Position numbers and translations under genes: made by a program. A stretch of DNA of 64,000 bases from the NCBI GenBank assembly GCA_900317055.1, contig ONFF01000014.1:1-64000 (forward strand), read 5' to 3'. Shown piece by piece: positions 1 through 64,000 of the stretch (positions are counted from its first letter, which is position 1; every line of letters begins with the position of its first letter). The notes below the pieces were generated by a model. It was not told where the DNA came from. It saw only the letters and a list, made by a program, of their open reading frames with translations, and made no database searches. The DNA comes from an uncultured Bacteroidales bacterium (GTDB taxonomy: Bacteria; Bacteroidota; Bacteroidia; Bacteroidales; F082).

Positions 1-405
1 GTTGATAGGCTCGCCCGTCAAGGCAATCTCACAATCCTCGGGAGCCACAATCATGTACATCTTGGCCACATCCCACACAAAGTTCTGGTCTCTCCAGCGA
101 CCCCCTCTATAAGTGGAGTTGCCGTCCTGTGACTTGATGATAGCACCAGTCGGGTTAGACAAAACGTCAAGGAGAGCGTTTTGCAGGTCTTCTTTGGTGA
201 TTTCAAGGTAGGTGGAGAACCAGTTCGTGCCCGCCGACAACGCTATCGTCTGGGTCACAGTTGAACCACAAAAAGCACTTTGGTGATCATCCAATCCGTG
301 CATCGAGGGCAGGCATGGACCTTCAAAATTCTGAGCTTGTACTTTCGTCATAGCCGTCATAATGAACGCGACCATCATTGCAATTGTAAATAACTTTGTT
401 TTCAT
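1..405 (-). CDS. Secreted protein, N-terminal part only
   Basis: The reading frame starts at 405 with a signal peptide (MKTKLFTIAMMVAFIM, then cleavage near AQA) and stays open to the left edge, so 135 residues are seen and the C-terminus is missing. The mature part carries a module I associate with Bacteroidales surface proteins: an NWFSTYLEIT segment, a KSQDG segment and an ALTGEPI segment. It is short of any catalytic motif. It is followed on the same strand, upstream, by the large BspA-like protein that ends 57 bases before this start, so the two could be co-transcribed and both exported. Function is unknown. Confidence 0.75.
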   Translation of the reverse strand, partial: MKTKLFTIAMMVAFIMTAMTKVQAQNFEGPCLPSMHGLDDHQSAFCGSTVTQTIALSAGTNWFSTYLEITKEDLQNALLDVLSNPTGAIIKSQDGNSTYRGGRWRDQNFVWDVAKMYMIVAPEDCEIALTGEPIN

Positions 406-461
406 TGTTTATGTTTTTATTATCGTTAACTCAATTTGTTCGCTTTTATTATATAAGGAAA

Positions 462-3400
462 TTAATTGTTTACAGGGTTCACCAAACGCACAACATTTCC
501 AGTGCTTCGATCATTCACAGAATTACTATAATCGATATAATTGGCAATAAAAATACAGTATGAAAAACCAGCACTAGAATGAGTGGATGACCAATAATTA
601 CAGTAAGTGGTTATGGAAGTCCCTTCGCGACCAACTGTTTTGGGCAAGAAGACTGCTCCATTGGCTTCAAGAATCGTAGTCCAATCCGTTGCACTTATGA
701 TGTTATCCAAGTAATTTCCATAATCAGGGTTAATAACTGGGATGTTCAGCGTGTAGGTAGAGGCATCCCAATTGTCGGGCAACAAGATGAGGCCATCCAC
801 ACCATTCACATTACCAAAAGCAAATCGGATACCTGATGCAGTATTACGTCCATTGATAATATAGGTCCATTCGTCATTGGTCAGTGTGCGCCATCCGCTG
901 TTTTCTTGGTTGCCGCCGTTACGTATCGCGTTGTAACCCCAGTCGGCCTTGCCTGTCGAGTAATTGAGGTCCCTGTATTGGCTATTATAGGCATAGTAGT
1001 CGCTGTTTGTTTGGCTCGTGCTCCAAGGCTGGTAACAAACGGCACCATGGTTGTAGCCGCTCGTGCCCCAGCCAAAGAGGTCGCGGTCGACGTTTTGGTT
1101 CGTACTGCCTTGTCCATTGTCGCCCAATGTCTCCCACTGTTTGTCGGCAAACTTCCAGTATGGTGTGCTGGCACTACCGATGTATTGCAGGTTGCCTTGC
1201 GAGAACCGCACTTGGTCGCCATTGCTATTCACGGTAAACTTGCCTTTGAGGGCGCCAGCCGGCCTTGCCGAGGATATGGGATAATAGTAGTATTTGATCG
1301 TTGTCGTTTCCGTCAGTTTTACAAAGAAGGCACTCATTGGCGAAATAGGTCCAGCCGAAAGCGTAACCTTTTCACCCTCTTCGTTGTAGACCATGAGCTC
1401 CATCGGTATGTATTCGCCGTCATCGTCTTGCCTGTAGATATAAACGTCGCAGGTGAGGAAATTACCCAAGAGGTACCATCCGTTGAAGTTGTTGTTTGGA
1501 TTCTCATAATAAGGCACATTGGGGAGATTATAAGAGCCTGACATCATTGTACTGCCCGTCAGCGATAGCTCCTGGTCATTGGGGCTGGCAAAAAGATAAC
1601 CCTCAAGCTGTTCAAGCTCGTCGATAGGATCTTGATTGCTGTTGCGCCACTCGGCATTCGGATAATTCTCGTTGAACTTATACAGGTCACAGCCTGGGGA
1701 GGTCATTGCTGTCGGTACAGGTATGTCCTCAATGAACGGGGAGGCGAGCAGGTAATAGTGGTCCTGGTTGTTCGCGTTGCCGTAGCCTACGATGTTTTTC
1801 TTCATGGTAACCACAAGGCCGCTTGTACGATGCCAAAGTTGGCCGCCGTCTTCAACGGTGATGCTGCCGCCGTTGAGGGTAACATTCCATGCGTATGCAG
1901 TATAACCTGAGGGGATGACGGCATCGGCGCGGATGATGACATCGCTGCCTTCTTCGGGCACTTCGCCGATATTCCAGTTGCTGCCATCGTTCCAGTAGCC
2001 GTCGGTGAGGAAGGTATTCGAAAGGTCTGGTTCGAAGTTGAAGTTATCGAGGTAAAGATAATACTCGTCGTAAGAAGTGAGTTTGACAGCGACATATTTC
2101 GTGCCTATGGGGAAGAACGCTTCATAAGGATGCCAAGTTTGGTCATTGGCGGTCACTTCCTCGCCCCAGATGAAAGCATTAGGCGATTTTGTGGTTGTGG
2201 AGTAACCCACTTGGAAAGTCTCAGGCCAGCTGTCCGAAAAGTTCTTGTAGTAAAACGACAAGTGCATGCTCGTGGTTCCCTCAAACTTGGGTGAAATGAG
2301 GTATTGGGGCGGATTGGTGTTATAACGGAACCGGAAAGAATAGTTGCTTTCGTGGGCATCCCAATCGCTGATGCCTGAAGAGCTCTCGCAATCCAGCATG
2401 GTCCAGCAGTCGAATTCACTGGGGTCTTCGAAGCCGTATGCGTAGGGTAAACTCTTGGGCTCACAAGCGGGAGTGAAGCCGAAAGTGGTCTTGGGGATGA
2501 AATCGCGCTGGGTGGCGGGGATGGTTCCCGTACTGCTGCCATTTGAGCCAGAAATGGATGCCCCGGTGACTTCTTGGCCGTAGAAGTAAATATTCTTATA
2601 GCCTTCGTCATCGGTATTCTCTATACCCACTAAGAGATTACCGCCTTGGTAAGTGAAGGGCGTGCTGAAGTTGATGGTCATTTTACCACCGTTATCTGTG
2701 CTCACGATGTCGAAAAAGCCACTATAGACGATGGTGGCGGATGATTTGAGCTCGTAGGCACTAATCGAAGTGTAATTCACCTCCTTCAGGTAGACATCCG
2801 CAGGGCTTACCGTGGTGTAAGGGATATTGCTACTGGTGGTATAGAACGTCATGCTGGTGATAGATGCGCCTACCATTTCCACCAAGTCGTTGGCGGGAAT
2901 GACGAACTGGCTCCTGGTGAAGTCGTCGAAATAGAAGATATAGGCGGGGATAGTGTTTCTGGAGAACGTGCCATCATACACGGTCAGCGTTTCCATGCAG
3001 TGCATGTTGGTGAACTGGCTCCAGCCCGAGGCTGATTGATAGTCCCCCAATGAGGCGCATGGCACCGTCACCGGGATGTCCGTTGGCACATTAAGGAACA
3101 CATCTGTACCCATGGTAGGCACCGACTCGGGATATACCATTATGGAAGTCAGGCCTGTGCAGTTCTTGAAAGCCGAATTGCCTATTGAGGACACGGAACT
3201 GCCGATGGTCAGCGAGCCGGTGAATGAGGAGCAAGAACTGAAAGCATTGTTACCTATCGTGGTCACGGAATTGGGGATAGTCAGCGAACCCACGAAATGG
3301 GTGCATGATCCAAAGGCGTTGTTGCCTATCGTAACCAAGGTGTTCGGGAGGGTCAACGTGCCTGTGTAGCCGGAGGCGCCATTAAAAGCGAAATTACCAA

Positions 3401-3614
3401 TAGCGGTCACGGTGTAGGTGATGTTGTTGTAGGTCACGGTGCTGGGGATGGAAAGCGAGCCCGAGGCGGTAATGCCCGACTTGCGGCCATCTACCGTCAC
3501 GGTCGTCCCATCGGCATTGACGGTGTACTTGAGGTAACCATCATCGAAGGATAGTGCAAACAGATTCGTCACTCCGACCGTGCAAAGGAGAAGCAAAAGG
3601 AGAAGTTTTTTCAT
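462..3614 (-). CDS. BspA-like leucine-rich repeat surface protein with C-terminal lectin-like domain
   Basis: A 1050-residue exported protein. Residues 1-20 are a signal peptide. Residues about 25-180 hold LRR_5/BspA-type repeats (repeating pattern LTIPNSVTTIGNNAFSSC). Residues about 390-530 resemble a choice-of-anchor J (gingipain adhesin-like) domain beginning YAYGFEDPSEFDCW. After a linker, residues about 790-1050 form the widespread Bacteroidales module that starts GKFTVNSNGDQVRFSQGNLQ and ends with NYWSSTHSS and a final VVRLV, resembling FISUMP/formylglycine-enzyme-like folds. No C-terminal sorting domain is obvious. It probably binds host or matrix ligands at the cell surface. The last 150 bases are more AT-rich than the rest of the gene. 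Confidence 0.8.
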   Translation of the reverse strand: MKKLLLLLLLCTVGVTNLFALSFDDGYLKYTVNADGTTVTVDGRKSGITASGSLSIPSTVTYNNITYTVTAIGNFAFNGASGYTGTLTLPNTLVTIGNNAFGSCTHFVGSLTIPNSVTTIGNNAFSSCSSFTGSLTIGSSVSSIGNSAFKNCTGLTSIMVYPESVPTMGTDVFLNVPTDIPVTVPCASLGDYQSASGWSQFTNMHCMETLTVYDGTFSRNTIPAYIFYFDDFTRSQFVIPANDLVEMVGASITSMTFYTTSSNIPYTTVSPADVYLKEVNYTSISAYELKSSATIVYSGFFDIVSTDNGGKMTINFSTPFTYQGGNLLVGIENTDDEGYKNIYFYGQEVTGASISGSNGSSTGTIPATQRDFIPKTTFGFTPACEPKSLPYAYGFEDPSEFDCWTMLDCESSSGISDWDAHESNYSFRFRYNTNPPQYLISPKFEGTTSMHLSFYYKNFSDSWPETFQVGYSTTTKSPNAFIWGEEVTANDQTWHPYEAFFPIGTKYVAVKLTSYDEYYLYLDNFNFEPDLSNTFLTDGYWNDGSNWNIGEVPEEGSDVIIRADAVIPSGYTAYAWNVTLNGGSITVEDGGQLWHRTSGLVVTMKKNIVGYGNANNQDHYYLLASPFIEDIPVPTAMTSPGCDLYKFNENYPNAEWRNSNQDPIDELEQLEGYLFASPNDQELSLTGSTMMSGSYNLPNVPYYENPNNNFNGWYLLGNFLTCDVYIYRQDDDGEYIPMELMVYNEEGEKVTLSAGPISPMSAFFVKLTETTTIKYYYYPISSARPAGALKGKFTVNSNGDQVRFSQGNLQYIGSASTPYWKFADKQWETLGDNGQGSTNQNVDRDLFGWGTSGYNHGAVCYQPWSTSQTNSDYYAYNSQYRDLNYSTGKADWGYNAIRNGGNQENSGWRTLTNDEWTYIINGRNTASGIRFAFGNVNGVDGLILLPDNWDASTYTLNIPVINPDYGNYLDNIISATDWTTILEANGAVFLPKTVGREGTSITTYCNYWSSTHSSAGFSYCIFIANYIDYSNSVNDRSTGNVVRLVNPVNN

Positions 3615-3731
3615 AGCAGTAGGATTTATAGATATAGACGCTTCAAAATTAGGGAAATAATTTCAACTATCGTTATTTTTGTCAAAAAAAAGTTTGGGAG
3701 CTCCTATTTGCTTCGCAATGTGCTGCCAAAA

Positions 3732-3763
3732 AAACGGCCACCCTCTTCCGAGAGCGGCCGTTT
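3732..3763 (-). terminator. Rho-independent terminator after rpsA
   Basis: On the minus strand an AAACGGCC arm pairs with GGCCGTTT across a short GC-rich loop, followed by a run of T. It lies 25 bases past the rpsA stop, facing the right way. Confidence 0.8.
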
Positions 3764-3787
3764 GGCGTTTTTCAGCAAGTGAAACGA

Positions 3788-5668
3788 TTATTCGCCTTTC
3801 TGGGCTTTCTCTTGCTTCTCAAGGTTTTCTTTCAGACCGGCAAGGACTTCGAGGTCGCCGAGGGTGCTGTGCTCAATGTTGTCATTGATTTCCTTCACAG
3901 TGCGCTTGGCTTGCTTGGCTGCCTTTTCAGCGGCCTTTTCCTCTGGGCTCTTGCTCGAGACTTCCTTCTCTTCCTCTACCTTAGGCAGAGCGAGGATGAT
4001 CTTCTTGCTTTCCTTGTTGAACTCAAGGACCTTGAACTCGAGGCTGTCGTCAACCTTGGCGGGAGTACCGTCTTCCTTCTTCATGTAGCGGCTGGGGCAA
4101 AAGCCTTCCACGCCGTAAGGCAATGAAACGACGGCGCCCTTGTCGTTAGCGCTGATGACGGTGCCTTGGTGCATGGAACCGACGGTGAAGACGGTTTCAA
4201 ACACATCCCAAGGATTCTCTTCGAGTTGCTTGTGGCCGAGGCTGAGGCGGCGGTTCTCCTGGTCGACGTCGAGAACGACGACATCAATGGTCTCGCCAAC
4301 CTTGGTGAATTCGGCCGGGTGCTTGATCTTCTTCGACCAGCTGAGGTCGCTGATGTGGATCAGGCCATCGACGCCTTCTTCGAGTTCGACGAAGATACCG
4401 AAGTTGGTGAAGTTACGCACGGTGGCGGTGTGCTTCGAGCCAATCGGATAGCGGTCGGTGATGTTGGCCCACGGGTCGGGCATCAACTGCTTCATGCCGA
4501 GGCTCATCTTGCGCTCCTCGCGGTCGAGGGTCAAGACCTTGGCTTCCACCTCGTCGCCCACCTTCAGGAAGTCCTGGGCGCTGCGGAGGTGTTGGCTCCA
4601 TGACATCTCGGACACGTGGATGAGGCCTTCAACGCCAGGAGCGATCTCAACGAACGCACCGTAGTCGGCGATGACGACGACCTTACCCTTGACAGTGTCA
4701 CCCACCTTGAGGTTCTCGTCGAGAGCATCCCACGGATGAGGAGTGAGCTGCTTGAGGCCCAAGGCAATACGTTTCTTGTTGTCGTCGAAGTCGAGGATGA
4801 CGACCTTGATCTTCTCGTCCAACTTGACCACCTCTTCGGGGTGCGTGATGCGGCCCCAGCTGAGGTCGGTGATGTGGATGAGACCGTCGACGCCACCGAG
4901 GTCGATGAACACACCGTAGCTGGTGATGTTCTTGACCACGCCTTCGAGGATCTGACCCTTCTCGAGCTTGCTGATGATCTCGGCCTTCTGGGCTTCGAGT
5001 TCGTCCTCGATGAGGGCTTTGTGTGACACAACCACGTTCTTGAACTCTTGGTTGATCTTCACGACTTTGAATTCCATCACGCTGTCAACAAACACGTCGT
5101 AGTCACGAATGGGCTTGACGTCGATTTGCGAACCAGGCAGGAAGGCTTCGAGGCCGAACACTTCGACGATGAGGCCACCCTTGGTGCGGCTCTTGACATA
5201 ACCGTTGACGATTTCGCCACTTTCGTAAGCTTCGTTGACGCGATCCCACGACTTGAGGAGTTCGGCTTTCTTGTGTGACAGGATGAGTTGGCCGTTGGGA
5301 CCTTCTTGGTTCTCAACATAGACTTCCACCTTGTCGCCCACCTTCAGGTTGGGGTTGGTGCGGAATTCAGCAACAGGAATAACACCATCCGACTTAAAGC
5401 CGATGTTAACCACGACTTCACGCTCGGTGATAGCAACAACTGTGCCTTCAATAACCTCGTGGTCAGCCACTTGGCTCATTGTGCCTGCATAACGCTCTTC
5501 AAGCTTGGCGCGTTCGTCAGCTGAGTAGTTGTCGAACTTTTTGTGTGATGAAGTCCAATCGAAATCTGCGGCGGGAACCGGTTTCGGTCTAGGAGTTCTG
5601 ACTTTCTTTTCAACTGGCTTTTCTTCTGCTGGCATAGCCTCGTTGATGATGTTTTCGTTTTCTTCCAT
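3788..5668 (-). CDS. rpsA: 30S ribosomal protein S1
   Basis: The protein binds mRNA through S1 (OB-fold) domains and helps load it on the 30S subunit. Six S1 repeats follow one another after an acidic, proline-rich N-terminus of about 55 residues; typical repeat signatures such as GVDGLIHITDLSW and GVEGLIHVSEMSW are visible. The C-terminus is Lys/Glu-rich. I chose the start at 5668 (MEENENIINEAMP), giving 626 residues, because the 16 residues upstream (from 5716) look like translated leader. A TATCTTTG -7 element lies on the minus strand at 5798-5805, leaving a leader of roughly 120 bases. Confidence 0.95.
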   Translation of the reverse strand: MEENENIINEAMPAEEKPVEKKVRTPRPKPVPAADFDWTSSHKKFDNYSADERAKLEERYAGTMSQVADHEVIEGTVVAITEREVVVNIGFKSDGVIPVAEFRTNPNLKVGDKVEVYVENQEGPNGQLILSHKKAELLKSWDRVNEAYESGEIVNGYVKSRTKGGLIVEVFGLEAFLPGSQIDVKPIRDYDVFVDSVMEFKVVKINQEFKNVVVSHKALIEDELEAQKAEIISKLEKGQILEGVVKNITSYGVFIDLGGVDGLIHITDLSWGRITHPEEVVKLDEKIKVVILDFDDNKKRIALGLKQLTPHPWDALDENLKVGDTVKGKVVVIADYGAFVEIAPGVEGLIHVSEMSWSQHLRSAQDFLKVGDEVEAKVLTLDREERKMSLGMKQLMPDPWANITDRYPIGSKHTATVRNFTNFGIFVELEEGVDGLIHISDLSWSKKIKHPAEFTKVGETIDVVVLDVDQENRRLSLGHKQLEENPWDVFETVFTVGSMHQGTVISANDKGAVVSLPYGVEGFCPSRYMKKEDGTPAKVDDSLEFKVLEFNKESKKIILALPKVEEEKEVSSKSPEEKAAEKAAKQAKRTVKEINDNIEHSTLGDLEVLAGLKENLEKQEKAQKGE

Positions 5669-5839
5669 GTAAATAAATTGATAAAAATTGTACCCGCAAG
5701 CGTTCCAGACATCCACCTACGAGGAGGTTAAACTTTTGATTTACAACTCAAACCGCTGATTTTGCAATCCGTCTGGAGCGCGGCTTGAATTGGGCTGCAA
5801 AGATAGGAATTATTTCCATACAAAATACATCCTAACGAA

Positions 5840-7195
5840 TTATTTTTCAATCTTTTTCACAAACCCCACAATCATCTCCAACACCTCGGGCGAAATGGTC
5901 TCCTCAATCTCGAAATATTCGTTGGGCGAGCCCGTCTCGCAATGTTGGAAAAGATGGTTCAAGTCGGGCAGCTCGTGAAGGGTGAGGTTAGTCTTGCCGT
6001 GTTCGGTGATGATTTTCTCGTATGCAGGAAGATTTTGTGAAGCAATCACTTGCAAGTCCTTGGAGCCATTCAACAGCAACGCAGGACAATTCGTCTTCAC
6101 GATGACCTCGGTGGGGTCGTATTTCAAGAAATAATACATCCACGGCGATGCCATTTGCCCAACCGTCTGCTCGGTCAGTTCCTCGTTATAGCCCCAGCCT
6201 TTCACCAACTGGCGCAGCAGACTATCGGCCTCTTCCCTATTGCTTGACGCTTCGATGATGTCGAACATCTGAGCGTTAGTATTACTGTTGAATTGAACAG
6301 CTTCTTCCGGCATACCCGAAACCCTAAGTATAGCCTTCTGCTGTTCTTTGAGCACCTCTATGCCATTCACCGAGGGCCCTGCCAAAGAAACCAGAAAAGC
6401 CACTTCGGGCCGACGCGCCGACACCATAAAGTTGATGATACCACCTTCACTGTGACCCAAGATACCGACCTTTGAAGCATTGATTTCCTTGCGGTTACGA
6501 AGATAGTCGAAGGCGGCCTCGGCATCGTAGGAGAAATCCATGGAGGTGGCATTTTTCACTTCACCTGTGGAGCCGCCTACACCACGGTCATCGTAGCGCA
6601 ACACGGCAATGCCATGAAGGGCGCAATAATCCGCGATGACCCAGAAGGGACGGTGGTTCATCAATTCCTCATCGCGGTCCTGCTGCCCACTACCCGAAAC
6701 GAGTACCATGGCTGGAAACGGGCCTTTGCCTTCGGGGATGGTCAAAGTGCCAACTAACTTGTTTCCTTCTTTTTCATTGACAAAGGTCACTTCCTCAATA
6801 TGATAATTGAACGGAGGCTGTGGATCTTGAGGTCTGGCCTTTTTCTGTTCTTTTTTCTCTGCCTTGGCAAGGTTGAGCGGAAAGGTCATGCCGTGTTGAG
6901 CGAACTCCCCTTCTATGGTCGAGTCTTTCAGCACACCTAAATAAGTGGCACCCATGGCGTTCATTTTCAATTCCAAATGTCCGTCTTGGAAAGTTGTTTC
7001 GTCCACGGGAATATCATACGCGCCTTGGGCAGGCACATCAAAAGTGGCAGAATAGCCGCTTTCAATGGCTTTGATGTCGAAAGCCGTCTCCAGCTTTTGT
7101 ACACCTAGGTCAATCTCACCTTTCCAATAGCCCTCGATTTGGGCTTGGGCTTGCAGGACGGCAAATAACAGCAAGAATAAGATTTTGTTTTTCAT
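5840..7195 (-). CDS. Exported alpha/beta hydrolase
   Basis: A 451-residue protein with a signal peptide ending QAQA. The N-terminal 120 residues form a separate beta-rich domain often attached to this Bacteroidales hydrolase group. The catalytic domain follows: VLVSGSGQQDRDE near the oxyanion hole, the nucleophile elbow GHSEGG at about residue 248, and the last third contains NGSKDLQV (acid) and LPDLNHLF (histidine). It is therefore a serine esterase or peptidase of the COG1073/acyl-aminoacyl-peptidase type acting in the periplasm. The substrate is not evident. It has about 120 bases of leader shared with repeats upstream. Confidence 0.85.
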   Translation of the reverse strand: MKNKILFLLLFAVLQAQAQIEGYWKGEIDLGVQKLETAFDIKAIESGYSATFDVPAQGAYDIPVDETTFQDGHLELKMNAMGATYLGVLKDSTIEGEFAQHGMTFPLNLAKAEKKEQKKARPQDPQPPFNYHIEEVTFVNEKEGNKLVGTLTIPEGKGPFPAMVLVSGSGQQDRDEELMNHRPFWVIADYCALHGIAVLRYDDRGVGGSTGEVKNATSMDFSYDAEAAFDYLRNRKEINASKVGILGHSEGGIINFMVSARRPEVAFLVSLAGPSVNGIEVLKEQQKAILRVSGMPEEAVQFNSNTNAQMFDIIEASSNREEADSLLRQLVKGWGYNEELTEQTVGQMASPWMYYFLKYDPTEVIVKTNCPALLLNGSKDLQVIASQNLPAYEKIITEHGKTNLTLHELPDLNHLFQHCETGSPNEYFEIEETISPEVLEMIVGFVKKIEK

Positions 7196-7197
7196 AA

Positions 7198-7296
7198 ACT
7201 ACGGATTACACGGATTTTACGGATTAATTATAACTACGAATTTCACGAATCACACGAATGAATTTGGCTGCTTCGCAGCTGATTACACGAATTGCC
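7198..7296. repeat. Degenerate ACGGATT/ACGAATT repeat tract
   Basis: The tract holds three copies of ACGGATT and four of ACGAATT-like units, with a small GCTGCTTCGCAGC hairpin inside. Units are too short and irregular for a CRISPR. It resembles dispersed intergenic repeats common in Bacteroidetes. Confidence 0.6.
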
Positions 7297-7320
7297 AACT
7301 ACTAACTAATAATCACGGGG

Positions 7321-7505
7321 TCATAGGATTGTCGTCACTTGTGTAAAGCAGCATGGCGATGAAACCTATCGGGAAAAACATCATGAAGCACACGCCAAAC
7401 CAAACCAAAAAGATTTACAACGGTTGCGGGCAATCAAGCCACCCACTACAGCTTGCAGGAGGTAAAGGAATACCACGAGAATGATGATCCAAGTTTCTTT
7501 GTCCA
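7321..7505 (-). pseudogene. Frameshifted small membrane protein
   Basis: From the ATG at 7505 the frame reads MDKETWIIILVVFLYLLQAV and continues to about IARNRCK, then stops soon after TTTTTGG. Shifting one base there restores FLVWFGVCFMMFFPIGFIAM and a terminus LLYTSDDNPMTP with stop at 7321. Together the halves make a coherent protein of about 61 residues with two membrane spans. Length 185 bases (3n+2) fits a single-base indel near 7410. It may be decayed or a sequencing error in the homopolymer. The product has no assigned function, but sits in the SPFH/CPBP membrane cluster. Nothing else codes in 7196-7608. Confidence 0.55.
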
Positions 7506-7608
7506 TAATGTGTTATTTTACAAGGTTAATCCTCAAGTTCTCCGCAAGGAGAACCATATTAATGATAGATTTATGTAGGATTTGTTTCCAAAAAAAAACA
7601 AACATCAT

Positions 7609-7785
7609 TTACTTCTTCTTCCTCCCACTCTTCTTCAACGCCTCAGCGATAATCCACTGCAGCTGCCCGTTGACGGAGCGGAACTCGTCGGCGGCCCATT
7701 TCTCCACCGCCTCCATCGTCTCGGCATCGACACGAAGCAGGAAGGTTTTAGTATTCGTACTATTTTCTTTCTCCTTTGCCATCAT
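7609..7785 (-). CDS. Arc-like ribbon-helix-helix DNA-binding protein
   Basis: A 58-residue protein from the first of two adjacent ATGs (7785; the other is 7782). A GGGAGG sequence five bases upstream supports this start over an upstream ATG at 7839. The core KTFLLRVDAETMEAVEKWAADEF is a ribbon-helix-helix strand plus helix, followed by RSVNGQLQWIIAEAL, as in Arc family proteins. Such small regulators commonly accompany SPFH and CPBP genes in Bacteroides, and here lie in the same minus-strand cluster. The C-terminus is basic (KKSGRKKK). It likely autoregulates the cluster; that is inference. Confidence 0.75.
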   Translation of the reverse strand: MMAKEKENSTNTKTFLLRVDAETMEAVEKWAADEFRSVNGQLQWIIAEALKKSGRKKK

Positions 7786-7805
7786 CAAGTCCTCCCTTTC
7801 TTTGA

Positions 7806-7886
7806 CACGGGACTTCGAGACACGAGACTTCGGGACCAAATGTGTTGGCCCGTCTCGTAGTCCCGCAGTCTCGCAGTCTCGCGTCT
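7806..7886. repeat. Short CGAGACT/CGGGAC repeat tract
   Basis: The tract holds interspersed GGGACTTCGAGAC, CGAGACTTCGGGAC and TCTCGCAGTCTCGCG units in both orientations between the CPBP and Arc-like genes. It looks like dispersed intergenic repeat DNA rather than coding sequence. Confidence 0.5.
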
Positions 7887-7914
7887 TAATTTTAAGCTAA
7901 ACTCGTTCATATAC

Positions 7915-8823
7915 TTACCTCCCTATTGCTTCGCCCAAGGTCATCGAGAGGATGTCATCCTTGGAGATGTACTTGTCATAAATCCAAATGCACAAAATGG
8001 TCACCGCCATGACAATGAAGCCCGACAGGCCTGCCATGCCGTTCAGGAAGTCGTTGCCACCCAAGGTGAAATAAATAGTCGTACCCGAAACGGCATTAAT
8101 AGTGCCGTGCAGGATGGCCGCCACAACCATGGACTTGGATTTCAGCACGAAATACAACTCTATGATACCCAGCAAGATGCACATCCCCACCATAAGCAAG
8201 ACGCCCCATTGCGGTTCGTTCGGGTAGTTGTGACCCATCAGGATGAGCGGAAAATGCCAGATGCCCCACACGATGCCGATGAACAAGGCGGCTTTCCAAA
8301 ACTTCAGCTCGCTCAAGGCACCGACGAGATAATTGCGCCAACCAAATTCTTCGCCAAAAGAAGCGATGGCGTTGACGGTGATGCCTGCCAGCAATCCACT
8401 GAAAACAACGGAAATCAGCATCAAATAGCCGGGCATGTTGCCTAATTGCTCACGCACCATTTCCTGCTGATCCTCGGGAATATGATACTGGTTGATGAGT
8501 TGCTCGGAGTTGTATCGCAGTTCCACGCTTGGAAACAATCCATTGATGGGAATGCAGAGGAATACCATTGCCACGGGTAACAGCCAAGCCACCACCCACA
8601 CCCACGACACCTTGAAGTTGACCAAGCCCGTGTGATTGAATTTCTCCTTGTCGATGGCTTGCAACACAAGGGCCGTGATGAGCGGGAAAAACATATACAC
8701 TGCGGAGAAGACCATGAGTCCCGTAGGGGTGTCTGCTCCTATGCCGAAGCCCCAGTGGACCACGGCAAATACTGCCCAACTGAAGAGGCAGACAATGATG
8801 GAAAATCTTATTGCTTTTTTCAT
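7915..8823 (-). CDS. CPBP family intramembrane glutamic endopeptidase
   Basis: A 302-residue polytopic membrane protein with about eight hydrophobic segments. The three family motifs are present: EEFGWRNYL at about residue 159 (EExxxR), HFPLILMGH in the next helix, and HGTINA near the C-terminus. These supply the catalytic glutamate and histidines of the Abi/CAAX-protease fold in the cytoplasmic membrane. Substrates of bacterial members are mostly unknown; some act on bacteriocin-type peptides. It is in the same orientation as the SPFH gene and regulator. Confidence 0.88.
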   Translation of the reverse strand: MKKAIRFSIIVCLFSWAVFAVVHWGFGIGADTPTGLMVFSAVYMFFPLITALVLQAIDKEKFNHTGLVNFKVSWVWVVAWLLPVAMVFLCIPINGLFPSVELRYNSEQLINQYHIPEDQQEMVREQLGNMPGYLMLISVVFSGLLAGITVNAIASFGEEFGWRNYLVGALSELKFWKAALFIGIVWGIWHFPLILMGHNYPNEPQWGVLLMVGMCILLGIIELYFVLKSKSMVVAAILHGTINAVSGTTIYFTLGGNDFLNGMAGLSGFIVMAVTILCIWIYDKYISKDDILSMTLGEAIGR

Positions 8824-8853
8824 AGGTTTAACTATTTAATGTGAAAACACCCC

Positions 8854-9726
8854 CTAGTCCTCATTGCGGGCTTGACCCGCAATCTCCCAAGCGAGAAAGA
8901 CACATCTTCGCATTTGGGAGATGGCGGATGTTCCTCCGCCATGAGGGCATAGGGTATGAGTGTCGTTGTACCCAGTGGTTTGTCTCGAACGGATTATCGA
9001 TTTCACTTTCTCAATCATCGCCAGCGTCTCCTCTTCCGTAGCGCAATTGAGGTAATACAATTTGCCGTCCAGAGTGCGCACTTCGAGGAGCGGACCGCCA
9101 TCAACGCAGACAAACAATATGCATCTTTCGCCTCCTTTCTTGCGGAAATGCCCTATGCCAACATCATCGGTAGCAATGCCGTTAGTACGGATGGGAAAAT
9201 CAGGCCAATCGGTCAACACATTGACCTCGGTAATGTCGTTCATGGAAATCGAGGCACTATATCCGCCACCTTTGGCCGTGATGTAATCCTCTGACACTTC
9301 AACCGTAGCAGGTTTGGTGCCGACAAAATAGAAAATGACCGTAGACAAAAGAATCACCGCGACCACGATAAGTGCAATTCGGCTTTTACGCCTCTCCTTC
9401 CTGCCCGCCTCACCCTGCATTCCTGCATCGTATCTCCTCGATAATAAAATGACGGCAACCACCATGGCAAAAATCACAGCCATCATCAGCGCAAAATGAA
9501 TGCCTTCTGGAATATGCACCAAGGTTGACAAACCTCCCAAAAGCAGCATCACGGCGCCACTGATGAGCAGCGCATTACGCACAACACGCCTCAAGCCGTC
9601 AAGATCGACCTTGGACAAGCGCTCCTTCGACATGGTGTTTACGCCCGAAATCAACTTCGGAAACTTATAGACCATCCAGCCCGTGAGCATCAAAATCGCG
9701 CCCATCATTAAATCTGTCCAAAACAT
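8854..9726 (-). CDS. DUF3784 membrane protein with PH-like domain
   Basis: 290 residues. The first 60 match DUF3784 (GWMVYKFPKLISGVNTMSKE, then two membrane helices). A third helix near residue 130 precedes a beta-rich domain (EVSEDYITAKGGGYSASI through ERCILFVCVDGG) that resembles bacterial PH domains. The last 35 or so residues (from about HTLCPHGGGTSAIS) are translated from an intergenic repeat element (8862-8960) that has replaced or extended the original C-terminus. Role unknown; it belongs to the SPFH/CPBP membrane cluster. Confidence 0.75.
   Translation of the reverse strand: MFWTDLMMGAILMLTGWMVYKFPKLISGVNTMSKERLSKVDLDGLRRVVRNALLISGAVMLLLGGLSTLVHIPEGIHFALMMAVIFAMVVAVILLSRRYDAGMQGEAGRKERRKSRIALIVVAVILLSTVIFYFVGTKPATVEVSEDYITAKGGGYSASISMNDITEVNVLTDWPDFPIRTNGIATDDVGIGHFRKKGGERCILFVCVDGGPLLEVRTLDGKLYYLNCATEEETLAMIEKVKSIIRSRQTTGYNDTHTLCPHGGGTSAISQMRRCVFLAWEIAGQARNED
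8862..8960. repeat. Palindromic repeat element fused to a gene end
   Basis: The element contains the palindrome TTGCGGGCTTGACCCGCAA and a second inverted pair around GGAGATGGCGG/CCGCCATGAGG. This kind of unit is dispersed in many bacterial genomes. Here it supplies the last coding bases and stop codon of the DUF3784 protein. Confidence 0.6.
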
Positions 9727-9744
9727 AATTCTTTCCTATTTAGT

Positions 9745-9879
9745 TTACAATTAAATAAGTCACACTTAACGCAAGCCCCTTTTTCATGTTTCCGTCTTTT
9801 TCAGGATGCCGTTTCAACCGAAAGGCAAACCAAACCGCAATGGCGAATACAAAGATTTGACTAACCAAAATAGTTTATT
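9745..9879 (-). pseudogene. Truncated copy of the neighbouring small membrane protein gene
   Basis: On the minus strand a frame encodes AVWFAFRLKRHPEKDGNMKK, nearly the same as residues 12-31 of the gene at 9880-10272 (VWFAIRLKRHPEKDGNMKK); about 60 bases are almost identical (9776-9837 against 10192-10253). After that block the copy diverges and stops. It looks like the 5' end of a paralogue left by deletion or partial duplication. Confidence 0.6.
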
Positions 9880-10272
9880 TCAAATTAAGACATAACAAAT
9901 ATAATAGACAATGAACCCAATCACAAGCCAAGCCACAAGCCAAACTGTAATAAATACCTTCTCAAATTTACTCAACTCACCAATAAAACGCCATTTGATG
10001 ATGACAAACACCAAGGGAAGGACACAACCCATAATCCACATCAAAATACCTTCATTCAGGCCAAAAATGATTTGAATCAACGCCGCCATCGTCAAAGCGA
10101 GAGCAGCAGTCAAGTAATTGACCATAAAGAAATTCTGCATTCTTTTCTCGTATTCAGTGCCTCGTTGTTCTGACATCACCTTTTTCATGTTTCCGTCTTT
10201 TTCAGGATGCCGTTTCAACCGAATGGCAAACCAAACCATGATGAGGGCGAATATTATTAAGTATATTGCCAT
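9880..10272 (-). CDS. Small multi-spanning membrane protein
   Basis: 130 residues with four predicted membrane segments (residues 2-16, about 50-68, 72-92, 105-129) and a charged cytoplasmic loop RLKRHPEKDGNMKK. I do not recognise a named family. It lies between the DUF3784 and SPFH genes on the same strand and probably belongs to that operon. A partial copy of its 5' end lies immediately downstream. Confidence 0.7.
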   Translation of the reverse strand: MAIYLIIFALIMVWFAIRLKRHPEKDGNMKKVMSEQRGTEYEKRMQNFFMVNYLTAALALTMAALIQIIFGLNEGILMWIMGCVLPLVFVIIKWRFIGELSKFEKVFITVWLVAWLVIGFIVYYICYVLI

Positions 10273-10290
10273 TGTTTCTTCTATATTTCG

Positions 10291-10326
10291 TGTAGGAGAG
10301 CGGCTATCACATGTGATAGCCCTACA
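10291..10326. repeat. Perfect palindrome hairpin between membrane genes
   Basis: GGCTATCACATGTGATAGCC is a perfect 20-base palindrome, extended by outer TGTAGG/CCTACA arms. No T-run follows, so it is more likely an mRNA-stabilising or dispersed repeat hairpin than a terminator. Confidence 0.6.
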
Positions 10327-10349
10327 ACTCCTAACTGTTAACTATCAGC

Positions 10350-11294
10350 TCAATACAGGCTTCCCGTATTCACCACCGGTTGGGCCGACTCGTCGGCGCA
10401 GAGCACCACCATCAGGTTGCTCACCATGGAGGCCTTGCGTTCCTCATCGAGTTCGACAACACCTTCATCCTTCAATTTGTCCAAAGCCATCTTGACCATC
10501 GACACGGCACCTTCCACGATCTTCTCACGAGCCGAGATAATGGCGGCAGCCTGTTGACGACGCAGCATCACGGCGGCAATCTCAGGCGAATAAGCCAGAT
10601 AGTTGATTCTCGCCTCAAGCACTTCCAGGCCTGACATGGCCAGACGCTCATTCAGCTTGGCCAACAACACATCGTTGATTTCCTTGCCGCCGGCACGAAG
10701 GGTCAGTTCATCCTTTTCGGCCTCGTTTTCATCGTAGGCGTACATGCCCGCCACCTCACGCAAGGCGGCATCACTCTGCACCTTGATGAAGCTCTCAAAG
10801 GCCTTCATGCGGTTGGAGACCGACACCGTAGCGGTGCTACCAGCCGCGCCGCCCGCCATGGTCTGCGAGTCAATCTCGAACATGGCCTTGTAAGTGTCCT
10901 TCAGCTTCCACACCAAGATCTGGCCAATCATAATCGGGTTACCCGTCTTGTCGTTCACCTTGATGTTGTCAGGGTTGAGGTTACGGGCACGCAACGAGAC
11001 CTTTTTGGAAGTCATGAAGGGATTGACCCAGTGAAAGCCCGTCTTGGTGAAAGTGCCTTTGTACTTGCCGAAAAACAGCATCACCATAGCCTCGTTAGGC
11101 TCCAACTTGCGGAAGCCGATGGGCCAAATGCAGGCCAGCAAAAATCCGATGACCGAAAGGATAGGTGTTGAAAAATCATTCAATGCAAATGCGACAATAC
11201 CCCAAATGCTCAGGGCGATGATAGCGAGTTCAATGAACAATGCGACGAATCCGTTCATCGCGAAACCTTTGAATTCAAATTCTTTTGTTTCCAT
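10350..11294 (-). CDS. SPFH/Band 7 domain membrane protein
   Basis: 314 residues. Two hydrophobic segments (about 14-55) anchor the N-terminus. The SPFH domain follows from GFRKLEPNEAMVMLFFGKYKG to about residue 250, including LRARNLNPDNIKVNDKTGNP and the helical EARINYLAYSPEIAAVMLRR. It should form oligomeric rings at the membrane, like stomatins. In Bacteroides this type of protein usually sits with an Arc-like protein and small membrane proteins, as here. Its promoter is the minus-strand pair at 11340-11368. Confidence 0.9.
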   Translation of the reverse strand: METKEFEFKGFAMNGFVALFIELAIIALSIWGIVAFALNDFSTPILSVIGFLLACIWPIGFRKLEPNEAMVMLFFGKYKGTFTKTGFHWVNPFMTSKKVSLRARNLNPDNIKVNDKTGNPIMIGQILVWKLKDTYKAMFEIDSQTMAGGAAGSTATVSVSNRMKAFESFIKVQSDAALREVAGMYAYDENEAEKDELTLRAGGKEINDVLLAKLNERLAMSGLEVLEARINYLAYSPEIAAVMLRRQQAAAIISAREKIVEGAVSMVKMALDKLKDEGVVELDEERKASMVSNLMVVLCADESAQPVVNTGSLY

Positions 11295-11339
11295 AGTTTT
11301 ATAGTTTTATGATATTATTTTGATATTATTTTGATGTGG

Positions 11340-11368
11340 CAAAAATACAATAATTTTGGAACATGCAA
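11340..11368 (-). promoter_or_regulatory. Bacteroidetes-type promoter for the SPFH operon
   Basis: On the minus strand TTG (11366-11368), 18 bases, then TATTTTTG (11340-11347), about 45 bases before the SPFH start. Spacing and both boxes fit the TTTG/TAnnTTTG pattern. Confidence 0.6.
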
Positions 11369-11385
11369 GAAAAAATTGAACTTTT

Positions 11386-11419
11386 TTTGAAAATTTTTCC
11401 TTTTTATGCATTATTTTTG
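11386..11419 (+). promoter_or_regulatory. Bacteroidetes-type promoter for the M48 peptidase
   Basis: TTTG (11386-11389), 22 bases, then TATTTTTG (11412-11419), 38 bases before the ATG at 11458. It is divergent from the SPFH promoter. Confidence 0.5.
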
Positions 11420-11457
11420 CGGTGACAAAACGGATAACAATCAAAAACTTATTCAAT

Positions 11458-12384
11458 ATGAAGAAATTAGCATTACTTGGAGCTTTGGCCGTCATGATGA
11501 TGACCAGTTGCTCAACCTTGAAAATCGTGGACCAAAACTCCGCCATCAACGCGGGGACTGCCGCCGTGCAAGCCTTGACCATCAGTGACGCACAAGTCAA
11601 GCAGCTGTGCAGCCAATACATGGTGGAATCCGATGGGCAGAACACCATCTTGCCTGCCGACAACAGCTACACGCAACGCCTAAGCCGCATCATGTCCAGG
11701 TTCCACAACATCAGCAATTTGGACTTGAACTACAAAGTGTATCAATCCAACACGGTCAACGCCTTCGCCAGCGGCGACGGTAGTGTGCGTGTCTATACCG
11801 GCTTGATGGATGTAATGAATGACGACGAGGTGTTTGCCGTCATCGGTCACGAATTGGGGCATCTTATTAATAAGGATGTGCGCGACGCTTATCGTGCCGC
11901 CTATCTCGTGGTAGCCGCCCGTTACGGTATCGCTGCCGTCAACACTACGGCTGGTGCCCTATCGACGGGTTTCCTCGGCGACATCGGTCAACAGCTGGCC
12001 CAAAACGCCTACTCGCGCCGCCAAGAGACCCAAGCCGACGAGACCGCCTTCCAGTTCTGCGTCCAAAATGGTGTGGATCCTTACGCCATGTATCACGCTC
12101 TGAATGTGCTGACCCAACTCAGCGGAGAGAGCGGACAACAGAGTAAACTGGCTGAATTGCTTTCCACACACCCCAACACCTCCAAGCGTGCCGCCCACAT
12201 CAAGGATATGTGCGAATCAGCGGGTTACAAGATGAGTACAAAGAGCAACAACAATTCCTCAAATCCCAAGGGCTCTTCCACCAAGCCCAGTGTCACCAAG
12301 CCAAAGAAAAACAGCAACAACAACGGCAACAATGACAACGGCTCAACAGGAGCGGGCAAGAAACCAACTATCAAAAAGAATTAA
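11458..12384 (+). CDS. M48 family zinc metallopeptidase lipoprotein
   Basis: 308 residues. I chose the ATG at 11458 because it opens a lipoprotein signal peptide with lipobox MMTSC; the frame upstream to 11422 is leader. The M48 motif GHELGH at about residue 130 gives the two zinc histidines and catalytic glutamate, and ETQADETAF supplies the third ligand region. The domain resembles LoiP/BepA-type periplasmic peptidases that process or degrade outer membrane proteins. The last 70 residues are a low-complexity Ser/Asn/Lys tail. A bidirectional terminator follows at once. Confidence 0.88.
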   Translation: MKKLALLGALAVMMMTSCSTLKIVDQNSAINAGTAAVQALTISDAQVKQLCSQYMVESDGQNTILPADNSYTQRLSRIMSRFHNISNLDLNYKVYQSNTVNAFASGDGSVRVYTGLMDVMNDDEVFAVIGHELGHLINKDVRDAYRAAYLVVAARYGIAAVNTTAGALSTGFLGDIGQQLAQNAYSRRQETQADETAFQFCVQNGVDPYAMYHALNVLTQLSGESGQQSKLAELLSTHPNTSKRAAHIKDMCESAGYKMSTKSNNNSSNPKGSSTKPSVTKPKKNSNNNGNNDNGSTGAGKKPTIKKN

Positions 12385-12386
12385 TT

Positions 12387-12414
12387 GAAAAGCCGAGTTC
12401 GCTCGGCTTTTTTT
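12387..12414. terminator. Bidirectional terminator between convergent genes
   Basis: AGCCGAG (12391-12397) pairs with CTCGGCT (12402-12408) around a four-base loop, with A-run before and T-run after, so it works on both strands. Its T-run reaches the stop codon of the convergent gene. Confidence 0.85.
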
Positions 12415-15394
12415 ATGCAGTTTTGAAGCCTTCAGCCAAGGCCTTGAATTTACGCCCACGCTCCTCAAAGTTCTTGTATTGGTCATAGCTGGAGGCAGCG
12501 GGCGAAAGCAGGCAGACATCGCCAGGCTTGGCGTGAGTAGCGAGGTAGGCGAAGGCTTCTTCCATGGAGGCATAATAATATAAGGTCGGCCCTTCGACCC
12601 TTCGAGTGGCCTCAGGGACAACGGGCTCAGGGACCTTAGCTTCTGACAGCCGCTTTGCGTCATTGCGAGGAACGAAGCAATCCAGATTGGTCGGCCCTTC
12701 GACAGGCTCAGGGATCTCTGTATTGCAGGCCGTTGAGCCTGTCGAAACGCCGTAATTTCTTACTAATTGCATCATCCTCTCCCCTGCTTTTCCAGTGAAT
12801 AACAAATGTGGCACGGGATGTTCTTTCAGATAGTCCACCAAGGGCTGGTAGTCGATGCCGCGATCGAAGCCACCAAGGAGCAGGAAATCGACGCGCCCTA
12901 AGGCCCGGCAAGCTGAGATGGTGGCCTGAGGAATGGTGGAGATGCTGTCGTTGACGAAGGTCACGCCACCGAAGGTGCCGACTGGCTCCAAACGATGTTC
13001 CAAGGGCTTGAAAGTATAGAGATAAGGCACAAGCTCACGGATATCCACGCCATAGGCATAACACGCCAACAGAGCCGCTTTGACATTCAATAGGTTATGC
13101 TCCCCAAGCAGCGGCAAGGCCGAGCGGTCGACCAAATCATCGATGTCAAACAAGGAGAACACGATGTTGTTGACAAAAAGCCTCCACGCCTCCTCCATCA
13201 AAGTCTCATGGATGACGGCCGTATCATCCTCGCCCATATAGCGCATGATGTTGAGTTTGGCCCCTGCATAGCGTTGCATCGTACCAAAATGGTCGAGATG
13301 TTCCTCAAAGATGTTAAGCAACACGCCCACACGAGGACTGTTGTGCACATATTCCAACTGGTGCGCCGAAAGTTCATAGACCACGATGCTTTCGGGCTTG
13401 ATGTCTTCCATCACATCGAAACAAGGTATGCCGATGTTGCCAGTGAGAATAGCATCACGACCTGAGGATTTCAGCATATGATAGATGAGGCTTGTTGTTG
13501 TGCTTTTACCTTTTGTGCCTGTAATGCCGATAGTTTGGTCATGGAACTGGCTGAGGAACAGATCTGTCTGTGAGGTAATCTCCGCCCCTTTCGTGTCGAA
13601 ATCCTTGAGTGAGATGCCTGGTGTCTTGATGACGATGTCGAAGTCGTACATGGCCTCAAGATAACCTGTGCCAAAATATTGCACAGCCTCCATTTGGTTC
13701 TTGTCGGCCACTGCAACGACTGCTTCCGGCAGGTATTTGTTCAGAAAGCGCAAGGTCGACTTTCCCTCGCGTCCAAAACCAAGAATGAGGATGCGCTTGC
13801 CGCGCAATCGATTCAGTATCAGGTCGAACCTACTGCCCATGTCATTGACTCCGTCGAATGCAAAGCATTTCCTGGTTAGGGTTGTGGGCTGGAAGGAATC
13901 TATGGGCAGTGACACTGGAGTTCCTATACCTTCATTCAAAGCTGTTTTCAAGATTTGCTCAAACTTTGTGGGCAAGAAATGGTGGGTGTTGAAGCGGGAA
14001 AGAATTTCATTAACGGTCGGCCCTTCGACAGGTTCAGGGACCTTAACAAAAGCAGCGGTCATTGAGCCTGTCGAAATGCCTGCGTCCTTCAAACATGCCC
14101 TCACCTCTTCCACGGTGCCAACACACTCGAAAGGTTTCACGGCGGCGGTGCCATTCAACTCTTCTAAAATGGGTCGCAAACTCTCATCCGCCATCAAGTC
14201 CTTGCCAAAGATGGCCGTCAACTTTTCCCTCGAAAGGAAAGGCGACAAGATAATCCATGTGAACAGGCACTTGGGACATTTGCCGCACCAAGAGTCGGTC
14301 TTGCTGCCCGCATTGCAACTGCGGAACACGGAATGATAGGCCTCGCATTGTGAGAACAACTTTGCAATCTGCAACTCACTCAATGGACGCAAGAAGCTGA
14401 AATACTGTACTTCATCGCTCAGATTCTCGGCCACATAGTTTCTAAAGTCACTCTCAAACTCGATAGATTTGCTGTACTGATGGTTGATGTTCGTCCCAGG
14501 AACAGTGCTTTCGTTTGCGCTGTTTTCGTTCGACAGGGCAATATACTTTGAACGACTACCAAACGCCACCAAAATGCTGATAAAAGCCAGCAAAGCCGAA
14601 AAAGGCGTATGTCCGTTGAGATAACCTTCCGCATTGAGTTTCAGCATGGTCGGGTCAAGGGTGCGGTTGATGATGATGAACTCGTTTTCTTTGTAACCTG
14701 CTGTCTTCACACAGTTTAAGGTCGCGCCACGGGGATTCACGATCAATGGAATGACGGGCATTTCATTGCGCAAACACTCGAGCGTGACAACAGAATCCTT
14801 GCCGCCTCCGATGGGAACTAAAGTGCGTTCTTCAAACTTGACGCTGCCCATAGATTCCTTTTCCTCAAAATGTATGCAGCTGCCCATGTCATTGACTCCG
14901 TCGAATGCAAAGCATTTCCCAGGTTGGATGTGCGATGGCATGGAATCTATGGGCAGCGTCACAATCTCCATCAAATCCGCTTCCGAAACCGTGATAGTAT
15001 TCAAATACAAAAACTCACCCAATCCATTGTAATACAATTTCTTCCAAAACGCTTTCTGCGACTCGGTCATGGCAAAAGGCTTCACCACCACCCGTTTCGG
15101 GCAAGCGATTTTCCAATAACTCACCAATTCTGTCATGCCAATTTGGAAAGCCAAAGTCTGCAATTGCGTTTCGGGGATGCTGTCCCAGTCGAAAAATGGT
15201 CTTGCAGGGATTTCCAAGGTCGGGCGGAAATGGTAGCGCTCGTCCAAGTTGAAGTCGAAAGCCAAGGACAAGGCACCGTTCTCACGCTTCACCGTCTGTC
15301 GTTCGAAAGTGAAAGTCGAAAACTCCCTTCGCAGGGTGTCGAATTTGGATTGATTGTCGGTTCGTTTCAAGATAAGTTCGATTTTATGCCACAA
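12413..15394 (-). CDS. MurL-MurD2 fusion: UDP-MurNAc-L-Ala-L-Glu ligase and glutamate epimerase
   Basis: 993 residues in two enzymes. Residues about 1-435 match MurL, the ATP-dependent epimerase that turns the L-Glu of UDP-MurNAc-L-Ala-L-Glu to D-Glu (GGGKDS at 196-201; cysteine cluster SWCGKCPKC at 369-377). Residues about 525-990 are a Mur ligase of the MurD type (nucleotide-like fold ILILGFGREGKST; ATP loop GITGTKGKST at 623-632; NDSISTIPQAT; LLLGGFDRG). In Xanthomonas the matching MurD2 and MurL are separate proteins that replace MurI/MurD. Four stretches (about 147-187, 438-460, 496-521, 883-936) are encoded by palindromic repeats inserted in frame. Fusion order here is epimerase then ligase. 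Confidence 0.85.
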   Translation of the reverse strand: MWHKIELILKRTDNQSKFDTLRREFSTFTFERQTVKRENGALSLAFDFNLDERYHFRPTLEIPARPFFDWDSIPETQLQTLAFQIGMTELVSYWKIACPKRVVVKPFAMTESQKAFWKKLYYNGLGEFLYLNTITVSEADLMEIVTLPIDSMPSHIQPGKCFAFDGVNDMGSCIHFEEKESMGSVKFEERTLVPIGGGKDSVVTLECLRNEMPVIPLIVNPRGATLNCVKTAGYKENEFIIINRTLDPTMLKLNAEGYLNGHTPFSALLAFISILVAFGSRSKYIALSNENSANESTVPGTNINHQYSKSIEFESDFRNYVAENLSDEVQYFSFLRPLSELQIAKLFSQCEAYHSVFRSCNAGSKTDSWCGKCPKCLFTWIILSPFLSREKLTAIFGKDLMADESLRPILEELNGTAAVKPFECVGTVEEVRACLKDAGISTGSMTAAFVKVPEPVEGPTVNEILSRFNTHHFLPTKFEQILKTALNEGIGTPVSLPIDSFQPTTLTRKCFAFDGVNDMGSRFDLILNRLRGKRILILGFGREGKSTLRFLNKYLPEAVVAVADKNQMEAVQYFGTGYLEAMYDFDIVIKTPGISLKDFDTKGAEITSQTDLFLSQFHDQTIGITGTKGKSTTTSLIYHMLKSSGRDAILTGNIGIPCFDVMEDIKPESIVVYELSAHQLEYVHNSPRVGVLLNIFEEHLDHFGTMQRYAGAKLNIMRYMGEDDTAVIHETLMEEAWRLFVNNIVFSLFDIDDLVDRSALPLLGEHNLLNVKAALLACYAYGVDIRELVPYLYTFKPLEHRLEPVGTFGGVTFVNDSISTIPQATISACRALGRVDFLLLGGFDRGIDYQPLVDYLKEHPVPHLLFTGKAGERMMQLVRNYGVSTGSTACNTEIPEPVEGPTNLDCFVPRNDAKRLSEAKVPEPVVPEATRRVEGPTLYYYASMEEAFAYLATHAKPGDVCLLSPAASSYDQYKNFEERGRKFKALAEGFKTA
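12584..12634. repeat. In-frame palindromic repeat B, variant copy
   Basis: The copy starts GGTCGGCCCTTCGAC and ends with CTCAGGGACC, as in the other B copies, with an internal partial duplication of CTCAGGGAC. Translated inside the MurL-MurD2 protein as a VPEPVVPEATRRVEGPT segment. Confidence 0.7.
12658..12685. repeat. In-frame dispersed repeat C
   Basis: GTCATTGCGAGGAACGAAGC with a following AATCC is a short element found scattered in many genomes. Here it is read through as LDCFVPRNDA between two B copies. Confidence 0.6.
12690..12750. repeat. In-frame palindromic repeat B, copy 2
   Basis: TTCGACAGGCTCA (12698-12710) and TGAGCCTGTCGAA (12734-12746) form a perfect 13-base inverted repeat. 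Translated as STGSTACNTEIPEPVEGPT in the ligase C-terminal domain. Confidence 0.8.
13834..13913. repeat. In-frame palindromic repeat A, copy 2 (domain junction)
   Basis: Bases 13834-13873 are identical over 40 positions to 14880-14919 in copy 1. Ends CTGCCCAT and ATGGGCAG are inverted. Encodes LPIDSFQPTTLTRKCFAFDG plus VNDMGS exactly between the epimerase and ligase domains. Confidence 0.8.
14016..14081. repeat. In-frame palindromic repeat B, copy 1
   Basis: TTCGACAGGTTCA (14025-14037) faces TGAGCCTGTCGAA (14064-14076), one mismatch in 13. Encodes ISTGSMTAAFVKVPEPVEGPT-like residues near the end of the MurL part. Confidence 0.8.
14840..14960. repeat. In-frame palindromic repeat A, copy 1 (complete)
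   Basis: A 121-base element whose 19-base ends (14840-14858 and 14942-14960) are perfect inverted repeats of GACGCTGCCCATAGATTCC. It carries the 40-base block shared with copy 2. It adds about 40 residues, including KCFAFDGVNDMGS, just before the GGGKDS motif. Confidence 0.85.
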
Positions 15395-15443
15395 AATTAC
15401 GAATTATCACGCGAATATCACCCAAAAACCATATTTTTGCAGG

Positions 15444-16034
15444 ATGGATTTAGGAGAAAAGTTTGTCATACGCAGCAATTCGTTGGAGCCGAAACAAGGT
15501 AAAATCCTGATTTCCGAGCCTTTAATGAACGATTCCCACTTCGGGAGAGCGGTGATTTTACTCATCGACCATGTGGAATCGGAAGGCAGTTTTGGCATCA
15601 TCATCAACAAGAAGCTGGAGGTACAGGTCAACCACATCGTTGACGAGTTCCCCGACTTTGAGGCTCCTGTGTATCTGGGCGGTCCCGTAGCCGAAGACCA
15701 GCTTTTCTTCATCCACACCTTAGGCGAGATGATTCCCGAGTCCTACCCCATCGTCGACGGACTTTATTGGGGCGGCGACCATGAAACCTTATCCACTTTG
15801 ATTCACACGGGCATCGCCAATGAGGACAATGTGCGTTTCTATTTGGGTTATTCAGGATGGGATTCAGGTCAATTGGTCACTGAATTGGTGCGCAACACTT
15901 GGCTCATTGGCGACATTACAGCTGAGCAATACCTCAACACGCCTACCGAAAAAATGTGGCAGTACTTTGTCAATCAGATGGGGCACTCCTACGACATGTG
16001 GAAGCATTTTCCAAAGGACTTTCAAGATAATTAA
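15444..16034 (+). CDS. YqgE/AlgH family protein
   Basis: 196 residues matching the full UPF0301 (YqgE/AlgH) family: GKILISEPLMNDSHFGRAVI near the start, GIIINKK, the conserved PVYLGGPV and a C-terminal YLGYSGWDSGQL. The role is not settled; members are linked to regulation of exopolysaccharide or stress genes. The start at 15444 fits the family's N-terminus; the frame upstream to 15354 is antisense to the MurL start and is leader. A TATTTTTG box at 15433-15440 ends only three bases before the ATG, so the transcript could be leaderless. Confidence 0.9.
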   Translation: MDLGEKFVIRSNSLEPKQGKILISEPLMNDSHFGRAVILLIDHVESEGSFGIIINKKLEVQVNHIVDEFPDFEAPVYLGGPVAEDQLFFIHTLGEMIPESYPIVDGLYWGGDHETLSTLIHTGIANEDNVRFYLGYSGWDSGQLVTELVRNTWLIGDITAEQYLNTPTEKMWQYFVNQMGHSYDMWKHFPKDFQDN

Positions 16035-16082
16035 CAAAGACATATGGTAAATAATAAATAAGCAATTTATGCAGAACTATAC

Positions 16083-16160
16083 GACTATGACTTGTGACAA
16101 TGACTATGACCGCTCCAACGGAAATGAAAGCAGTCATGGTCATTGTCAGTGGTCATAGTC
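16083..16160. repeat. Long imperfect hairpin in intergenic region
   Basis: Arms 16083-16110 and 16133-16160 are 28 bases each and pair at about 24 positions (GACTATGAC at one end, GTCATAGTC at the other). No T-run directly follows. It may end the YqgE transcript or be a dispersed repeat. Confidence 0.6.
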
Positions 16161-16231
16161 AAAAATTAAGAGAAAAAAACAAAGCAGTTTAGTTTTGAAC
16201 AATTACTTAATAATCAACTAATAAATTAAAA

Positions 16232-19168
16232 ATGAGAAAATTAAACAAATTCTTTTCCAAAGGAGTGTTGTTGTTTGGCGCAACAGCACTCATGTTGCTT
16301 GCCTCATGCGCACCTAAAGAAGAGGTCAAGTACAAGTATGAAACCGTAAAGGGCGACCTCAGCGAAGCCCGCATTTACACGCTCGACAACGGCCTGAAGG
16401 TTTATCTGAGCGTTAACAAGGAAGAACCTCGCATCCAGACCTACATCGCGGTGCGCACAGGTTCGAAGAATGACCCGGCCGAAACCACTGGCTTGGCTCA
16501 CTATCTTGAACACCTCATGTTTAAGGGAACGACCCATTTTGGTACCACTGACGCTGAGACCGAAAAGCCTCTCCTTGACGAGATCGAGGCTCGCTACGAG
16601 AAGTACCGCACCCTCACCGACCCTGAGGAACGCCGCATTGCTTACCACGAAATCGACTCGGTGAGCCAAGTCGCCGCTCAGTACTTCATCCCCAATGAAT
16701 ACGACAAGCTCATGTCGGCTATCGGCGCTGAAGGCACGAATGCCTACACCTCGAACGATGTGACCTGCTACACCGAAGACATCCCCTCCAACGAAGTGGA
16801 TAACTGGGCCAAGATCCAGGCTGACCGCTTCCAAAACATGGTCATCCGTGGCTTCCATACTGAGTTGGAAGCTGTTTACGAGGAGTACAACATCGGCATC
16901 GCCCAAGACAACCGCAAAGTGTGGGAAGCCTTGAGCGCCCTGCTCTTCCCGACGCACCCTTACGGTACGCAGACCACTATTGGCACTCAGGAGCACCTGA
17001 AGAATCCTTCAATCACCAATATCAAGAACTACTTCAACAAGTGGTATCGTCCCAACAATGTGGCCATCTGCATGGCTGGCGATTTCAATCCTGACGAGGT
17101 CATCGCTATCATCGACAAGTATTTTGGCAGCTGGCAACCTGGCGCGGATGTGAAGCAACCCGAGTTCCCCGCTTTGGCACCCATTACTGCTCCTCACGAC
17201 ACCACCGTCTACGGTCTTGAAGCAGAATCCATCATGCTTGGATGGCGTTTCGACCGTGGCAACTCGCTGCAAGCAGACACGCTTGAAGTCATCGGCTCAA
17301 TGTTGAGCAACGGCACTGCGGGTCTCATCGATTTGGACATCAACCAACAGATGCAGATGCTTTATGCCTATGCAGGATCTCAAACCCTGCGCGACTACAC
17401 CAGCTTCATCATGGGCGGCTCACCCCGTCCGGGTCAGACCCTCGAAGAAGCCCAAGCTTTAATGCTTGCCGAGATCGAGAAGCTAAAGAGCGGCGACTTC
17501 TCCGATGACCTCCTGCCTTCGGTCATCAATAATGCCAAGCTCGATTATTACAACTCAATGGAGAGCAATATGGCTCGCGCCAACATGTTTGTCGACACCT
17601 ATATTAATGAGGTGCCTTGGGAACAGAGCGTTGGCCGCCTCGACCGTATCTCCAACATCACCAAGGATCAAATCGTAGCTTTTGCCAACCGTCATTTCAA
17701 TGACAACTATGTGGTGGTTTACAAGCGCCAAGGTGTAGATGAAAACCAGAAGAAGATTGACAAGCCCGCCATCACCCCCATCCCGACCAACCGCGACCTC
17801 GTGAGCGACTTCGTGACGGAAGTGCAAAATGCGGAAGTGACACCTATCCAACCCCGTTTCGTCGACTTCAAGAAAGACCTCACCTTCGGCAACACCGAAG
17901 CAGGCCTGCCTTACATTTATGTTCAAAACAAGGAAAACGGTCGTTTCACCTTGTCGTTCCGCTATGATTTTGGCGAAGAGTCAGACCTGCGTTATGACAT
18001 GGCGACCCAGTATCTCGAATACCTTGGCACCGACCAACTTACCAATGAGCAAATCAAACAGCAGTTCTATAAACTGGCTTGCGACTATTACATCAGCGTA
18101 GGCGCACGCAACATCACCGTCACCTTGCGTGGCTTGGGCGAGAATATGCCCGAGGCTTTGGCACTGCTCGAAAATGTGATGCAAAACGCCCAAGCTGACC
18201 CGATGGTGGCCGAGATGTGTATCCAACAATTGGAGAAGGCCCGTATGGATGCCAAATTGAACCAACGCAGCAACTTTAGTGCCTTGGTGGATTACGGTAT
18301 CTATGGTCCTTACAACCCGAGCCGCAACCAGCTTTCCATCAACCAGCTGCGACAAATCGACCCGCAAGAGCTTCTCGACCTCCTGAAGAACCTCAAGAAC
18401 TACAAACACACAGTTCTGTATTACGGTCCAATGACTGCCGAGGAAATGGCCAAAGCCGTCACCGAGAACCACAAGACCGTTGCCGAGTTGCAAGCTGTTC
18501 CCGAAGGCAAGCACTATGAGATGCAGCCTACACCTGAGAACGAAATCCTCATTGCCCCTTACGATGCCAAAAACATCTACATGCGTATGGTTCACAACGA
18601 ACAACGCGATTGGAACCCTGACGAGGCTGCTGTGAAGGCTTTGTTCAACGAGTATTATGGAGGTGGCATGAACACTATCGTGTTCCAAGAGATGCGTGAG
18701 GCACGCGGTCTGGCTTATAACGCTTTTGCCGCATATATGGAGCCCAGCTACAAAGACCAGAAGGAGTTTTTCTTCACTCACATCATCACACAAAACGACA
18801 AGATGATTGACTGCGTGACGCACTTCCTCGAAATCCTCAATGAAATGCCTGAGAGCGAACAGGCCTTTGGCATTGCCAAAGACGCTCTCACCAAGCGTTT
18901 GGCCAGCCAGCGCACCACCAAATTTGGTCTCATCAACGCTTGGTTGAGTGCCCAAATGAAGGGTATCGACTATGACATCAACGAGCGCATCTACAATGCT
19001 TTGCCCAACATCACCTTGCAAGACATCGTGAAGTTTGAACAAGAGCAGATGGCCAACAAACCTTACCGTTATGTCATCCTTGGCGACGAGAAAGAACTCG
19101 ACATGAAGGCCCTCAAGGAGATTGGTCCCATCCGCCGCTTGAGCACTGAAGAGATCTTCGGGTATTAA
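16232..19168 (+). CDS. M16 family zinc peptidase lipoprotein (two-repeat pitrilysin type)
   Basis: 978 residues. A lipoprotein signal peptide ends LLASC. The active repeat has the inverted zinc motif HYLEHLMF at about residue 90 (HxxEH) with the downstream glutamate in the ELEAVYEEYN segment. A second, inactive M16 repeat occupies the C-terminal half (from about LPYIYVQNKENGRFTLSFRY), containing the substrate-binding EMREARGLAYNAFA segment. These form a clam-shell that degrades peptides in the periplasm. It stands alone, with the hairpin upstream and a terminator-like stem after it. Confidence 0.92.
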   Translation: MRKLNKFFSKGVLLFGATALMLLASCAPKEEVKYKYETVKGDLSEARIYTLDNGLKVYLSVNKEEPRIQTYIAVRTGSKNDPAETTGLAHYLEHLMFKGTTHFGTTDAETEKPLLDEIEARYEKYRTLTDPEERRIAYHEIDSVSQVAAQYFIPNEYDKLMSAIGAEGTNAYTSNDVTCYTEDIPSNEVDNWAKIQADRFQNMVIRGFHTELEAVYEEYNIGIAQDNRKVWEALSALLFPTHPYGTQTTIGTQEHLKNPSITNIKNYFNKWYRPNNVAICMAGDFNPDEVIAIIDKYFGSWQPGADVKQPEFPALAPITAPHDTTVYGLEAESIMLGWRFDRGNSLQADTLEVIGSMLSNGTAGLIDLDINQQMQMLYAYAGSQTLRDYTSFIMGGSPRPGQTLEEAQALMLAEIEKLKSGDFSDDLLPSVINNAKLDYYNSMESNMARANMFVDTYINEVPWEQSVGRLDRISNITKDQIVAFANRHFNDNYVVVYKRQGVDENQKKIDKPAITPIPTNRDLVSDFVTEVQNAEVTPIQPRFVDFKKDLTFGNTEAGLPYIYVQNKENGRFTLSFRYDFGEESDLRYDMATQYLEYLGTDQLTNEQIKQQFYKLACDYYISVGARNITVTLRGLGENMPEALALLENVMQNAQADPMVAEMCIQQLEKARMDAKLNQRSNFSALVDYGIYGPYNPSRNQLSINQLRQIDPQELLDLLKNLKNYKHTVLYYGPMTAEEMAKAVTENHKTVAELQAVPEGKHYEMQPTPENEILIAPYDAKNIYMRMVHNEQRDWNPDEAAVKALFNEYYGGGMNTIVFQEMREARGLAYNAFAAYMEPSYKDQKEFFFTHIITQNDKMIDCVTHFLEILNEMPESEQAFGIAKDALTKRLASQRTTKFGLINAWLSAQMKGIDYDINERIYNALPNITLQDIVKFEQEQMANKPYRYVILGDEKELDMKALKEIGPIRRLSTEEIFGY

Positions 19169-19215
19169 TCCGACTACGGCTCATGACTATGGGCTAAGGC
19201 CAATGTCATGAAAAT

Positions 19216-19250
19216 AATGGCCGCTCTCACATAATGTGGGGGCGGCCATT
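19216..19250 (+). terminator. GC-rich stem-loop after the M16 gene
   Basis: AATGGCCGC (19216-19224) pairs with GCGGCCATT (19242-19250). The T-run is weak (TTTA), so termination is likely but not certain. Confidence 0.55.
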
Positions 19251-19259
19251 TACTGGGCC

Positions 19260-19278
19260 GTCAGTCGGCCCGACTGAC
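19260..19278. repeat. RAYT-associated palindrome, left
   Basis: GTCAGTCGG-C-CCGACTGAC, a near-perfect 19-base palindrome. A half copy GGGCCGACTGAT follows at 19292-19303. Its TCGGNCCGA core recurs on the far side of the transposase gene. Confidence 0.7.
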
Positions 19279-19308
19279 GATAAAGCAAGTTGGGCCGACT
19301 GATAAGTA

Positions 19309-19944
19309 CTATTTCTGTTTTTCCTGCATTAGGGCTGATTGCATGCCAAGTCTGCACCAAGGCCACTTGTGTGCCTCATCAACTAAACCTGCTTTGACCG
19401 GGTTGTTGTCAATGTAATTGACAACAGTCTCCAAATGTTTTTCATCGCGAATATAACGGTCGAAATACTCATCCATCCAGAAATCACCTGTGCGTCCAAG
19501 AATTATATTGGCTTGATGAGCCGTGTATGAACGCCATCCATGCATGATAGTACTTAAAGTCCAACCTTCCTTGACTTCAATTAAGACATGCACATGGTTA
19601 GGCATAATGCACCAATTCAAGACATTATACCTAACTCCATTGAAATGGAAAAGGTTTTCTTGAATCATTGATGCTATTCTCGGGTCTTGGAGAAAACACT
19701 GACCATAACCTGCATCTTCATATTTATCAATGCGTTTACGAAGTATCTCTACTCTAGGATCATTTGACATAGTCATTTCCGTCACCTTCAGTTCTTCTTT
19801 CCATGCTTCAATAACCTTCTGTGGAACAGAATCATACAAACGATAGGAAATGAATTGCAAAAGTTTGTATTCGCGATGAGGGAACTTACCGCGACAATGC
19901 CAAATAGGCATTTGACGTTTGTCAGATGGTTCAATTGTTGACAT
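19309..19944 (-). CDS. REP-associated tyrosine transposase (RAYT, Y1_Tnp/IS200-like)
   Basis: 211 residues from the ATG at 19944 (MSTIEPSDKRQMPIWH); an upstream frame to 19995 only translates the flanking palindrome. The Y1 HUH nuclease motif is MPNHVHVLI at about residue 115, and the catalytic tyrosine is in EYFDRYIRDE, typical of RAYTs. Such proteins nick single-stranded REP palindromes and are thought to spread them. Palindromes with a shared TCGGNCCGA core sit on both sides of this gene, supporting a still-matched enzyme-substrate pair. It lies between the M16 and outer membrane protein genes. Confidence 0.88.
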   Translation of the reverse strand: MSTIEPSDKRQMPIWHCRGKFPHREYKLLQFISYRLYDSVPQKVIEAWKEELKVTEMTMSNDPRVEILRKRIDKYEDAGYGQCFLQDPRIASMIQENLFHFNGVRYNVLNWCIMPNHVHVLIEVKEGWTLSTIMHGWRSYTAHQANIILGRTGDFWMDEYFDRYIRDEKHLETVVNYIDNNPVKAGLVDEAHKWPWCRLGMQSALMQEKQK

Positions 19945-19958
19945 CCTTGTTGTTTTTC

Positions 19959-19979
19959 TGCAATCGGGCCGATTGCAGG
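19959..19979. repeat. RAYT-associated palindrome, right
   Basis: CTGCAATCGG-G-CCGATTGCAG is a near-perfect 21-base palindrome, 15 bases upstream of the RAYT start. It shares the TCGGNCCGA core with the left palindrome but has different outer arms. Confidence 0.7.
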
Positions 19980-19995
19980 CCCGGCTATAAAACAA

Positions 19996-22626
19996 TCACT
20001 CCAAGCTGTCGCCCGTCTCGCTGTCGCCTTCCTTCGCCCTTTGTTCAAGTTCAAGCTTACCGAAGCGCAGCGTGAAGCCTGCCGAGATATAGCGACTGTT
20101 CAACATCTTGCGGGTGCTGTCGCTGAGATAGTATGGGTTGGTATTGCTTGAACCCGAACCAATCTTGGCTCCCCAGTTGAAGATGTCTTGCACATTGACG
20201 AATACCGACAAGCGGCGGTTGAAGAAGTCGCTGCGGAGGCCCATGTTGAGGAAATAGCGCGCCTTGCGCTCACTCATCAGGCTGATGGTCGGTGAGTTGT
20301 AGTTGGCCGAAGCCGTGACTTGCAGCTGATTGAAGAGTTTTGCCCAAGCATTGACACGCACACTCCACGACCACTTGTCGCGCTCATCAATCTGATGCAC
20401 ACCATTACGGTCATATTCCATGCGATAGCCATAGTCGTAAACATTGGCATACAGACGCACATTGAAGAATCCAGTTGGACGATAGGTCATATTGAGCGAG
20501 GTACCGTAACGCCACGAGGTACCCATATTATATGGCATCGAATAGCTGACGATACGATCCAGATAATCATCATATTCGGCATCGGTAAGCCTGCTGATTT
20601 CGTTGGTGCTCCAGCGACCGTATGCCTCAAGGCCGATGTTGCCAAAACGCTCGAAGAACTTCTGCCATCCAGCTTCCACATTATGGGTAAACGCATTCTT
20701 GAGTCCAAGGGGATTACCCGTCGAATAGCTGTCATCGCCATACCTGCGGAAGGTGCTGATTTGGTCTTCACCCGGATGCGACATCCGCATCGAATAGTTG
20801 AGTTTCCAATTGTGCATGCTTTCCGTGCGGTAAGTCAAGTGGATGGAAGGACGCACATTGAGGAAATACAAAGTACTGTCGTCAGCAAACGGCATATCGC
20901 TCATGTAGTTGTAACCTATACGGTCACCGCCAATGCCCAAGCCTGTGCTCAAGGTAAAACCGCCCCAACGGTGTGTCCAGTTGACATCACCGTTGACACC
21001 CGTTTCAACGCCTTTAAACTTATAAGTACGAAGTATATCGATGCTGTCATAAGTAATACCACCATCATTGGAATAGAAACGCTTATAATCACTGTTATTT
21101 AGCTGATTGTCAACACGCAATCCATAACTAAGCTCACCGTCTTCACTATATGGACGGTTGTAGCGTGCATCAAGATTAAAGCCATAACCCATCTGGTTGC
21201 TTAGCAGATAACGGTTTTCATCGAAATCGGTGTAGACATCATAGAAACGGTTGTTATAATAGCCGGAAGCATTCTTGTTGAATCTGCCATTCAAACCGAT
21301 GCGGAGATTGTGTCCTTTGTCGTCAAACTTCTTGGTGTAGTCCGCTCCAAAATGGCCGAAGCCGGATTGCGAAAGGGTCGTATCGCCCATACTGTAGGCT
21401 AAAATACTGTCATCGGGCTGCAAATAGAAGGTCTGCACTTCGCGTCGGCTACCGTAACTGTGGTTATTATTGTAAAAGCCTCCACCATCAAAGGAGATGT
21501 CGCTTGTAGAGTCAATCTCGTAGTCGATGTTCATGAAAAGATTACCACTAATGCTGCGATTATCCTCTTTCTGGGTAGTCGTCTTGTACCACACAGAGTC
21601 ATACAATCCCTCGGTTGCAGCGTCCTCGCGTTTCAGTTCCCAGCTGTCGGTGGTGTTGAGCCTATTGCTATATCGCCCTGAAGCAAACAAATTGATACTC
21701 AGCTTCTCCTTCTTCCACATATAACTTACCCACGGCGAGATAAAAGGCTGGTTGGAGCCGTTCACGCCGAAGCTGATGAACTGATTGCTCTTGATGTGAG
21801 CCGAAGTCACGATATTGATGACCGCTTCTGCATCGGTGGCATATTTGGCCGAAGGATTCGTGATGGTCTCAATACGGGCAATGGCATTGGCGGGCAAGGT
21901 CTGAAGATAGGTCTTCAGGTTCTCCTCAGTGAGTTTCGAGGGTTTGTCGTTGACCCAAATCTCCACGCTCGACACGCCTCGCAAGGTGATGTTGCCTTCC
22001 ACATCGACCTCCACGCCAGGCGCATTCTGCAAGGCATCCTCTGTGGTGCCAGTTTGGATTGACGGGTCTTCGCTCACATTGTAGATGAGTTTTTCACCCT
22101 CCATGGCATAGAGCGGCCTTTCGGCAGCTACGGTGACTTCACCTAACGAGGTCACACCAGGATTGATGCGTAAAGTGCCCAAATTGGTGTTGTTAGTCAC
22201 CTTGAAAGGATGCATATAACTCTCATAACCGATGGCCGAAACGCGCAGCAAAAACGAACCTTGCGGCACGCCAGTAAGCTCGAAAACGCCGTCCATATTG
22301 CTGATGCCGCCTTTGACCAACTCCGAGTCGATGGAGTCGAGTACAGCCACATTGACATAGGGCATAAACTCTCCCGTCTTGGCATCACGCAACACACCAA
22401 CCACTTGGAAAGTGTCACCCTCGCGCACTTTCTTTTTCTGCTTCACTGTGGGCATATTGCCTTCCGTCTGTCCCCATTGACGGTCACCGCCGAAAGGTGG
22501 TCTACCCCCAGGAGGTCTGCCGCCCGGAGGGCGACCTCCACCGCCGGGAGGTTGTGCCATACATAAGACTGTCGATAGGACTATTGCCACAAAAAGCAAG
22601 GATTTCAAAAAATCAGATTTCTTCAT
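19996..22626 (-). CDS. Outer membrane beta-barrel protein with carboxypeptidase-like and plug domains
   Basis: 876 residues. A signal peptide ends CMAQ and is followed by a Gly/Pro/Arg-rich stretch (PPGGGGRPPGGRPPGGRPP). Residues about 70-155 form a carboxypeptidase-regulatory-like domain (VVGVLRDAKTGEFMPYVNVA). A TonB-plug-like region follows (NAPGVEVDVEGNITLRGVSS), then a long barrel of the OMP_b-brl_3 type ending in LRFGKLE. No TonB box is clear. The ligand is unknown. Its stop codon abuts the RAYT palindrome region, so the transposase unit inserted just past its 3' end. Confidence 0.85.
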   Translation of the reverse strand: MKKSDFLKSLLFVAIVLSTVLCMAQPPGGGGRPPGGRPPGGRPPFGGDRQWGQTEGNMPTVKQKKKVREGDTFQVVGVLRDAKTGEFMPYVNVAVLDSIDSELVKGGISNMDGVFELTGVPQGSFLLRVSAIGYESYMHPFKVTNNTNLGTLRINPGVTSLGEVTVAAERPLYAMEGEKLIYNVSEDPSIQTGTTEDALQNAPGVEVDVEGNITLRGVSSVEIWVNDKPSKLTEENLKTYLQTLPANAIARIETITNPSAKYATDAEAVINIVTSAHIKSNQFISFGVNGSNQPFISPWVSYMWKKEKLSINLFASGRYSNRLNTTDSWELKREDAATEGLYDSVWYKTTTQKEDNRSISGNLFMNIDYEIDSTSDISFDGGGFYNNNHSYGSRREVQTFYLQPDDSILAYSMGDTTLSQSGFGHFGADYTKKFDDKGHNLRIGLNGRFNKNASGYYNNRFYDVYTDFDENRYLLSNQMGYGFNLDARYNRPYSEDGELSYGLRVDNQLNNSDYKRFYSNDGGITYDSIDILRTYKFKGVETGVNGDVNWTHRWGGFTLSTGLGIGGDRIGYNYMSDMPFADDSTLYFLNVRPSIHLTYRTESMHNWKLNYSMRMSHPGEDQISTFRRYGDDSYSTGNPLGLKNAFTHNVEAGWQKFFERFGNIGLEAYGRWSTNEISRLTDAEYDDYLDRIVSYSMPYNMGTSWRYGTSLNMTYRPTGFFNVRLYANVYDYGYRMEYDRNGVHQIDERDKWSWSVRVNAWAKLFNQLQVTASANYNSPTISLMSERKARYFLNMGLRSDFFNRRLSVFVNVQDIFNWGAKIGSGSSNTNPYYLSDSTRKMLNSRYISAGFTLRFGKLELEQRAKEGDSETGDSLE

Positions 22627-22661
22627 GCTAACGAAAATTTAGGACGCAAAAATAGAAAAAA

Positions 22662-22698
22662 AATGCCGCATCTGTATGGACCGATGCGACATTTTTTT
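22662..22698 (-). terminator. Terminator after the P-type ATPase
   Basis: AATGCCGCATC (22662-22672) pairs with GATGCGACATT (22683-22693), flanked by A-run and T-run, so it may work in both directions. It lies 77 bases past the ATPase stop. Confidence 0.8.
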
Positions 22699-22774
22699 GA
22701 TTACTAGAATGTGTTATATGGCACATTCTCAGGTTTCCATAGCTTTCTCTATATCACTGCAGAATGCGATAACC

Positions 22775-24790
22775 TTATTCACTTACCTTCAGTGCCCTCA
22801 TGGCATTCAGCACGGCCAACACCGTGACACCCACATCGGCGAAGACGGCCATCCACATCGTGGCGATGCCAAAGGCGGCCAAAACGAGTACCGCAATCTT
22901 CACGCCGATAGCGAACCAGACATTTTGCATGGCTATTCGTAGAGTGCGACGCGCAATGCGGATGGCAAGGGCAATCTTCGATGGTTTGTCATCCATCAAT
23001 ACCACATCGGCTGCTTCGATGGCAGCATCACTGCCAAGACCACCCATGGCTATACCCACATCAGCACGAGCCAACACAGGCGCATCGTTGATGCCATCGC
23101 CGACAAAGGCTAGTTTAGAGTTGAGAGTTGAGAGTTTAGAGTTAAGCAATTCATCCACATAAGCCACTTTGTCGGCAGGTAACAACTCAGCATGGTATTC
23201 GCTCAAACCGAGTTTTTTGGCCACATCCTCCCCTACTTCCTTGCGGTCGCCAGTAAGCATCACTGTGCGGTTCACGCCTAATGATTTCAGGGCTTGAATG
23301 GCAGCTGGACTGTCTTCCTTTAGCTTGTCGTTGATGACAATATGACCCGCATATTCCCCATCAATAGCAACATGGATAATCGTACCAATATGCTTGCAGT
23401 CACGCCAATGGGCACCAATGGCATCCATCATTTTCGTATTGCCCACACAGACCGTCCAGTTTTCCACCTTGGCTTTAATCCCTTGACCCGCAATCTCTTC
23501 CACATCGCTCAACTTGCAGCCATCGGTAGCTTCGTCTGGGAACGCATCGCGCAGCGCAGCCCCAATGGGATGCGTAGAATAGTGCTCCACATGGGCAGCC
23601 AAATGCAACAAATGACGCTCATCACATTTCTCAGGATGCACCGCAGTGACGGCAAACTGACCATGGGTCAAAGTGCCTGTCTTATCGAAGACCACCGTGC
23701 CGACCTTGGCCAGCACATCCATATAATTGGCTCCTTTGATGAGGATGCCCTTTCGTGAAGCTCCACCGATACCGCCAAAGAAGGTCAGCGGCACGCTGAT
23801 GACCAAAGCGCATGGGCACGATACCACTAGGAACATCAAGGCACGATAGAGCCAAGTGGCAAAGGTGCCAGTGAAGTCACCCGAAAACAAAGGTGGTAAC
23901 AAGGCTAAGGCCAAAGCGGAAAAGACCACAACAGGCGTATAAATGCGGGCAAATCGGGTAATGAAAGTCTCGCTTTTCGACTTGCTTTCGGTGGCATTCT
24001 CGACCAAATCAATAATCTTGGAGACGGTGCTCTCACCAAAACTCTTAGTCGTGCGTACCTTGACCACACCCGAGATGTTGACACAGCCAGAAATGACCTC
24101 ATCGCCTTCGGCAATGTCACGCGGGAGGCTTTCGCCTGTCAAGGCCACCGTGTTCAAAGCGGTTTTTCCTTCGATTACGATGCCATCCAACGGCACCTTT
24201 TCGCCTGGGCGAATGACAATGGTCTCGCTAACTGCCACATTTTCAGGACTAATGTCTTCCAATTTACCGTTACGCTCAACATGTGCCACATCGGGACGAA
24301 TGTTCATCAAATGGGCAATGCTTTCACGGCTTTTGCCCTCGGCATAGCCTTCGAAAAGCTCGCCGACTTGGAAAAACAGCATGACGAAGACCGCCTCGGG
24401 AAACTGCGTCTCGGCACCTGGCAAGAAACCGATGCAGAGTGCCCCAATAGTGGCAATAGACATGAGGAAATGCTCGTTGAACGCCTCGCCGTGTGCCAGC
24501 CCCTCAGCGGCTTCCTTGAGCGTGTCGAAGCCGATGATCAGATAAGGGACCAAATAGATGAGAAGCAGTTGCCAGGTAGGCAAGTCGCAACATTTCTCGA
24601 TGATAACTGCAGCAACCAACAGAACTACCGTGACGGCAATTCTGATGATTTGTTGTTTCAAGCCACCCTCATGATGATGGTGTTCATGTTCACCGCATTC
24701 GTGTTCGTGGTGATGATGATCGTGTTCATGATGATGCTCATGCTCGTGTGAGCAGCATTCGTGTTCGTAATGATGATGTTCGTGTGCCAT
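22775..24790 (-). CDS. Heavy-metal P1B-type ATPase, probably zinc/cadmium exporter
   Basis: 671 residues. The first 43 residues are a His/Glu-rich metal-binding tail (HEHHHYEHECCSHEHEHHHE pattern) in place of an HMA domain. Eight membrane segments are expected. Key motifs: TGES actuator loop (ALTGESLP), the membrane metal site SCPCALVISVP at about residue 325, phosphorylation site DKTGTLTHG at about 368, HP pair in STHPIG, and GDGINDAPVLARADVG. CPC plus the His-rich tail suggests Zn2+/Cd2+/Co2+ export rather than copper. The inverted repeat at 24849-24865 could be its operator. Confidence 0.92.
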   Translation of the reverse strand: MAHEHHHYEHECCSHEHEHHHEHDHHHHEHECGEHEHHHHEGGLKQQIIRIAVTVVLLVAAVIIEKCCDLPTWQLLLIYLVPYLIIGFDTLKEAAEGLAHGEAFNEHFLMSIATIGALCIGFLPGAETQFPEAVFVMLFFQVGELFEGYAEGKSRESIAHLMNIRPDVAHVERNGKLEDISPENVAVSETIVIRPGEKVPLDGIVIEGKTALNTVALTGESLPRDIAEGDEVISGCVNISGVVKVRTTKSFGESTVSKIIDLVENATESKSKSETFITRFARIYTPVVVFSALALALLPPLFSGDFTGTFATWLYRALMFLVVSCPCALVISVPLTFFGGIGGASRKGILIKGANYMDVLAKVGTVVFDKTGTLTHGQFAVTAVHPEKCDERHLLHLAAHVEHYSTHPIGAALRDAFPDEATDGCKLSDVEEIAGQGIKAKVENWTVCVGNTKMMDAIGAHWRDCKHIGTIIHVAIDGEYAGHIVINDKLKEDSPAAIQALKSLGVNRTVMLTGDRKEVGEDVAKKLGLSEYHAELLPADKVAYVDELLNSKLSTLNSKLAFVGDGINDAPVLARADVGIAMGGLGSDAAIEAADVVLMDDKPSKIALAIRIARRTLRIAMQNVWFAIGVKIAVLVLAAFGIATMWMAVFADVGVTVLAVLNAMRALKVSE

Positions 24791-24848
24791 ATTTTTACAG
24801 TTTTATTCCTTTCTCGTGAATTTCGGCTGCAAAAATGCGGCAAAAGTT

Positions 24849-24865
24849 TTGCAACTGGGTTGCAA
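24849..24865. promoter_or_regulatory. Candidate operator upstream of the metal ATPase
   Basis: TTGCAAC-TGG-GTTGCAA is a perfect 7-base inverted repeat about 60 bases upstream of the ATPase start. It is a candidate regulator site; no regulator gene is adjacent. Confidence 0.35.
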
Positions 24866-24899
24866 AGATTCGATTACAGTTAATATGACCCTGAATCGG

Positions 24900-25883
24900 T
24901 CAGTCTATGCTAACCAGTTTGTATCTGGTCGTACCCAAGCCAATCGATTCGGCATAAGTAACGGTATGCGTGCCGTGTTTCTTGTTGATGCGGTCCTGTA
25001 AAGGCTTAGCATCGTCGTCCTTGCTGCTGATGTGGTTGAACACGAGATCGAGGCAGGCTTGGTCGAGGGCGACGGGGTCAGTAGAAGCCAAAATGCCGAT
25101 GTCCTTGATGCGCGGTGCGGCAGGATGTCCGTCGCAATCGCAATCCACCGACATGTTGTTCATCACATTGATGTAGATGATGTCCTTGCCTTCCTGCTTG
25201 AAATAGTCATGTACGGCCTGTGCCGCAGCGGCCATCGACTCAAGGAAATTGTCTTGATTGGCAATCGTCCATCTAGTCTTGCTCTTGCCTCCAGAGTGGA
25301 TGTATAGTTTCCCAGAGGTCGAGGCCACACCTATCGACTGGTTCTTCAATACGCCACCGAAACCGCCCATGGCATGTCCCTTGAAATGTGCAAGGTTAAT
25401 CATGAAATCATAATTTTGGATGTGAGAGCCAACGATGTCATATTGCAGATGCTTGGTATCTTTGACAGGCAACTGAATTTCGCCCTCCTCATCCATGATG
25501 TCAACGGTGGCGATGTCGTTGTAGCCGCGCTCTGCGATAGCTTGACGGTGTTTTTCGGTGTTGCCACGGTTGCCGCCGTAAGCCGTGTTGCATTCCACGA
25601 GGGTGCCATTCACCTTTTGCACCAGGTTTTTAATCAGTTCGGGGCGCAGGTGGTTGCTCTTCGATGACTCGCCGGTGGAGATTTTCACCGCTACACGACC
25701 ATGAGCCTCTACGCCCAAGGCTTCATAGATACGCACCAGCCCTTCAGGACTGATGTCAGTGGTCATATAAACCGTTGCTGCCTCGCCTTCGGTCGTGGGC
25801 GGAGCAGGTTGATGTGTTTGTGCTTGGCATGAAGCCATTCCTAATGTGCAAATCAGTGCCATAATGATAGTGCTTTTAGTCAT
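24900..25883 (-). CDS. DUF362 domain lipoprotein
   Basis: 327 residues from the ATG at 25883, which opens a lipoprotein signal (MALICTLGMASC). An alternative ATG at 25922 would overlap the upstream gene. The domain shows features of DUF362: RVAVKISTGESSKSNHLRPE near the start, NLAHFKGHAMGGFGGVLKNQ in the middle and ILASTDPVALDQACLDLV towards the end. No ferredoxin cysteines are present, unlike some members. Function is unsettled. It is likely co-transcribed with the flavin-reductase-like gene upstream, 26 bases away. Confidence 0.8.
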   Translation of the reverse strand: MTKSTIIMALICTLGMASCQAQTHQPAPPTTEGEAATVYMTTDISPEGLVRIYEALGVEAHGRVAVKISTGESSKSNHLRPELIKNLVQKVNGTLVECNTAYGGNRGNTEKHRQAIAERGYNDIATVDIMDEEGEIQLPVKDTKHLQYDIVGSHIQNYDFMINLAHFKGHAMGGFGGVLKNQSIGVASTSGKLYIHSGGKSKTRWTIANQDNFLESMAAAAQAVHDYFKQEGKDIIYINVMNNMSVDCDCDGHPAAPRIKDIGILASTDPVALDQACLDLVFNHISSKDDDAKPLQDRINKKHGTHTVTYAESIGLGTTRYKLVSID

Positions 25884-25909
25884 TTTATTTGTTGTTTTGT
25901 GATGTAATG

Positions 25910-26518
25910 CTATCTCTTCCAAGCCCCAATTACCTCACCGACATACACCGTGTGGATGCCAGCCTCAAAGCCGTCGTACCATTTCTTAGGCGTGTCGCTG
26001 CGGAAGTCTTGTTCGGTCTGATGCCAAACGGTCATAGTCTCGCATTCGATGACCAGGTTGGCTTCTTCGTAATAGGGTGTACCGTGTTCAGTATAGGCCA
26101 CATGAAGGCCGAGGGCTGCGGCCTTGTCACCATCGCGGCCGCTGTTGCTGCCCATGTACTGCCACACCTCCGGGTCGTCGAACTGCATGATGGTGAAGCG
26201 TGGGTGCTTCTCCATAAACTCCCATGTGAAGCGTCCGGGAGCCACATAAACGGTCACTGCAGGACGGTCGTGGCCAAGGTAGTTGCCGATGCCGCCCCAG
26301 CCGATGGTCATGGCGTTGCTCTCGGTGGTGTCGCCCGAGCATAGGATGAGGTTCTCTGTGAACCATGTGAAGCCGTTTTTTGGGAACTCTTGCTGCACAT
26401 CGAAGGCAGTCAGTTCGTTGTTTTCCTTATTCATTGTTTCGTCGTTTTGTTCCTGTTGTTGAGGACTGGCACAGCCGATGAGGGCGATGCATAAAAGGGT
26501 GAAAATGATATTTTTCAT
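25910..26518 (-). CDS. Flavin reductase-like (flavoredoxin family) lipoprotein
   Basis: 202 residues with lipoprotein signal (CIALIGC). The flavin-binding split-barrel domain follows: SNAMTIGWGGIGNYLGHDRP resembles the FMN-binding segment of flavoredoxins, with VYVAPGRFTWEFMEKHPRF and a C-terminal HTVYVGEVI. It would bind FMN and pass electrons in an extracytoplasmic place, which is unusual for the family. It leads the DUF362 gene on the minus strand. Confidence 0.8.
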   Translation of the reverse strand: MKNIIFTLLCIALIGCASPQQQEQNDETMNKENNELTAFDVQQEFPKNGFTWFTENLILCSGDTTESNAMTIGWGGIGNYLGHDRPAVTVYVAPGRFTWEFMEKHPRFTIMQFDDPEVWQYMGSNSGRDGDKAAALGLHVAYTEHGTPYYEEANLVIECETMTVWHQTEQDFRSDTPKKWYDGFEAGIHTVYVGEVIGAWKR

Positions 26519-26559
26519 CTATATTAATACTTACAATCAAAATGCAAAAGTACAAAAAA

Positions 26560-26589
26560 CTTGTTATTTATTGATTTTTACTACTTTTG
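26560..26589 (+). promoter_or_regulatory. Bacteroidetes-type promoter for the RecQ-UvrD gene
   Basis: TTG (26561-26563), 18 bases, then TACTTTTG (26582-26589), 20 bases before the ATG at 26610. Confidence 0.6.
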
Positions 26590-26609
26590 CGCACTGAATA
26601 ATCAGGTAG

Positions 26610-29600
26610 ATGTCAGGGATTAGCGATTATATCAGTGCCCTTAAAGCTGGGTTGTTTTCGAGTAAAAAACAATTGTCAGGATTGGTTTTTATTGATGTCG
26701 AAGTCGGCATTGATGATAATAAAGTACATGATTTCGGCGCCGTCAGAGACTCTGGGCAAGAGTTACATACCGCTTCAAAAAACGACTTCTCCAGTTTTAT
26801 TTCAGATGCAGAATACCTTTGTGGTCATAACATCATCCATCACGACTTAACCTATTTGACTGACATTGAAGGTGTCAAAGACAAAAAAGCAATCGACACT
26901 TTGTGTCTCTCACCTTTGTTGTTTCCTAAACGCCCTTATCACAGACTTTTAAAAGACGACAAACTACAAAGCGAGGAAAGGAACAATCCTCTTAATGACA
27001 GTCTGAAAGCACGAGACCTTTTTTATGACGAAGTCAATGCATTCAAAGCTTTGCCGAATGAATTGCAACGTGTTTACTATGGTCTGCTTCACCATGTCAA
27101 GGATTTCGCTGCCTTTTTTGATTATCTGAAGTTCGACGAGGTTGAAGGACAATTGGAATCGTTGATTTATTACACTTTTTACGGAAAGATTTGTTCACAT
27201 AGCCCCATCACGATGCTCGTCAAAGAACACCCTGTTGAATTGGCTTATGCTTTGGCTTTGATTTCCACAGGTGACAGTTATTCCATTACTCCTCCTTGGC
27301 TTCTGCATAATTATCCCAATATTGAAAACATCTTGCAGTTTTTGTGCAACACACCATGCCATGACAGCAATTGCGAGTACTGCGAAACAAAACTGAACAT
27401 TTATACTGGTTTGAAGGATGTATTTGGTTTTGATTCTTTTCGCACTTACGACGGTGAGCCGTTGCAAGAGAAGGCCGTACAGGCGGCTGTAGATGGGAAG
27501 TCTCTTTTGGCCATTTTCCCGACTGGTGGTGGCAAATCGCTCACTTTCCAACTGCCAGCATTGATGTCAGGACGCGCTGTTCATGGACTAACTGTAGTTA
27601 TTTCGCCACTGCAGTCGTTGATGAAAGACCAAGTAGACAATCTTGCAGAACAAGGTATTGCAGAAGCTGTCACCGTCAATGGATTACTAGATCCCGTCAA
27701 TCGTGCCAATGCCTTTGAAAGGATTGCCGATGGCAGTGCGACACTGCTGTATATTGCTCCAGAAATGCTGCGGTCAAAAACGATGGAAAAGCTTCTGGTT
27801 TCGAGAAATGTGGTTCGTTTTGTCATCGACGAAGCGCATTGCTTCTCTGCTTGGGGTCAGGATTTCCGAGTGGATTACCTTTATATCGGCGATTTCATTC
27901 GCAAACTTCAAGAGAAAAAAGGCTTGTCGACGCCTATACCCATCTCGTGTTTTACGGCCACAGCCAAACAAAAAGTCATTACTGATATCAGCGATTATTT
28001 CAAAAGGAAACTGGGACAGGATTTGGAACTGTTCGCATCCCCATCTGCCCGAAAAAACCTTCACTATTCTGTCATATATGCAGAATCGGAGCAAGACAAG
28101 TACAACACTTTGCGGAATCTAGTCATTGGCAATTCATGTCCTACTATCATCTATGTATCACGCACCAGAAAGACAAGGGAGTTGGCTGCTAAACTTAAAT
28201 CAGACGGCATTGATGCTCTCCCTTTCAATGGTAAGATGGATGCCAATGAGAAGATTGCTAACCAAAATGCCTTTATTGCCAACAGAGTGAAGGTAATGGT
28301 AGCCACTTCAGCTTTTGGCATGGGTGTCGACAAAAAAGATGTCGGCATGGTGATTCATTACGACATTTCCGACTCACTCGAAAACTATGTTCAAGAAGCG
28401 GGTCGTGCTGGTCGTGACCCCAAAACTGCTGCCAAATGCTATGTTTTGTACAACGATAATGACTTGGACAAGCATTTCGTTCTGTTGAACCAAACCAAGA
28501 TAAGCATCAGCGAGATCCAACAAGTTTGGTCGGCCATTAAGTATTTTACCAAACAAAGAAAACATTTTTCATGCTCAGCTTTGGAAATCGCACGCCAAGC
28601 AGGCTGGAGCGAAGAGGTTTATGATATTGAAACAAGGGTGCGAACTGCCATTTCGGCACTTGAAGAGGCTGGATATGTTGTCAGAGGGCATAATGTTCCC
28701 CATGTCTTTGCCACAGGCATTATGGTGAAAAACATGGATGAGGCTCACAAACGCATTGAGAAATCTATCTTGTTTGCCAGCAAACAAGAAAAACTGGATG
28801 CCATACGAATCATCAAATCGCTCATTTCCAGCAAATACAGAGCTGAAGTTTCTGATGCAGCCGAAGATGCCGAGTCAAGGGTGGATTATTTGGCCGACAG
28901 GTTAGGCATGACTAAAGAGACGGTGATCAATACTGTAAATCTCATGCGGCAGGAGGGTATTTTGGCAGATTCCAATGACATGTCTGCCTATATTGAGTAT
29001 TCTGCCAATAAATCCAAACAGGTTTTTGAGCAATATGCCAAACTCGAACAGTTTGTATTGGCAGCAATAGCCAAATCAGAGGCCACTTTGACATACAAAA
29101 ACCTCAACGAAAAGGCAATTGAAAACGGACTCTCGTCATCGGTGAAAAACATCAAAACGCTACTCTATTTCCTTTCGGTCAAATCCTTTATCAAGAAAAA
29201 AGAAAACGCTTACAGCGGCGTCGTCAATGCCTTGCTGTGTCAAGACTTTGAGACGACCATTCATAAACAAAACCGCAGGATTGACATTTGCCGTTTCGTC
29301 ATAGAAAAATTGTACGAAACTGCTTTGGCAAAGCCTAACGCTGAGAAGCATTCAGGAAGCATTGTCCAATTTTCCGTCATCTCAATGCTGAAAGAACTGG
29401 TTGTATATCAAAAGAGCAATATGTTTCAATCCCACGAGGAGTATCGCTTAGAGGAGATTGAAGATGCGCTCTTGTTCTTATCCAAAATTGGCGCGTTAAA
29501 ACTTGAAGGTGGTTTTTTGGTATTATACAACGCCATGGAGATCCATCGGCTGAAAGAAGCGAAATATCGTTACACCAAAGAGGATTACCGCATGCTGGAT

Positions 29601-31478
29601 GAGTTCTATAAACAGAAGCAGCAACAGATCCATATCGTTGGTGAGTACGCCAATATGATGGTGAAAAACTACGATGCCGCTTTGCAATATGTGCAGGACT
29701 ATTTCCAAATTGATTACAAGAATTTTATCTCCAAGTATTTCAAAGGAGAGCGTCTCTTGGAAATAGAACGCAATATCACGCCTGAGAAATATCATCAATT
29801 ATTTGGTACGCTTTCAGATAAACAGCGCAAAATCATCGACGACAAGCAGTCCAAATACATTGTGGTGGCTGCGGGACCAGGCAGCGGTAAGACCAAGGTC
29901 CTGGTTCATAAATTAGCAGCAATCTTGACAATGGAAGATGTCAAGCATGAGCAATTGCTAATGCTCACATTTTCTCGTGCAGCAGCTACCGAGTTCAAGC
30001 AGCGACTTATTGGCCTTATCGGCAATGCGGCTCATTTTGTCGAAATCAAAACATTCCATGCATTCAGTTTCGACTTGTTAGGAAAAGTTGGCAATTTGGA
30101 AGATTCTGAAGATGTTGTTCGTCGTGCCGCAGAAATGATTGAGAGAGGAGATGCTGAGCAAGGCCGTATCAACAGATTGGTTCTGGTCATCGATGAAGCG
30201 CAAGACATGGACAAAGACGAATATGCTTTGGTGAAAGCTTTGATGAACAACAATGAAGAAATGCGGGTGATTGCCGTTGGTGATGATGATCAGAACATCT
30301 ATCAGTTCAGAGGTTCCGATAGTCGATATATGCAATCCTTTATCGACGAAATGCATGCCACCAAATATGAGATGACCGATAATTATCGGAGCAAACAACA
30401 AATTGTCAGCTTTGCAAACTCATTTGCAAAGCGCATCAAACAAAGGATGAAGACTTCGCCTTGTGTTGCTGTGAGTAAAGAACCTGGGCAGGTACAGGTC
30501 ATCCAATACGATTCTCCGAATCTGGAAATACCACTCGTCAATCATCTGATGGCAACCTATCACAACGAACGCGCTTGTGTCTTGACCAACAAGAACGATG
30601 AGGCGGCTCGTATCGTAGGATTATTAACCCAACGGGGAATCAACGCGAAACTGATTCAGTCAACCGAAGGTTTCCGTTTTTCCAACTTGGCAGAGGTGCG
30701 CTTTTTCATGAAACAAATCAACAAGGACTCTGATTCTCCTGTGATAAGTGACGACCTTTGGGAACAAGCCAAAAAGAAGGCCTTGGAACAATACGAGACC
30801 AGTGCCTGCTTGGATTATCTTAAAGAGTTTTTCCTTGCTTTTGAAAGGACAAACAACGAAAAATATCTCAGTGATTTGGAAGAATTTGTTTTCGAGTCGA
30901 ATCTTGAGGATTTTTGTGGCGAAGGCAACCAAACAGTTTTCGTTTCCACCATTCACAAATCCAAAGGGAGGGAGTTTGATTCCGTTTACATGCTTTTGGA
31001 CAACGAGTTGGCTGATACCGATGAGAAAATCCGAAAACTTTATGTTGGTATGACACGAGCGAAAAAGAATCTTTATATCCATTGCAATACTGTTTTTTTT
31101 GCCTCAATTGCTACAGAAGGTGTAAAATACCAACATGATACAAATCTCTATCCTGTTCCAGATGAAATCACTTTGCAACTGACCTTCCACGATGTATACT
31201 TGGATTATTTCAAAGACAAGAAAAAACAGATATTACAATTGCGTAGTGGTATGCCGTTAGTTTTTGACAATGGATATTTTAGCATAGAATCTGGTGAAAG
31301 GGTTGCTTGTGTTTCTAAGCAGGTTCGTAAAGAACTATTAGAATGGAGTGAAAAGGGGTATCAAGCGGAATCCGCCAAAGTTAGCTTTATCGTGGCTTGG
31401 AAAGGGAAAGAAGACACAGAAGAAACGGCAGTGCTCCTTCCTGAATTAACACTAAGAAATAGTGATTTAAAGAGTTAG
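26610..31478 (+). CDS. Exonuclease-RecQ-UvrD triple-domain helicase
   Basis: 1622 residues carrying three machines. Residues about 20-180 look like a DEDDh 3'-5' exonuclease (FIDVEVG, GHNIIHHDLTYL, then YHRLL and NDSLKARDLF). Residues about 285-700 are a RecQ helicase (FPTGGGKSL Walker A near 305, VIDEAHC near 404, SCFTATAK, AGRAGRD near 597). Residues about 1070-1500 are an SF1 UvrD/Rep helicase (AAGPGSGKTKV, VIDEAQD, GDDDQNIYQFRGS, TIHKSKGREFD, YVGMTRAKKN). RecQ zinc-finger and HRDC regions are not evident. It probably processes replication or recombination intermediates; a defence role is possible. The gene is more AT-rich than its neighbours. Confidence 0.9.
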   Translation: MSGISDYISALKAGLFSSKKQLSGLVFIDVEVGIDDNKVHDFGAVRDSGQELHTASKNDFSSFISDAEYLCGHNIIHHDLTYLTDIEGVKDKKAIDTLCLSPLLFPKRPYHRLLKDDKLQSEERNNPLNDSLKARDLFYDEVNAFKALPNELQRVYYGLLHHVKDFAAFFDYLKFDEVEGQLESLIYYTFYGKICSHSPITMLVKEHPVELAYALALISTGDSYSITPPWLLHNYPNIENILQFLCNTPCHDSNCEYCETKLNIYTGLKDVFGFDSFRTYDGEPLQEKAVQAAVDGKSLLAIFPTGGGKSLTFQLPALMSGRAVHGLTVVISPLQSLMKDQVDNLAEQGIAEAVTVNGLLDPVNRANAFERIADGSATLLYIAPEMLRSKTMEKLLVSRNVVRFVIDEAHCFSAWGQDFRVDYLYIGDFIRKLQEKKGLSTPIPISCFTATAKQKVITDISDYFKRKLGQDLELFASPSARKNLHYSVIYAESEQDKYNTLRNLVIGNSCPTIIYVSRTRKTRELAAKLKSDGIDALPFNGKMDANEKIANQNAFIANRVKVMVATSAFGMGVDKKDVGMVIHYDISDSLENYVQEAGRAGRDPKTAAKCYVLYNDNDLDKHFVLLNQTKISISEIQQVWSAIKYFTKQRKHFSCSALEIARQAGWSEEVYDIETRVRTAISALEEAGYVVRGHNVPHVFATGIMVKNMDEAHKRIEKSILFASKQEKLDAIRIIKSLISSKYRAEVSDAAEDAESRVDYLADRLGMTKETVINTVNLMRQEGILADSNDMSAYIEYSANKSKQVFEQYAKLEQFVLAAIAKSEATLTYKNLNEKAIENGLSSSVKNIKTLLYFLSVKSFIKKKENAYSGVVNALLCQDFETTIHKQNRRIDICRFVIEKLYETALAKPNAEKHSGSIVQFSVISMLKELVVYQKSNMFQSHEEYRLEEIEDALLFLSKIGALKLEGGFLVLYNAMEIHRLKEAKYRYTKEDYRMLDEFYKQKQQQIHIVGEYANMMVKNYDAALQYVQDYFQIDYKNFISKYFKGERLLEIERNITPEKYHQLFGTLSDKQRKIIDDKQSKYIVVAAGPGSGKTKVLVHKLAAILTMEDVKHEQLLMLTFSRAAATEFKQRLIGLIGNAAHFVEIKTFHAFSFDLLGKVGNLEDSEDVVRRAAEMIERGDAEQGRINRLVLVIDEAQDMDKDEYALVKALMNNNEEMRVIAVGDDDQNIYQFRGSDSRYMQSFIDEMHATKYEMTDNYRSKQQIVSFANSFAKRIKQRMKTSPCVAVSKEPGQVQVIQYDSPNLEIPLVNHLMATYHNERACVLTNKNDEAARIVGLLTQRGINAKLIQSTEGFRFSNLAEVRFFMKQINKDSDSPVISDDLWEQAKKKALEQYETSACLDYLKEFFLAFERTNNEKYLSDLEEFVFESNLEDFCGEGNQTVFVSTIHKSKGREFDSVYMLLDNELADTDEKIRKLYVGMTRAKKNLYIHCNTVFFASIATEGVKYQHDTNLYPVPDEITLQLTFHDVYLDYFKDKKKQILQLRSGMPLVFDNGYFSIESGERVACVSKQVRKELLEWSEKGYQAESAKVSFIVAWKGKEDTEETAVLLPELTLRNSDLKS

Positions 31479-31510
31479 TAGATTGTATTAATGCGTTTTT
31501 TGTATCAAAC

Positions 31511-32491
31511 ATGTTTATCGGAGAACTAATATCACTAGGCGTTGCCGTTTCGTGGACCGCCACCGCATTGTTTGCGGAGGTGGGCTCGAAGCGCATGGGC
31601 TCGCTGCCGTTCAACACCGTCCGCATGACGATGTCGCTGGTGTTTCTTGCCGTTACATTATGGCTGGTGATGGGCGTGCCATATCCGCGTTATGCCGATG
31701 GCAGCACTTGGATGTGGCTGTTGCTCTCGGGCTTGGTGGGTTATGTCATCGGCGACTACTGCCTGATGCAAGGTTACATTAAGATAGGTTCTCGTTTCGG
31801 GCAGCTTTTCATGACTTTGTCGGCACCTACGGCAGCACTTACCGGGCGGTTGCTCCTTGGCGAGCAGATGCGCCCCATCGCCATCGTAGGCATGGTCGTC
31901 ACCTTAAGCGGCATCGCGCTTTCGATATTGTCGAAGAGCGACGATTCCAAGCATCACTCCATACATTTCAAACTGCCTGCGAAAGGCATTTTCTTTGCTG
32001 CGATGGCTGGCATTTGTCAAGGCTTCGGCTTGGTGCTCAGCAAAGGAGGCTTGACCCATTACGAAGCTGCCCTCACTGCCGCTGGCATCTCAGGCAATTC
32101 AGTCTTCTCTGGTGCTGTGTTGCCGTTGCCCGTTAGTGTTAGCATGTCATTCGCGGCAACCACCATCCGTGCTTACATCGGACTGGTGGGCTTTTTCCTA
32201 GCGTTGGTGTTGTTTAACAAAGACGGACTTGCCCAGTTGCGTCATGCTGTGAGTGACCGCAAGGCGATGTGGTGCGTGCTGGCATCCACTATATTCGGAC
32301 CTTTCATCGGAGTCAGCGCGTCGCTATTGGCCACGCAATTCACCTCGGCGGGCATCGCCCAAACGCTCTTTGCACTTACACCTATACTCATCATCGCCCC
32401 TGCGGCCATCCTTTTCCATCAAAAGGTGACCTTGCGCGAAGTCATAGGCGCTGTCATCAGTGTCGTTGGCGTGTGTCTGTTCTTCGTGTAA
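31511..32491 (+). CDS. DMT superfamily transporter (EamA family)
   Basis: 326 residues with ten predicted membrane helices in two EamA repeats. The first begins GELISLGVAVSWTATALFAE, with LVGYVIGDYCLMQGY and PTAALTGRLLLGEQM; the second starts near ICQGFGLVLSKGG and ends EVIGAVISVVGVCLFFV. These export or import small metabolites across the inner membrane; the substrate cannot be read from sequence. It starts 33 bases after the helicase gene, so read-through is possible. Confidence 0.88.
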   Translation: MFIGELISLGVAVSWTATALFAEVGSKRMGSLPFNTVRMTMSLVFLAVTLWLVMGVPYPRYADGSTWMWLLLSGLVGYVIGDYCLMQGYIKIGSRFGQLFMTLSAPTAALTGRLLLGEQMRPIAIVGMVVTLSGIALSILSKSDDSKHHSIHFKLPAKGIFFAAMAGICQGFGLVLSKGGLTHYEAALTAAGISGNSVFSGAVLPLPVSVSMSFAATTIRAYIGLVGFFLALVLFNKDGLAQLRHAVSDRKAMWCVLASTIFGPFIGVSASLLATQFTSAGIAQTLFALTPILIIAPAAILFHQKVTLREVIGAVISVVGVCLFFV

Positions 32492-32521
32492 CCTCAAAAC
32501 CACATTGCAATAAATGTAAAA

Positions 32522-32552
32522 CCGCCGCAAAGGCATAACACCTTTGCGACGG
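32522..32552 (-). terminator. Terminator between convergent genes
   Basis: CCGCCGCAAAGG (32522-32533) pairs with CCTTTGCGACGG (32541-32552), with a TTTT run beyond it on the minus strand. It closes the glutathione peroxidase transcript and may also stop the transporter mRNA. Confidence 0.7.
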
Positions 32553-32580
32553 TCAAATTTATTAGTGTCAAGGTATCGTT

Positions 32581-32766
32581 TTATTGATACTTGGTGAATT
32601 GGTATTTTTCTCTCAGTTCGGCCTGCTTTTCAGGCGATACGGAGGTGATGTAGGACTTCCAGCCTGGACAAAAGTTGATGTGCCAGCGCCAAAAGCGTCC
32701 CATCAGTGATTTGGGCTTCGCATCGTAATGCGCGCGAATCTTGCAGTTTTCACAAGGGTGTGCCAT
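32581..32766 (-). CDS. Small conserved CxxC protein
   Basis: 61 residues from the ATG at 32766 (MAHPCENCKIRAHYDAKPKS); the longer upstream frame is a shadow of the peroxidase gene. It has one CENC pair, a Trp-rich segment GRFWRWHINFCPGWK and a C-terminal SPEKQAELREKYQF. I recall similar short Bacteroidales proteins but no known role. It starts 4 bases after the glutathione peroxidase stop, so the two are almost certainly one operon, pointing to a thiol or redox link. Confidence 0.7.
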   Translation of the reverse strand: MAHPCENCKIRAHYDAKPKSLMGRFWRWHINFCPGWKSYITSVSPEKQAELREKYQFTKYQ

Positions 32767-32770
32767 AGTC

Positions 32771-33394
32771 TTATTTGAGCATGTTTTCAATCTCAGCCTC
32801 CATGTCCTCGGGCTTCGCCACAGGAGCGAAACGCTTGATGACACTGCCGTCTTTCGAGATGAGGAATTTGGTGAAGTTCCAGCGCACGCCACCTTCTTCG
32901 CGACCCTCAGATTTGCTCAAGCCATCAACTAATTTCATCGTGGCTTTGTCTTTCAGTCCGTGAACTTCTTCGGTCGGTACTTGCTGTGTCAGATACTTGA
33001 AAATCGGGTGGGCGTTCTCGCCAAAGACATCGATTTTCTTCATCAGCGGGAAGGTCACGCCATGGTTGAGGCGGCAGAATTCAGCGATTTCCTCATCGGT
33101 GCCAGGCTCTTGGTGCTTGAATTGGTCGCAGGGGAAGCCGAGGATGACCAACCCTTGGTCTTGGTATTTCTTGTAGAGGGCTTCCAAGCCGTCGTATTGG
33201 GGAGTGAAACCGCACTTCGAGGCGGTGTTGACAATCATGAGGACTTTGCCCTTATATTGGGCCATATCCACTTCTTCGCCCTTATTATTCAGGGCCTTAA
33301 AGTCATAAATCGTAGCCATTTCTTTAGTGTTTTGTGCATAGACCGTCATGAACGCAAGCAACATGACGGCCATGCCGATAAACCTTTTTCTCAC
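32771..33394 (-). CDS. Glutathione peroxidase family thiol peroxidase, exported
   Basis: 207 residues with a signal peptide (VMLLAFMTVYAQ). Family motifs: NTASKCGFTPQYDGLE with the peroxidatic cysteine, ILGFPCDQF with the resolving cysteine and glutamine, and RWNFTKFLI with the catalytic Trp/Asn. Bacterial members use thioredoxin rather than glutathione and reduce hydrogen and lipid peroxides. A second, lipoprotein copy lies at 46427-47101. The ferritin-like gene lies just upstream, consistent with an oxidative stress operon. Confidence 0.92.
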   Translation of the reverse strand: MRKRFIGMAVMLLAFMTVYAQNTKEMATIYDFKALNNKGEEVDMAQYKGKVLMIVNTASKCGFTPQYDGLEALYKKYQDQGLVILGFPCDQFKHQEPGTDEEIAEFCRLNHGVTFPLMKKIDVFGENAHPIFKYLTQQVPTEEVHGLKDKATMKLVDGLSKSEGREEGGVRWNFTKFLISKDGSVIKRFAPVAKPEDMEAEIENMLK

Positions 33395-33399
33395 GACAA

Positions 33400-33861
33400 T
33401 TACATCATTTCGATGAGGAAATTCTCATAACCGACTTTGTCGATGTAGTTGAGGTATTGTCTTTCCCAATCCATGTGAGCCTTCTCGCCATCGATCCATT
33501 TATAAATCAGTTTCTGAGTGATATAGTCATCGGCGAAAGCTGCGGCCAACTTGCTCATTTCTTCAATAGCCTTGGGTTGATAATCCGACTCAATCTGCTG
33601 TTTCGGGTCGTCATAGAACGGGAATTCCATGGTCTTCATGGCCTCTTGCAGGTCGGCGGGCTTGCAACCGAGTTCCACTAGGCGGTTGAGCACCTCTTCT
33701 GCTTCGTCCCATTCTTCTTCGGCTTCCTCTTTCCATTTGTCGGCGAGTTTATTCCAACCGTTGAAGCGGTCATAAGCCGAGAAGGCGAAATGTTGTTTGC
33801 TGTTTCCAAACCAGGTAGCTCCTAACAGAGCAAATCCTTTTAATGCTTCTTCTTTTGTCAT
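33400..33861 (-). CDS. Ferritin-like helical protein
   Basis: 153 residues, almost all helical. The segment KWKEEAEEEWDEAEEVLNRL followed by VELGCKPADL, and later KAHMDWERQYLNYIDKVGYE, resembles ferritin-like diiron proteins in which Glu and His pairs bind iron. I do not see a textbook EXXH set in every helix, so the metal site is uncertain. It sits between the MarR regulator and the peroxidase on the same strand, 5 bases from the peroxidase start, fitting an oxidative stress operon. Confidence 0.6.
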   Translation of the reverse strand: MTKEEALKGFALLGATWFGNSKQHFAFSAYDRFNGWNKLADKWKEEAEEEWDEAEEVLNRLVELGCKPADLQEAMKTMEFPFYDDPKQQIESDYQPKAIEEMSKLAAAFADDYITQKLIYKWIDGEKAHMDWERQYLNYIDKVGYENFLIEMM

Positions 33862-33880
33862 AGCTTTAAGATTTAAATTG

Positions 33881-34336
33881 TTATTTGTTGTTTGTTGTAC
33901 ATTTTAGTCCTTCGATGAGTTTGTCGAGTGAGGGAATCATTCTGACAAATTCTTCCTCTTCGCCCGTTATTCGGATGATTTCGTCACTAAGGCAATCGGG
34001 AATGTGTTTGGCCTGTTCGCGCATTTCGATGCTTTTTTTCGTCAACGAGACAATTCGCTGGCGGGTATCTTCCTTGCCTTTGGTGCGTTTGACCAACCCC
34101 GATTTCTCCATACGCTGCAGGAGCGGCGTGACGGTGTTGGTCTCCAAAAACAGCTTGTGCGCGATGTCGTTCACCGGTTGCTTGTCCTGTTCCCACAACA
34201 CTAATAATACAAGGTATTGGGGATAGGTGATGCCAAGCGGGTCAAGATAGGGATGATAGGCCCCTATCGTGAGGCGCGCCGCAGTATAAAGACGGAAGCA
34301 AAGTTGATTGTCCAGTTTGAGTTGTTCGTATTCCAT
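33881..34336 (-). CDS. MarR family regulator, OhrR-like
   Basis: 151 residues. A winged helix-turn-helix spans about residues 50-110 (PVNDIAHKLFLETNTVTPLL, then RMEKSGLVKR and a wing with KEDTRQRIVSLT). The N-terminus contains LDNQLCFRLYTAARLT, where the cysteine matches the peroxide-sensing cysteine of OhrR regulators. Divergent from the nitroreductase gene and first in line before the ferritin-like and peroxidase genes. The inverted repeats at 34348-34398 are likely operators for both directions. Confidence 0.88.
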   Translation of the reverse strand: MEYEQLKLDNQLCFRLYTAARLTIGAYHPYLDPLGITYPQYLVLLVLWEQDKQPVNDIAHKLFLETNTVTPLLQRMEKSGLVKRTKGKEDTRQRIVSLTKKSIEMREQAKHIPDCLSDEIIRITGEEEEFVRMIPSLDKLIEGLKCTTNNK

Positions 34337-34347
34337 CTCACTTATTT

Positions 34348-34398
34348 ATATCGTTCACGATGCAAAAGTACACATTATTTTTATATCGCGAGCGATAT
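34348..34398. promoter_or_regulatory. Candidate MarR/OhrR operators between divergent genes
   Basis: A perfect inverted repeat ATATCGC-GA-GCGATAT (34383-34398) and a weaker ATATCG-TTCA-CGAT (34348-34361) lie 35 bases apart between the regulator and the nitroreductase. A TATCTTTG box for the nitroreductase follows at 34432-34439. Confidence 0.55.
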
Positions 34399-34460
34399 TT
34401 TTTGATTTTTTTTCGAAAAAAGAAAAATTTGTATCTTTGCAACCTGTAAATGAATTCATT

Positions 34461-35132
34461 ATGACACTACAAGAAGCTATCGTTGCCCGCCACTCGGTGA
34501 GGCAATACTTTGAAAAACCTATCGAATCTGATAAGGTCGCGCAGCTGCAGGCCTTGATTAACGAATGTAATAAGGAAGGCCGACTGCACCTCCAGTTGGT
34601 CACCGACGAACCGAAAGCCTTTGCCAGCGGCATGGCGAAATACGGCGGGTTTAAAGGGGTAGGCAACTATATCGCCGTTGTTGGGCCTAAAGGCGAGGAT
34701 GTGAAACTCGGCTTTTATGGCGAGAAAGTGGTACTGTTGGCCCAGACCATTGGCCTGAACACTTGTTGGGTGGGCTTGTCTTTCAAGAAGCAGCCCGATC
34801 AATACCAGGTGCTTGACGGTGAGTCGTTAGTGGCTGTAATCGCTTTGGGTTATGGTGCCACCCAAGGCAATGCCCATCCGCAAAAGAAGGGCATCGAACA
34901 TTTTTGCCGTGTTGAAGGTGCCATGCCCGAGTGGTTCCGTCAGGGCATGGAAGCCGCTTTGTTAGCGCCCACTGCCGTCAACCAGCAGAAGTTTGAGTTC
35001 ATCCTTCACAAAGGCAACCGCGTGGAAGCCAAGGCAAAGTTCACCTTCATCGGTTACGCCGCCCTTGACCTCGGCATCGTCAAGTGTCATTTCGAGATTG
35101 GGGCTGGAAAGGAGAATTTCAGTTGGGCGTGA
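34461..35132 (+). CDS. Nitroreductase family protein
   Basis: 223 residues from the ATG at 34461, 22 bases after the TATCTTTG box; a longer frame from 34308 crosses the operator and is not used. The FMN-binding N-terminus AIVARHSVRQYF is clear, with GLNTCWVGLSFKKQ and a second half MEAALLAPTAVNQQKFEF containing the other FMN-contact motif (APTAVNQQ). These enzymes reduce nitro compounds or quinones with NAD(P)H. The order of motifs suggests the putative TM nitroreductase subgroup. Divergence from the MarR gene suggests stress control. Confidence 0.88.
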   Translation: MTLQEAIVARHSVRQYFEKPIESDKVAQLQALINECNKEGRLHLQLVTDEPKAFASGMAKYGGFKGVGNYIAVVGPKGEDVKLGFYGEKVVLLAQTIGLNTCWVGLSFKKQPDQYQVLDGESLVAVIALGYGATQGNAHPQKKGIEHFCRVEGAMPEWFRQGMEAALLAPTAVNQQKFEFILHKGNRVEAKAKFTFIGYAALDLGIVKCHFEIGAGKENFSWA

Positions 35133-35150
35133 TAACCATTACATATTTTT

Positions 35151-35984
35151 TCAAAACGCGAACTCATATCCAGCGCCTATCCAACCTCTGAAGCCTTTTT
35201 CCTTGGTATACGACTTCAGTTTGGTGCCTTCGGCGTTGGCGTCCACTTGCTTTTCCATAAGGTAGTCACACAAGAGATAGAAATTCAAGGTGCTGCGCTT
35301 GTCTAATCTAATGTCCGCGCCTAAGGAGCCCCTCAAACGGTTGACATAACCTCCGTTGAAACCTTTTAGGAACCAACCAGGCTCGCCTTCTTCGGAATAG
35401 TCATCCAATGAGACATAAATATTGCCGTCATAGGCGGCTTCAATGACGGGAGCATTCAAGTAGTTGCGTACCTCGAAATAGGCGTAGGGTTGCACCCTGC
35501 CAATGCCCTTGTATTGAACCTTCAAACGGCTTTTCAGCGTCAAGGCGTTCTGCGGATTTTGGTACATATTGAAGTCGCCCGTGCAGCGTGTCACCTGAAA
35601 GCGTTCCTTCAGTGAGAAATTCCAGTTGCCGTAATGTATGGTTCCCGTGACATCGGCCAACAGTCTGTGGCGCAGGTTCTTGAACGATTCAGAGCTGCCG
35701 CCATAGCCATTGATAAGGGCATAGCCCAAGCCGAGTTTGATGTTTGGATGCACCTTGTAACTCAGCGCCAGCGTGGTTTGCAGGCGGTCGAGGCTGCCGA
35801 AGTTGTTGTCGAAACGCACTTCTTCCTCAAGGGAGACATGCAGGCCTCGGGTGATTCTTTTGTCCACAGAAACGGAAACGCGTCCACCCAACTCAGGGTC
35901 AAGGGCAACATCAGTTTGTGCTGCTGCTAAAACAGGGAAAAACAATCCCAATAATATGATTATCTTAATCCTCATAATTCTCAA
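35151..35984 (-). CDS. DUF2490 outer membrane protein
   Basis: 277 residues with a signal peptide ending VLAAAQ. The rest is a run of amphipathic beta-strands with a final GWIGAGYEFAF ending in phenylalanine, typical of a beta-barrel in the outer membrane. Internal features such as LGLGYALINGYGGSSESFKN and LRHRLLADVTGTI fit DUF2490. Function unknown. It converges with the nitroreductase, 18 bases apart. Confidence 0.82.
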   Translation of the reverse strand: MRIMRIKIIILLGLFFPVLAAAQTDVALDPELGGRVSVSVDKRITRGLHVSLEEEVRFDNNFGSLDRLQTTLALSYKVHPNIKLGLGYALINGYGGSSESFKNLRHRLLADVTGTIHYGNWNFSLKERFQVTRCTGDFNMYQNPQNALTLKSRLKVQYKGIGRVQPYAYFEVRNYLNAPVIEAAYDGNIYVSLDDYSEEGEPGWFLKGFNGGYVNRLRGSLGADIRLDKRSTLNFYLLCDYLMEKQVDANAEGTKLKSYTKEKGFRGWIGAGYEFAF

Positions 35985-36029
35985 TTTTCAATTCTCAATT
36001 GTTAATTGTCAATTGTCAATTGTCAATTA
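35977..36029. repeat. Tandem heptamer tract (TCAATTG/TCAATTC)
   Basis: About seven imperfect copies of a 7-base unit close to GTCAATT sit between two minus-strand genes and reach the stop codon of the next gene. Slipped-strand variation in copy number is plausible. Confidence 0.8.
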
Positions 36030-37586
36030 AAACGGACCATGTCCTCCACCACCCGGTCCTCCTCCCCCACCATTTCCTCCAGAATAGGAAGAGAGGCTGA
36101 CGGAATTGCCGCCACTGACACTAGCATCGATGTAAAACATACCTTCAAAGCACTCTGTTCCGCTACCGACGCTCACACCAGATTGTAAATCAGGCGTAGA
36201 ACTACCTGAGACTACAAGGGGTGTTCCTCCGCTGCCAGGTGTCTTGAAAGCGTAAGTCGTTGAACCAACAGTCAAGCCATACCAAGTGTTTTGAGACCAA
36301 GAAGATGCTGAATAACAGCTCTGTGTAAGCGAAGAACCGCTTTCCAGTCCACCAATGGCCACCAAGGTACCGCCTGTGAGGTAAAGTTTGTAGCCACCCT
36401 CCGAGTTAGCGTCAATGGCGACTTCTGGTGAGCGAGCACTGATGGCATAGACCACGCCGCCTTTGATGTAGCAATTACCGTTGGCATCAAGGCCGTCGTT
36501 GCCTTGGCTATAGGCGCAGACCAAACCGCCCGAAACGGTGAGGTTGCCGCCCGAGTTGATGGCGTCGTCAGCACTTGAAGTGCTATAGACTTCTCCGCCC
36601 GAAATGGTTAATACCCCTTTGGCTTCAATGCCTTCGTGGTTCCTACAGTTCACAAAGACTTGACTGCCAGAGAAATACAAATTGCCATCAAACTTCATGC
36701 CTTTGGCCGACTTGCTGTCAGAGGAAGAGCCACCCCAACCGCCCGACGAGCCATGGTTGCTGCCTGTGACGACCACCTCGACGCTACCACCGCTGAAGTA
36801 ACCGTTACCGTCGCTACTGATGCCTTTGCCGCCTGTCCCCGAACTGCTGATGATGAGGCTGCCACCTTTCATTGAGAAATAGTCGTTGGTTTTGATGCCG
36901 GCAGGGCTTTTGTATTCGGCATCTTCTTCGTCGTAATAGGCATTCGCGCTCACTGAAACATTGATGTCGCCTGATTGGATGACAATATAGTCGTCGGAAG
37001 CGATGCCCGACTTTCCAGAGGCACTCACTGAAAGTGTTCCTTCACCGCTGAAAATCAACTGCCCCTCACTGAAAAGAGTGGCTTTTTCATCCTCCCCTGA
37101 AGGCGTGTGGCTATAGGTCTCGCAGTCATAGAGAACGTTGTCGCCATTGACCACTACAAAAGTGCGTTTGCCTTTGTTTGGTTCCGATACTGTCCCTTGC
37201 ACATTGATGGCGGAACCATTGGGATTGGTGATGCTCACCCCATTCAGCGTAACGCCTTGTTTCGTGGCGCTATACAACTTAAAAAAGCCGTCATTAGTGG
37301 AACCAGAGAGTTCGTACATCACATATTCATCACCTGAATAAACGATAGTCACATCGTTGCCGCTGACCGTGACCTCAAAGTCTTCGTTCGTTCCAGTTAC
37401 CGAAGCATCCTCACTCAAGGAATACATCACATAAACCGTTTTTGTAAACTCAATGTTTGCGATATCGTCTTCTTCAGTGTTAATCGGGTCGATCTGAACG
37501 ATGTTGTCCTTTTGGCAGCCCCCAACCGACACCGCCAGCATGACACATAACCAATAATTCAAGAATTGTTTCATCTTTGTATTCAT
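36027..37586 (-). CDS. Carbohydrate-binding (Cthe_2159-like) lipoprotein
   Basis: 519 residues from the ATG at 37586 (an ATG at 37574 is also possible), with lipobox SVGGC. The bulk is a right-handed beta-helix-like repeat domain with many GNLYFSG, ISGGEVYSTSS and KGGVVYAIS units, matching the Cthe_2159/PF14262 group that binds acidic polysaccharides. The C-terminal end is Gly-rich (GGNGGGGGPGGGGHGPF). It is likely surface-exposed. Divergent from an AraC-type regulator gene that starts 111 bases away and may control it. Confidence 0.8.
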   Translation of the reverse strand: MNTKMKQFLNYWLCVMLAVSVGGCQKDNIVQIDPINTEEDDIANIEFTKTVYVMYSLSEDASVTGTNEDFEVTVSGNDVTIVYSGDEYVMYELSGSTNDGFFKLYSATKQGVTLNGVSITNPNGSAINVQGTVSEPNKGKRTFVVVNGDNVLYDCETYSHTPSGEDEKATLFSEGQLIFSGEGTLSVSASGKSGIASDDYIVIQSGDINVSVSANAYYDEEDAEYKSPAGIKTNDYFSMKGGSLIISSSGTGGKGISSDGNGYFSGGSVEVVVTGSNHGSSGGWGGSSSDSKSAKGMKFDGNLYFSGSQVFVNCRNHEGIEAKGVLTISGGEVYSTSSADDAINSGGNLTVSGGLVCAYSQGNDGLDANGNCYIKGGVVYAISARSPEVAIDANSEGGYKLYLTGGTLVAIGGLESGSSLTQSCYSASSWSQNTWYGLTVGSTTYAFKTPGSGGTPLVVSGSSTPDLQSGVSVGSGTECFEGMFYIDASVSGGNSVSLSSYSGGNGGGGGPGGGGHGPF

Positions 37587-37661
37587 GTTACAAAAGTATA
37601 TACCTTTAACAACGCAAAAGATAACATATTGTGTGCAATATTTGGCAAAAAGTCGGATTAA

Positions 37662-37693
37662 TTTGTTAACTTTGAGAAAAACAAGTATTTTTG
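37662..37693 (+). promoter_or_regulatory. Bacteroidetes-type promoter for the AraC-type regulator
   Basis: TTTG (37662-37665), 20 bases, then TATTTTTG (37686-37693), ending 4 bases before the start codon at 37698. The message would have almost no leader. Confidence 0.55.
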
Positions 37694-37697
37694 CCAC

Positions 37698-38549
37698 ATG
37701 AAAAAACAACAATCAGCACTTCATCCATTGTTATCCAATCTTCAAAAGATTAAGGATGAAGGCATCGTGGTTCTTGATGATATCAGGGGATTACCCGCTG
37801 GCGACAAACCGTTTGTATCGGCCGATTATGTCATCTGCATTGGCCACAGGGGGCACATTCAACTGATGTACGACGACCAATCCGACTATTCAGAAAGGCA
37901 CACTGTGGGTGTGATTTTCCCCAGCCATCGTCTTTGCATGGTGAATAAAACCGACGACTACCTTGCCACTCTGATTGTTGTTGATGCTTCGGTGCTGGAC
38001 GACCCCATGCTGCAAATCATCAACCAGATGCGCTACCGCTATGAGTCGAATCCTTGCGTGAAACTCGACGGGCATGAATACAAGATGATAACGAATGTGG
38101 TAGAAGGGATGCGCGAAATCAAGCGTCTCGAACTCCCTGATAGTCGAATGCTGATGACACGCTTGTTGGAATTCTTCCTACGGCTACTCAGCCATTACCG
38201 CAAATGCAAACTGAATGAGACCACTGCCAATAAGCGCGTCAGTATGCAGTTTCACTCCGATTTGGCTCAACATTTCCGCAAACACCATGATGTAGGTTTT
38301 TATGCCGAGAGAGCTTTTATAACACCTAAGTACTTCAGTGCGCTTGTCAAGCAGGAAACAGGCTACAATGCCAACTATTGGATTCGCGTCAAGATAATCA
38401 CCGAAGCCAAAATGTTGCTACATATTCGTCGCGACCTTTCCGTACAAGCCATCGCCGATATGCTAGGCTTTGGCGAACAAGCCAGTTTTAGCCGTTATTT
38501 TAAGCGCGAAACAGGCTTATCCCCTACCGAATTCCGAGAGTTGGATTGA
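37698..38549 (+). CDS. AraC family transcriptional regulator
   Basis: 283 residues. The N-terminal 170 residues form a cupin-like sensing domain of the kind seen in Bacteroidales AraC proteins. The C-terminal 100 residues carry two helix-turn-helix units: FYAERAFITPKYFSALVKQE and VQAIADMLGFGEQASFSRYF, ending KRETGLSPTEFRE. The ligand is not predictable. Divergence from the beta-helix lipoprotein gene suggests that gene as a target. Confidence 0.9.
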   Translation: MKKQQSALHPLLSNLQKIKDEGIVVLDDIRGLPAGDKPFVSADYVICIGHRGHIQLMYDDQSDYSERHTVGVIFPSHRLCMVNKTDDYLATLIVVDASVLDDPMLQIINQMRYRYESNPCVKLDGHEYKMITNVVEGMREIKRLELPDSRMLMTRLLEFFLRLLSHYRKCKLNETTANKRVSMQFHSDLAQHFRKHHDVGFYAERAFITPKYFSALVKQETGYNANYWIRVKIITEAKMLLHIRRDLSVQAIADMLGFGEQASFSRYFKRETGLSPTEFRELD

Positions 38550-38592
38550 ACATCGGGGCATTGTAGCACGAATTATTGAAGGTGTTTTTTGA

Positions 38593-39660
38593 TTAGAACT
38601 TACGGCCTGTTTTTTTGAGCAACCGTTTTACTTGGCGGTATCGTTTATTCAACCAATTGTCAATCAAGAGATCTTCCATTTCTGGTGCATTCAAGTCCAC
38701 TTTCTTGCGTCTCTTTGCGAGAGAGAACCGAAGATAGGCTCCAATATGGCGCCGTTTCTTTTCATGATAGATATGGTCGAACGGAATAAGCACCGCAGAG
38801 TCCTCGATATTGTCCATCAAAGTGTTAACTGCCGTCCCAAACATAAGCATATGGGAAGTGACGGAGATATACGCAGTAAAATTTGGAGGAATATGCACAT
38901 TCCTCATTTTTGCTGCAGCCTTCAGCAGTTTGTAGTCATCCATCGGGTCATCTTTGTTTACGACCAAATCCATCAACTCGGGATCGGAATTAGGCATGAG
39001 TGCCTGGTCATCCCATGGACGGACAAGTTCGTCTTTGTCGCCAAAATGCTTCCATAGAAAATGATAGAGCAGGTCTCTAGTGATATGGTCGTAGGAAGGA
39101 TAAACGGTTATCTTTCCGAAGTAATAGAGCAGATTAGGGTTCTTCATGATAATGGCCACAAGACCATCCCACAAATTGTCCATGGCAAAAATGGACTTTG
39201 CACCATGCTTCGAACTTTGGTATTCAGGAGCCACGAAATTGCGGCCAAGCTCTATGACATGTGGCAGATATTCATCGATAAACCTCTGGGAAAAACGGAA
39301 CTGATGGGAACTCGCCAGGATGGGTTGGCCATTCTCATCGATAACGGCATCTGAGCCAAAGATGAAACGATATCCACCAATGATAGCCTCGTTGTCGGGA
39401 TCCCACACAATCAGTTGCTTGTATGAATTCTCCATCTTGTCGTACTCGTCAAGGTCTAGAGCGTTGCCCGTAGCGCCTCCTGCATCACGGAAGGTCAATT
39501 CGCGCAGCCTGCCGATTTCCGTAACCACATTGGGAGAATCTTGCCAGGTAACGATATATAACTCGTTGTGCCCTTTGTTTGTATCTTCCAGCTTTTTGGA
39601 TTTGGTAAGTTCCGCTTTAAGTAGCTCGACAGGTACAGGATCGATGATTTTCGTACTCAT
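38593..39660 (-). CDS. glsB: Glycine N-acyltransferase of glycine lipid synthesis
   Basis: 355 residues from the ATG at 39660 (an alternative at 39681 overlaps glsA by 8 bases). It belongs to the GNAT-type OlsB/hemolysin-like acyltransferases: GRLRELTFRDAGGATGNALD, IVWDPDNEAIIGGYRFIFGS, ELGRNFVAPEYQ. In Bacteroides, GlsB links a beta-hydroxy fatty acid to the amino group of glycine, and GlsA then esterifies the hydroxyl, giving N-acyloxyacyl glycine lipids needed for stress tolerance. Adjacent to the PlsC-like gene as in B. thetaiotaomicron, though my naming rests on memory of that pair. Confidence 0.85.
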   Translation of the reverse strand: MSTKIIDPVPVELLKAELTKSKKLEDTNKGHNELYIVTWQDSPNVVTEIGRLRELTFRDAGGATGNALDLDEYDKMENSYKQLIVWDPDNEAIIGGYRFIFGSDAVIDENGQPILASSHQFRFSQRFIDEYLPHVIELGRNFVAPEYQSSKHGAKSIFAMDNLWDGLVAIIMKNPNLLYYFGKITVYPSYDHITRDLLYHFLWKHFGDKDELVRPWDDQALMPNSDPELMDLVVNKDDPMDDYKLLKAAAKMRNVHIPPNFTAYISVTSHMLMFGTAVNTLMDNIEDSAVLIPFDHIYHEKKRRHIGAYLRFSLAKRRKKVDLNAPEMEDLLIDNWLNKRYRQVKRLLKKTGRKF

Positions 39661-39673
39661 AATGATAAGGTTT

Positions 39674-40531
39674 TCAATCAATGGAAGAAGGCCAGGTGTT
39701 GGAAACTATACCGGCCATATCAAGCATGGTTTTGTGTGCAAGATCGCGCATCCGCGCCGTCTCTTCTTTTCGAGGTGTGTTCATGTTGGGTATGATAGGG
39801 TCGCCCACATGGATGGTGATCAAGGGCTCGTCTTTACTGAACAGCTTTCGCCAACCTGTGCGTGGCCTGAATGAAATCACCAGGGGAATCACTGGGAGCG
39901 AATGCCGATAAGCCATATTGAAAGCACCTATTTTGAAAGGACGCAACGGAGCATAGAATTTCCAACTGCAGCTTTCAGGAAAAATGTGAATCCACTGGTG
40001 GTTGGCGCACAATTCAGCCATGGCCTCATCGAACGCTTTCAGCCCGCTGCGCTCTTCGGGGATGGCTATGCCTCCCACGGCTTTCATGACAAAACCATCT
40101 TTGCCTCTGAAGGGCTGGGCGTACATGGGGATCCATGCCTTCCTGAAACGCATCGCCTGCATGACACTAATCATATCCCAACGGTAGACATGGTTGCAAA
40201 CCGTCATCACGCCATGGTCGAAAAGCTTTCGGTTTTGGCGTATTTTCTCACGACCTTCGATTTTGAGGCCATATCGGATGCGGTTCAAAAGGAAGGCAAG
40301 CGTCCATGCTACAAAATACATGAACGAATTCACTATTTTGAACCTCAAAGATTTGTCAAGATAGGTATAAGTTCCGTCAAAACGAATGTCCTTGAGCTCT
40401 CCTCGTATAGGAGCCATCTTCGTGAAGGGATTGTCGGCCGAAAACTCCTCAACGGGTTCAGGTACATAAACATCCTCCCTCACCTTGAAGTTTCGGTATG
40501 CCGGACCGTATGATGAATAGTCTTTTGTCAT
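39674..40531 (-). CDS. glsA: O-acyltransferase of glycine lipid synthesis (PlsC-like)
   Basis: 285 residues with an N-terminal membrane helix (FMYFVAWTLAFLLN). The acyltransferase motifs are visible: VCNHVYRWDM in place of the NHxxxxD motif, GGIAIPEERSGLKAFDE, and IHIFPESCSW for the substrate-binding EGT-like block, then LPVIPLVISF. It precedes glsB in the same operon, 13 bases apart, and should catalyse the second acylation step of glycine lipids at the inner membrane. Confidence 0.85.
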   Translation of the reverse strand: MTKDYSSYGPAYRNFKVREDVYVPEPVEEFSADNPFTKMAPIRGELKDIRFDGTYTYLDKSLRFKIVNSFMYFVAWTLAFLLNRIRYGLKIEGREKIRQNRKLFDHGVMTVCNHVYRWDMISVMQAMRFRKAWIPMYAQPFRGKDGFVMKAVGGIAIPEERSGLKAFDEAMAELCANHQWIHIFPESCSWKFYAPLRPFKIGAFNMAYRHSLPVIPLVISFRPRTGWRKLFSKDEPLITIHVGDPIIPNMNTPRKEETARMRDLAHKTMLDMAGIVSNTWPSSID

Positions 40532-40576
40532 GACAATAATCTATTTTTCGCGCACTCGTTTGCCATTAGTGTACAT

Positions 40577-40610
40577 TTTGCAAAAATACACAGAATAAAG
40601 TGTATCTTTG
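40577..40610 (+). promoter_or_regulatory. Promoter for the C-GCAxxG-C-C protein
   Basis: TTTG (40577-40580), 22 bases, TATCTTTG (40603-40610), 21 bases before the ATG. On the other strand TATTTTTG (40580-40587) could serve glsA, so divergent promoters overlap. Confidence 0.5.
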
Positions 40611-40631
40611 CAAAAAAATACTAAATATTTC

Positions 40632-41012
40632 ATGGAAACACGAAAACACATCGCTGCGGAGAAGCTAGAAAACGGCACTCACAACTGCGCCCAAGCCATC
40701 ATTTGCACTTATGCCGACTTGATTGGAATCGATGAAGAAACAGGCCGTAACTTAGGCAACGCCTTCGGCTCGGGCATGGGCAATATGGAAGGCACTTGTG
40801 GTGCCCTAGTCGGGGCAGGCGTCGTATTAGGGCTTGCTACCAAGGACAAGGCAAACTCAAGAAAAGCCATGAGGCAAATCATGACCCAATTCCAGCAACG
40901 CAATGGAACCACCCAATGTAAGATGCTCAAAGGTGTCGGTACGGGTGTTGTCCTTCGCCAATGCTCCGGCTGTGTAGCTGATGCTGCGGAGTTTTTGGAA
41001 GAAAAGTTGTAG
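40632..41012 (+). CDS. C-GCAxxG-C-C family redox protein
   Basis: 126 residues from the ATG at 40632 (METRKHIAAEKLE). The family pattern is complete: HNCAQAII, the GTCGALVGAGVVLG block, a third cysteine in TTQCKML and the final CSGCVADAA. Four conserved cysteines suggest a redox or metal-binding role, often near thiol oxidoreductases. It stands in front of the NifX-like gene, each with its own promoter. Confidence 0.85.
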   Translation: METRKHIAAEKLENGTHNCAQAIICTYADLIGIDEETGRNLGNAFGSGMGNMEGTCGALVGAGVVLGLATKDKANSRKAMRQIMTQFQQRNGTTQCKMLKGVGTGVVLRQCSGCVADAAEFLEEKL

Positions 41013-41041
41013 TTGAATTTGCCGCAAAAGTACTATCTTTG
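41013..41041 (+). promoter_or_regulatory. Bacteroidetes-type promoter for the NifX-like gene
   Basis: TTG (41013-41015), 18 bases, TATCTTTG (41034-41041), 48 bases before the ATG at 41090. Confidence 0.6.
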
Positions 41042-41089
41042 CCGAAAATTTAACTATGTTGAATCTAACGATTTCAAAACCATTCGATT

Positions 41090-41449
41090 ATGAATCAAAG
41101 AATAGCTATACCCACCAATGAGGGCAAACTGTGGCAGCACTTCGGAAAGGCTCCACAAGTCACCATTTTCGATGTCGAAGACGGAAAGATCGTCGATTCA
41201 AAGGTGCTGCAAGCACCTGAGCATGAGCACGGCGCGATGCCGAAGTTTTTGGCCGAACAAGGCTGCTCCGATGTGCTTTGTGGCGGATTGGGCCAAGGTG
41301 CCGTTAACATGCTGAACCAGTTAGGCATCCGCATCCATGCTGGCGCTCCCGAACTTCCCGTGGAGCAGGTGCTGGCCATGTTCCTCGACGGCACCATCGT
41401 TTATGGTGACCCCAGCTGCCACCATCATTGCGAGGGGCATCACCATTAA
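41090..41449 (+). CDS. NifB/NifX-type iron-molybdenum cofactor-binding protein with His tail
   Basis: 119 residues matching the dinitrogenase cofactor-binding fold: MNQRIAIPTNEGKLWQHFGK, DVLCGGLGQGAVNMLNQLGI and a final HAGAPELPVEQVLAMF. No nif cluster is near, so it is one of the many stand-alone members, probably handling iron-sulfur or molybdenum species. The C-terminus CHHHCEGHHH is an additional metal-binding tail. A stem-loop follows at once. Confidence 0.85.
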   Translation: MNQRIAIPTNEGKLWQHFGKAPQVTIFDVEDGKIVDSKVLQAPEHEHGAMPKFLAEQGCSDVLCGGLGQGAVNMLNQLGIRIHAGAPELPVEQVLAMFLDGTIVYGDPSCHHHCEGHHH

Positions 41450-41452
41450 AAA

Positions 41453-41478
41453 AGCCGCAGCTCAATAGCCACGGCTTG
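41453..41478. terminator. Stem-loop terminator after the NifX-like gene
   Basis: AAGCCG (41453-41458) pairs with CGGCTT (41473-41478) over a long loop, with A-runs on both sides. It may also end the convergent M13 peptidase transcript. Confidence 0.55.
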
Positions 41479-41509
41479 ATGGTAAAAAAATAGCTTGTTT
41501 TTCTCTTCT

Positions 41510-43558
41510 CTACCAAATGGCAGCTCTTTCATCAGGAGCGATATACATCTTGCTTCCTTCTGGGATGTCGAAGGCCTCGTAAAAGTGCGACATCGAGCGG
41601 AGGGCGCAGTTCACACGGGCTTCGGCAGGAGAATGCACATCCTCCTTCAACTTGCGTTCAAGGGCTTTGTCACGGATATTGGTGCGCCATACGGTGCCGT
41701 AACTGATAAAGAAGCGCTGGGCAGGCGTGAAGCCGTCAATGGGTTTGTTGGCTTTGGCCTCGTCAGTCATCTGGTAGGCATCCCAAGCCACATTCAGCCC
41801 TCCCAGGTCGGCGATGTTTTCGCCCAAGGTCAGTTCGCCGTTGATGTGGTGCCCCCTCAGCTCGAATTCGTCGAACAGCTTCACCAGTTGCTTGGTGCAT
41901 TCGGTGAACTTGGCATCGTCTTCTTCGGTCCACCAGTTATTGAGGTTGCCTTTTTCGTCGAACATACGCCCCATGTTGTCGAAGCCGTGAGTCATCTCGT
42001 GGCCAATGATCGCGCCGATGGCTCCGTAGTTGACGGCATCGTCGGCATCCATGTTAAAGAACGGAGGCTGAAGGATGGCTGCCGGGAACACGATCTCATT
42101 CAATTCAGGGTTGTAGTAAGCGTTGACTTCCTGCGGAGTCATATTCCATTTTTCCTTGTCAACAGGCTTGCCTATTTTGTCCATGTCTCTCTCATGAATG
42201 AAACGCTCAGCGCGGCGTACGTTTTGGAAGTAGGACTCGGGCGTGACTTCATACTTGCTGTAGTCCAACCACTTGTCGGGATAGCCTATCTTCACACTGT
42301 AGCAGTCGAGCTTGTGAATGGCTCGGGCTTTGGTCTCATCGCTCATCCAATCGACGTTCTTGATGCGTTCCCGCAATGCCAAGCGCAGGTTGCCGACAAG
42401 GTTAATCATGCGTTCCTTGGCTTCGGCAGGGAAGTACCTTTCCACATAGAGTTGGCCGATGGCTTCGCCCAAATAGTCCGAAGTCTTGTCAAGCACACGA
42501 CGCCAGCGGGGGTTCTGCTCTTCTACGTCATAGAGGTATTTTTTATAGAAGTTGAAGTCTTCGGTGACGAGGTCATCGCTAAGCCGAGGGGCACTCTCTG
42601 TGATGACCACCCATCGCATGTAGTCCTTGATGGTGCCGAGGTCGGTGTTGAGGAGGAGGCCATTGAGGGCGGTGAAGAAGTCGGGAGAGGCCATGTTGAG
42701 GCTGTCGAAGGCCGGTGCTCCGATGGCATGGAAGTAGTTGTCCCAGCTGAAGTCGGGCATGGAGGCCTGAAGTTCCTGGCGACTTTTCAGGTGATAGAGG
42801 TTGTTGGGGTCGAGGCATTCCTCGATGGGCATGGAGTTTTTGGCGAGTTCGGTCTCAAAATCAAAGACATGCTGAGCTTTTTCCGATGCTAGAGCAGCCT
42901 CGGTGCCGGTAAGCTGGAACATATTGGCGATGTGTTCGACATACTTGTCACGCATTTCCTGTAGTTCTTCAACAAGATACAAATCGCGGTCGGGGAGTCC
43001 GAGGTCGGCTTGGAAGACCAGCATGATGACCCTGTCGGCGTTTTTCCAATCGGTGTAGCTGCCCGCTTGAAAGAAAGGCCAGCCAAATCCTTCATAGTGG
43101 AGCATCCCAATCAGTTCAGGAAGTTGCGACTTGTCACTCATTTGGTCAATTTGGTCGAAATAGGGCAACAACTCGCTGTAGCCGCGTTGGTTGATAGCTA
43201 CGGTGTCCATGCCCGCATTGTAAAAGTCGCGGATCTTCTGGGTCACGCTGCCTTGCTCGGCATTTTTATCATGCGTAACCTCATCGATGATGGCTTTGAT
43301 CTGCAACTCAGTGCGTTCGTCAACCTCGTAGGAGGCACTGTAGGCGGAATACGTCTCGGGAATCGGGTTGTTTTTCAGCCAGTTGTTGTTGCAATAGCGA
43401 TAGAAGTCGTCCGCGGGATTGATGGTGGTGTCCATGTTGCTCAACTCAATAGCTGGAACAACTTCTCTCTCGGGTTGAGGCGTTTCTACTGTCTTCTGTG
43501 CGCAGCCTGCTGCCATGATGCATGATACCAGAATGGCGATTGCGTTTGCTTTTTTCAT
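41510..43558 (-). CDS. M13 family zinc endopeptidase lipoprotein (neprilysin/PepO-like)
   Basis: 682 residues from the ATG at 43558, which opens a lipoprotein signal (CIMAAGC). The zinc motif is IIGHEMTHGFDNMG at about residue 520 (HExxH), with ENIADLGGLNVAWDAY giving the third ligand (ExxxD) and VNAYYNPELNEIVFPAAILQ the substrate-binding NAYY. The C-terminal CALRSMSHFYEAFD fits the family. It cleaves peptides outside the inner membrane. A promoter within the terminator-promoter cassette at 43644-43692 drives it. Confidence 0.92.
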   Translation of the reverse strand: MKKANAIAILVSCIMAAGCAQKTVETPQPEREVVPAIELSNMDTTINPADDFYRYCNNNWLKNNPIPETYSAYSASYEVDERTELQIKAIIDEVTHDKNAEQGSVTQKIRDFYNAGMDTVAINQRGYSELLPYFDQIDQMSDKSQLPELIGMLHYEGFGWPFFQAGSYTDWKNADRVIMLVFQADLGLPDRDLYLVEELQEMRDKYVEHIANMFQLTGTEAALASEKAQHVFDFETELAKNSMPIEECLDPNNLYHLKSRQELQASMPDFSWDNYFHAIGAPAFDSLNMASPDFFTALNGLLLNTDLGTIKDYMRWVVITESAPRLSDDLVTEDFNFYKKYLYDVEEQNPRWRRVLDKTSDYLGEAIGQLYVERYFPAEAKERMINLVGNLRLALRERIKNVDWMSDETKARAIHKLDCYSVKIGYPDKWLDYSKYEVTPESYFQNVRRAERFIHERDMDKIGKPVDKEKWNMTPQEVNAYYNPELNEIVFPAAILQPPFFNMDADDAVNYGAIGAIIGHEMTHGFDNMGRMFDEKGNLNNWWTEEDDAKFTECTKQLVKLFDEFELRGHHINGELTLGENIADLGGLNVAWDAYQMTDEAKANKPIDGFTPAQRFFISYGTVWRTNIRDKALERKLKEDVHSPAEARVNCALRSMSHFYEAFDIPEGSKMYIAPDERAAIW

Positions 43559-43643
43559 ATTGATAGAGGTTTTGTTTTTCAATACTATTAATACGGAATT
43601 GATTCGAAAAAGTTACAGTTTTTATAAAACATCTTTTCGGCTA

Positions 43644-43671
43644 CAAAAGTACAAAAAATTCCGCAACCCAA
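43644..43671 (-). promoter_or_regulatory. Promoter for the M13 peptidase, overlapping a terminator
   Basis: On the minus strand TTG (43669-43671), 17 bases, TACTTTTG (43644-43651). The TTG lies in the loop side of the terminator hairpin at 43660-43692, so terminator and promoter form one compact unit. Confidence 0.5.
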
Positions 43672-43692
43672 GCTTTTCGCCCGAATTGCGGA
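43653..43692 (-). terminator. Terminator after the flavodoxin-type gene
   Basis: On the minus strand TCCGCAA pairs with TTGCGGA around a GGGCGAAAAGCTTGGG loop, followed by TTTTTT. Closely similar in sequence to the terminator at 62926-62965. Confidence 0.75.
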
Positions 43693-43713
43693 TTATTGCT
43701 AACCGGCACGTTT

Positions 43714-44250
43714 TTACGCGTTTTTACCCATTTCGTATGCCTCCTGCAACTTGGCACTGCCTTCAATCTCTTTCGGACCGCCCACGCCACCGCAGAAGAT
43801 ATGGCCTTTAAGACTTGACTTGCCGTAGCAGTCGATCCAGCCCTGCAGACCGCTTTCGGCGCGCTTCGGCACGAACTCCTCGTTCTCGGCAGCCGTGGTC
43901 AGCAGATAGATGTCGCGGAATTTGTAATCCTTGGGGTACATGGCGTTCATGCGGTCGATGAGGGTCTTCATCTGGCCGCTCATCTCGTAGTAGTAGATGG
44001 GCGTGGCCCAGCAGACCACATCGGCGTTCAATACGCTTGCCATGATGGCGGGCACATCGTCCTTGATGACGCACGCGCCCGTCTTTTGGCACGATAGGCA
44101 GCCGATGCAAAACTTGATTTCCTTGCCTCTCAACGAGACGAGTTCCACTTGATGCCCAGCAGCTTCTGCGCCCTTGGCAAATTGCTCCGCTAAAGCGTAA
44201 CTGTTCGAGCCGGGGCGGAGACTGGTTGAAATAACGATTACTTTTTTCAT
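43714..44250 (-). CDS. NAD(P)H-dependent flavodoxin family oxidoreductase
   Basis: 178 residues. Begins VIVISTSLRPGSNSYALAEQ, the FMN phosphate loop of the iron-sulfur flavoprotein group. A CIGCLSCQKTGAC cluster follows at residues 48-60 and WATPIYYYEMSGQMKTLIDR is the second flavin-binding block. The start codon overlaps the upstream acetyltransferase stop by four bases, so translation is coupled. Last gene of the redox operon before a terminator. Confidence 0.88.
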   Translation of the reverse strand: MKKVIVISTSLRPGSNSYALAEQFAKGAEAAGHQVELVSLRGKEIKFCIGCLSCQKTGACVIKDDVPAIMASVLNADVVCWATPIYYYEMSGQMKTLIDRMNAMYPKDYKFRDIYLLTTAAENEEFVPKRAESGLQGWIDCYGKSSLKGHIFCGGVGGPKEIEGSAKLQEAYEMGKNA

Positions 44251-44891
44251 ATATTTATCTTTCTGATTAACGATAGATTACCACTTGACAAGGCCTCGAA
44301 ATTGGCCTCAATCCTCTCAATGTTCCAATCCCACCATTTCAGTTCCAGCAGATAAGCGATGAATTCGTCGTCGAAGCGCTTCCTGACCACACGGCAAGGG
44401 TTACCCACGGCGACAGCGTATGGAGGAATGTCCGAGGCCACCACCGAGTTGGCTCCGATAATGGCTCCGTCGCCAATATGGACACCTGGCATGATAGTGA
44501 CATGCTGACCAATCCAAACGTCGTTGCCCACAATGGTATCGCCTTTCAGAGGCAATTCATCTTTCACTGGAGCAATTGCGCTGCCCCAGTCACCGCCTAT
44601 GACATAAAACGGATAAGTCGTCACGCCGTCCATCCTGTGGTTGGCACCATTCATCACAAACTCCACCCCTTTGGCGATGGCGCAGAACTTGCCGATAATC
44701 AGCCGGTCGCCAATGAAGTCGTAGAAATGGGTGACATGCTTCTCGAATTGGTCGGCACCATCCACGTCATCGTAATAGGTATAGTCGCCGATGATGATAC
44801 GCGGATTCTTTACCACATTCTTGATGAAGCAGAGGCTTGGAATGTTGGGGTTTGGGAAAACCTCGTTGGGGTTAGGCCTGCCTTGTCCCAT
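44247..44891 (-). CDS. Xenobiotic acetyltransferase-like protein (Vat/CatB family, left-handed beta-helix)
   Basis: 214 residues from the ATG at 44891 (MGQGRPNPNEVFPNPNI); upstream residues belong to leader. Hexapeptide repeats form the beta-helix (GDTIVGNDVWIGQHVTIMPG, HIGDGAIIGANSVVASDIPP). The catalytic histidine is in ANHRMDG, and VIGGDWG and YTYYDDVDG match the Vat/CatB group. Such enzymes acetylate streptogramins, chloramphenicol or sugars; resistance is not shown by sequence alone. Co-transcribed with two flavodoxin-type genes, 10 bases after the upstream one. Confidence 0.85.
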   Translation of the reverse strand: MGQGRPNPNEVFPNPNIPSLCFIKNVVKNPRIIIGDYTYYDDVDGADQFEKHVTHFYDFIGDRLIIGKFCAIAKGVEFVMNGANHRMDGVTTYPFYVIGGDWGSAIAPVKDELPLKGDTIVGNDVWIGQHVTIMPGVHIGDGAIIGANSVVASDIPPYAVAVGNPCRVVRKRFDDEFIAYLLELKWWDWNIERIEANFEALSSGNLSLIRKINI

Positions 44892-44901
44892 ATTGAATTG
44901 T

Positions 44902-45519
44902 TTATCGTATGAAATTGGTGTATTTCGTCTCTTCCTTTTCAGGTAGTCCATTGCGCTCGCGCTCGGCGGAGATGGCGCGCATGATGAAGGCCATGTTGCG
45001 GCCCAAAATGCGCATGATTTGCACGCCTTCTTCGTCTTGCATCACGTCTTCAGCGGAGTGGCCATGCACCATGTTCCAATAGCGACTGCTCACGACAGGC
45101 ATCTCGCTGATGGTGAAATACTTGTTGAGCCGGTCGAAAGCGGCTGTGGTGCCGCCACGTCGTGCCGAGACTACGGCCGCGCCCACTTTCATCCGTTTGT
45201 CAAAAGGCGTGCTGAAAAACAGTCGGTCGAGCAGGTTGGTAAGCGTTCCATTGGGACCGGCGTAATACACCGGCGAGCCGACCACAAGGCCGTCGGCTTG
45301 TTCAAACTTGGGTGCCACTTCATTCACCATATCGTTGAACACGCAATGCCCCAATTCGGCGCATTTGCCGCAGGCGATGCAGCCTCGGATGTCTTTGTTT
45401 CCGACATGGACAATTTCAGTTTCTATGCCATTCTTCTGTAATTCTTCCGCCACAATGTTCAAGGCGGTGAAGGTGCAGCTGTTGGCGTGTGGGCTGCCGT
45501 TGATGAGGAGTGCTTTCAT
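44902..45519 (-). CDS. NAD(P)H-dependent flavodoxin family oxidoreductase
   Basis: 205 residues. Starts KALLINGSPHANSCTFTALN, an FMN-binding loop, with CIACGKCAELGHC at about 50-62 and LVVGSPVYYAGPNGTLTNLL. Paralogous in plan to the gene at 43714-44250. The later ARRGGTTAAFDRLNKYF is characteristic of the iron-sulfur flavoprotein-like NADPH reductases. First of a three-gene block with the acetyltransferase. Confidence 0.88.
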   Translation of the reverse strand: MKALLINGSPHANSCTFTALNIVAEELQKNGIETEIVHVGNKDIRGCIACGKCAELGHCVFNDMVNEVAPKFEQADGLVVGSPVYYAGPNGTLTNLLDRLFFSTPFDKRMKVGAAVVSARRGGTTAAFDRLNKYFTISEMPVVSSRYWNMVHGHSAEDVMQDEEGVQIMRILGRNMAFIMRAISAERERNGLPEKEETKYTNFIR

Positions 45520-45564
45520 TTGTGATTATTTTGCTGCAAAGGTATGAAATACTGGAATCTTCAT

Positions 45565-46413
45565 TTACCTGACCACTCGCGTAAACACAGGATTTTCGCC
45601 GTCTGCGACGGTCACATAAACCTTTAACTCTCCCGTAGGCATCCCAGGATTGTCCTCGCGTGGAAGATCCTCGGCTGTGAACAGGTATTCCGTGCCTCCC
45701 GGAATAGTACGTGAAGCCACAGTCTTGGCTTGAGCATGTAGCATCTGATAACCATCAACAGCGGCGTTGAAAATGGCCGCTTCTTCTTCGTTTACTGGAT
45801 GTTGCTCTGGGAAGTCCTCCAACTTTACAAATTCTCCTTCAAGGAAGCCGCTTGCCTTCAGGAATTGGTCGATTTCTTTGGGTGCGGCATCGAGTCGGGC
45901 GGCACGCACACCATAACCGGGAAGGATTTCCGCTTTAGGCTGTGCCTCGGCCAAATCCTTCATGCTTGACTCCAGTCCGCCACTGCCGAAGGTGCAGAAT
46001 GGGACAACTTTCTTGCCGCTCAAGTCCACTTGACTCAAGAAGGTAATCACGGGCGGTGCGTATGTGCCGAACCACACGGGATAGCCGAGGAACACCACAT
46101 CGTATTTGGCGATGTCGGCTGCCAACGGCTGAATCTCGGGAGAAATGCCTTGTTCGCGATCTTGCTTGCAACGTTCGATGGTGGCTTGGAAATCCTCATC
46201 GTAGGGTTTCGTGGGGACAATCTCCTCAATGTCGGCACCGAGCCGTGTGGCGATTTCGGTCGCTACGGCTTTCGTGTTCGACGTTTGGGAGTAGTAGAGC
46301 ACCAGCACTTTAGGGGGTTCTGCCTTTGGGACTTCTTCCTTTTGGTTTTCCTTTTTCGGACCGCAGGAAACGGCGGCCATCGCTACGATGGCGAGAATGA
46401 GTAATCTTTTCAT
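45565..46413 (-). CDS. Flavodoxin lipoprotein
   Basis: 282 residues from the ATG at 46413, with lipobox AAVSC. The flavodoxin domain runs from VLVLYYSQTSNTKAVATEIA (FMN phosphate loop) through FLGYPVWFGTYAPPVITFL to PFCTFGSGGLESSMKDL. A C-terminal extension of about 90 residues (from EEEAAIFNAAVDGYQML) is of a kind seen in Bacteroidales. An extracytoplasmic flavodoxin is unusual and suggests electron transfer in the envelope. It follows the glutathione peroxidase gene by 13 bases. Confidence 0.86.
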   Translation of the reverse strand: MKRLLILAIVAMAAVSCGPKKENQKEEVPKAEPPKVLVLYYSQTSNTKAVATEIATRLGADIEEIVPTKPYDEDFQATIERCKQDREQGISPEIQPLAADIAKYDVVFLGYPVWFGTYAPPVITFLSQVDLSGKKVVPFCTFGSGGLESSMKDLAEAQPKAEILPGYGVRAARLDAAPKEIDQFLKASGFLEGEFVKLEDFPEQHPVNEEEAAIFNAAVDGYQMLHAQAKTVASRTIPGGTEYLFTAEDLPREDNPGMPTGELKVYVTVADGENPVFTRVVR

Positions 46414-46426
46414 TTTGAATTGAGTT

Positions 46427-47101
46427 TTATTCATTGACTTTCAAAAGCTCTTGTATGGCTTCTTCCATCATGTCGGGCGTCACCATAGGCTCGAAGCGGA
46501 GGATGGTCTTGCCGTCTTTGGAGACCAGGAACTTGCCAAAGTTCCAGCGGATGGCGTCACCTTGGTCGAAGCCCGTGCCGGTCTTTTGGTGAATCTCGTC
46601 GAGCATTGTCGCAAACTCCTCGGTGCCCTCGGGATAGCCCTTGAAAGGCGCTTGTTTCTTGAGGTAGGTGTAAAGCGGACTCTCCGCCTCGCCGTTGACG
46701 TCAATCTTGTCGAACAATGGGAAGGTGACTTTGTAGTTCAGTGAGCAGAAGCTTTGAATCTCCTCATTGGTGCCAGGCTCTTGGCCCAAGAATTGGTTGC
46801 ATGGGAAACCAAGAATCTCCAGACCTTGGTCTTTGTACTTCTGATAAAGAGCTTCAAGGCCTTCGTACTGCGGGGTCAGTCCGCATTTGCTGGCCACATT
46901 GACGATGAGCAGCACCTTGCCCTTGTAGTTGGCTAGCGACACATCGCTTCCGTCCATGTCTTTGACTGTGATGTCGTAGATGCCACTGGTCTGCTCGACC
47001 ACGGGCTCTGGTTCGGGCGTCACTTGTGTGGTCTTGTTGTTCGGGTTGTTGCAGCTAGCCATCATCAAGGCCACTGCTGCGAGAAAGAATAGTTTTTTCA
47101 T
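46427..47101 (-). CDS. Glutathione peroxidase family lipoprotein
   Basis: 224 residues with lipobox LMMASC. Core motifs: [18 protein letters not shown] (peroxidatic Cys), ILGFPCNQF, and [14 protein letters not shown]. Related to the exported copy at 32771-33394 but more distant in its N-terminus. Thioredoxin-type reductants are expected. It is between the alcohol dehydrogenase and the flavodoxin lipoprotein, which may donate electrons. Confidence 0.92.
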
Positions 47102-47119
47102 ATTGAATAGGATTTAAGT

Positions 47120-48298
47120 TCATTTCATACACATCTCAAAGATCTTCTCCACGTCGGCCTGCTGCAAGGGCTTGAAGCCGGGCATGGTACCACCACCGAC
47201 GGTTTTCTTGGCCATCACGGCGAAGTGGGTGCGGTCGATGCCTACCTCGGGGAAGGTGCGTTTCAGCTGCAAGGTGTTGAAGAGGAAGTCGCTCAACTTG
47301 TCAATGGCTTGATGGGCGATGTCCATCGGAGGCAGGGTCGGGTCGATGCCGAAGACGTTGGTGCCAAACTGGACATATTTCGAGACGGTGGTTTCGTCGA
47401 GGCAATACTCCATCCAGCGTGGAGTGAGGATGGCGAGGCCGAGGCCGTGTGTGATGTCGTAGAAGGCCGACAGTTCGTGTTCCATTGGATGGCAACTCCA
47501 GGCTTTGCGTTTACCGCCGTTCACGAAGCCGTTGATGGCCCATGAGGAGGCCCACATCAGGTTGGCGCGCGCCTCATAATTGTCGGGTTCTCGCATGGCG
47601 ATGGGGGCGAAGCGGATGACGGTCTTCATCAAGCCCTCCATGAAGCAGTCAAGCATGTAGAGGTCCTGGTCCATGGTGAAATAGACCTCGAAGAGGTGCG
47701 AAAGGATGTCGGCTGAGCCACAAGCGGTCTGATAGGGGCTGACGCTGAAGGTGATGCTCGGGTCGAGGAAGGAGGCCTTGGGCAACATGTTGGGGTCCAG
47801 ACGACCGATCTTGTCGTTGGTCTCGGGGTTGCTGATGACGGCAGCCGTGTCCATCTCTGAGCCTGTGGCAGCGAGTGTCAGGATGCTGACGATGGGCAGG
47901 GCGCGCTCGATGGGGGCACGCTTGCTGAGGTCGAGGAAGTCCCAGGGGTCGTGGTCGACACAGGCACCGGCGGCCATGATCTTGGTGGCATCGATGGTGG
48001 AGCCACCGCCCACAGCTAACAACACATCAATGTTGTGCTCTTTGCACATCTGCACGCCTTTGCGCACGGAGCCGATGCGTGGGTTAGGTTCGATGCCCGA
48101 GAGTTCGAACAGTTCGAGTCCGGCTTCTTTTATTTCTTTTACCACACGGTCATACAACCCCATCTTCTTGATGGAGCCGCCGCCGTAGGTCATCAGCACG
48201 CGTGTGCCATATTTTTTGAGTTCTGCGCCAAGGTGTTTCAGTTGGTCGCGTCCGAAGTAAATCCTTACGGGAATGTCATAAATGAAATCGTTGATCAT
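47120..48298 (-). CDS. Iron-containing alcohol dehydrogenase (YqhD/butanol dehydrogenase type)
   Basis: 392 residues from the ATG at 48298 (MINDFIYDIPVRIYFGRDQL); the longer frame to 48823 is a shadow of the upstream gene. Rossmann-type NADPH binding shows in YGGGSIKKMGLYDRV, LLAVGGGSTIDATK and ILTLAATGSEMD. Metal-binding residues lie in the PHMEHELSAFYD-like region (HPMEHELSAFYDITHGLGLA). It reduces aldehydes, including toxic ones formed under oxidative stress, to alcohols. Same operon as the peroxidase (18 bases). Confidence 0.92.
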   Translation of the reverse strand: MINDFIYDIPVRIYFGRDQLKHLGAELKKYGTRVLMTYGGGSIKKMGLYDRVVKEIKEAGLELFELSGIEPNPRIGSVRKGVQMCKEHNIDVLLAVGGGSTIDATKIMAAGACVDHDPWDFLDLSKRAPIERALPIVSILTLAATGSEMDTAAVISNPETNDKIGRLDPNMLPKASFLDPSITFSVSPYQTACGSADILSHLFEVYFTMDQDLYMLDCFMEGLMKTVIRFAPIAMREPDNYEARANLMWASSWAINGFVNGGKRKAWSCHPMEHELSAFYDITHGLGLAILTPRWMEYCLDETTVSKYVQFGTNVFGIDPTLPPMDIAHQAIDKLSDFLFNTLQLKRTFPEVGIDRTHFAVMAKKTVGGGTMPGFKPLQQADVEKIFEMCMK

Positions 48299-48330
48299 TG
48301 TGTTTATATTTTGAGATGAATAATCATAGT

Positions 48331-48984
48331 TTATTTCAGCACCTTCAGAACCTGCTTCCGTGAGGCTGTTCCATCCGTCAGTTTCGTGATGTGGTCGACT
48401 AAGAACTCCAGCGACTCCTCGGGGGTGCGGTCGGTGTGGAGCGTGGTGAAGTCTTCGAACAGCGACTCGGGTGTGCAGAAATACGACACTTGCCAGCCGT
48501 TGTAAACCTGCTCGGGTCCACGATACACCCGCTCGATGGCTCCCGTGACGACGCGACATTGCTGCATCAGCTTGCCTATGGCTGCGTCGGCTTGGCCTTT
48601 CTTCACGCCAAGTAAGTTGCGTACCTCTTTGATGGTGATGCTGCCTTGCTTTTCGAGATAATCCATGATGCGCTCGCCGTTCTTGTCGGGCGTTGTCGTG
48701 GCGCGACGGACATTCATCAGTTCGCGGTAGAATGGAACCGTCGCGAAGGCGGCTTTTCCTCCACAGAGGAACTTTCCGTAGGCGATGCCGCCGTTTTGGA
48801 GGCAGTCGATCTTCCAGTCCCACGGCCCGAGCGAGTCCTCCTCGCCGTCAAACCAAAACCCAGGCTGTGTGAGTTCCTTGATGGAATAGCCCGGGATGGC
48901 GCTGGTGAAAAACGGCACAATGCCCAGCTCGCAAATGGCTCGCTCCATTGTTTCTGGACTGGATATTTGGTAGTTTAAGACCAT
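48331..48984 (-). CDS. Winged-helix protein, AlkZ/YcaQ-related (tentative)
   Basis: 217 residues. I do not recognise the family with certainty. The C-terminal part holds a winged helix (GERIMDYLEKQGSITIKEVR, then QADAAIGKLMQQCRVVTG) followed by a YRGPEQVYNGWQVSYF strand region, reminiscent of AlkZ-type DNA glycosylases. The N-terminal part has GFWFDGEEDSLGPWDWK and AYGKFLCGGKAAF. It precedes the alcohol dehydrogenase by 32 bases on the same strand. It may be a DNA-repair or regulatory protein. Confidence 0.55.
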   Translation of the reverse strand: MVLNYQISSPETMERAICELGIVPFFTSAIPGYSIKELTQPGFWFDGEEDSLGPWDWKIDCLQNGGIAYGKFLCGGKAAFATVPFYRELMNVRRATTTPDKNGERIMDYLEKQGSITIKEVRNLLGVKKGQADAAIGKLMQQCRVVTGAIERVYRGPEQVYNGWQVSYFCTPESLFEDFTTLHTDRTPEESLEFLVDHITKLTDGTASRKQVLKVLK

Positions 48985-49025
48985 GAGCAGAATTGTTTAG
49001 ATGCGATTTTTTAGCTGTCAGCAGT

Positions 49026-49068
49026 CAGCTATCAGCTTTCAGCCTCGTTGCTACCAAGCTGATAGCTG
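49026..49068. repeat. Perfect 13-base inverted repeat
   Basis: CAGCTATCAGCTT (49026-49038) pairs with AAGCTGATAGCTG (49056-49068). It lies just after the stop of the beta-lactamase-fold gene and may end its transcript; a TTTT run occurs 10 bases beyond on the minus strand. Confidence 0.6.
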
Positions 49069-49076
49069 ATAGCTGT

Positions 49077-50018
49077 TCACGCCTTATTAAACTTCTCCTT
49101 GCCTTGCTTGCAGCGCGGGCATTTCCAGTCGTCGGGAAGGTCTTCGAAAGCCACGCCATCGTGCTCAGCGGGGTCATAGACATAACCGCAGATGGAGCAG
49201 ATGTACTTACCAGAGGCCTCTTTTTTTGTGAAGTTCACTTCGGCAAGGACGGTCGGCACGGGGTGGTCGAGGTCTATCACGCGTTTGGTTTCCAAGTTTT
49301 CATAGCCTTGTGGCGAGTGGGTGGAGAGATAGACCGTGGGGTTGTTGCGCACGAACTCGCGCACACGATTCAAGGTCTCGCGGGCGGCTGACAGGTCGTC
49401 GTACACCACAGAAAGTTTGTTCTCATACAAAGCCTCGTCCACGTAGGTGATGTCGCCTTGGAACATATAGAACAAGCCTTCGTTCTCGGCAATCACGAGG
49501 CTGTTGCCGTTAGTGTGTCCTTTGGCCTTGATGAACCACACGCCGTCACAGATCTTCTGGCTGTCGGGAAAGTTGTGATATGCCCCGTCGGTAAAGCTCA
49601 CTGGCACCAGGTTGGGTAAACCCTGCAACTCGGCAGCCTGCATTTCGTCGGCATTCACATAGATTTTCGCATTCGGGAACGAACGGAGCTCGCCACTATG
49701 GTCGGCATGCTTGTGCGTGAGCAGGATTTTGGTCACTTGTTCTGGCTTGTAGCCCAATGCGGCCAAAGCATCCATATAGTTGCAGATGTCCTTGCCGGTG
49801 AAAGCAAGTGAGTTCTCATCGGGGTTTTCCTCCGGTGTGCCAGCAGGAAGCCCCGTATCCACCAAAATCACCTCCGAGCCCATGTCAATCACATAGTTCT
49901 GCAAGCTGCCGCGATAGCGGATGTTGCGGTCGAACTTATCGGGGCCTTCTTCGCCGCCAAAGGCAAAGGGCTGGGTATAGAACCCCTCTTTTCTGAATTT
50001 TACTGCTTTGATGTCCAT
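49077..50018 (-). CDS. Metallo-beta-lactamase fold protein fused to rubredoxin
   Basis: 313 residues. The first 250 form a beta-lactamase-fold hydrolase with [11 protein letters not shown], the metal motif [13 protein letters not shown] (THxHxDH) at about residue 100, a KGHTNGNS histidine and [10 protein letters not shown]. The last 50 are a rubredoxin, [15 protein letters not shown] plus [10 protein letters not shown], with both CxxC pairs. The architecture resembles flavorubredoxins without a flavodoxin domain. Rubredoxin could pass electrons for oxygen, nitric oxide or peroxide reduction. It lies next to the redox operon. Confidence 0.85.
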
Positions 50019-50164
50019 ATTCGATTAAGTTTAGTTTCATTTTAGGTGACAAAGATACAAAAAACCGCAATTCGGGCTATGTCTCAATTGCAGATTATTG
50101 CGATGAAAAACAATTCAACTTTTTCATTTTTATCGGAAATTTCCCCGAATAACTAGGAAACAAA

Positions 50165-50194
50165 TTTGTTATTGAAAATTATTGCGTATTTTTG
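50165..50194 (+). promoter_or_regulatory. Bacteroidetes-type promoter for the DUF4143 ATPase
   Basis: TTTG (50165-50168), 18 bases, TATTTTTG (50187-50194), 20 bases before the ATG at 50214. Confidence 0.65.
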
Positions 50195-50213
50195 CAAAAA
50201 TTTTCAGTAGCAA

Positions 50214-51470
50214 ATGAAGGAAGTACAGAGAACAGATTATATTCAATGGCTTGATCGGAAAAAAGGCAATGGGCTGGTAAAAATCATTACTGGTGTGCGT
50301 CGATGCGGCAAGTCGTATCTTTTGTTCACACTTTTCAAAAGGCATTTGGTTGAACAAGGAATAGGCGAAGATCATATCGTAGCCTTGGCTTTAGATGATT
50401 TTGCAAACAGACAATACCAAGATGCTGACACTTTGTACAACTATGTTAAGTCGAGAATCACGGACGATGACCAATATTATGTCTTGTTGGATGAGATTCA
50501 ACTTGTGACCGGTTTTGAGGCCGTGTTGAATGGCTTTTTGCATATCCCCAATATTGATATTTATGTAACGGGTAGTAACTCCAAGTTTCTTTCATCGGAT
50601 ATTGTGACCGAGTTTCGCGGGCGCGGTGACGAGATTAGGGTTTATCCGTTCAGTTTTGCCGAAGTGCATGAGATTTTTGAAGGAGACAAACATCGAGCAT
50701 GGTCTGCTTACTGCCGTTATGGAGGGATGCCCCTCGTATGGGCAGCCCAAACCAGCCAAGACAGAGAACAGTATCTAAAAAACCTATTTGAGCAAGTTTA
50801 CATTTCGGACATCATCAATCGTCATGACTTGCGCGGAAAATCCGAAATTGGTTACATTGTCAATATTCTTGCCTCATCAGTCGGTTCTCTGACAAACCCA
50901 TTGCGCTTGACCAATACATTCAAATCCGAATTGGGACTCAGCATTTCGCAAAACACTGTGAATTCGTACATCGAGTATCTTGTGGATTCGTTTCTAATCG
51001 GGAAAGTCAATCGATACGATGTCAAAGGACTGCGGTATATCTCTTCTCCTTTGAAATATTATTTTACCGATGTGGGCATGCGCAATGCAAGGCTGAATTT
51101 CCGCCAACAAGACGACTCTCATATCATGGAGAACATAATATACAATGAGTTGCTTCGCCGAAGATTCAGTGTCGATGTAGGTTGTGTTACAGTCAATGTA
51201 AAGGCAGAGAATGGAAAAATGGTGAGAAAACAGTTGGAGGTGGATTTTATTGCTAACAGCGGAGACAAACGATACTACATCCAGTCGGCATTCGATGTGC
51301 CTACTACAGAGAAGCGTGAACAAGAAGAACGCTCCCTTCTCAACATCAATGACTCTTTCAAGAAAATCATCGTTCAGCAGTCCATAGTCGAACCATGGCA
51401 TAGTCAACAGGGGGTGCTTTACATTGGAATTGAGGATTTTCTACTAAATGCCGAAAGTATGGATTTGTAA
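50214..51470 (+). CDS. AAA ATPase with DUF4143 domain
   Basis: 418 residues. The Walker A is ITGVRRCGKSYLL near residue 26; Walker B LLDEIQLVTGFEAVLNGFL near 95; TGSNSKFLSSD is sensor 1. The C-terminal DUF4143 domain includes YYFTDVGMRNARLNFRQQDD and a nuclease-like QLEVDFIAN stretch (DFIA). These ATPases are common in mobile and defence regions of Bacteroidales with no settled role. It has its own promoter; the next gene is 478 bases away. A related gene at 61622-62229 has lost about 220 residues. Confidence 0.88.
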   Translation: MKEVQRTDYIQWLDRKKGNGLVKIITGVRRCGKSYLLFTLFKRHLVEQGIGEDHIVALALDDFANRQYQDADTLYNYVKSRITDDDQYYVLLDEIQLVTGFEAVLNGFLHIPNIDIYVTGSNSKFLSSDIVTEFRGRGDEIRVYPFSFAEVHEIFEGDKHRAWSAYCRYGGMPLVWAAQTSQDREQYLKNLFEQVYISDIINRHDLRGKSEIGYIVNILASSVGSLTNPLRLTNTFKSELGLSISQNTVNSYIEYLVDSFLIGKVNRYDVKGLRYISSPLKYYFTDVGMRNARLNFRQQDDSHIMENIIYNELLRRRFSVDVGCVTVNVKAENGKMVRKQLEVDFIANSGDKRYYIQSAFDVPTTEKREQEERSLLNINDSFKKIIVQQSIVEPWHSQQGVLYIGIEDFLLNAESMDL

Positions 51471-51948
51471 AAGCCATTGCGCCGTCACCGAAATGACCAT
51501 TACGCGGAGGTGATTTTGGGGATGGTGAGGTGAAAAAGGATTATTGTTTTGATGTTATCTTTTTCATACTTTTTTCCATTTTTTTCCGCAAAAACAGTCA
51601 CCCCGAACCGCTCAATGCCAATTGTCTATAAGGTTTTGAACTTTTTTGTTCAACATTTTCCAAAGTTTGCCTATCTTTGCCCTCATCAACCCAAAAAGAA
51701 CATACCAACACAGAAGATAACTGATTATATAACATATTGATATAAAGCGTTTTTGCTTTTCAAGTATTTCCGAAATCTGGACAATTTCGAATAGTACCAC
51801 AGAAAGTAAAAACGTCCGCGGTGTAGCCGTGGACGTTCTGTTGGTACTATAGGCAGTCCAGAGCCTCGGAAATAGACAGAAGTCCGCGGCTCTTTTTAAT
51901 GTGTTCTTCTCAAATGAATTGCGAAAATGCAATTTGAGGAGGTACACA
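51471..51948 (+). promoter_or_regulatory. Long leader with competing hairpins before the methyltransferase gene
   Basis: No gene fits this 478-base gap. A TATCTTTG box lies at 51672-51679 with TTTG 23 bases upstream. About 130 bases further on, AACGTCCGCGG (51811-51821) pairs with CCGTGGACGTT (51827-51837). A second stem, AGAGCCTCGGA (51860-51870) with TCCGCGGCTCT (51883-51893), ends in a T-run and looks like a terminator. GTCCGCGG occurs in both stems, so the CCGTGGAC strand could pair with either, allowing attenuation. Confidence 0.5.
51860..51897 (+). terminator. Terminator-like stem in the leader of the methyltransferase operon
   Basis: AGAGCC-T-CGGA pairs with TCCG-C-GGCTCT over a 12-base loop, then TTTTT. 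It lies 52 bases before the start codon of the operon. Confidence 0.65.
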
Positions 51949-54633
51949 ATGGCCAAGAAACAAAACTTTTCTCATATAACCGCCCAAGAAGCACTTGAAA
52001 CAATTGCCGACCAACTGAATGCCGACAGTCTTCCTTACGAGCTTCTGCGAATCTTTTGCGGATATGGCGATGCATCGCTCCAGCGTGTGCGTGATGGACG
52101 CGACAACAAGTCCCGTGACCCCAAAACCATCCTCATTAAGGACAAGTTTGTTTATTGCCCTTTTAGCAAAGGCACCGAACCTTTGGCAACCATCCAAGCA
52201 CTCAGAAATATCGCTTCCATCACCCGTCACAATCCTCGTCTTTACATTACCTGCGACGGAACATCGCTTATTGCTTACGACCCAAAAGATGAGGATTTTT
52301 ACGAGGGCGCATTAGAGACCCTTTGGCGCGATTTTGAGTTTTTCAAGCCCCTTGCAGGCATCGAGAAATTCCGCAACTATGAAGAGGCCGAGGCTGATGT
52401 CAAAACCGCTGAACTCATGGCAAAGCTTTACGACGACATTTGCCGCTACAACGACTTTCGCGACCCAGGGGTTTCCCATTGCATCAACGTCTTCATGTCA
52501 CGACTTCTTTTTTGTTTTTTCGCCGAGGATACAGGCCTTTTCAAACAAGACCAGTTTACCAAAGCCATTGAAGACAACACCTCCATCGACGGCTCCGACC
52601 TCGCCGATTTTATTGACAGAATCTTTGTTATCCTTTCCACCAATGACAAGAATCTGCGCGATCAACAAACCAATAAAATCATCTCTGATTTCCCATATGT
52701 CAATGGTGGTTTGTTTAGTGAGCGTTATACCATTCCCCATCTTAGCCGTCGTGCTCGATTGCTGATGATTCAGTGCGGCAAATTCCAGTGGAGCGAAATC
52801 AACCCCGACATTTTCGGCTCAATGACACAAGCCATTGTATCACCCGAAGACCGTGCCGAGCTGGGCATCCACTACACTTCCGTGCCCAATATCATGAAGG
52901 TTATCCAACCTCTTTTCTTGGACGACCTCGCCGCCGAATACCTCCGCTGTCGCAACGATGCAAAAGCCCTCAACGCGTTACTGGTCAGAATGGGCAAGAT
53001 AAAGTTTTTCGATCCCGCTTGCGGCTCGGGCAACTTCCTCATCATTTCCTACAAGCGAGTGCGTGAGTTGGAGATTGAGATTTGGAAGCGCCTATTTGAG
53101 CTTCAAGCAACGGCCATCCCGTTCACCAACATTCAACTCACCCAGTTTTATGGCATCGAGATTGACGAATATGCTTGCAATACTGCAACGCTCTCTCTAT
53201 GGCTGGCAGAGCACCAGATGAACAACAAGTTCCGTGAGGAGTTGGGCACAGCCCCCAACCCGCTGCCCCTGCGTCCCAGCGGTCACATTGTCTGCGGAAA
53301 CGCCTGTACTATCGATTGGAACACCGTTTGTCCGCACACAAAGGATGAAGAAGTGTATGTGATGGGGAATCCACCGTATGTTGGAAGTAGAAATCAAAAT
53401 GATGTCCAGAAATCAGAAATGGACTTGGTCTTGAAGTACGTTCCATCATATCGCAGATTTGACTATATTGCAATCTGGTTCTACAAAGCGGCTCATTATA
53501 TTGAAAGCAATAATGCCCGTTCAGCTTTTGTCAGCACTAACTCGTTGTGTCAAGGTGAACAGTTATTATTTTGGAATAGCATATTAACGAATGGCATCGA
53601 AATGGGCTTTGCATACAAGACCTTTAAGTGGTCAAATAATGCCAAAAACAATGCAGGAGTATCGGTCATTATTATTTGCCTCCAAAACGCTGGAAAGAAT
53701 TCTCCCAAGCCTCGTATTTTCGATAATGGAACTTCTATCGTTGTTGACAAAATAGCACCAGATTTATCTGAAGGTGGTACTTATGTAACGGTTAATAAAG
53801 CTACAACTTCTTTATGTGGGTATCCTGAAATACGTCGAGGCAATATGCCAAATGACCAAGAGATTCTACGGCTTAGCCCTGACGAGAAAGAACAAATGAT
53901 TAAGTTGTATCCATCATCGGAAAAGTTTATTCGTATTCAAGTGGGTGCTGAAGAATTCTTGAAATCCATTGAACGTTATTGTCTATGGATTTCAAATGAC
54001 GATTATGATGAAGCGTATGCTATAGAGCCTATTCGAAAACGCATCGATGCAGTAAGAGAATATCGAATCAACAGTAAGGATAAGACACTTCATGAGCAGG
54101 CTAAACGCCCTCATCAGTTCAGAGAGTTCTTTGAATGCTCCGATAATAGCATCATCATTCCTATTGTTTCATCCGAACAACGCGAATATATCCCGATGGG
54201 ATTCGCTAAAAAAGGAGTAATTTTGAATAATTCTGTTCAAGTAGTATACGATGGAAACATTCTTGTGTTTGGTCTCCTTATGTCAAAGATGCATAATATT
54301 TGGGTGCGACAGACAGCAGGGAGATTAGAGTCCCGATTCCGCTATTCGGCATTTTTATGTTACAATGCATTTCCCTTCCCTCGATTAAATGAACAGCAAA
54401 AACAGAATGTTATTGAACTTGCAAAAGAGATTCTTCTCATTCGTGCCGAGCATACCGAAATGACTTTAGGAGAAATGTATAACCCAGATTCTTTCCCGCA
54501 AGATTTATATATCGCCCACCATGCCCTTGACTTGGCTGTGGAACGTTGCTACCGCGAGAAGCCCTTTGAATCCGACGAGGAACGCTTGGAATTCCTCTTC
54601 AAGCAGTACGTAAAACTAACAACCAATCATTGA
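51949..54633 (+). CDS. MmeI-like DNA adenine methyltransferase without an evident nuclease motif
   Basis: 894 residues from the ATG at 51949, preceded by GAGGAGG, a rare clear Shine-Dalgarno in this window. The methyltransferase core is FDPACGSGNFLIISYKRV (motif I) near residue 354, YGIEIDEYACNTATLSLWLA and VMGNPPYVGS (NPPY) near 473, giving N6-adenine specificity. The C-terminal RLESRFRYSAFLCYNAFPFP is typical of the MmeI TRD end. MmeI-type enzymes have an N-terminal D..EXK nuclease; here the corresponding stretch (residues 50-110) reads KDKFVYCPFSKGTEPLAT and I see no EXK. Nuclease activity may come from the neighbouring GIY-YIG protein. It overlaps nothing and is followed by the helicase at 3 bases. 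Confidence 0.85.
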   Translation: MAKKQNFSHITAQEALETIADQLNADSLPYELLRIFCGYGDASLQRVRDGRDNKSRDPKTILIKDKFVYCPFSKGTEPLATIQALRNIASITRHNPRLYITCDGTSLIAYDPKDEDFYEGALETLWRDFEFFKPLAGIEKFRNYEEAEADVKTAELMAKLYDDICRYNDFRDPGVSHCINVFMSRLLFCFFAEDTGLFKQDQFTKAIEDNTSIDGSDLADFIDRIFVILSTNDKNLRDQQTNKIISDFPYVNGGLFSERYTIPHLSRRARLLMIQCGKFQWSEINPDIFGSMTQAIVSPEDRAELGIHYTSVPNIMKVIQPLFLDDLAAEYLRCRNDAKALNALLVRMGKIKFFDPACGSGNFLIISYKRVRELEIEIWKRLFELQATAIPFTNIQLTQFYGIEIDEYACNTATLSLWLAEHQMNNKFREELGTAPNPLPLRPSGHIVCGNACTIDWNTVCPHTKDEEVYVMGNPPYVGSRNQNDVQKSEMDLVLKYVPSYRRFDYIAIWFYKAAHYIESNNARSAFVSTNSLCQGEQLLFWNSILTNGIEMGFAYKTFKWSNNAKNNAGVSVIIICLQNAGKNSPKPRIFDNGTSIVVDKIAPDLSEGGTYVTVNKATTSLCGYPEIRRGNMPNDQEILRLSPDEKEQMIKLYPSSEKFIRIQVGAEEFLKSIERYCLWISNDDYDEAYAIEPIRKRIDAVREYRINSKDKTLHEQAKRPHQFREFFECSDNSIIIPIVSSEQREYIPMGFAKKGVILNNSVQVVYDGNILVFGLLMSKMHNIWVRQTAGRLESRFRYSAFLCYNAFPFPRLNEQQKQNVIELAKEILLIRAEHTEMTLGEMYNPDSFPQDLYIAHHALDLAVERCYREKPFESDEERLEFLFKQYVKLTTNH

Positions 54634-54636
54634 CCT

Positions 54637-56577
54637 ATGAAGAATTTAGTCCAGATACAATACGGCCAAACAGGGGCGTCGTCAACCACCGATGCTCTCG
54701 GAATGCGCGAAATGCAGCGCATTGTCTATCAAGCGCGCAACCGCCAATATCTGCTTGTTAAGGCTCCGCCAGCGTCCGGCAAAAGCCGAGCTTTGATGTT
54801 TGTCGCCCTCGATAAGCTAAAGCATCAGGGCATCAAGCGTGTCATTGTGGCCGTTCCCGAAAAGACCATCGCTCGTTCCTTCAACGATACGGAACTCAAA
54901 CCATTCGGTTTCTTTGCAGACTGGAAAGTCAGCGATGGATACAATCTTTGCACTCCAGGTCTTAAGGAAAGTGGGCTGCGCCAAAAGTTCATCGACTTTC
55001 TCACAAGCAGCGCCACAGTCCTGGTCTGCACCCATTCCACGTTTCGCAATGCGCTGAAGGATTTGGACATCACGCTGCTGAATGACACGTTTATCGGCAT
55101 CGATGAATTTCATCACACTTCAGCCGATGAAATGAACAACTTAGGCACAGCCATCCGCACCATTATGGCGGGCAGCAACGCTCATATCATGGCAATGACT
55201 GGTTCTTATTTCCGTGGCGATGCCATTCCTGTGATGCGCCCCGAAGACGAAGCCAAGTTCCAGCCAACCATCACCTACAACTATTACCAGCAACTCAATG
55301 GCTACAAGCACTTGAAGAGCTTGGGTATAGGATACCAATTCTACCAAGGCAAATACATTTCCGCCTTGCCTGAAACGCTTGATACTACCAAAAAGACACT
55401 CATCCATATTCCCACACCCCAATCGCGTTCTGCCTACACCCGCAAATATGACCAAGTGGCCGACATCATTTCCTGCATCGGCACCATTGTAGGCGAAGAT
55501 GCAGAGCACTACATCAAAATGGTCAAAACGCCTGATGGCCGCATTCTCAAAGTAGGCGACCTTGTGGAAGACGAACCTCGTCAGCGCGATGCCTTGCAAG
55601 CTTATCTCAATAGAATGGATAGTGCCGATGCCCTTGATATTCTCATTGCTCTTGGCACTGCCAAAGAAGGTTTCGATTGGCAGTGGTGCGAGTGTTGCCT
55701 GACCATCGGCATCCGTGCATCCCTCACCGAAGTGGTTCAGATTATCGGACGTTGCACACGAGATTGTGAAGGCAAGACCCATGCCCAATTCACCAACCTC
55801 ATCCCTTGTCCCACAGCCGCTGAAGACGATGTAAAGACCGCAGTCAACGATATGCTAAAGGCAATCACCGCTTCACTCTTGATGGAGCAGGTAATGCAGC
55901 CCGAATGGAATTTCCGAACGGCACCTGAAAAAGATGACGAGGATGACCGTGATGATGGTGACAAGACTATCCGAGTGAAAGGTCTCAAAAAGACTACTGA
56001 CAGAGTGCAGTCCATCATCGAAAACGACCTCACCGAACTCAAAGCCACCCTCTATTCCAGCGACATCATCAAGCAAGCCCTTGCGGGAAGCCAAATTGGA
56101 GAAGTCATCACCCAGTCGCTCATTCCCAAGATTATTGAGGAACGCTATCCAGACCTAACCCCCGATGAGCAGGAACAACTGCGCCAACATGTGGTGCTGT
56201 CCACCACATTGCAAGGCGCAGAGGTTGTGACAAGGGATGATGGCAGCAAATTCCTGAAGGTTGCCAATCAATTCATTGACCTTGACAAACTCAGCATCAA
56301 CCTCATTGATAGCATCAACCCCTTCCAACGTGCATACGAGATTCTTTCCAAGTCACTTACTCCAGAAGTCCTTCGCACCATTCAAGATACCATCGATGCC
56401 CAGCGTGAGGATATGACTAAGGAGGAGGCTGTCATTCTTTACAAGAAATACTTGCCCAAATACAGGGAAGAACACGGTGGGGCATTGCCCACCGTACACG
56501 ACCCCGACCCAACAGCAAAGCGAATTGCTGTTGCTATCGCCTTCTTGCGTAAACTGAAACAGCAATCTTTATCATAG
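54637..56577 (+). CDS. Superfamily 2 helicase of the methyltransferase operon
   Basis: 646 residues. Motif I is VKAPPASGKSRALM near residue 43, motif Ia IVAVPEKTIARSF, motif II GIDEFHHTSADEM near 155 (DExH), motif III MAMTGSYFRGD, and motif VI QIIGRCTRDCEGK near 370. It is similar in build to DEAD/DEAH restriction-type helicases. The C-terminal 270 residues are helical with no named domain. It begins 3 bases after the methyltransferase and ends 9 bases before the GIY-YIG gene, so the three are one transcript. Likely role: DNA translocation for substrate tracking. Confidence 0.85.
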   Translation: MKNLVQIQYGQTGASSTTDALGMREMQRIVYQARNRQYLLVKAPPASGKSRALMFVALDKLKHQGIKRVIVAVPEKTIARSFNDTELKPFGFFADWKVSDGYNLCTPGLKESGLRQKFIDFLTSSATVLVCTHSTFRNALKDLDITLLNDTFIGIDEFHHTSADEMNNLGTAIRTIMAGSNAHIMAMTGSYFRGDAIPVMRPEDEAKFQPTITYNYYQQLNGYKHLKSLGIGYQFYQGKYISALPETLDTTKKTLIHIPTPQSRSAYTRKYDQVADIISCIGTIVGEDAEHYIKMVKTPDGRILKVGDLVEDEPRQRDALQAYLNRMDSADALDILIALGTAKEGFDWQWCECCLTIGIRASLTEVVQIIGRCTRDCEGKTHAQFTNLIPCPTAAEDDVKTAVNDMLKAITASLLMEQVMQPEWNFRTAPEKDDEDDRDDGDKTIRVKGLKKTTDRVQSIIENDLTELKATLYSSDIIKQALAGSQIGEVITQSLIPKIIEERYPDLTPDEQEQLRQHVVLSTTLQGAEVVTRDDGSKFLKVANQFIDLDKLSINLIDSINPFQRAYEILSKSLTPEVLRTIQDTIDAQREDMTKEEAVILYKKYLPKYREEHGGALPTVHDPDPTAKRIAVAIAFLRKLKQQSLS

Positions 56578-56586
56578 AAATAACCC

Positions 56587-57822
56587 ATGAGAGACTGGGA
56601 CGCAGAATTGCACGACATATTATCCGAACCATTTTTTGATGATGTAAAGCCCATCAAACGGCAATCTACATCATCAGACCGTCTCATAAACTCCTTCATT
56701 GAAGTGCTGGATTTCGTGGAGGCCGAAGGAAGGGAGCCGTCGGAAAATGCGGAAACACTCGAAGAGCTGAAGCTCTTCCGCACACTTCGTAGTATCCGTT
56801 CAGATGCGACCAAACGTCGAATTTGTCAGGGCGCTGACACAATCGGCCTTCTTTCCGAAGCCAACTTGCCCCAAGTCATAGAAGAGAGTTCTATCATTGA
56901 GTCCGTTCCTGTTGAATCCGTTGCCCCAGCGGAAGAAACGGAACTGCATGATGAGTTAGAGGATATTCTTAATGACCCCCTGTTCGATGATGTCACATCC
57001 GAAAGTAGTGGTTTGTTCGACGTTCCCGACTACATGCAAAAGAAGATGCAAGAACGGGCAGAAGCCGAGTCTATTGCAAAGCGTACTGAGTGTAAGGATT
57101 TTGCTGATTTTGAGGAAGGGTTTCAAGTCATCCACAAGAAACTGGATGATGGCCGATGCCGTCTTGTTCGCTTCAAGGAAGCTCACCTCGTTGAAGGCCG
57201 ATACTTTGTTGTAGGCAACATGCTGTTGTATCTTGTGCACCTTAACAAACACGCCAAGCGTCGCGATTCCCGCGGACGTGCCGACGACCGAACCCGATGC
57301 ATCTTTGAGAACGGCACCGAAAACAATGTCTATCAACAAACACTTGTCAAATCTCTCTACACAGAAGGTTATACAGTGGTTGACTATAGCGATGTCGAGC
57401 CTGATTATCTCGTTAAGCACTTCACGCCTGGCGAAAGCGATGTCGTCAGCGGATGGATATACATTCTCCGCTCACTTTCCACAGACCCTGAAATTGCTGG
57501 CATTAAAGACCTCTACAAGATAGGTTTTACTTGCCAGACCGTTGAGCAGCGCATAGCCAATGCCGAGAATGAATCCACCTATCTCTTTGCAAAAGTCCAG
57601 ATAATAAAGACCTACCAAGTGGCCAACATCAAAGCCTCCACATTTGAGAATCTGATACACAAATTGTTCGATTCGGTACAGCTTCAAGTGAATGCAGGTA
57701 TTGCCAAGCCTAAAGAGTGGTACATCGTACCATTCCCCATCATCGACCAAGCCATTCATTACATAATTGAGGGCAAACAAGTGGCATACGACCATAACAT
57801 ACAAGAACTAATCCTATTATAA
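56587..57822 (+). CDS. GIY-YIG (T5orf172-type) nuclease with duplicated short motif
   Basis: 411 residues. Residues about 280-375 form the nuclease: WIYILRSLSTDPEIAG, LYKIGFTCQTVEQRIANAEN, a catalytic-site glutamate in STFENLIHKLF and KEWYIV; this is the T5orf172 variant of GIY-YIG. The N-terminal 280 residues are acidic and mostly unstructured. Two copies of a short motif, ILSEPFFDDV (11-20) and ILNDPLFDDV (127-136), might dock onto the helicase or methyltransferase. Placed 9 bases after the helicase, it is the probable effector nuclease. Confidence 0.82.
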   Translation: MRDWDAELHDILSEPFFDDVKPIKRQSTSSDRLINSFIEVLDFVEAEGREPSENAETLEELKLFRTLRSIRSDATKRRICQGADTIGLLSEANLPQVIEESSIIESVPVESVAPAEETELHDELEDILNDPLFDDVTSESSGLFDVPDYMQKKMQERAEAESIAKRTECKDFADFEEGFQVIHKKLDDGRCRLVRFKEAHLVEGRYFVVGNMLLYLVHLNKHAKRRDSRGRADDRTRCIFENGTENNVYQQTLVKSLYTEGYTVVDYSDVEPDYLVKHFTPGESDVVSGWIYILRSLSTDPEIAGIKDLYKIGFTCQTVEQRIANAENESTYLFAKVQIIKTYQVANIKASTFENLIHKLFDSVQLQVNAGIAKPKEWYIVPFPIIDQAIHYIIEGKQVAYDHNIQELILL

Positions 57823-57827
57823 AGACC

Positions 57828-58649
57828 ATGACTGCAAACACCACCATACATCCAGATAGTCCTTTCCGTATTGGCACCTCGGGCAAATTCAAGTTGCTGA
57901 TAAAAAAAACAGAGAAATACTTTGATTACTTTGGATATGAGTTGTTAGATGCAGAAGGAAAGGAGTATAAGGCAACTGCAAAGACCTTGTATTTAGAAGG
58001 TCAATTGCTTCGTTGCATGGTGAATTTTAAAGTGGAGAAAGCAAAACTGGTAGTTGAAAGTGTTGCAGTTTGTAGTAAGCAGGATTTGGCAACGCCAGTT
58101 CCTGTTGAGAAGAAACCAAAGGCCGAGCCTAAACCTAATTCTTCACCAAAACATAAAGCAGTATCTGAACCAAAGAAAAAAGAAAAAACAAAACCTACAT
58201 CTCAGCCTAAAGGAAACGATATTGTTATTGAATTGGGTAATCCTCGAAAAAGGCGGTTGTCAGGGAATTATATTCTTTGTGTTAGAAGGGCTGAACAACA
58301 TAACGTTGATTATTCTTATCAGTTAGAAGATGCGAACGGGAAAAAATACCCATTTCGATCAACACGTTTATTGAAAACCGGTTATGCTTATTTCTTTTAT
58401 GTTGATGTCTCCGTGACGGCAGTAAGCGGTTTGAAAATTGAAGTAATAAAAGTAGTAAGCAGTTATAAGAAAAAAGCAACCAAAAGCGAAAAGCAAGAAA
58501 AACAAAAGCGAACTAAAAGAAAACGCCACTCAAGAAGAGGTGGAGCAACAGGAAAGGTTTTCTATAGGGAAGCTACCAATTATAGACAACAAAATTGGGA
58601 GCCCACCATATATAAAGGTGGTGGTCATATAATATACACTCGTATGTAA
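57828..58649 (+). CDS. Unrecognised protein with duplicated beta domain and basic tail
   Basis: 273 residues and I do not recognise a family. Residues about 13-82 (SGKFKLLIKKTEKYFDYFGY to VVESVAVCS) and about 136-210 (SGNYILCVRRAEQHNVDYSY to IEVIKVVSS) are similar to each other: each has G-x-[FY]-x-L-x-x-[KR]-[KR]-x-E, a [YF]-x-[YF]-[EQ]-L-[LE]-D-A-[EN]-G-K-[EK]-Y centre. A Lys/Pro-rich linker separates them and the C-terminus is strongly basic (KRTKRKRHSRRGG). The domains look like OB or SH3 barrels and the tail like a nucleic-acid-binding tail. It starts 5 bases after the nuclease, so it belongs to that operon. Confidence 0.75.
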   Translation: MTANTTIHPDSPFRIGTSGKFKLLIKKTEKYFDYFGYELLDAEGKEYKATAKTLYLEGQLLRCMVNFKVEKAKLVVESVAVCSKQDLATPVPVEKKPKAEPKPNSSPKHKAVSEPKKKEKTKPTSQPKGNDIVIELGNPRKRRLSGNYILCVRRAEQHNVDYSYQLEDANGKKYPFRSTRLLKTGYAYFFYVDVSVTAVSGLKIEVIKVVSSYKKKATKSEKQEKQKRTKRKRHSRRGGATGKVFYREATNYRQQNWEPTIYKGGGHIIYTRM

Positions 58650-58685
58650 CAATTAGAATTCAATTATTTATCAAAACTCATAATC

Positions 58686-58910
58686 ATGAACGCACAAGGA
58701 AGAAAAGAGATTGTGAAGTACATCGCTTCGCTTGAAGAAATCAAAAGCAAACTCGAATCCATGAAGGATGAAGAGGAAGACAAATTCGACAACATGCCCG
58801 AAGGCTTGCAGGAAAGCGAACGCGGCGAAGCCATGCAGGAAGCCATCGAGCAACTGGAAACGGCTTGCGACAATCTGGATGAAGCAATCAGCGCGTTACA
58901 GGAAATCTAA
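58686..58910 (+). CDS. Small helical protein, phage/mobile-element type
   Basis: 74 residues, nearly all helical and acidic (YIASLEEIKSKLESMKDEEE, AIEQLETACDNLDEAISALQ). Proteins like this occur in Bacteroidales phages and conjugative elements, as far as I recall, with no known function. A Lys/Glu heptad pattern suggests coiled coil. It is 36 bases after the basic-tail protein, so it may be the end of the same transcript. Confidence 0.65.
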   Translation: MNAQGRKEIVKYIASLEEIKSKLESMKDEEEDKFDNMPEGLQESERGEAMQEAIEQLETACDNLDEAISALQEI

Positions 58911-58939
58911 TCTATGGTTTGACAGAAACACGATATATC

Positions 58940-59032
58940 ATGGGATTCATTGCAATCGTCATCTTGCTCACCTTGCTTGCCGATGGAGGCAAGTACTTTT
59001 TTGGTGATGGCAAAGGCGGACTCTTCAAATAA
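58940..59032 (+). CDS. Possible 30-residue membrane peptide
   Basis: ATG at 58940 gives MGFIAIVILLTLLADGGKYF then a short Gly-rich tail and stop. One hydrophobic helix is present. No RBS is convincing. It would be a small membrane protein if expressed. Confidence 0.3.
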   Translation: MGFIAIVILLTLLADGGKYFFGDGKGGLFK

Positions 59033-59135
59033 GAGGGTTCTTGTTGATTCTTTTAAAGTGTACAAGTTAGTGCGCTCCAAATCAATCATTGATGAAATCG
59101 ATGATTACATCACCTATTTATTTGGGCTGAAATAG
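59007..59135 (+). CDS. Possible 42-residue protein overlapping the previous frame
   Basis: From ATG 59007 the frame reads MAKADSSNKRVLVDSFKVYK and ends DEIDDYITYLFGLK. It is amphipathic and protein-like but short; it overlaps the membrane peptide in another frame, so at most one is likely real. Confidence 0.25.
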   Translation: MAKADSSNKRVLVDSFKVYKLVRSKSIIDEIDDYITYLFGLK

Positions 59136-59181
59136 GGTGAAATAAAAATATGAGTTGGAGTTTTGGATGACAAGAGAATGA

Positions 59182-59253
59182 ATGTCATTTTTATGTCAAT
59201 ATGTCAGATCGACAATAGCAAGTTCGAGAAAGGCCAATTGGCACAAATATTGA
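59182..59253 (+). promoter_or_regulatory. ATGTCA repeats and sigma-54-like site before the TIR module
   Basis: ATGTCA occurs at 59182, 59193 and 59201. TTGGCAC-5-TTGA (59238-59253) is close to the sigma-54 -24/-12 pattern (last base differs) and lies 45 bases before the ATG at 59299. GCCAATTGGC (59233-59242) is a perfect palindrome in the same place. None of this was tested. Confidence 0.3.
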
Positions 59254-59298
59254 CATTTACGATTTAAATTATTAACAAGAACAAACACCTAAAAACAC

Positions 59299-59562
59299 AT
59301 GGAAAGAATTAACAAATTGAAAGATATTCTTCAAAGGAAAACCAAATTGAATAATAGCCGATATCTCGAAGTAAATATCAATGAGATTTCAAATGAAATA
59401 GGGTGTAGTATGAAAGAAGTGTTGTATATGCTTAATGAACTATGTTTACAAAAAGACATCAAAGCGGTCAAACAAGTCGGTTTAGGTAACGATTATATGC
59501 TTACTGTTTTGGAAAAGTCTACTATATGGAGTGATTGGCATAAAAAAATAGAAGAAATGTAA
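59299..59562 (+). CDS. Small winged-helix-like protein of the TIR/HNH module
   Basis: 87 residues. LEVNINEISNEIGCSMKEVL followed by YMLNELCLQKDIKAVK and a strand pair looks like a winged helix-turn-helix, although the family is not recognised. It reads plus, 19 bases before the TIR gene, and leads the likely operon, which suggests an autoregulator or a partner of the TIR protein. Confidence 0.55.
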   Translation: MERINKLKDILQRKTKLNNSRYLEVNINEISNEIGCSMKEVLYMLNELCLQKDIKAVKQVGLGNDYMLTVLEKSTIWSDWHKKIEEM

Positions 59563-59581
59563 TAACCAATAATGTATTTGA

Positions 59582-60604
59582 ATGTTTCCTATGACTAAAA
59601 TCTTTACATCATACACTAATACTGTTCGCAGAATGCTAAAAGGATATAATACCGATTTGTATAACATATTTTGCGATCAGAACATCGAAGAAACCTGGGT
59701 TAACCATGATAATTGGAATGGGGGCATTGACTTCTATAATATTGTCATTAGGGTTCCTGTTGATTTTTTTGAAACCCTTCGTAAAAGAAATGCTGTTGAA
59801 GAAACTGAGAAGGTGTTAAAGGAATATTATGATGATGCGATGCGCGGCGAAGGAGAATCGATTCAAATTAGTAATGTAATACTGAAACCTACGGCTGAAG
59901 ACATTTCTACTTTTGGGGATAATTTGGATGACTCTATGTGGAAACACGGACAATTCCGTTTATTCATAAGTCATCTTAGTTCAAATAAGCAATCCGCATC
60001 ATATCTTAAGTCTTGCTTGTCTAATTACGGAATAGATTGTTTTGTCGCGCATGAAGATATTACTCCATCAAAGGAATGGGAGATAGAGATAGAAAAAGCA
60101 TTGTTTACGATGGATGCTTTGTGTGCAATATTGACTCGCGATTTTATCAATAGCGAATGGTGTGACCAAGAGGTCGGAATCGCTTTAGGTCAAAAAAAAT
60201 TGGTGATTTCTGTAAACAAAGGAGCGGTGCCCTATGGGTTTATTGGAAAATATCAAGCATTAAAAAGTGCAAGCACAGCAAATGGTATGGCTTTAGAAAT
60301 CTGGAAAACCATATCTACAAACGACAGGACAAAAGCTGTTTATTGGAAAAAGTTAGTCTCTCTGGTTTTGGATGCATCGGATTCATCTGAAGCAATGCAA
60401 TTTATAGAAATCCTTAAGAAATGTGAGAATGTTGATAAGTATTTCATAGAATACTTGCATGAGAACATAGGTTCAAATAAGGTTTTGAATTCTCAAGATG
60501 TGATAGAATCTGTAAATCTTGTTTTTCAGAAATACGGATTGATGCCTATAGTGCTTTCTTCTCACTTAACCATTCAAAATAATGAAGATGAGTTGCCATT
60601 TTAA
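59582..60604 (+). CDS. TIR-domain protein, candidate defence effector
   Basis: 340 residues (an ATG at 59591 is an alternative start). Residues about 125-235 form a bacterial TIR domain: FRLFISHLSSNKQSASYLKS, IDCFVAHEDITPSKEWEIEI (acidic block around W166 where a catalytic glutamate would lie), ALCAILTRDFINSEWCDQEV and KKLVISVNKGAVPYGFIGKY. Bacterial TIR domains usually hydrolyse NAD+ in abortive infection. The N-terminal 120 residues (YNTDLYNIFCDQNIEETWVN and others) are not recognised and may sense the signal. The C-terminal 105 residues are helical. An HNH nuclease gene follows 17 bases later. Confidence 0.85.
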   Translation: MFPMTKIFTSYTNTVRRMLKGYNTDLYNIFCDQNIEETWVNHDNWNGGIDFYNIVIRVPVDFFETLRKRNAVEETEKVLKEYYDDAMRGEGESIQISNVILKPTAEDISTFGDNLDDSMWKHGQFRLFISHLSSNKQSASYLKSCLSNYGIDCFVAHEDITPSKEWEIEIEKALFTMDALCAILTRDFINSEWCDQEVGIALGQKKLVISVNKGAVPYGFIGKYQALKSASTANGMALEIWKTISTNDRTKAVYWKKLVSLVLDASDSSEAMQFIEILKKCENVDKYFIEYLHENIGSNKVLNSQDVIESVNLVFQKYGLMPIVLSSHLTIQNNEDELPF

Positions 60605-60621
60605 AATTGCGCTTCAACAAC

Positions 60622-61383
60622 ATGTATATTCATGATGGTCAATGCATTTGGTGTGGAAGGAAAGCCCCAACAGCAACATTTAGTACGATTCCACATATTC
60701 TCCCCAAATCATTGGGTGGAACCGAAACATGTGTTGATGTTTGCGATGATTGTAACCATTATTTCGGGACTCCAGCGAAAGGACTTCCTTCTATTGATGT
60801 TGTATTAAGAGAGATTTTTGAATCTTACCGTCTCTTTGGTACAAATTATTATGAAGAACACAATCCACCAAAAAAGTTCACTTTCTTTCACTATAATCAC
60901 GAAAAGAAAAGACTTAAATTGAAAGACCCGTTTAGGGAGGCCACTATCACATCTCAATTCAAAAGAGGACTATTCGAACTCTTTCTTCAAAAATATCATG
61001 CGGCAACATTTGATGGTAATGATCAAAGATGGGATTGGGTTCGGTCTTATGCTCGATATGGTACGGAAATAATTCCTATAGAGCCTCACGTTTACTATGC
61101 TTTCAACAATATTGTTTTTCACCCTAGTGATGAAAATATGAATATTGTTCCCATGTCGGATAAGTTAATTGAAGACGCTTTGAAATATGGCGTTTTTCAT
61201 TTTTTTTTAATGGGTCAGAACTTCTATCTAGAGGTGTTGCCGCATTTATTTCAGCAATATGGCAAAGAGTATTTGCAAAACGAAGCAAAAACAATGCTTT
61301 TACATGCTAAAGGCGATGAGTGTATTTTCGAATTCACTAGAATAAGACAAATTGACCCATTTATGACAAGATTTAGAGAGTGA
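60622..61383 (+). CDS. HNH endonuclease, partner of the TIR gene
   Basis: 253 residues from the ATG at 60622 (a TTG at 60607 also works). The zinc-HNH unit is at the N-terminus: C8-x2-C11, then IPHILPKSLGG with H25, and VCDDCNHYFG with C41-x2-C44, N45 and H46. The remaining 200 residues are not recognised. Typical of HNH_5-like nucleases. Pairing of a TIR and an HNH enzyme fits a defence module with sensing and DNA cleavage, but which is the effector is unknown. Confidence 0.8.
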   Translation: MYIHDGQCIWCGRKAPTATFSTIPHILPKSLGGTETCVDVCDDCNHYFGTPAKGLPSIDVVLREIFESYRLFGTNYYEEHNPPKKFTFFHYNHEKKRLKLKDPFREATITSQFKRGLFELFLQKYHAATFDGNDQRWDWVRSYARYGTEIIPIEPHVYYAFNNIVFHPSDENMNIVPMSDKLIEDALKYGVFHFFLMGQNFYLEVLPHLFQQYGKEYLQNEAKTMLLHAKGDECIFEFTRIRQIDPFMTRFRE

Positions 61384-61621
61384 AAAACCTTTTACGTTTT
61401 AAACAATACCGCTCAGCTACCACTTCCTCCATCTCCACTTTCATCTTTCCCAATCCTTTTTCACCTTTAAATTGGGGTCGTTGTCGTAACCTGGTTTTAG
61501 GTTTTTGAACTAAAAATCGCCATTATTGGCACTTTTTAGTCGTAAGCAGTTGGTCGATTGAAAGTATTTATTACTTTTGCATTACCAATAATTGCCAATA
61601 ATGGCATAATTTAGGAATGAG
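61384..61621 (+). promoter_or_regulatory. Intergenic leader of the broken ATPase
   Basis: No gene is present. ACTAAAAA (61509-61516) pairs with TTTTTAGT (61533-61540), a possible terminator for the HNH gene. TACTTTTG (61572-61579) is the best -7 box for the following ATPase remnant, and an ATTGCCAATAATGGC-like repeat follows it. Confidence 0.4.
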
Positions 61622-62229
61622 ATGGTGGAAATTAAAAGAGACAGATATCTTCAACAGCTGATAGAAAGCCGTCAGAACGGCCTCGTCAAAGTGGTTACGG
61701 GAATCCGCAGGTGTGGCAAATCGTATCTCTTGGCTATCTGTTGGAATCATTCCTTGTAAACAAGGCCATTCGCTATGATATCAAAGGCAAAAAGTATATC
61801 AACACGCTTTCAAAGTATTATTTTTCTGACATAGGTTTGAGAAATGCCATTCTCAATATGCGCCAACAAGAGGAATCGCATATCATGGAGAATATCATCT
61901 ACAACGAACTGATTACCCGGGGTTACAACGTGGATGTCGGGATGGTAGAGATAAAAAAGCAGGACAAGGATGGGAAATGGATTCGTGTCCAGCTTGAAGT
62001 CGATTTTATTGCCAACCTCGGAAGCAAAAAGTATTATGTGCAATCGGCTTTGTCAATCCCTGATAGAGAAAAGGAAATACAAGAATCCCGTTCGCTAACA
62101 AACATCAATGATTCATTCAAGAAGGTTATTGTTGTCAAAGAGCACATCATGCCGCGCAGAAACGAAGATGGGATACTCACTATTGGGCTGTTCGATTTTC
62201 TCCTCAAGGAGGATAGTTTAGACATGTAA
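61622..62229 (+). pseudogene. AAA/DUF4143 ATPase with a large internal deletion
   Basis: The first frame from ATG 61622 encodes the Walker A region (GLVKVVTGIRRCGKSYLL) and stops at about 61760. A second frame, two bases off, resumes at GYLLESFLVNKAIRYDIKGK and runs to the stop at 62229, matching the C-terminal DUF4143 part of the intact gene at 50214. About 220 residues are missing. At the joint TATCTCTTGG and TATCTGTTGG are near-repeats, as expected of a deletion between short repeats. It cannot make a working ATPase. Confidence 0.85.
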
Positions 62230-62276
62230 CGGACCTACCGACCCTCTCCTCAATACAACAGCAGTAAAACTCTCAT

Positions 62277-62900
62277 TCAAGAAAGTTTGTCGATCACCTC
62301 CTGAAGGCCATTGAGGAAACGGGCGGCTTCGAAGCCGTCCATCTGGGCATGATGAAACTGGAACGAAATGGGCAAGGTCGTTTTGAACAGCCCTTGATGG
62401 TATTTGCCCCAAGCCAAGAAGGGATTGGTGAATAGCTCGGAATAGACACTCACCACACCGTCAATCTCGCATTCCGCCAAGGCCGAGGTGTCGATAGCCA
62501 TATATTCATCGCCATGAAGGTGGTCTTCGTTTGTTTCGTGAACCTGGCGCGTCAGGCGCAAATAATCTTCATTGAACTGGCGAAGATCCGCTGAAAACGG
62601 GATATCACAAAGGTGGGCGTCACCGTTCATGGTCTTCACAACAGTCATCACTGCCAGACGGTCGTACAGCCATAAGTGCTCTCCGACAGGTAGTGTATAG
62701 AATTCCTGGATGCCGCTGGCCGCTTGACCGATACACCAGCACATCAGCATGTTCGTCTTCATCCCACTTCGTTTGGTAACCCTGATCAGTCTGCCGACAT
62801 TAAAGGTTTTGACTATCGTCACTTTCGGCATGCCAGCCGTTTTCCACAGCTCAAACGCCCGTCCGCGCGGTGACTCTTTAGGGTCAATCTCTTTCTTCAT
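62277..62900 (-). CDS. Chloramphenicol acetyltransferase-like protein (type A fold)
   Basis: 207 residues of the CatA fold. The catalytic histidine is in QFHHAQMDGFEAARFLNGL (HHxxxDG); the N-terminal RAFELWKTAGMPKVTIVKTF is in the substrate pocket region. Distant Bacteroidales members of this group are common and most are not proven to give resistance. It has its own promoter at 62917-62944 and converges with the broken ATPase. Confidence 0.85.
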   Translation of the reverse strand: MKKEIDPKESPRGRAFELWKTAGMPKVTIVKTFNVGRLIRVTKRSGMKTNMLMCWCIGQAASGIQEFYTLPVGEHLWLYDRLAVMTVVKTMNGDAHLCDIPFSADLRQFNEDYLRLTRQVHETNEDHLHGDEYMAIDTSALAECEIDGVVSVYSELFTNPFLAWGKYHQGLFKTTLPISFQFHHAQMDGFEAARFLNGLQEVIDKLS

Positions 62901-62916
62901 TGCTGTTGTTTTGCCG

Positions 62917-62944
62917 CAAAACTACAAAAAAATCCGCAACCCAA
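62917..62944 (-). promoter_or_regulatory. Promoter for the CAT-like gene, overlapping a terminator
   Basis: On the minus strand TTG (62942-62944), 17 bases, TAGTTTTG (62917-62924), 17 bases before the ATG at 62900. The TTG lies inside the terminator hairpin at 62932-62965. Confidence 0.5.
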
Positions 62945-62965
62945 GGCTTCGCCCAGATTGCGGAT
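62926..62965 (-). terminator. Terminator after the decarboxylase-cupin gene
   Basis: On the minus strand ATCCGCAA pairs with TTGCGGAT around TCTGGGCGAAGCCTTGGG, followed by TTTTTTT. Very similar to the one at 43653-43692. Confidence 0.8.
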
Positions 62966-62986
62966 TTTTCGTTGAACCTTGTCCGA

Positions 62987-64000
62987 TTATTTCAATGTGT
63001 CATACTGTTCGTCGGTGACAGGCTCCAGCCACTCGTTGCTGTTGCCAGGTTGGGCATTAGCATGGTAGGTGAGGTGCTGCATCCAGCTGTCTTTGGCGGC
63101 GCCGTGCCAGTGCTTCACACCCTCGGGAACGGCGATGACGGTGCCAGGGACCAACGGAACGGCTTCCCTACCCCACTCCTGATACCAACCGCGACCGCTC
63201 ACGCAGATCAACATCTGAACTGCACCGTGGTGAACGTGCCAGTTGTTGCGACAGCCAGGCTCGAAGCTGACGTTGCAGAGCCCGCTTGCTGGGTCGAGGA
63301 CGGCGAGATAGCTGTTGCCAATGAAATATTGGGCGTATGCTGTGTTGGGTTGTCCAGTGGGCCAGGGCGACTGGGCACACACCACATCATTCTTGCCGTC
63401 AACAGCAACTGCGATGGCTGCCTCACAACGCAAAGCCTCGGCTTGCAATCCTGTAGCTTTCAAAGCCACAGGAATACTACGCAACTGCTCCTCTGTGACA
63501 CCCATGTTCAAGGCACCACGCACATGGGCCTGCAACTGTGGCATAACATTCTCCAAGCCGCTCAACGCACTCACGGTGATGAGCTCGCGGTCGGCGTGAG
63601 TGAGGTTGTCGCGGGCGAAGATGTCGCCGAAGAGATGGGCTTTCAGATAGTAGTCCTCGGCAGGGCAGAAGTCATAGTTGAAAGGGCGACCGCTGAGTTG
63701 GGTCTGCACCTCGGTGCCTTGTTTCAAGGCATCGTAGCTAGCAGGCAGAGGAGAGGCGTCCATACCTTCTTCAGTGGTTTTGCCTTCGGTTTTGCGTTGC
63801 TCCAATACTTTTTGCAAAGTGCCAAGGGCATTCAAAGAACGTGGGAATCCCGTGTAGGCATAGAGTTGCGATAGGGCTTCCTTGATTTGGCTGACCGTCA
63901 AGCCGGCATCCAAGCCGCCGTTGATGGCCTCGGCCAAGGCGGTATAGTCGGCTTTGGCCTCGTTGCAGGCGATGGTCGACATGAAGGCCACCTGCTCGGT
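62987..64000 (-). CDS. Carboxymuconolactone decarboxylase-cupin fusion, 5' end missing
   Basis: At least 337 residues. The frame is open to the right edge, and the family N-terminus is expected further upstream, so the GTG at 63991 is probably internal. Two CMD (AhpD-like) units are visible: GGLDAGLTVSQIKEALSQLY and a second around ELITVSALSGLENVMPQLQA with HVRGALNMGVTEEQ. The C-terminal cupin has GCRNNWHVHHGAVQMLICVS and VIAVPEGVKHWHGA. CxxC of AhpD is not seen. Likely an antioxidant or decarboxylase; exact substrate unknown. Confidence 0.82.
   Translation of the reverse strand, partial: TEQVAFMSTIACNEAKADYTALAEAINGGLDAGLTVSQIKEALSQLYAYTGFPRSLNALGTLQKVLEQRKTEGKTTEEGMDASPLPASYDALKQGTEVQTQLSGRPFNYDFCPAEDYYLKAHLFGDIFARDNLTHADRELITVSALSGLENVMPQLQAHVRGALNMGVTEEQLRSIPVALKATGLQAEALRCEAAIAVAVDGKNDVVCAQSPWPTGQPNTAYAQYFIGNSYLAVLDPASGLCNVSFEPGCRNNWHVHHGAVQMLICVSGRGWYQEWGREAVPLVPGTVIAVPEGVKHWHGAAKDSWMQHLTYHANAQPGNSNEWLEPVTDEQYDTLK

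Follow-up and report, generated by a model that had tools for sequence, protein, structure and literature searches.

The window, a 64,000-nucleotide stretch of DNA from an uncultured Bacteroidales bacterium, contains four open reading frames on the forward strand that are separated by only 3, 9, and 5 bases, in agreement with the four closely spaced genes described in the earlier note. They are preceded by a putative promoter and a structured leader RNA and followed by a small ORF (Table 1). The three core genes have GC contents of 44, 50, and 46%, respectively; gene 4 has 37% and the DNA behind it 36%.

Table 1. Features of the operon and its leader in the window.
Feature	Position	Strand	Description or basis
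TAnnTTTG box (TATCTTTG), putative operon promoter	51672..51679	+	sequence
Structured leader RNA	51744..51897	+	match to covariance model R1, 96.6 bits (this copy belongs to the R1 training set); fold; pairing tests
A strand (UAUUUCCGA AA UCUGGAC)	51765..51782	+	long-range partner of 51856-51874
V strand (GUCCAGA GCC UCGGAAAUA)	51856..51874	+	sequence, fold, duplex energies
Terminator-like hairpin	5' arm 51860-51865, 3' arm 51888-51893, U run to 51897	+	
Gene 1, DnmA/YeeA-like MmeI-family N6-adenine methyltransferase	51949..54633	+	894 aa; N-terminal nuclease residues lost
Gene 2, YeeB-like SF2 helicase	54637..56577	+	646 aa
Gene 3, YeeC-like protein	56587..57822	+	411 aa; C-terminal T5orf172 GIY-YIG domain ~289-392
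Gene 4	57828..58649	+	273 aa; local add-on, outside core
Small ORF behind gene 4	58686..58910	+	74 aa

A domain model scan of protein 1 recovers all five MmeI domains; the protein also matches the PADLOC Type IIG model PDLC03598 over residues 17–893, and aligns with solved MmeI (5hr4) at 555.8 bits from residue 83 onward. With MmeI, a Type IIL enzyme as described in PMC4833311, it has in common the methyltransferase, helical spacer, target recognition (TRD), and C-terminal domains, but it differs in the loss of the D70/E80/K82 site: T, C, and F occupy these positions, and none of the catalytic D, E, and K residues of Type IIL single-chain enzymes is present in its N-terminal domain. The three residues are retained in stand-alone MmeI homologues (24/24 for each of D, E, and K), and among YeeA-type methyltransferases D is found in 1/68, E in 0/68, and K in 3/68. 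Domain matches and residue loss thus bear out the earlier reading of an MmeI-type methyltransferase devoid of an N-terminal nuclease motif, and a nuclease hidden in this region is rejected on residues. The predicted structure of the N-terminus possibly shows a restriction-endonuclease-like fold, which the domain may have kept.

Protein 2 matches the DEAD and ResIII models above their cut-offs; in an alignment of 13 sequences, its GKSR (48–51) and DEFHH (156–160) motifs are invariant and QIIGRxTRD (368–376) is nearly so. The C-terminus of protein 3 is a T5orf172/MUG113 GIY-YIG domain, with G289, Y292, K311, G313, R322, E354, H358, E377, and W378 constant across 13 aligned sequences. The MUG113 family match was obtained also in the Bacillus subtilis control, a species for which yeeC is described in PMC9973331. 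A separate helicase and GIY-YIG protein with intact motifs, standing beside a nuclease-less methyltransferase, support the split system proposed from the sequence, in which, in distinction to MmeI, separate genes would supply the motor and the nuclease.

The accompanying claim that no named system has such content is contradicted by the literature, as the DnmA(YeeA)-YeeB-YeeC module has already been published and the split-system hypothesis is already in print (PMC7261158, PMC9973331). The latter presents dnmA-yeeB-yeeC of B. subtilis as an MmeI-like methyltransferase, a helicase, and a T5orf172 protein in an order common to many species, and attributes to Makarova et al. the report of yeeB and yeeC homologues from defence islands. 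PMC7261158 assigns m6A methylation of GACGAG to B. subtilis DnmA and, with Morgan et al. 2009 as its source, mentions MmeI homologues devoid of an endonuclease motif with yeeB/yeeC-like genes beside them, for which a 'Type I-like' restriction–modification (R-M) system was suggested. The window operon comprises an MmeI-family methyltransferase gene whose product lacks the PD-(D/E)XK residues, then, downstream on the same strand, the helicase gene and after it the nuclease gene, whose product has the C-terminal T5orf172/GIY-YIG domain; genes 1–3 are almost certainly a DnmA(YeeA)-YeeB-YeeC module. Likened by domains and gene order rather than by direct YeeB/YeeC alignment, the B. subtilis module has the same content, order, and strand, and the present copy differs from it in its Bacteroidales host, its added gene 4 and small ORF, and its structured leader RNA.

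A helicase profile built from 13 sequences gave at least 559 confirmed relatives among at least 590 pattern matches in genome contigs, and locus counts rest on the best 80 of these at least 559. Within these 80 loci, a GIY-YIG match starts no more than 420 bases downstream of the helicase on the same strand in every case, and a YeeA-like match lies upstream in 71, some of them interrupted by the contig start (L083 and L109 are fragments); this is the gene order that the earlier note had proposed to seek in other genomes. In eight of the nine loci without an upstream YeeA-like match, the contig extends no more than 2.4 kb upstream; one of these eight (L076) has a methyltransferase match downstream instead. 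Locus L043 (B. ihuae) has helicase and nuclease, with no YeeA-like match within 8 kb on either side. The trio is also annotated in the same order in all six plasmid records examined (of 263 matching), from Arthrobacter, Lactiplantibacillus, Providencia, Klebsiella, Niallia, and Acinetobacter; YeeC is annotated as two ORFs in two of the six, and the methyltransferase likewise in one (L022). Closer to the present host, the system is patchy, since a helicase match at E ≤ 0.001 occurs in 14 of 395 phylum genomes (own included; nine are long) and in none of the 35 congeners searched. The 3' end of the operon lies at a contig edge in a further congener, G454.

Gene 4 had been put forward as a regular component, a role at odds with its distribution: no relative was found at E ≤ 0.001 among 394 other genomes drawn from the phylum, nor in the best 80 of at least 559 helicase loci, and it is rejected as a core component. 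Its protein, for which no model reaches its cut-off in the domain and defence model scans, consists of two copies of a ~75-aa domain and a Lys-rich linker (internal repeat score 66 versus a shuffled mean of 24; 0/2000 shuffles as high), and a single-sequence structure model was uninformative (pLDDT 33). It is nonetheless a true neighbour in G454, which was matched at 5e-43 in a search of 149 relatives (own included) whose other eight matches at E ≤ 1 were weak (0.04–0.65). In that congener, gene 4 stands between the end of yeeC (98% over 49 aa) and the 74-aa ORF (92%); the first ~124 aa of the G454 gene 4 are 65% identical and the C-terminal half is unrelated. The operon adds one more example of a known module, with gene 4 as a local add-on.

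Type I R-M loci can embed accessory genes such as prrC, and many YeeABC relatives likewise hold accessory genes between the modification and helicase genes. This interval is at least 250 bases long in 49 of the 77 loci with both genes, and 48 of those 49 intervals contain an ORF of at least 70 aa. The slot ORFs (66 of 82 scanned) include matches to Schlafen-AlbA/recG-C, RhuM, Fic/Doc, AAA_13, YhcG, and other families, and many match PADLOC candidate defence models. In contrast to these loci, the slot of the window copy is empty (3 bases).

Turning to the region ahead of the genes, the putative promoter corresponds to TAnnTTTG, which we take to be the Bacteroidota promoter consensus; of 37 other leader copies, 30 have the motif no more than 220 bases upstream, a raw count without chance control. 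The leader itself is laid out as a small hairpin, the A strand, hairpin 1, the V strand, and a terminator-like hairpin with a U run. The fold of positions 51780–51965 has an energy of −71.5 kcal/mol (z −7.5; 0/200 shuffles as low). Among 68 YeeA loci with at least 200 upstream bases (window included; 30 shuffles each), z falls below −5 upstream of 13, and the leaders of these 13 have the layout, not the sequence, in common.

Pairing energies show that the long-range A:V helix is kept by compensatory change. The A strand of the window leader pairs with its own V at −24.0 kcal/mol, against −5.4 to −8.9 kcal/mol when V is taken from any of five other leaders. Across six leaders with hand-picked arms, cognate A:V pairing ranges from −23.5 to −32.2 kcal/mol and non-cognate pairing from −5 to −16, with the exception of the L057/L061 pair, which is one sequence type; for two of the six (L064 and L049), the best of 500 V shuffles paired as strongly as the real V. 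Among the 14 V strands compared with fixed windows, 12 leaders paired best with their own and two ranked it second. The preference recurs in 37 copies found with R1, a covariance model that does not include the A:V helix (30 copies from a second family, four of them also in the R1 training set, and seven from the own genome): the own V was the best of 37 in 35 (mean −29.1 versus −14.7), and at least four T fall within the last 25 bases in 31. For 29 genus copies, many of which look alike, the own V was best in only 15 and ranked 2–4 in 14 (mean −27.0 versus −16.4). Column-wise covariation on the covariance-model alignment is weak because the variable arms are out of register, and pairing was therefore judged by duplex energies. 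RNAalifold on a MAFFT alignment proposes, instead of A:V, a pairing of the hairpin 1 3' arm with the terminator 3' arm, for which duplex energies are not cognate-specific.

The terminator 5' arm of the window overlaps V, so that the A:V helix and the terminator compete there; in other leader copies the two abut, lying side by side, so that a strict either-or switch would be only a possibility. A leader peptide was set aside as the sensor, an ATG ORF being seen by eye in Prevotella-type copies only. Like attenuator and riboswitch-type leaders, this RNA is a structured 5' leader with a terminator-like hairpin at its end, but it differs from them in that the pieces searched gave no Rfam family at gathering score: window positions 51400–52000 yielded one sub-threshold SNORD116 match on the opposite strand, and seven leader loci (112,655 bases) yielded 0 matches at gathering score. 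No description of it was found in the literature searched (PMC8040213 being represented by its main text), and the leader RNA is apparently undescribed so far.

In the own genome, where 150 of the 796 first-look candidates were scored, R1 has nine matches at E ≤ 0.01. Each of the six best (at least 52.9 bits) stands ahead of a gene of the R-M, methylase, or restriction-helicase kind. The products of these genes are YeeA; a Type ISP enzyme, with ZorA-, ZorB-, and ZorC-like genes behind it; a helicase that scores best against the PADLOC model HKD+Snf2; a DNA methylase with, by eye, a second methylase behind it; a protein in which N6_Mtase, Methylase_S, and HSDR_N are fused; and a ResIII protein that matches no PADLOC model. 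The three weaker copies (47.6, 36.8, and 29.2 bits) precede two short Pfam-less proteins and a repeat protein. Only three of the seven N6_Mtase ORFs of this genome carry the leader, which is thus not on all of them.

Across the genus, counting the own genome, 90 of 99 genomes carry the leader at E ≤ 1e-5. Of 28 first genes (best locus per other genome), 20 were scanned as a non-random set (all L230–L244 with an ORF, then a choice); 11 encode methylases, HSDR_N proteins, or PLD/SNF2/ResIII helicases, and the remaining nine are of other kinds or have no match. By eye, four of the eight unscanned genes (L245, L249, L252, and L254) resemble the scanned R-M types and four do not. The second family, that of G453, has the leader in at least 101 of 151 genomes at E ≤ 0.01, a lower bound because of strict filters. 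At least eight of its 29 first genes are of the R-M, methylase, or restriction-helicase kind (L198, L199, L204, L205, L211, L213, L221, and L222, of which L198 and L199 are near copies), and others encode dockerin, leucine-rich, SPFH, and acyltransferase proteins. These R-M proportions are raw counts without a background rate of R-M genes, and R1, trained on 20 leaders of which 13 lie ahead of YeeA genes, may rank R-M leaders favourably. Copies ahead of other genes in the own genome and in the second family rule out a leader specific to YeeABC.

A regulatory role for the leader is probable. We also lean, with less assurance, towards a fuller reading in which it is an unnamed Bacteroidales cis-acting attenuator RNA of ~155–180 nt plus a variable 5' domain, placed preferentially ahead of R-M, DNA methylase, and restriction-helicase operons, and switching the operon that follows; the conserved small hairpin, the hypervariable self-complementary A:V helix, the conserved CGUGGRC hairpin arm, and the terminator would then form a common RNA switch for DNA-targeting defence. 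Such a leader could be released by phage takeover, by nucleotide or SAM state, or by an antitermination protein.

Taken as a whole, the operon most probably encodes a split R-M defence system of Type I-like character with a presumed cleavage activity, and the best overall explanation, which we hold to be very probable, is a leader-gated DnmA(YeeA)-YeeB-YeeC operon of this kind; active defence by it is likewise highly likely. An alternative is that the module is a relic, with the methyltransferase a working orphan enzyme of regulatory role and the helicase and nuclease inactive, as proposed for B. subtilis DnmA. The B. subtilis copy was negative in published tests: none of three phages was affected by dnmA-yeeB-yeeC, the authors terming the module a relic (PMC9973331), and plasmid transformation was not restricted (PMC7261158). 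For the present copy, restriction is deduced from sequence, and decay appears unlikely given that all three ORFs are open and that helicase and nuclease keep their conserved catalytic residues. Vibrio crassostreae, moreover, has the same three genes, likened by description, and there, according to PMC9973331, deleting dnmA or yeeB makes the bacterium more sensitive to some phages.

The MmeI_N domain match and the possibly restriction-endonuclease-like predicted fold would also suit an ordinary Type IIL (MmeI-like) enzyme with its nuclease hidden in the N-terminus and unrelated neighbours, but this is scarcely credible with all three MmeI catalytic positions lost and with neighbours that hold their order in other phyla. 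Membership of a BREX, DISARM, or Dnd/Pbe-type system, hinted at by weak matches (YeeA to the PglX and DrmMI models, the helicase to PbeA), is very improbable. Nine ORFs, including the four of the operon, were scanned for defence models (25 of 34 PADLOC families listed for protein 1): PglX (BREX-1) scored 30.2 bits against a cut-off of 500 and no PglZ match was listed, the DrmMI match of DISARM class 1 was partial (93 bits) with none of DrmA/B/C/D listed among the matches of the remaining eight ORFs, and no Dnd-core match was listed among the nine.

Under the Type I-like split R-M reading, YeeA would recognise an asymmetric site through its MmeI-type target recognition domain and methylate an adenine within it, thereby marking host DNA; single-motif m6A methylation is known for the YeeA/DnmA family (PMC7261158, PMC9973331). 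The N-terminal domain, its metal-binding and catalytic nuclease residues lost, would probably serve a docking or structural role; the proteins would presumably form a complex. At an unmethylated foreign site, YeeA would keep hold of the DNA, YeeB would translocate as the helicase, and YeeC, the GIY-YIG nuclease, would cut. The leader would probably gate expression, with the A:V helix competing with or abutting the terminator ahead of the methyltransferase gene.

A Bacteroidales member with conserved catalytic residues thereby joins the widespread YeeABC module, and since the detailed B. subtilis study judged its copy defunct, the present operon is a good test case for YeeABC restriction. The leader matters more than the operon, and the unexpected result lies 50–200 bases upstream of the genes. 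If the reading holds, multi-copy leaders common to unrelated restriction systems in gut-type bacteria would place R-M under common RNA control, which could help explain both how incoming R-M genes are tolerated and the restriction barrier to genetic work in these bacteria.

The slot between the methyltransferase and helicase genes of YeeABC operons is interchangeable. Across loci it holds genes for Schlafen-AlbA, RhuM, Fic/Doc, AAA_13 and YhcG proteins, together with toxin-antitoxin genes recognised by eye; the AAA_13 protein is presumably RloC-like. At the B. ihuae locus, which carries no methyltransferase gene, SIR2, HerA and Schlafen genes lie 5' of the helicase gene.

The YeeC component varies as well. 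Two homologues, one of them at the B. ihuae locus, possess an additional C-terminal domain that, judged by eye, looks ASCH-like, and on Providencia and Acinetobacter plasmids YeeC is annotated as two ORFs, a 288-base ORF and the GIY-YIG part. Elsewhere in its own genome, away from the window yeeC, the bacterium encodes a further MUG113-domain protein (G000:C14:98069-98278); a whole-genome look-up of PF13455 retrieved this protein and missed the window YeeC, which hmmscan does match. Behind yeeC, gene 4 shares its N-terminal domain with its counterpart in a congener, while the C-terminal halves of the two differ; in the window protein the N-terminal domain is present twice.

Two AAA_14/DUF4143 ATPase genes sit on opposite sides of the window defence genes and possibly represent island edges. 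One is intact; the other retains residues 1-45 and 255-418 and is 51-57% identical to it. The AT-rich downstream set, comprising a small ORF, a TIR-domain protein (340 aa) and an HNH_5 protein (258 aa), is perhaps another defence cassette.

Features and their locations
Feature	Location	Remark
Interchangeable slot	L033-L112, L024-L029	between methyltransferase and helicase genes
B. ihuae locus	L023 50-4998	SIR2, HerA and Schlafen genes; locus without methyltransferase
YeeC homologues, additional C-terminal domain	L023 6969-8495; L024 5286-6509	
YeeC as two ORFs	L019 8936-10141; L022 8930-10136	plasmids
Gene 4	window 57828-58649	counterpart in L122 (G454 C153)
AAA_14/DUF4143 ATPase	window 50214-51470	intact
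AAA_14/DUF4143 relative	window 61622-62226	internally deleted
Three-gene set	window 59299-61383	AT-rich, downstream
Leader and R-M/Zorya gene run	L172 1673-10693	own genome, C18
Structured leader RNA copies	window 51744-51897; L172 1734-1891; L223-L229; L193-L222; L230-L258	L223-L229, own genome; L193-L222, second family; L230-L258, genus

The leader RNA belongs to a multi-copy Bacteroidales family whose long-range A:V helix is hypervariable yet self-complementary and is accompanied by a terminator-like hairpin; the leader loci that were searched against Rfam gave no match at gathering score. R-M, methylase and restriction-helicase genes often lie downstream of family members. A second copy in the bacterium's own genome precedes a Type ISP R-M enzyme gene (1636 aa), followed by ZorA-, ZorB- and ZorC-like genes, and the R-M and Zorya genes apparently form a single operon.
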